Source: Deltaproteobacteria bacterium (GTDB lineage Bacteria; Desulfobacterota_C; Deferrisomatia; Deferrisomatales; JACRMM01). From it: DNA of 12,787 nucleotides. The notes under the pieces are model-generated. The model saw only the letters and a program-made list of their open reading frames with translations, had not been told where the DNA came from and searched no databases. Positions within the stretch are counted from its first letter, which is position 1; each line of letters opens with the position of its first letter. Both the position numbers and the translations under genes were made by a program. This document shows positions 1 to 12,787 of this stretch, piece by piece. The stretch lies in NCBI GenBank assembly GCA_016218905.1, contig JACRCS010000704.1, positions 1 to 12,787 of the forward strand. The letters are read 5' to 3'.

Positions 1-285
1 ATCATCGTGCGATGCGGGTCGGTCATGCTGCGCTACCACGAAGCCCCCGCCGAGACGGAGGAAGCGATTCGCGACGGGTGGTTCTACACGGGCGACTTCG
101 GGAAGATCGACGCGGCAGGCTACGTCCACTTCTGCGGGCTTCGGAAGGCGATTACGAAGGTGAACGGGATCACGAAGGACCTCCCTCCGGCCCGACCGAT
201 CGCTCTCCGGCCAACCGTATCTGAACCGCTCCCTGAGCGGGTTGATTCAGAAGCTCTACATGAGAATCCTGCTCGTTTCACCTAA
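1..285 (+). pseudogene. Truncated acyl-CoA synthetase (AMP-binding) remnant
   Basis: The reading frame is open from the left edge. Its first ~55 residues match the end of the large adenylation subdomain of acyl-CoA synthetases: VMLRYHEAP, then DGWFYTGDFGKIDAAGY, then a hinge-like GLRKAITKVNGI. In this family the TGD aspartate binds the AMP ribose and the hinge normally reads GRxKDxIK. Here the conserved Arg is Leu and the hinge Asp is Ala. After KVNGI the usual YPxEVE segment and the ~100-residue C-terminal lid domain, which carries the catalytic lysine, are missing. They are replaced by ~35 unrelated residues that read into the next gene and stop at 285. Neither other plus frame restores the missing part. 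I infer a decayed gene cut by a rearrangement; its start lies outside the window. It could also be a divergent ligase-like protein, but the lost hinge residues argue against activity. Confidence 0.75.
221..250. promoter_or_regulatory. Dyad symmetry at the pseudogene/radical SAM junction
   Basis: CCGCTC and GAGCGG form a stem around a three-base CCT loop. An outer CTGAA/TTCAG pair flanks it after a five-base bulge on the right side. There is no T-run, so it is not a classical terminator. It covers the possible TTG start at 242, which is one reason to prefer the ATG at 260 for the downstream gene. Its role as operator, RNA hairpin or rearrangement scar is unknown. Confidence 0.4.
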
Positions 286-1546
286 GAGCTGCTTTTCCAA
301 GAACCCCCGCCTCAACTCCATGATCGAGAGGCTGTCGGGACAGCTGTTTCGTTTCTTCTACGGCGGCTTCAACCTCGGGCTTCTGACCCTCGCCAGCCTC
401 ACTCCAAGGGACATCGAAGTCGATCTTGTCGACGAAAACCTCCAGGCGATCGATCCCGACGTACGCTACGACCTGGTCGCCGTAACCGCGATGACCCAGC
501 AGGCGGATCGAGCCTACGAGATCGCCCGCCACTTCCGAAGGCTCGAGGTCCCTGTCGTGATGGGGGGCGTCCACGCGACCGTCCTGCCGGAGGAAGCGAA
601 AGAACACGTCGACTACACGATCCTGGGAGAGGCGGAGGATACCTGGCCGGTGTTCCTCGAGGCCTTCCGAAATGGCAGCGCGCAGTCGAGCTACGCGGCG
701 ACAGTGCCGACGGACCTGACCCGCCTGCCGCCGCCGCGGTATGACCTCTTGGACCCATCGCAGTACGGAATCGCATGGGTCCAGACGACGCGCGGGTGCC
801 CCTACGACTGCGAGTACTGCTGCTCGTCTCGCATCTTCGGCACGAAGTACCGTCACAAGACCGTCGAACAGGTCGTAGAGGAAATCCGACTCCTGAAGAC
901 CCTCTGGCCGAACCCGCGCGTCGCGTTCGTAGACGACAACATGCTGGTGAACAAGCCCTTCGCCTTTCGACTGCTTGAGGAATTGATCCCTCTCAACGTG
1001 CGTTGGGCCTGCCAGACAAGCATCAACTTCCTCCACGACGACGAACTGCTCGATCTCCTGAAAAGGAGCGGCTGCATGACCCTGTTCGTCGGGCTGGAGG
1101 GGGTGAGCGAAGACGCCCTCCGTTCGGTGGACAAGTATCGAGACAGGAAGGCTTCTGTCAGGCTATTCGAGGACACGATACGCCGCGTTCAGAGCCGGGG
1201 CATCGGCGTGCTCGGCGCCTTCATCTTGGGTTTTGACACCGACGACGCGTCCGTCTTCGGGAGGGTTGTCGAGTTCGTCGCACGCAACAACGTCTACAGC
1301 TCGCAAATCACGATCCTGACGCCCCTCCCGGGAACACCGCTGAGGGACAGGCTGCTGAAGGAAGATCGCGTCCTACCGACCGCCTGGGAGAACTACACCT
1401 TCACGGACGCGAACTTCGTGCCCCGGAACATGTCCGTCCGACAGCTCGAGGAGGGCATCGTCTCCACGTATGAAGCGATCTACTCGCCCGAAGCCATGGA
1501 GAAGAGACTCTCCCACTTCAAACGCCTCTACGCCGGCCGCGTGTAG
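260..1546 (+). CDS. B12-binding-domain radical SAM protein
   Basis: A 428-residue protein from the ATG at 260. A TTG at 242 would add six residues but sits in a hairpin, and MRILLVSP is the usual start of the Rossmann-like cobalamin-binding domain. Residues ~1-140 form that domain, with the typical GGVHAT segment at 102-107 and ILGEAED shortly after. The radical SAM core follows, with the 4Fe-4S motif CxxxCxxC at Cys180, Cys184 and Cys187. Such enzymes cleave S-adenosylmethionine to a 5'-deoxyadenosyl radical, and B12 members often methylate unactivated carbons or rearrange skeletons. The C-terminal part (LTPLPGTPLRDRL, then a MSVRQLEEG-like region) resembles the DUF4070-type tail of lipid- and hopanoid-related members. 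The substrate cannot be read from the sequence. It overlaps the acyl-CoA synthetase remnant and is followed by a terminator, so it looks like its own transcription unit. Confidence 0.9.
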   Translation: MRILLVSPKSCFSKNPRLNSMIERLSGQLFRFFYGGFNLGLLTLASLTPRDIEVDLVDENLQAIDPDVRYDLVAVTAMTQQADRAYEIARHFRRLEVPVVMGGVHATVLPEEAKEHVDYTILGEAEDTWPVFLEAFRNGSAQSSYAATVPTDLTRLPPPRYDLLDPSQYGIAWVQTTRGCPYDCEYCCSSRIFGTKYRHKTVEQVVEEIRLLKTLWPNPRVAFVDDNMLVNKPFAFRLLEELIPLNVRWACQTSINFLHDDELLDLLKRSGCMTLFVGLEGVSEDALRSVDKYRDRKASVRLFEDTIRRVQSRGIGVLGAFILGFDTDDASVFGRVVEFVARNNVYSSQITILTPLPGTPLRDRLLKEDRVLPTAWENYTFTDANFVPRNMSVRQLEEGIVSTYEAIYSPEAMEKRLSHFKRLYAGRV

Positions 1547-1563
1547 CTCTCCTTCCGCTCTCC

Positions 1564-1602
1564 CGCCACGAGCGTCGGGTCCTCATCGTGGCGCGTTCTT
1601 TT
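1564..1602 (+). terminator. Rho-independent terminator after the radical SAM gene
   Basis: A perfect 8-bp stem, CGCCACGA with TCGTGGCG, encloses a 14-base loop and is followed by a T-rich tail (TTCTTTT). It lies 17 bases past the radical SAM stop codon and separates that gene from the kinase block. Confidence 0.6.
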
Positions 1603-1704
1603 GCCGAGAAGAGCGCAGAATAGCAGGGCTCCTCCGCCGGGACCGTAGCCGATCTCGACCGAGCACGCCCTGCTCAACGCCCGCTCCTGCATAGAAAAAG
1701 GGGC

Positions 1705-4700
1705 ATGAACGCGTTCATCCTCTCGCATCTGCTCATCGGCGTCACCACACTGGGCCTCGGGGTTCTCGTGTTCTCCAAGAACTCTCGAGGATCTCTCAAT
1801 CGGCTGTGGCTGTTCTTCAGCCTGACCGTCAGCTTTTGGGCGCTGGGGGCGACCGCCATCGGTCTGACGCGGGATGCGGATCAGGCGCTTCGGCTCTGGA
1901 AGATCGTGCACGTCGGCGTGATCCTCATCGCGCCGGCGTTCGTTCACTTCGCGTACGAGTTCGTGGACGTACGAGAAAGGCCCTACCTTGGGCCGATGTA
2001 TCTCTGCTCCGCCGGTCTGATCGGGCTCTCCCTTTTTACGGACGACTTCATACGCCAGACCACGATCATGTACGGAGGGATTCACTACGACGCACCTCCG
2101 ACCCCGCTTTATCTCGTCTTCATGGTCGGTTGGTCCGCAGCCATCATCTACGCTCACTGGATCATCTTCTCGCGATACCGAACTGCCACCCCTTCCAAAA
2201 GGGCACAGATTCAGTACTTCACCGTCGCCACGGTTCTCGGGTTCTGCGCCGACTCGACCAGCTTCTTGCCCGTCTTTGGAGTCGAGAGCTGGCCGCAAGT
2301 CAGTTTCCTTGCTCCGCTGTTTCCGATCATCATGACATACGCCATGGTCAGGCATCGGCTCATGGACATAGAGCTGGTGATCAAGAAGACGTTCATCTAC
2401 TCGCTGCTTCTCCTTCTGCTGATCGCACCCTGCTACGCGGTCCTGATTCAAGCGGAGAAGATCGCAGAGCCGTACGTTCGCTACCCGGTCCTGGGCTGTC
2501 TCTTCGTCCTGGTCGCCTTCGTCTTCCCTCGGATCCGAATCCGAACCGAACGCAGCCTCGAGAACATCCTGTTCAACCGCGGAATGGATTACCGGCAGAT
2601 TCTCGCGGGCTTCTCGAAGGAGATCACGAGCCATGCCGACCTCACCGGCGTGCTCGCGGCGACGACGGACACGATTCGGCGCGCGACGGACGCGCACCGA
2701 GCCGATGTCTACCTCCTCGAGGACGGCCGGTACCAGCTGGCTCGGGATCCCTCCTCTGGAGCGGCCCCGGGCCATCTGGTCGCCCTGCTCGAGCAGTCCG
2801 CCGACTGCCTCTTGAGGAAGGCTCTCTCCAGCTCGAAGGATCCGATAGCAGGGCTCGCCCAGCAGGAGATGAAGGAGCTCTCGGTGACTCTGGCGGTTCC
2901 GCTCCTGTTCGAGAGGAGCTTGAAGGGCTTCATCCTGCTCTCGGACAAGGACAGCGCCGGCGACTACTCCTCGGAAGAGATCTCCTTCCTCCGCACCGTC
3001 GCCAGTCAGTTGGCAATGGCGGTGGAAAACATCAGGAAACACGAAGAGGTAGACAAGCTCAAGGAGCTCGACACTCTCAAGAACGCGCTCTTCTCGAAGG
3101 TCAGTCACGAGCTGAGGACCCCTCTGACGAACATCCTCCTGCCTCTGCAACGCGTGCTCTTCGAGCAGGGCGACCGACTGCACCCGGAGAACCGTCAGGA
3201 AAAAGAGGCGATGCTGAGCAACGGCCTCAAGTTGCTCAAACGGATCAACGAGATCCTGGACCTCTCGAAGCTGGAATCGGGGAAGATGAAGTTGTCGACT
3301 GCCCCGGCCGACCTGCGGGCGGTCCTAGACGAAGTGGTCTCCGCAGCCTCCCCTGCCGCAGCCGCGGTCCACATCGAGCTCAGCTTCGCCTCTCTCACGG
3401 CTCCGCCGCCGGTCTACGTGAACGTCGAGCAGATGGAGAAGGTCTTCGCAAACCTCGTCGGGAATGCCTTGAAGTTCACCGAGGCAGGCGGACGAGTGAA
3501 CGTCGAAATCGCGGAGGAGCAGGAAGGGGTGGTGGTGACCGTGTCCGATACCGGCCGCGGGATTCCCGAGGCCGACCTTCCCTTCATCTTCGACAGGTTT
3601 CGGCAGGTAGACGGCGCGACGTCGCGCATGTACGAGGGCACGGGATTGGGACTGGCGCTGGTCAAGGAGCTCGTGGAGCTGCACCGCGGGCGCATCGACG
3701 TCGAAAGCGAGCTCGGGAAGGGAAGCAGCTTTCGCGTCTGGCTGCGAAAGGGGCGGGAGCATCTGACGAGCGAGGAAGTGACAGAAGGCGCCGAAGAGGC
3801 GCCCGCCTTGGATATCGCCGAGCGCCGCCGAGGCGACCGTCGCAGAGGCGACCGCCGCCAGGGCGAGCGCCGCCAGGCCGACCGCGAAGACCGTCAGATG
3901 CTGGAACTGCTCGACGTTCAGTTCGCCGACCTCCGCCCCGCGACTCTCTTGGAGGCCGAGGAGAGCGCCCTTCCCGGAGGCGAAGGGGGTGACGGGAGAC
4001 GGGTCCTCGTGGTCGAGGACAACCGCGACCTCGCGCGCAACATCGCGAAAGCCCTGCGCCATCGGTTTTCCGTCTCGATCGCCTACGACGGCGAAGAGGC
4101 GCTCGGCCTGCTCCTGCAGGATTGGCCCGACGTGGTCGTCTCCGACGTCATGATGCCCCGGATGGACGGCTTCGAGCTTTGCAGCCGGATCAGGGCCGAG
4201 GAGAGAGGGAAGCGCACGCCGGTGGTCCTGCTGACGGCCAAGTCCGAGGTTCAAGACCGCATCGCGGGTTTCCGCCAGGGTGCCGATCACTACCTGGCCA
4301 AACCCTTCAACGCGAGCGAGCTGCTGGTGGTCATCGATTCCCTCCTCTCCAAATACGACCTCCAGCGCGAGCTCGAGTACGCCAACACGGAGCTCCAGAA
4401 GGCCCTCCAGGAACTGGCCGAGACGCAAGTCCAGCTCGTCCACTCGGCCCGGCTGGAGTCGGTGGGCGAGCTCGCAGCCGGGGTCGCGCACGAGGTGAAG
4501 AACAGCATCTACTGCGTGCGCACCGGGCTCAGCGGAATCGAGAAGCGCATCAAGAAGATCCACGAGGGGACCCTCTCCCTCGAGTCGTCCTATCCGGAGA
4601 TCGTGCAGGCGCTCGGAGTGAATGCCCAGGCGCTCGACCGCTCGCTCTTCGTCGTCAACTCGCTGCTCGACTTCTCGAGAGCAAATCGAAGCCGCATGGC

Positions 4701-5163
4701 GCCAGGCGATCTCGGCAAGGGCATCGCCGATACGGTCGCCATCCTGGAACCCAGGATCCGAGACAAGCTCGAGCTTCGAACGAGCTGCGGCGTCACGGCT
4801 CCCGTCGAATGCAAGATCGAGGAGATCAACCAGATCGTCATGAACCTGGTCCTGAACGCGCACGAGGCGATCCCGGAGCGCGGCAACGTCTCCATCCGGA
4901 CCGAGCAAGCCGACGGCTTCGTCGAGATCCGAGTCAGCGACGACGGACCGGGCATCCCCGAGGAGCACGTCGAGAAGATCTTCCTGCCGTTCTTCACCAC
5001 CAAGGAGAAGAGCGGCAACAGCGGGCTTGGGCTCAGCATCGTGCACAACATCGTCAAGGCGCACCACGGTACCGTCCGCGTCGAGAGCGAGGTCGGCCGC
5101 GGCACCTGCTTCACGATCCGGCTCCCCAACAAGCAGCCGTCCTCCGATGGCGTCGCGCCCTGA
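1705..5163 (+). CDS. Membrane hybrid histidine kinase: 7TM-GAF-HK1-REC-HK2
   Basis: A 1152-residue inner-membrane sensor kinase. Residues ~5-275 contain about seven hydrophobic helices of the HisKA_7TM type and two more after the MVRHRLMDIELV link. A GAF-like domain spans ~300-445. Kinase 1 has the H-box SHELRTP with phospho-acceptor His468, N-box Asn587, DTGRG at 615-619 and GTGLGL at 645-650. An Arg-rich repeat linker (708-727) leads to a receiver with Asp772, phospho-acceptor Asp814, Thr844 and Lys866. A coiled coil follows, then kinase 2 with His929 (AHEVKNS), Asn1051, DDGPG at 1079-1083 and SGLGLS at 1106-1111. All catalytic residues look intact. Two complete kinase cores around a receiver in one chain, with no Hpt domain, is uncommon. 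The ATG has a purine-rich AAAGGGG unusually close (one base away). The next gene starts 147 bases downstream. Signal and partner are unknown; the neighbouring receiver proteins are the likely partners. Confidence 0.92.
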   Translation: MNAFILSHLLIGVTTLGLGVLVFSKNSRGSLNRLWLFFSLTVSFWALGATAIGLTRDADQALRLWKIVHVGVILIAPAFVHFAYEFVDVRERPYLGPMYLCSAGLIGLSLFTDDFIRQTTIMYGGIHYDAPPTPLYLVFMVGWSAAIIYAHWIIFSRYRTATPSKRAQIQYFTVATVLGFCADSTSFLPVFGVESWPQVSFLAPLFPIIMTYAMVRHRLMDIELVIKKTFIYSLLLLLLIAPCYAVLIQAEKIAEPYVRYPVLGCLFVLVAFVFPRIRIRTERSLENILFNRGMDYRQILAGFSKEITSHADLTGVLAATTDTIRRATDAHRADVYLLEDGRYQLARDPSSGAAPGHLVALLEQSADCLLRKALSSSKDPIAGLAQQEMKELSVTLAVPLLFERSLKGFILLSDKDSAGDYSSEEISFLRTVASQLAMAVENIRKHEEVDKLKELDTLKNALFSKVSHELRTPLTNILLPLQRVLFEQGDRLHPENRQEKEAMLSNGLKLLKRINEILDLSKLESGKMKLSTAPADLRAVLDEVVSAASPAAAAVHIELSFASLTAPPPVYVNVEQMEKVFANLVGNALKFTEAGGRVNVEIAEEQEGVVVTVSDTGRGIPEADLPFIFDRFRQVDGATSRMYEGTGLGLALVKELVELHRGRIDVESELGKGSSFRVWLRKGREHLTSEEVTEGAEEAPALDIAERRRGDRRRGDRRQGERRQADREDRQMLELLDVQFADLRPATLLEAEESALPGGEGGDGRRVLVVEDNRDLARNIAKALRHRFSVSIAYDGEEALGLLLQDWPDVVVSDVMMPRMDGFELCSRIRAEERGKRTPVVLLTAKSEVQDRIAGFRQGADHYLAKPFNASELLVVIDSLLSKYDLQRELEYANTELQKALQELAETQVQLVHSARLESVGELAAGVAHEVKNSIYCVRTGLSGIEKRIKKIHEGTLSLESSYPEIVQALGVNAQALDRSLFVVNSLLDFSRANRSRMAPGDLGKGIADTVAILEPRIRDKLELRTSCGVTAPVECKIEEINQIVMNLVLNAHEAIPERGNVSIRTEQADGFVEIRVSDDGPGIPEEHVEKIFLPFFTTKEKSGNSGLGLSIVHNIVKAHHGTVRVESEVGRGTCFTIRLPNKQPSSDGVAP
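3826..3885 (+). repeat. Four 15-bp tandem repeats coding an Arg-rich linker
   Basis: Four consecutive five-residue units of the form R-[RQ]-[GA]-[DE]-R occupy residues 708-727 of the hybrid kinase, between kinase 1 and the receiver. The DNA units are similar but not identical (CGCCGAGGCGACCGT and variants). The sequence is a highly charged flexible or coiled linker that could vary in copy number between strains. Confidence 0.75.
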
Positions 5164-5310
5164 ATCCGGGCTCGCGGCTAAAGACCCTCTTATTCTTGAC
5201 CGATTCGTAATGTCGCCTGCGCAGGTCCGTCTTCGGGGGAACCCCGCACTCAGGGTTGAGACGACCCGCTCCCTAAGCATAGAGCAGCGTCTTCCGCGGA
5301 GCAGCCCCCG

Positions 5311-6435
5311 ATGCCTGAGGTCGAAACCACAGGGTACAAGGTCTTGGTCGTCGACGATGAGCCGGCGAACCTCGAGAACTTCACGTTCAATTTCGGGCTC
5401 GACTATCCCATCGTCACCGCGACCGGGGCCGCAGCGGCCTGGGAAGTTCTGGACCGGGAGAACGTCTCGGTCATCGTCTGCGACCAGCGAATGCCGGGAG
5501 TCTCCGGGATCGAGCTGCTGACGCAGGTCAAACAGAAGTACCCCAAAGTCGTCCGGATTCTCCTCACCGCCTACGCCGACCTCCCCACCGTCATCGCCGC
5601 GATCAACGAGGGCAACGTCTACCGCTTCGTGAGCAAGGATTCTCCTCTCGACCAGATCGAAGCGGTCCTTCGGCAAGCCATCGAGTACTTCGACATGAAG
5701 AGGGAACTCGAGGCGGCGAATCGGGCGCTCGTACAGTCCGAGAAGCTCGTGACCATCGCCGAGATGGCGGCCGGGATCGGGCACGAGATCAAGAACTCCC
5801 TCTCCGGGATGCTGATGGGTATCCACCGGATGGACGAAGAGCTCAGGGACCGCGGGCTGCCGGATCCCGTGATCCTCCGGCTCCTGGAAAAGACGAAGTC
5901 CTATGCGACCCGGACGGGCCAGATCGTGGAACGACTCAACGACTTCTCGAAGCCCGGAGCCGAAGAGGACGTGGATCTCGGCAAGGTCGTGCAGGACTCT
6001 ATCGAGCTGGCCCGCGACGGACTCGGCGTCCGGCTGAACGGAATGCAGATCGTGGCGGAGCTCGACCCCGGAATTCCGTTGATCAAGGGCAATTACGTGA
6101 ATTTCGAGCAGGTCTTCATCAATCTGATCCGGAATGCCTGTCAGGCGATGGAGGAGACGGGCGGCACGATCCTAATTCGAGGGTCTTGGGACGGGGACAG
6201 CATACGGATCGCGGTCCACGACACGGGGCTCGGCATTCCCCCGGAGAACCTTCAGAAGGTCTTCGGCGCTTTCTACACGACGAAGAAGGAAGGAATGGGC
6301 ATGGGCCTGTATATTATCGACAACATCATCAAGACCTTCGGGGGAAGGCTTGAGCTTCAAAGCGAAGTGCGCCGAGGCAGTACGTTCACGGTCGTGTTGC
6401 CCTCTCAACGAACGAAACAGGAGGCCGTCCGGTGA
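5311..6435 (+). CDS. Receiver-histidine kinase (REC-HisKA-HATPase), soluble
   Basis: A 374-residue cytoplasmic protein without membrane segments. Residues ~9-125 are a receiver with Asp15/Asp16, phospho-acceptor Asp58 (CDQRMPG), Thr86 and Lys109. The usual Pro after the Lys is Asp, as in some response-regulator subgroups. A short coil (RELEAANRAL) leads to a kinase core with His158 in GHEIKNS, Asn275 in the N-box, DTGLG at 304-308 and GMGMGL at 328-333. It can therefore accept phosphate and also autophosphorylate, as an intermediate kinase in a relay or a kinase gated by its receiver. The REC-coil-kinase order, the RELExAN coil and the HE[VI]KNS H-box match the second half of the upstream hybrid kinase, suggesting common descent. 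GGAG at 5298-5301 lies 9 bases before the ATG. The stop overlaps the next start. Confidence 0.9.
   Translation: MPEVETTGYKVLVVDDEPANLENFTFNFGLDYPIVTATGAAAAWEVLDRENVSVIVCDQRMPGVSGIELLTQVKQKYPKVVRILLTAYADLPTVIAAINEGNVYRFVSKDSPLDQIEAVLRQAIEYFDMKRELEAANRALVQSEKLVTIAEMAAGIGHEIKNSLSGMLMGIHRMDEELRDRGLPDPVILRLLEKTKSYATRTGQIVERLNDFSKPGAEEDVDLGKVVQDSIELARDGLGVRLNGMQIVAELDPGIPLIKGNYVNFEQVFINLIRNACQAMEETGGTILIRGSWDGDSIRIAVHDTGLGIPPENLQKVFGAFYTTKKEGMGMGLYIIDNIIKTFGGRLELQSEVRRGSTFTVVLPSQRTKQEAVR
6419..6424 (+). promoter_or_regulatory. Strong ribosome binding site fixing a GTG start
   Basis: AGGAGG lies seven bases before the GTG at 6432, inside the end of the upstream kinase gene. It supports the GTG start and the GTGA stop/start overlap, so translation of the two genes is likely coupled. 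Confidence 0.85.
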
Positions 6436-7931
6436 TCAAGATCCTCGTCGTCGACGACGAAGACTTCCTTCTGGAGTCGATGTGCGACTTCTTCCAGCGC
6501 CGCGGCTATGAGACCTACGGGGCCTCCACCGGGGAAGAGGCCCTGGCGATCGTCAAACGCAAGCGCCCGCACATCGTCCTGCTCGACCTCATGCTCGCGC
6601 CCGGCGGCCTGAACGGCTTCAGCGTCCTGAAGTACATCCGGGAGGCGGACCGGACGGTCAAGGTCATCATGATCACCGGCATGGCCATGGACGCCGAGTC
6701 GGCGAGGCGGGCGGCGGAGCTGGGGGTCAGCGACTACCTCCACAAGCCCGTCGACTTCGAGAAGCTGGAGAAGGAGGCGATCCCCAAGATCGGAGCCCAG
6801 CTCTTCGAGGATTTTCGCCGCGAAGCGGACGAGTGCAGGCGCCTCTACGAGGAGCTGAAGGGAGACGTCATCCGGACTATAACGGCCTTGGCGAAGGCGC
6901 TCGATGCCCGCGACCGTTATACTTACGGCCATTCGGAACGGGTGGCCGAGTACGCCGAAGCCATCGCCCGGGAGATGGGACTCCCGGAACAGGAGATCTC
7001 GGACATCCGAATCGGAGGACTGCTCCACGATCTGGGCAAGATCGCGATGTCCGACGAGGTTTTGCGAAAGCCGGGCCGCCTGACGGAAGAGGAGTACGAG
7101 GAGGTCAAGAGGCACGCGACGGACGGAGCGCGGATCCTGAGCACCATACCGCGGCTCGGCCGCGTAGTGGACATGGTCCTGCACCACCACGAGCGCTACG
7201 ACGGCCAGGGTTACCCCCACGGCCTCAATCGGGCAGCGATCCCACAAGGCGCCCAGGTGATCGCGTTGGCCGATACCTTGGACAACGTCGCGTCCTGCAT
7301 TCTTGCCGTCTCCGACTCCTTCGACGCGATGACCTCCCCCCGGCCGTACCGCGCTGCGCGTACGCCGCGAGAAGCGGTCCAGGAGATCCTGCGCTGCAGG
7401 GGCACGCAGTTCGATCCGGTGGTGGTTGACGCCTTCACCAAATGCTGGGAAAAGAACGGCGACGACATGATCACGCGGAGAGATCCGGTCGATTACCGGC
7501 AGTTTCCCGTCCTGCTGGTCGCGAAGGACGAGGAGGTCCTGCAGGAGGTAGCGGGCGCCATGGGGCAGGACCTCGACCTGGTCCTGGCTTCGAGCCCGGA
7601 CGAGGTGGAGGACGCGCTGGAGGACCGTCCCGACATCCATCTCGTGGTCCTCCTGCAGGAGATGCACCAATCGGCGTACCAACGGCTCGTCTCTGCCTCG
7701 GCGAAGAGACACGGGCTGAAGACCAGGATCGCCGTCTACCCCGAGGAGAACGGCTTCCACGGTCAACAGGCGTCCGAAAAGTTCCAGGGGTTCCGCTACC
7801 TGCTCTCCCCTGGACACCCCGAGTCACTGAAGATGCAGATCATGGCAACCCTGGAAGCGGACATCCACCGGCAGGGGACTCCGGCGGCGCGCCGCGACTC
7901 GGCTTCGCAACTTCTGGAGGAGGGCTCATGA
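6432..7931 (+). CDS. Response regulator with HD-GYP domain and degenerate C-terminal receiver
   Basis: A 499-residue protein. The N-terminal receiver (~1-120) has the acidic cluster VDDED, phospho-acceptor Asp52, Thr82 and Lys105. The loop after Asp52 is two residues longer than usual (LMLAPGGLNG). The HD-GYP domain (~145-345) should hydrolyse c-di-GMP. His167, His199-Asp200 with Lys203, His228, His252-His253 and the DGQGYP signature (257-262) are all present. A 14-residue insertion puts two copies of the ALAD/AVSD motif in tandem at 275-302, where family members have one. Residues ~356-485 look like a second receiver that cannot be phosphorylated: the acidic pair reads Lys365-Asp366, the acceptor position is Gln409 and the Lys position is Ser459. 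The first receiver is probably the target of the upstream kinases. The gene is overlapped at both ends, by the kinase before it and the outer-membrane channel after it. Confidence 0.92.
   Translation: MIKILVVDDEDFLLESMCDFFQRRGYETYGASTGEEALAIVKRKRPHIVLLDLMLAPGGLNGFSVLKYIREADRTVKVIMITGMAMDAESARRAAELGVSDYLHKPVDFEKLEKEAIPKIGAQLFEDFRREADECRRLYEELKGDVIRTITALAKALDARDRYTYGHSERVAEYAEAIAREMGLPEQEISDIRIGGLLHDLGKIAMSDEVLRKPGRLTEEEYEEVKRHATDGARILSTIPRLGRVVDMVLHHHERYDGQGYPHGLNRAAIPQGAQVIALADTLDNVASCILAVSDSFDAMTSPRPYRAARTPREAVQEILRCRGTQFDPVVVDAFTKCWEKNGDDMITRRDPVDYRQFPVLLVAKDEEVLQEVAGAMGQDLDLVLASSPDEVEDALEDRPDIHLVVLLQEMHQSAYQRLVSASAKRHGLKTRIAVYPEENGFHGQQASEKFQGFRYLLSPGHPESLKMQIMATLEADIHRQGTPAARRDSASQLLEEGS
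7254..7337 (+). repeat. Possible 42-bp diverged tandem duplication in the HD-GYP core
   Basis: Residues 275-288 and 289-302 align without gaps as two versions of the conserved [IV][IL]A[VL]xDxxDxxxS segment of HD-GYP domains. Ala, both Asp and the final Ser are identical, and most other positions are conservative. Hand comparison gives about half of the 42 bases identical, so any duplication is old. The motif Asp is a metal ligand in characterised HD-GYP enzymes, so two candidate ligands exist. Confidence 0.55.
7916..7924 (+). promoter_or_regulatory. Ribosome binding site fixing the FadL-like start
   Basis: GGAGGAGGG lies just upstream of the ATG at 7928, within the last codons of the HD-GYP gene. 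It selects this ATG, which is followed directly by a signal peptide, over in-frame codons further upstream. The junction is ATGA, a 4-bp overlap. Confidence 0.85.
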
Positions 7932-9259
7932 AGAGGGTTTTCTCGGCGGCAGCGGCGGTCGCGTGTATGCTCGGGTTCGCTGCCCAGGCGCTATCGGGGG
8001 GATTCGCGTTGGAAGAGCAGAGCGTGAGCGGGCTCGGCAACGCCTACGCCGGCGGCGCAGCCGTGGTCGAGGACGCTTCCACGATCTTCTTCAACCCGGC
8101 AGGGCTCACACGCCTGAAGGGGCAGAACGCCGCCGCGGGTGTGCACCTGATCGTGCCGCACGCGCGGTTCGAGAAGGATCTGGCTCTCGACGCAGCCGGC
8201 GCCCCCCTCACCGGGGGAGAAGGCGGGGACGCGGCCGAGAGCCGCCTCGTCCCCAATGCCTACTACGGCGTGACCCTCGGAAGCGGGCTCGCCCTGGGCC
8301 TGGGCGTCTCCGTCCCCTTCGGGCTCTCGACCGAATACCCGAAGGACTGGGTGGGGCGCTATCAGGCCGTCCGGTCGGAGGTTGCGGTGCTCAACCTGAA
8401 CTCCAGCGCCGCGTACCGGCTGACGAAGCGCTGGAGCGTCGGGGCCGGTTTCAATGCGCAGCGGCTCGAGGCGGAGATGACGAACCGGGTGGACTTCGGG
8501 GCGATCCTGGCGCCGACGCTCGGTACCCTCCCCCAATCGGCGGACGGAACGTCCAAGCTCACCGGCACGAACTGGAGCTACGGCTGGAATGTGGGCGCGC
8601 TCTACGAGCTCGGCGACGACACGCGAATCGGACTTGCATACCGCTCCCGCGTGAAACACGACATCGAAGGCGAGGCCGAATTCGACCTGCCCCCCGGCCT
8701 GCCCGCGCCCGCCGCCGACGCCCTGGCGGCGCAGGGCTTTCGTAACGACGATGCGAAGGTGTCGATCACGCTGCCCGACTCCGCGTCCCTCAGCCTCTTC
8801 CATCGCTTGAACCGCCACTGGGCGGCGATGGTCGATCTCACCTGGACCAACTGGAGCACCTTCGACGAGCTTCGAGTCCGGTTCAAAAGCGGTCTGCCCG
8901 ACGACGTCACCGAGGAGCAGTGGGAGGACACTTGGCGCTTGGCCCTCGGACTCACCTATACCCCCTCCTCCGTCTGGACCTGGAGGGCCGGAGTCGCCTA
9001 CGACCAGGATCCCATCCCCGACGCCCGCCACCGGACGCCCAGGATCCCGTCCGCCGACCGGATCTGGACGGCCTTCGGGCTCGGCTATCGGCCCGCGCCC
9101 TGGCTCGGCTTCGATCTCGGCTACGCCCACCTCTTCGTGGCGGACGCGAAGATCGACCGGCAGGTCGCCACCGAGCAGGACGCGCTCAAGGGGGCGCTGC
9201 GTGGGAGCTACGAGCTGTCGGCCGACATCGTCAGCGCCCAGCTCACGGCGAGCTTCTGA
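7928..9259 (+). CDS. FadL/OmpP1/TodX-family outer-membrane transport protein
   Basis: A 443-residue precursor. It begins MKRVF followed by an Ala-rich hydrophobic stretch and a likely cleavage near AQA (19-21), giving a mature N-terminus close to SGGFALEEQS. The family landmarks follow in order: SGLGNAYAGGAA, then the diagnostic FFNPAGLTRL, then a PFGLSTEYPKDWVGRY segment and NLNSSAAYRL. The rest alternates as barrel strands and ends in LTASF, with the C-terminal Phe typical of outer-membrane barrels. Family members are passive channels for hydrophobic molecules such as long-chain fatty acids or aromatic hydrocarbons; the substrate here is not known. The ATG overlaps the stop of the HD-GYP regulator, so the channel is made from the same message as a signalling protein. 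Fatty-acid uptake would fit the acyl-CoA synthetase remnant at the left edge, but that link is speculative. Confidence 0.92.
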   Translation: MKRVFSAAAAVACMLGFAAQALSGGFALEEQSVSGLGNAYAGGAAVVEDASTIFFNPAGLTRLKGQNAAAGVHLIVPHARFEKDLALDAAGAPLTGGEGGDAAESRLVPNAYYGVTLGSGLALGLGVSVPFGLSTEYPKDWVGRYQAVRSEVAVLNLNSSAAYRLTKRWSVGAGFNAQRLEAEMTNRVDFGAILAPTLGTLPQSADGTSKLTGTNWSYGWNVGALYELGDDTRIGLAYRSRVKHDIEGEAEFDLPPGLPAPAADALAAQGFRNDDAKVSITLPDSASLSLFHRLNRHWAAMVDLTWTNWSTFDELRVRFKSGLPDDVTEEQWEDTWRLALGLTYTPSSVWTWRAGVAYDQDPIPDARHRTPRIPSADRIWTAFGLGYRPAPWLGFDLGYAHLFVADAKIDRQVATEQDALKGALRGSYELSADIVSAQLTASF

Positions 9260-9415
9260 TCCCGCAGCCCGTGCCGACGGTGGTCCGGATCGCCCGGATT
9301 GGTGGGCCCGCACGAGGGGACGCTGACAGGTTTGGAAGGTGACCCCAAGAATGTACCTCTTGGCGAGACGGAACCCGCCAAACCGGCTCGCGTCCCCGAA
9401 CCGCGTCCTGAGGCC

Positions 9416-9451
9416 TTGGGACAAGTAAGCTCATTGGGACAGGAGTTACTT
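9416..9451. repeat. Hairpin with TTGGGACA direct repeats
   Basis: TTGGGACA occurs at 9416-9423 and again at 9434-9441. Around the second copy, AAGTAA at 9423-9428 pairs with TTACTT at 9446-9451, and CTC/GAG extends the stem past a bulged G. It lies just upstream of the MITE-like repeat and may be another dispersed repeat fragment. Confidence 0.4.
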
Positions 9452-9491
9452 CAGGTCCTTCCGGAATCTCATTGGCCCGGACCGAAAGGAC

Positions 9492-9598
9492 TGTCTCTCG
9501 CAGAGGCGCAGAGAACGCAGAGAAGACCAAGAGCCGTGATTTGGTTTTTCTCTGTGCCCTCTGTGCCTCTAGGGAGCAAAGCGAACGGGCGAGAGACA
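9492..9598. mobile_element. MITE-like palindromic repeat (no transposase)
   Basis: The ends are perfect 10-bp inverted repeats: TGTCTCTCGC at 9492-9501 and its complement at 9589-9598. Inside, a long stem joins 9502-9530 and 9541-9570 (about 24 of 30 aligned positions by hand, several mismatches being G-U compatible) around a 10-base loop. An 18-base unpaired stretch (9571-9588) lies on the right side. The GCAGAGGCGCAGAG-type core is familiar from dispersed repeats in several phyla, where it gives spurious translations like RRGAENAEK and LCALCAS. There is no transposase and no obvious target-site duplication, so a non-autonomous MITE/REP-like element is the best description. Confidence 0.7.
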
Positions 9599-9647
9599 CG
9601 GCCTTTCCCTTCGTGCCTGAGCCATGCCGCCGGGACCGCTACCCACA

Positions 9648-9676
9648 CAAAAGACTGAAGCTCCTTACTTCAGCCT
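9648..9676 (-). terminator. Terminator of the small secreted-protein gene
   Basis: On the minus strand AGGCTGAAG pairs with CTTCAGTCT (nine pairs including one G-U) around a seven-base loop that contains the TAA stop codon. A short T-run follows (TTTTGTG). It reads as an intrinsic terminator only on the minus strand. Confidence 0.6.
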
Positions 9677-10078
9677 ACCTTGGCCCGATTGACTTTCCAA
9701 AGTTGTGGTGGGAGCACAATCGGCCCAGGTGAATTCCTGGCCGCCGTAGCCGTCCTCGTAGTACCAAGCGGCGTAAGGGTACTTTCCTTTAAGCTTGTAG
9801 GTCAGAACGCAGTTGTCCGAAACGCCTAGAGGGTTCGAGGCAGTCAGCTCCAGGATAATCCCGTCCTGCTGTACGAAGCTACCGGTGATGGGCCACTCCA
9901 CCGCGCCGCAGCCAGCCCCGATTGTAGTTCCGTAGACATAGGTCTGTGTTCTGTCGACGGTAAAATTGTATTGATTCCCGTATTGGTCTTGAAGACATAG
10001 TGTTTGGGCCCGACCCGCGACGACCGCGACAGTCAGGGTCAACGCCAAAGCAAAACCGAGCGACTTCACGAGTCTCAT
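9665..10078 (-). CDS. Small secreted four-cysteine protein, unknown function
   Basis: A 137-residue precursor on the minus strand. The ATG at 10078 is chosen over an upstream in-frame ATG because AGGAGG sits five bases before it and MRLVK begins a clear signal peptide: a hydrophobic run at 7-21 with likely cleavage after GRA (24). The mature part, about 113 residues, is rich in Tyr, Thr, Gly and Gln and has four cysteines (28, 57, 90, 121) that could form two disulfides. Alternating stretches such as QYNFTVD, GIILELTA and CVLTYKLKG suggest a small beta-sheet domain, perhaps lipocalin- or immunoglobulin-like in shape. I do not recognise a family. The base composition looks visibly less GC-rich than the flanking genes and stop choice is TAA, which may mean transfer. 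It has its own terminator and a 278-base gap upstream, so it is probably transcribed alone. Confidence 0.75.
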   Translation of the reverse strand: MRLVKSLGFALALTLTVAVVAGRAQTLCLQDQYGNQYNFTVDRTQTYVYGTTIGAGCGAVEWPITGSFVQQDGIILELTASNPLGVSDNCVLTYKLKGKYPYAAWYYEDGYGGQEFTWADCAPTTTLESQSGQGRLK

Positions 10079-10083
10079 GTCTT

Positions 10084-10089
10084 CCTCCT
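10084..10089 (-). promoter_or_regulatory. Ribosome binding site of the small secreted protein
   Basis: On the minus strand AGGAGG lies five bases before the ATG at 10078, within a purine-rich run. It decides the start, excluding the longer frame beginning at 10114. Confidence 0.8.
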
Positions 10090-10144
10090 CTTCGCAGTGC
10101 GTCTCATTTCCCACTTTCAGTCTTCATCGGTCCGCCTACTTCAC

Positions 10145-10170
10145 GTCCTGGACGCATGTGATGCAAGGAC
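10145..10170. promoter_or_regulatory. Imperfect dyad upstream of the small secreted protein
   Basis: GTCCT at the left edge pairs with AGGAC at the right, and GCAT at 10154-10157 pairs with ATGC at 10161-10164 around a GTG centre. It lies about 67-92 bases before the start codon of the minus-strand gene, where an operator could sit. No convincing -35/-10 pair was found beside it. The rest of 10079-10356 shows no gene. Confidence 0.3.
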
Positions 10171-10356
10171 GGGGCCGAGTGGCCGAAACTCCTGACCCGC
10201 ATTGCCGGCGGTCAGCGGGGACAGCTGCCTGGGGCGCACCTTCTGCCAGGTCGATGAATGATCGCGGCGACAAAGAGGACTGAGGGGGTTGGGTCCAGCG
10301 TTGCCACTTTTGCGCAGTTTTTTGCCCCGCTTGAGGGGAATACTGCTCAGCCCTTC

Positions 10357-11673
10357 CTACTTCTGCTGGGGCTTCACGTACCCCCACTGGATGAGCCGCC
10401 CCATCGCGTACTCGGCCATCGGTCCCTCCTTCACCCCCTCCAGGACGCGAACATACTGCCGGGCCGCCTCCTCGCGGCGCCCCTGCGTCTCGAAGTTTCG
10501 CCCGCGGTAGAACGCGACCTGCGGCTGGCCGGGGACGATCTTTTCCGCCGCCGCGAGGGAGTCGAGACTCTCCGCGTGCCGGCGCAGCTCGAAGGCGGCT
10601 ACTCCCGCTGCGAATTGCGCATGGAAGAGGCCGGGGTAGAGGCTCGCGGCCTTCCGGGCGGAGGCGAGGCCTTCCTCATTCCTGCCTGCCCCGATCTCTG
10701 CCGCGGCGCGCGAGACCCAGATCAGGGCCTCGTCGGGGCCGAGGCGGGTCGCCTCCTCGAGCACCGGGAGGGCTTCCTTGGGTTTGCCGGCGGAGAGGAG
10801 CTTCCGGCCGGCGTCCATCTTGGCGTAGGCGGGCTCGACGGACCTCAGGCGCGCCGTCGCCCTCCGGAACTCGTCGGAGTAGAGGCGTTCGGGAGCCCGG
10901 AGCTCCGGGGGGTAGCGCGAGAGGCGTTGGGTTGCGGCGGTGACCCGCTCGGAGGTGAGCGGGTGGCTCATGAAGAAGGTCTCCACCCCGGTGGGCTCCT
11001 TCTCGTGGGCCGCCATGAGCGCCTGCATCGATTGCACGAAGCCCTCGGGGTTGTATCCTGCCGCCGTCATGTAGTCCGTGCCCAGCTCGTCCGACTGGCG
11101 CTCCTGGTCCCGGCTGTACTTCATGAGCACGGCGCTCGCGGCGACGAGACCGCCCTTCGCGAGGAGGTCCGCGCCCCGGGAGTCCGCCGTCTGGAGCGCG
11201 GCCATGCCCACGGAGGCGAGGACGCCCACGAGCACCTGCCGCGTGTATCCTGCGGCCGCGTGCCGAGCCGCCACGTGCCCCACCTCGTGCGCGAGCACCC
11301 CCGCGAGCTCCGCCTCGTTCTCGAGCCGGGAGAGGAGCCCCCGCGTGACCGAGATCTTGCCGCCCGGGAGCGCGTAGGCGTTCAGCTCCGAGTCGTTGAC
11401 GACGTTGAACTCGTACGGGAGCCCGGGGCGTTGGCTCCGGGCGGCGACCCGCGCGCCCACGCGCGCGACGTAGGCCTGGAGCGCGGCATCCTGGAAGAGG
11501 CCCTGGGACATTTGGGTGTAGAGAGGGTACGCCTCCTCTCCCTGCCTCACCTCCTGCGCCTCGGTCATCAAGCTGAGCTCGGTGCGCTGGGTGACGGGAT
11601 TGACGGCGCACCCCGCGCCGAGGGACGAGAAGAGAGAAACCAGAACGAGGAGCCTACCGCGCTTCTTCCACAC
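10357..11673 (-). CDS. M48 metallopeptidase lipoprotein with TPR repeats (BepA-like)
   Basis: A 438-residue protein starting at GTG (11673) with a weak AGGTG four bases upstream. MWKKRGR plus a hydrophobic run ends in GAGC, so Cys22 is the probable lipidated residue; Leu is at -4 rather than -3, a slight departure from the classic lipobox. Residues ~55-270 form the M48 zinc protease: HEVGH at 129-133 gives two zinc-binding His and the catalytic Glu, and SRDQExxxD gives the third ligand, Glu191. Residues ~285-430 hold about four TPR repeats. This is the arrangement of the periplasmic BepA/YfgC group, which degrades or helps assemble outer-membrane proteins; that role is inferred from the family. 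It is transcribed away from the SoxC-like gene across a 125-base shared upstream region. The 278-base gap downstream argues against an operon with the small secreted protein. Confidence 0.9.
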   Translation of the reverse strand: MWKKRGRLLVLVSLFSSLGAGCAVNPVTQRTELSLMTEAQEVRQGEEAYPLYTQMSQGLFQDAALQAYVARVGARVAARSQRPGLPYEFNVVNDSELNAYALPGGKISVTRGLLSRLENEAELAGVLAHEVGHVAARHAAAGYTRQVLVGVLASVGMAALQTADSRGADLLAKGGLVAASAVLMKYSRDQERQSDELGTDYMTAAGYNPEGFVQSMQALMAAHEKEPTGVETFFMSHPLTSERVTAATQRLSRYPPELRAPERLYSDEFRRATARLRSVEPAYAKMDAGRKLLSAGKPKEALPVLEEATRLGPDEALIWVSRAAAEIGAGRNEEGLASARKAASLYPGLFHAQFAAGVAAFELRRHAESLDSLAAAEKIVPGQPQVAFYRGRNFETQGRREEAARQYVRVLEGVKEGPMAEYAMGRLIQWGYVKPQQK

Positions 11674-11699
11674 GCTGCACCTGCTGAAGTAGAGGTACG

Positions 11700-11743
11700 G
11701 AGGGGCTTATCGTACCAAGGCTCGCGGAGGGAACAAGCCCCTC
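11700..11743. promoter_or_regulatory. 9-bp inverted repeat in the divergent promoter region
   Basis: GAGGGGCTT at 11700-11708 and AAGCCCCTC at 11735-11743 are perfect complements separated by 26 bases. They sit between the divergent M48 peptidase and SoxC-like genes. This could be a binding site for a shared regulator or a leader hairpin. No clear sigma-70 promoter was identified. Confidence 0.4.
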
Positions 11744-11798
11744 AACTCCCCTTGCCGCTGCGTCCGACTCGGTTACGCTGGCGCTCGGGCGAGGAGAG

Positions 11799-12787
11799 AT
11801 GGGCCGAGATCGAGACCAAGGCAAAGGGCTCACCCGGCGGAAGGCGCTCCAGCAGCTCGCGGCAGTCGCGGGAGGGCTGGCCCTCCGCTCGGAGGCAGCC
11901 GAGCTCCCGCCCGAGGTCTTCGACCCGTTGCGCCGGGCCGGACGCTCCCTCTCCGACTACGGTCGTCGGTCGCGCTTCGAATTCGCCCGGCGGGCCGTGA
12001 GCGGGATTCGCGGGAGCGACGTGAACGGTAGCTCGCTCACCCCGCTGGCGGACCTCCACGGCATCCTCACCCCCTCCTCCCTCCACTTCGAGCGCCACCA
12101 CGCGGGCGTCCCCGAGCTCGACCCCGCGAGCTACCGCCTCCTGGTGCACGGCCGGGTGAAGCGTCCTCTCCTCTTCACCCTCGCGGAGCTGGAGCGCTTT
12201 CCGTCGGTCTCGGCGATCCACTTCATCGAGTGCTCGGGCAACGGCTCCCAGGGCTACCGGGGGACGGACCCGCGGCTCACGGCCCAGGCGGTGGACGGGC
12301 TGGTGAGCACGAGCGAGTGGACCGGCGTCCTGCTCTCGACGCTGTTGTGGGAAGCCGGCGTGGAGCCCTCGGCGCGCTGGGTCGTGGCGGAGGGGTTCGA
12401 CGCCGCCGCCATGACCCGGAGCATCCCCATGGAGAAGGCGGTGGCGGACGTCCTCGTCGCGTACGGGCAAAACGGAGAGGCGCTACGGCCGGAGCAGGGC
12501 TACCCCGTGCGCCTCGTCGTCCCCGGGTGGGAGGGCAACATCAACGTGAAATGGCTCCGCCGGCTGGAGGTGACCGAAGGCCCGGCCATGAGCCGGGAGG
12601 AGACCTCCAAGTACACGGATCCCCTCCCCGACGGGAGAGCCCGCATCTTCACCTGGGTGATGGACGCGAAGTCGATCATCACCCACCCCTCCGGCGGCAT
12701 GACTATAAAGCAAACTGGGTTTGTGGAGATTCTGGGGCTGGCCTGGTCGGGGCTGGGGAGGGTGGCCAGGGTAGAGGTGAGCACCGA
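11799..12787 (+). CDS. soxC: SoxC-like sulfite dehydrogenase, molybdopterin subunit (partial)
   Basis: The frame is open to the right edge (329 complete codons, no stop). A purine-rich GAGGAGAG lies immediately before the ATG. The N-terminus has a twin-arginine signal, LTRRKALQ at 11-18, followed by an Ala/Gly hydrophobic run, so the folded protein is exported by Tat. The sulfite-oxidase fold follows: LHGILTPSSLHFERHHAG at 86-103, then FIECSGNG with Cys145 as the molybdenum ligand. Further on, WLRRLEVTEGP and SKYTDPLPDG lead into the dimerisation domain with FTWVMDAKSIITHPSGG and GLAWSGLGR. This order matches SoxC, which with a cytochrome SoxD oxidises sulfite or sulfane sulfur in the periplasm. 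No SoxD is visible, but it would lie beyond the window. Other sulfite-oxidase-family enzymes are possible. The last ~90 bases use noticeably different codons (ACT, ATA, CAA). Confidence 0.9.
   Translation, partial: MGRDRDQGKGLTRRKALQQLAAVAGGLALRSEAAELPPEVFDPLRRAGRSLSDYGRRSRFEFARRAVSGIRGSDVNGSSLTPLADLHGILTPSSLHFERHHAGVPELDPASYRLLVHGRVKRPLLFTLAELERFPSVSAIHFIECSGNGSQGYRGTDPRLTAQAVDGLVSTSEWTGVLLSTLLWEAGVEPSARWVVAEGFDAAAMTRSIPMEKAVADVLVAYGQNGEALRPEQGYPVRLVVPGWEGNINVKWLRRLEVTEGPAMSREETSKYTDPLPDGRARIFTWVMDAKSIITHPSGGMTIKQTGFVEILGLAWSGLGRVARVEVST
12750..12772 (+). other. Potential G-quadruplex motif inside the soxC-like gene
   Basis: Four G-runs of three or four bases are separated by loops of two, one and six bases (GGGG, CT, GGGG, A, GGG, TGGCCA, GGG) on the coding strand. 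It fits the standard G3+N1-7 rule. It lies in the codons for the conserved SGLGRVAR segment, so it may simply reflect codon choice. Confidence 0.4.

Follow-up and report, generated by a model that had tools for sequence, protein, structure and literature searches.

A soluble REC-histidine kinase, a REC-HD-GYP protein and a FadL-type outer-membrane barrel are encoded head to tail on the + strand (ORF calls and sequence) of the window, by which we mean the whole 12,787-nucleotide stretch of DNA analyzed here. Judging from contig-size matches and from the neighbors of FadL in other genomes, the kinase/HD-GYP pair is most likely the older unit, and FadL a lineage-specific third cistron that looks like a recent addition. 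The module is best described as resembling RpfCG or PhcSR in outline, with a PhcR-like kinase, an RpfG-like enzyme carrying a pseudo-receiver and FadL on one coupled message. This layout suggests that the operon may tie lipid entry and a lifestyle signal together. Its features, with the basis of each call, are:

1705-5163, + strand: membrane double hybrid kinase, 1152 aa (Pfam, motif positions, hydrophobic windows)
5164-5310, + strand: gap of 147 bp ahead of the REC-histidine kinase (REC-HK) gene (promoter, terminator and Rfam scans)
5311-6435, + strand: soluble REC-HisKA-HATPase kinase (gene 3), 374 aa (Pfam)
6419-6424, + strand: AGGAGG, ribosome binding site for the HD-GYP gene, within the REC-HK gene (sequence)
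6432-7931, + strand: REC-HD-GYP-pseudoREC protein (gene 4), 499 aa (Pfam, AlphaFold model)
7254-7295, + strand: 14-residue insert of the HD-GYP domain, about residues 275-288 (alignment gap)
7500-7871, + strand: C-terminal degenerate receiver, pseudo-REC (hhalign, AlphaFold model)
7916-7924, + strand: GGAGGAGGG, ribosome binding site for the FadL gene, within the HD-GYP gene (sequence)
7928-9259, + strand: FadL-type outer-membrane channel (gene 5), 443 aa (Pfam, structure-sequence matches)

The three coupled genes, with their overlaps and strong ribosome binding sites, had been proposed in a sequence-only reading and are borne out by the ORFs, the junctions and the start sites. The REC-HK stop codon (TGA, 6433-6435) overlaps the HD-GYP start (GTG, 6432) as GTGA, and the HD-GYP stop (TGA, 7929-7931) overlaps the FadL start (ATG, 7928) as ATGA; each junction is a four-base overlap with an AGGAGG-type site inside the preceding gene. 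Four-base stop/start overlaps are common within bacterial operons, so the coupling of genes 3, 4 and 5 is in itself ordinary. The large membrane hybrid kinase that the same reading placed upstream is also there, as a 7TM-GAF double kinase (Pfam) ending 147 bp before gene 3. This gap was scanned for sigma-70-like matches, terminator-like hairpins and Rfam RNAs, all without a hit; a riboswitch was sought there and none was found, and the predicted fold of the gap is no better than that of shuffles (z 0.78). A separate promoter for gene 3 could still lie in the gap. All four genes from the double kinase to FadL are alike in composition (GC 0.60-0.69, GC3 0.82-0.88).

Pfam finds HisKA_7TM, GAF, HisKA, HATPase (two stretches) and REC domains in the upstream kinase, in the order 7TM (HisKA_7TM)-GAF-HisKA/HATPase (H468)-REC (D814)-second kinase module (HEVKN, H929)-HATPase. 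The REC and second kinase half can be aligned over nearly all of gene 3 (29% identity, E 3e-41), a likeness that suggests that gene 3 is a soluble relative of this part of the kinase. Gene 3 itself matches REC (1.3e-19), HisKA (1.9e-6) and HATPase (2.1e-24). It belongs to a subfamily that is sharply bounded among the matches listed, where row 46 still scores 283 bits and row 47 only 208. In an alignment of 26 of these 46 rows, the receiver aspartate D58 (in DQRMP) is present in all 25 rows that have a letter there, and H158 and N275 are present in 26 of 26; gene 3 carries the residues that a working kinase and receiver would need.

Gene 4 matches the receiver family (REC, 2.2e-23) and HD_5 (4e-41) in Pfam. 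Across an alignment of 22 rows drawn from the best 120 relatives listed, H199, D200, K203, H228, H252, E254, D257, G258, G260, Y261 and D295 are invariant, and H253 and P262 are kept in 21 of 22. The HD residues and HHExxDGxGYP motif of HD-GYP phosphodiesterases are thus in place, both in this alignment and against the structures 4mcw and 5z7c, the latter, a 3'3'-cGAMP enzyme, being the best profile match of the protein. Gene 4 encodes a putative c-di-GMP phosphodiesterase with intact receiver and HD-GYP residues.

Two features set this HD-GYP clade apart in the alignments: an insert beside the putative metal ligand and a degenerate C-terminal receiver. Against both 4mcw, which we take to be PmGH, and 5z7c, a 14-residue gap opens; the window protein keeps the HD and GYP motifs of the PmGH type and differs from it by this insert before the last Asp and by the C-terminal pseudo-receiver. 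Of the 22 rows, 20 have 31-34 residues between Y261 and D295 and one has 27, whereas the canonical P0050 has 19; this region, from the GYP motif to Asp295, is thus longer than in P0050 by 12-15 residues (8 in one row). The insert, directly ahead of this putative ligand, reads like a tandem copy of an IxAVxDxFDxxxS helix. Because only 7 of 22 rows keep D281, the aspartate of the first copy, while all 22 keep Asp295, the second copy probably supplies the metal ligand.

The label of pseudo-receiver for the C-terminal 133 residues, given in the sequence-only reading, was right. This segment aligns with a profile of the gene-3-type receiver at 97.2% (E 4e-11, hhalign) and with the protein's own N-terminal REC at only 56.5%, with control slices of the HD-GYP domain and the kinase at 0.1% and 0.9%; by this measure the pseudo-REC is closer in type to the receiver of gene 3 than to the N-terminal one of its own protein. 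At its phospho-acceptor Asp position, all 21 rows that have a letter carry F, L or V (L408 in the window protein). The AlphaFold model (mean pLDDT 71.7) places strands and helices in alternating order here, with weak confidence near the end, and a structure search with the full model returned mainly matches to the N-terminal REC and HD-GYP domains. Pfam finds no family in the window protein's C-terminal piece; among six relatives, three (P0003, P0013, P0015) gain a second receiver match at a very loose limit. Among titles and abstract openings of the open-licence literature, we found no study of an HD-GYP clade with such an insert and a dead receiver.

Whether related genomes keep these genes together, a check proposed in the sequence-only reading, has a split answer for the three coupled genes. 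Co-location was read from equal contig size in bp and source, rather than from the DNA of those contigs, using the best 120 rows each of 6467, 2923 (FadL) and 1236 proteins and the longest contig per cluster. By size and source, relatives of all three coupled proteins fall on one further contig of 5,966 bp with a single source (P0242, 79%; P0002, 73%; P0123, 67%). The REC-HK/HD-GYP pair recurs on five more contigs, of 11,159, 26,501, 4,769, 24,475 and 71,079 bp, where the sources overlap for each pair and where none of the best 120 of 2923 FadL relatives is found. Within the best 120 of each search, HD-GYP rows 1-17 and REC-HK rows 1-46 yield seven size matches, the window included; as controls, HD-GYP rows 18-120 against all 120 listed REC-HK rows yield one (2023), and HD-GYP rows 1-17 against REC-HK rows 47-120 yield none. 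HD-GYP and FadL relatives share two sizes, those of the window and the 5,966-bp contig (best 120 each). REC-HK and FadL share three (best 120 each); the sources behind one of these, 2963, differ, and that match is probably accidental. The closest FadL relative listed, P0122 (70%), lies on a 9,572-bp contig for which the matches listed hold no kinase or HD-GYP contig of the same size. Since the trio occurs on one contig and the pair alone on five, among the matches listed, we regard the pair as the older unit to which FadL was added. The regulators probably work without FadL on those other contigs, because no FadL relative among the best 120 lies there.

This distribution bears on a reading in which FadL merely hitch-hikes in the operon: it would use the regulators' promoter and coupling to import fatty acids for growth while the HD-GYP pair senses something unrelated. 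We consider it a serious contender, although short of likely. The five contigs with the pair and without a listed FadL relative fit such a history, as does the lack of FadL at E 1e-5 in all 90 HD-GYP-centred loci scanned, 88 of which show their own HD-GYP; this control is weak because the loci come mostly from Clostridia and other groups, by title, where FadL is unexpected. Against it, the trio is kept at 67-79% protein identity, a divergence sufficient for neutral decay of gene order, and the ATGA overlap, with its ribosome binding site inside the HD-GYP gene, fixes co-translation.

The FadL/OmpP1 assignment made from sequence alone is confirmed by a full-length barrel match to Toluene_X/FadL (PF03349, residues 17-443, 379 bits, 2.5e-113, cut-off 29.7). 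The FadL equivalog NF007988 of NCBIfam scores 241.6 bits, below its cut-off of 585. The closest solved structures are long-chain fatty-acid FadL entries (E about 1e-50), those of the E. coli type together with 3dwo, compared with 6e-9 for TodX, 1e-12 for CymD and 8e-8 for TbuX. By these comparisons the window channel is classed as FadL-type and not TodX-type, and a TodX-like channel was set aside. The same values bear on hydrocarbon sensing of the TodS/TodX kind, in which a double kinase would act with a TodX-type channel for aromatics. TodS has two kinase modules around a REC, an arrangement that the upstream kinase shares, and the barrel's Pfam family includes TodX; with the channel closest to fatty-acid FadL, and with neither an aromatic-degradation gene nor a TodT-like DNA-binding regulator in the eight main ORFs of the window, we judge this reading very improbable.

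We surveyed FadL neighborhoods in 396 genomes, 198 each from the phylum of genome G004 (titled Nitrospirae; it includes G007, titled Nitrospira) and the phylum of G002, and found FadL at E <= 1e-80 in 19 (12 and 7, respectively). In 14 of these 19 loci the next same-strand gene after FadL encodes an acyl-CoA synthetase; 13 of the 14 enzymes are 58-76% identical to that of locus L111, and in L105 and L107 the synthetase matches fall in two separate frames. Because 14 of 19 FadL relatives stand before an acyl-CoA synthetase, the cargo of the window channel is likely a fatty acid. The window FadL shares its channel family and closeness to fatty-acid types with E. coli FadL and these FadL/acyl-CoA synthetase pairs. 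Unlike most of the sampled relatives, it has no acyl-CoA synthetase behind it, and it follows an HD-GYP gene instead. A tree was built from 59 FadL sequences: that of the window, those of the 19 loci and 39 of the remaining 119 matches listed. The window FadL clusters there with P0122, P0123 and P0124, then with P0156 of a Deferrisomatales MAG (97/96 support), and all 19 surveyed loci fall outside this group.

The surveyed neighborhoods also weigh on hitch-hiking, in both directions. Upstream of FadL, none of the 10 loci scanned (of 19) has a signaling kinase as the neighbor, which is in keeping with a channel independent of the regulators; EF-P, UvrA-like, MFS, NAD synthase, transposase and other genes stand there. 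Against this, a kinase lies somewhere in the stretch, within about 7 kb, at 4 of 19 loci (L104, L106, L111, L112), and L111, in the phylum of G004 and among the closest known arrangements, has a hybrid kinase as the same-strand gene immediately before FadL. The L111 kinase differs in being a PAS type with REC and Hpt, and its cluster keeps the acyl-CoA synthetase and has no HD-GYP in the stretch; none of the 19 FadL stretches holds an HD-GYP at E 1e-5.

Of the known systems, RpfC/RpfG (Xanthomonas DSF) resembles the window in having a membrane hybrid kinase beside a REC-HD-GYP protein and a fatty-acid-type signal, the latter presumed in the window. The differences are a lack of linked RpfF among the eight main ORFs, a second kinase module in place of a C-terminal Hpt (Pfam reports none), a 7TM-GAF double kinase compared with the 5TM RpfC, and the addition of the REC-kinase, the HD-GYP insert and pseudo-REC, and FadL in the operon. 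According to excerpts of a DSF review, RpfC/RpfG tie a fatty-acid signal to an HD-GYP protein, RpfG lowers c-di-GMP when phosphorylated, and FadL is only suggested as a route for related fatty acids, in that RpfF-dependent free fatty-acid uptake 'may involve FadL' (PMC4504480). The PhcS/PhcR/PhcQ system of Ralstonia offers a second likeness, a soluble receiver-kinase, PhcR-like in architecture, beside a membrane kinase; the Phc signal is a long-chain ester (PMC8578825, in part). The neighboring output in the window is an HD-GYP protein, not PhcQ/PhcA, and neither a PhcB methyltransferase nor a PhcQ single receiver is found among the eight scanned ORFs. Among titles and abstract openings of the open-licence literature, we found no paper on a REC-kinase/HD-GYP/FadL operon.

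These likenesses could point to quorum sensing of the Rpf/DSF or Phc type, with FadL admitting a self-made fatty-acid autoinducer, the 7TM kinase as its receptor and the REC-kinase as a PhcR-like relay. Gene 3 has the soluble receiver-plus-kinase architecture described for PhcR in an excerpt of PMC8578825, its relative P0296 (32%) is named PhcR by its source, and gene 4 carries the REC-HD-GYP core of RpfG; FadL, moreover, aids the perception of long-chain AHLs in rhizobia (PMC5977203). Even so, we think this reading improbable: an enoyl-CoA-hydratase-like RpfF and a PhcB-like methyltransferase are both absent among the window's eight main ORFs, the hybrid kinase has no reported Hpt, and all listed NCBIfam matches of the kinases (best 25) are below their cut-offs.

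We tentatively favor, at just under an even chance, a link from lipid uptake to c-di-GMP, in which a fatty-acid-like cue admitted by FadL elicits a response from the kinases and the HD-GYP protein lowers c-di-GMP. FadL uptake and kinase/c-di-GMP signaling may be connected, as the sequence-only reading proposed, by joint control or by supply of a ligand to the kinase. In the favored model, an older two-gene phosphorelay (REC-kinase and REC-HD-GYP-pseudoREC), led here by the 7TM-GAF double kinase, would have acquired FadL in the window's lineage as its third cistron, coupled in translation. FadL would admit the signal, a long-chain fatty acid or a compound resembling one, into the outer membrane, and the 7TM/GAF kinase would sense that lipid or the membrane state it causes. 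Channels of this family discharge hydrophobic compounds laterally into the outer membrane (PMC7728783, in part). The link has published parallels in the RpfC/RpfG coupling noted above and in a role of FadL in taking up and sensing long-chain AHLs (PMC5977203; PMC9938287). Phosphate would be relayed by way of the double-kinase and REC-kinase receivers and reach D52 of the HD-GYP protein, which once phosphorylated would break down c-di-GMP, so that available lipid would prompt the cell to give up its sessile state. Our guess is that the pseudo-receiver, which resembles the receiver of the REC-kinase, serves as a docking site for that kinase, and translational coupling would set a fixed ratio of switch to channel. 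A stricter form, which we rate as unlikely, is a hard-wired lipid-to-c-di-GMP circuit with FadL in fixed ratio to the HD-GYP protein it informs and the pseudo-REC tethering that protein to the REC-kinase; if true, lipid entry at the outer membrane would directly set c-di-GMP turnover.

To our knowledge, the passage of hydrophobic signals across the outer membrane to membrane kinases is poorly settled, and an operon joining FadL to a kinase/HD-GYP switch would open the signal-entry step to direct tests. The HD-GYP clade, with its dead receiver and an insert next to the putative metal ligand, is in addition a variant of a common enzyme.

Wider searches mostly recovered generic relatives. A contig search with the HD-GYP protein gave at least 80 loci of generic HD-GYP type; none of those 80 covers the pseudo-REC, because the furthest match ends at query residue 377, and the genomes behind ten of these loci all (10/10) have generic HD-GYP matches. 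Genome searches for relatives scored the best few candidates per genome, and an empty answer from them carries no weight: the REC-kinase gave 0/295 in the phylum of G004, 0/251 and 0/301 in overlapping samples of that phylum taken via G001 and G003, and 0/235 for G005 (titled Myxococcota), and the HD-GYP protein gave 0/198 in the phylum of G002. An HD-GYP profile search found matches in 8 of 201 genomes, in frames of 337-386 residues and ending by profile position 345 of 484. Plasmids contributed 1272 records with generic HD-GYP, none covering 80%, and viral contigs held two distant kinases.

FadL and acyl-CoA synthetase form a recurrent two-gene unit: among 19 FadL-type channel loci (E at most 1e-80) from 396 sampled genomes, the synthetase gene lies directly 3' of FadL on the same strand in 14. 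One of these, L111 from another genome, is a second instance of FadL with an adjoining sensor kinase, a PAS hybrid kinase of 1385 aa that carries REC and Hpt domains and has FadL immediately downstream.

L103-L105, L107-L114, L122, L123, L125, same strand: FadL then acyl-CoA synthetase
L111:2909-10045, all one strand: PAS hybrid kinase, FadL, acyl-CoA synthetase

At the window edge, an open frame (1-285, + strand) resembles, by its sequence, an AMP-binding acyl-CoA synthetase where the main domain of that enzyme ends. It matches the FadL-linked synthetase of L111 at 33% over 82 aa (E 1e-8), and stops shortly after the synthetase-like part, without a C-terminal domain. A Pfam search of this frame returned no matches at 0.01.

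The remaining features lie in other parts of the window, among them its double kinase, a 7TM-GAF hybrid kinase.

242-1546, + strand: B12-binding radical SAM protein, encoded 5' of the double kinase and in the same orientation
11799-12787, + strand: molybdopterin sulfite dehydrogenase, SoxC type (428.8 bits, cut-off 420)

The radical SAM protein belongs to no named family, its top NCBIfam score of 95 bits lying far under the cut-offs. Within the double kinase, an Arg-rich linker, RRRGDRRQGERRQ, joins the first kinase module to REC; its coding sequence consists of four repeats at 15-bp spacing (3819-3884). The SoxC-type gene is incomplete, as the window end cuts through it, and adjoins an M48-TPR protease gene on the opposite strand. 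The non-coding stretch 9490-9600 holds a CAGAGGCGCAGAG-type sequence and its near complement, which we take to resemble a dispersed intergenic repeat.
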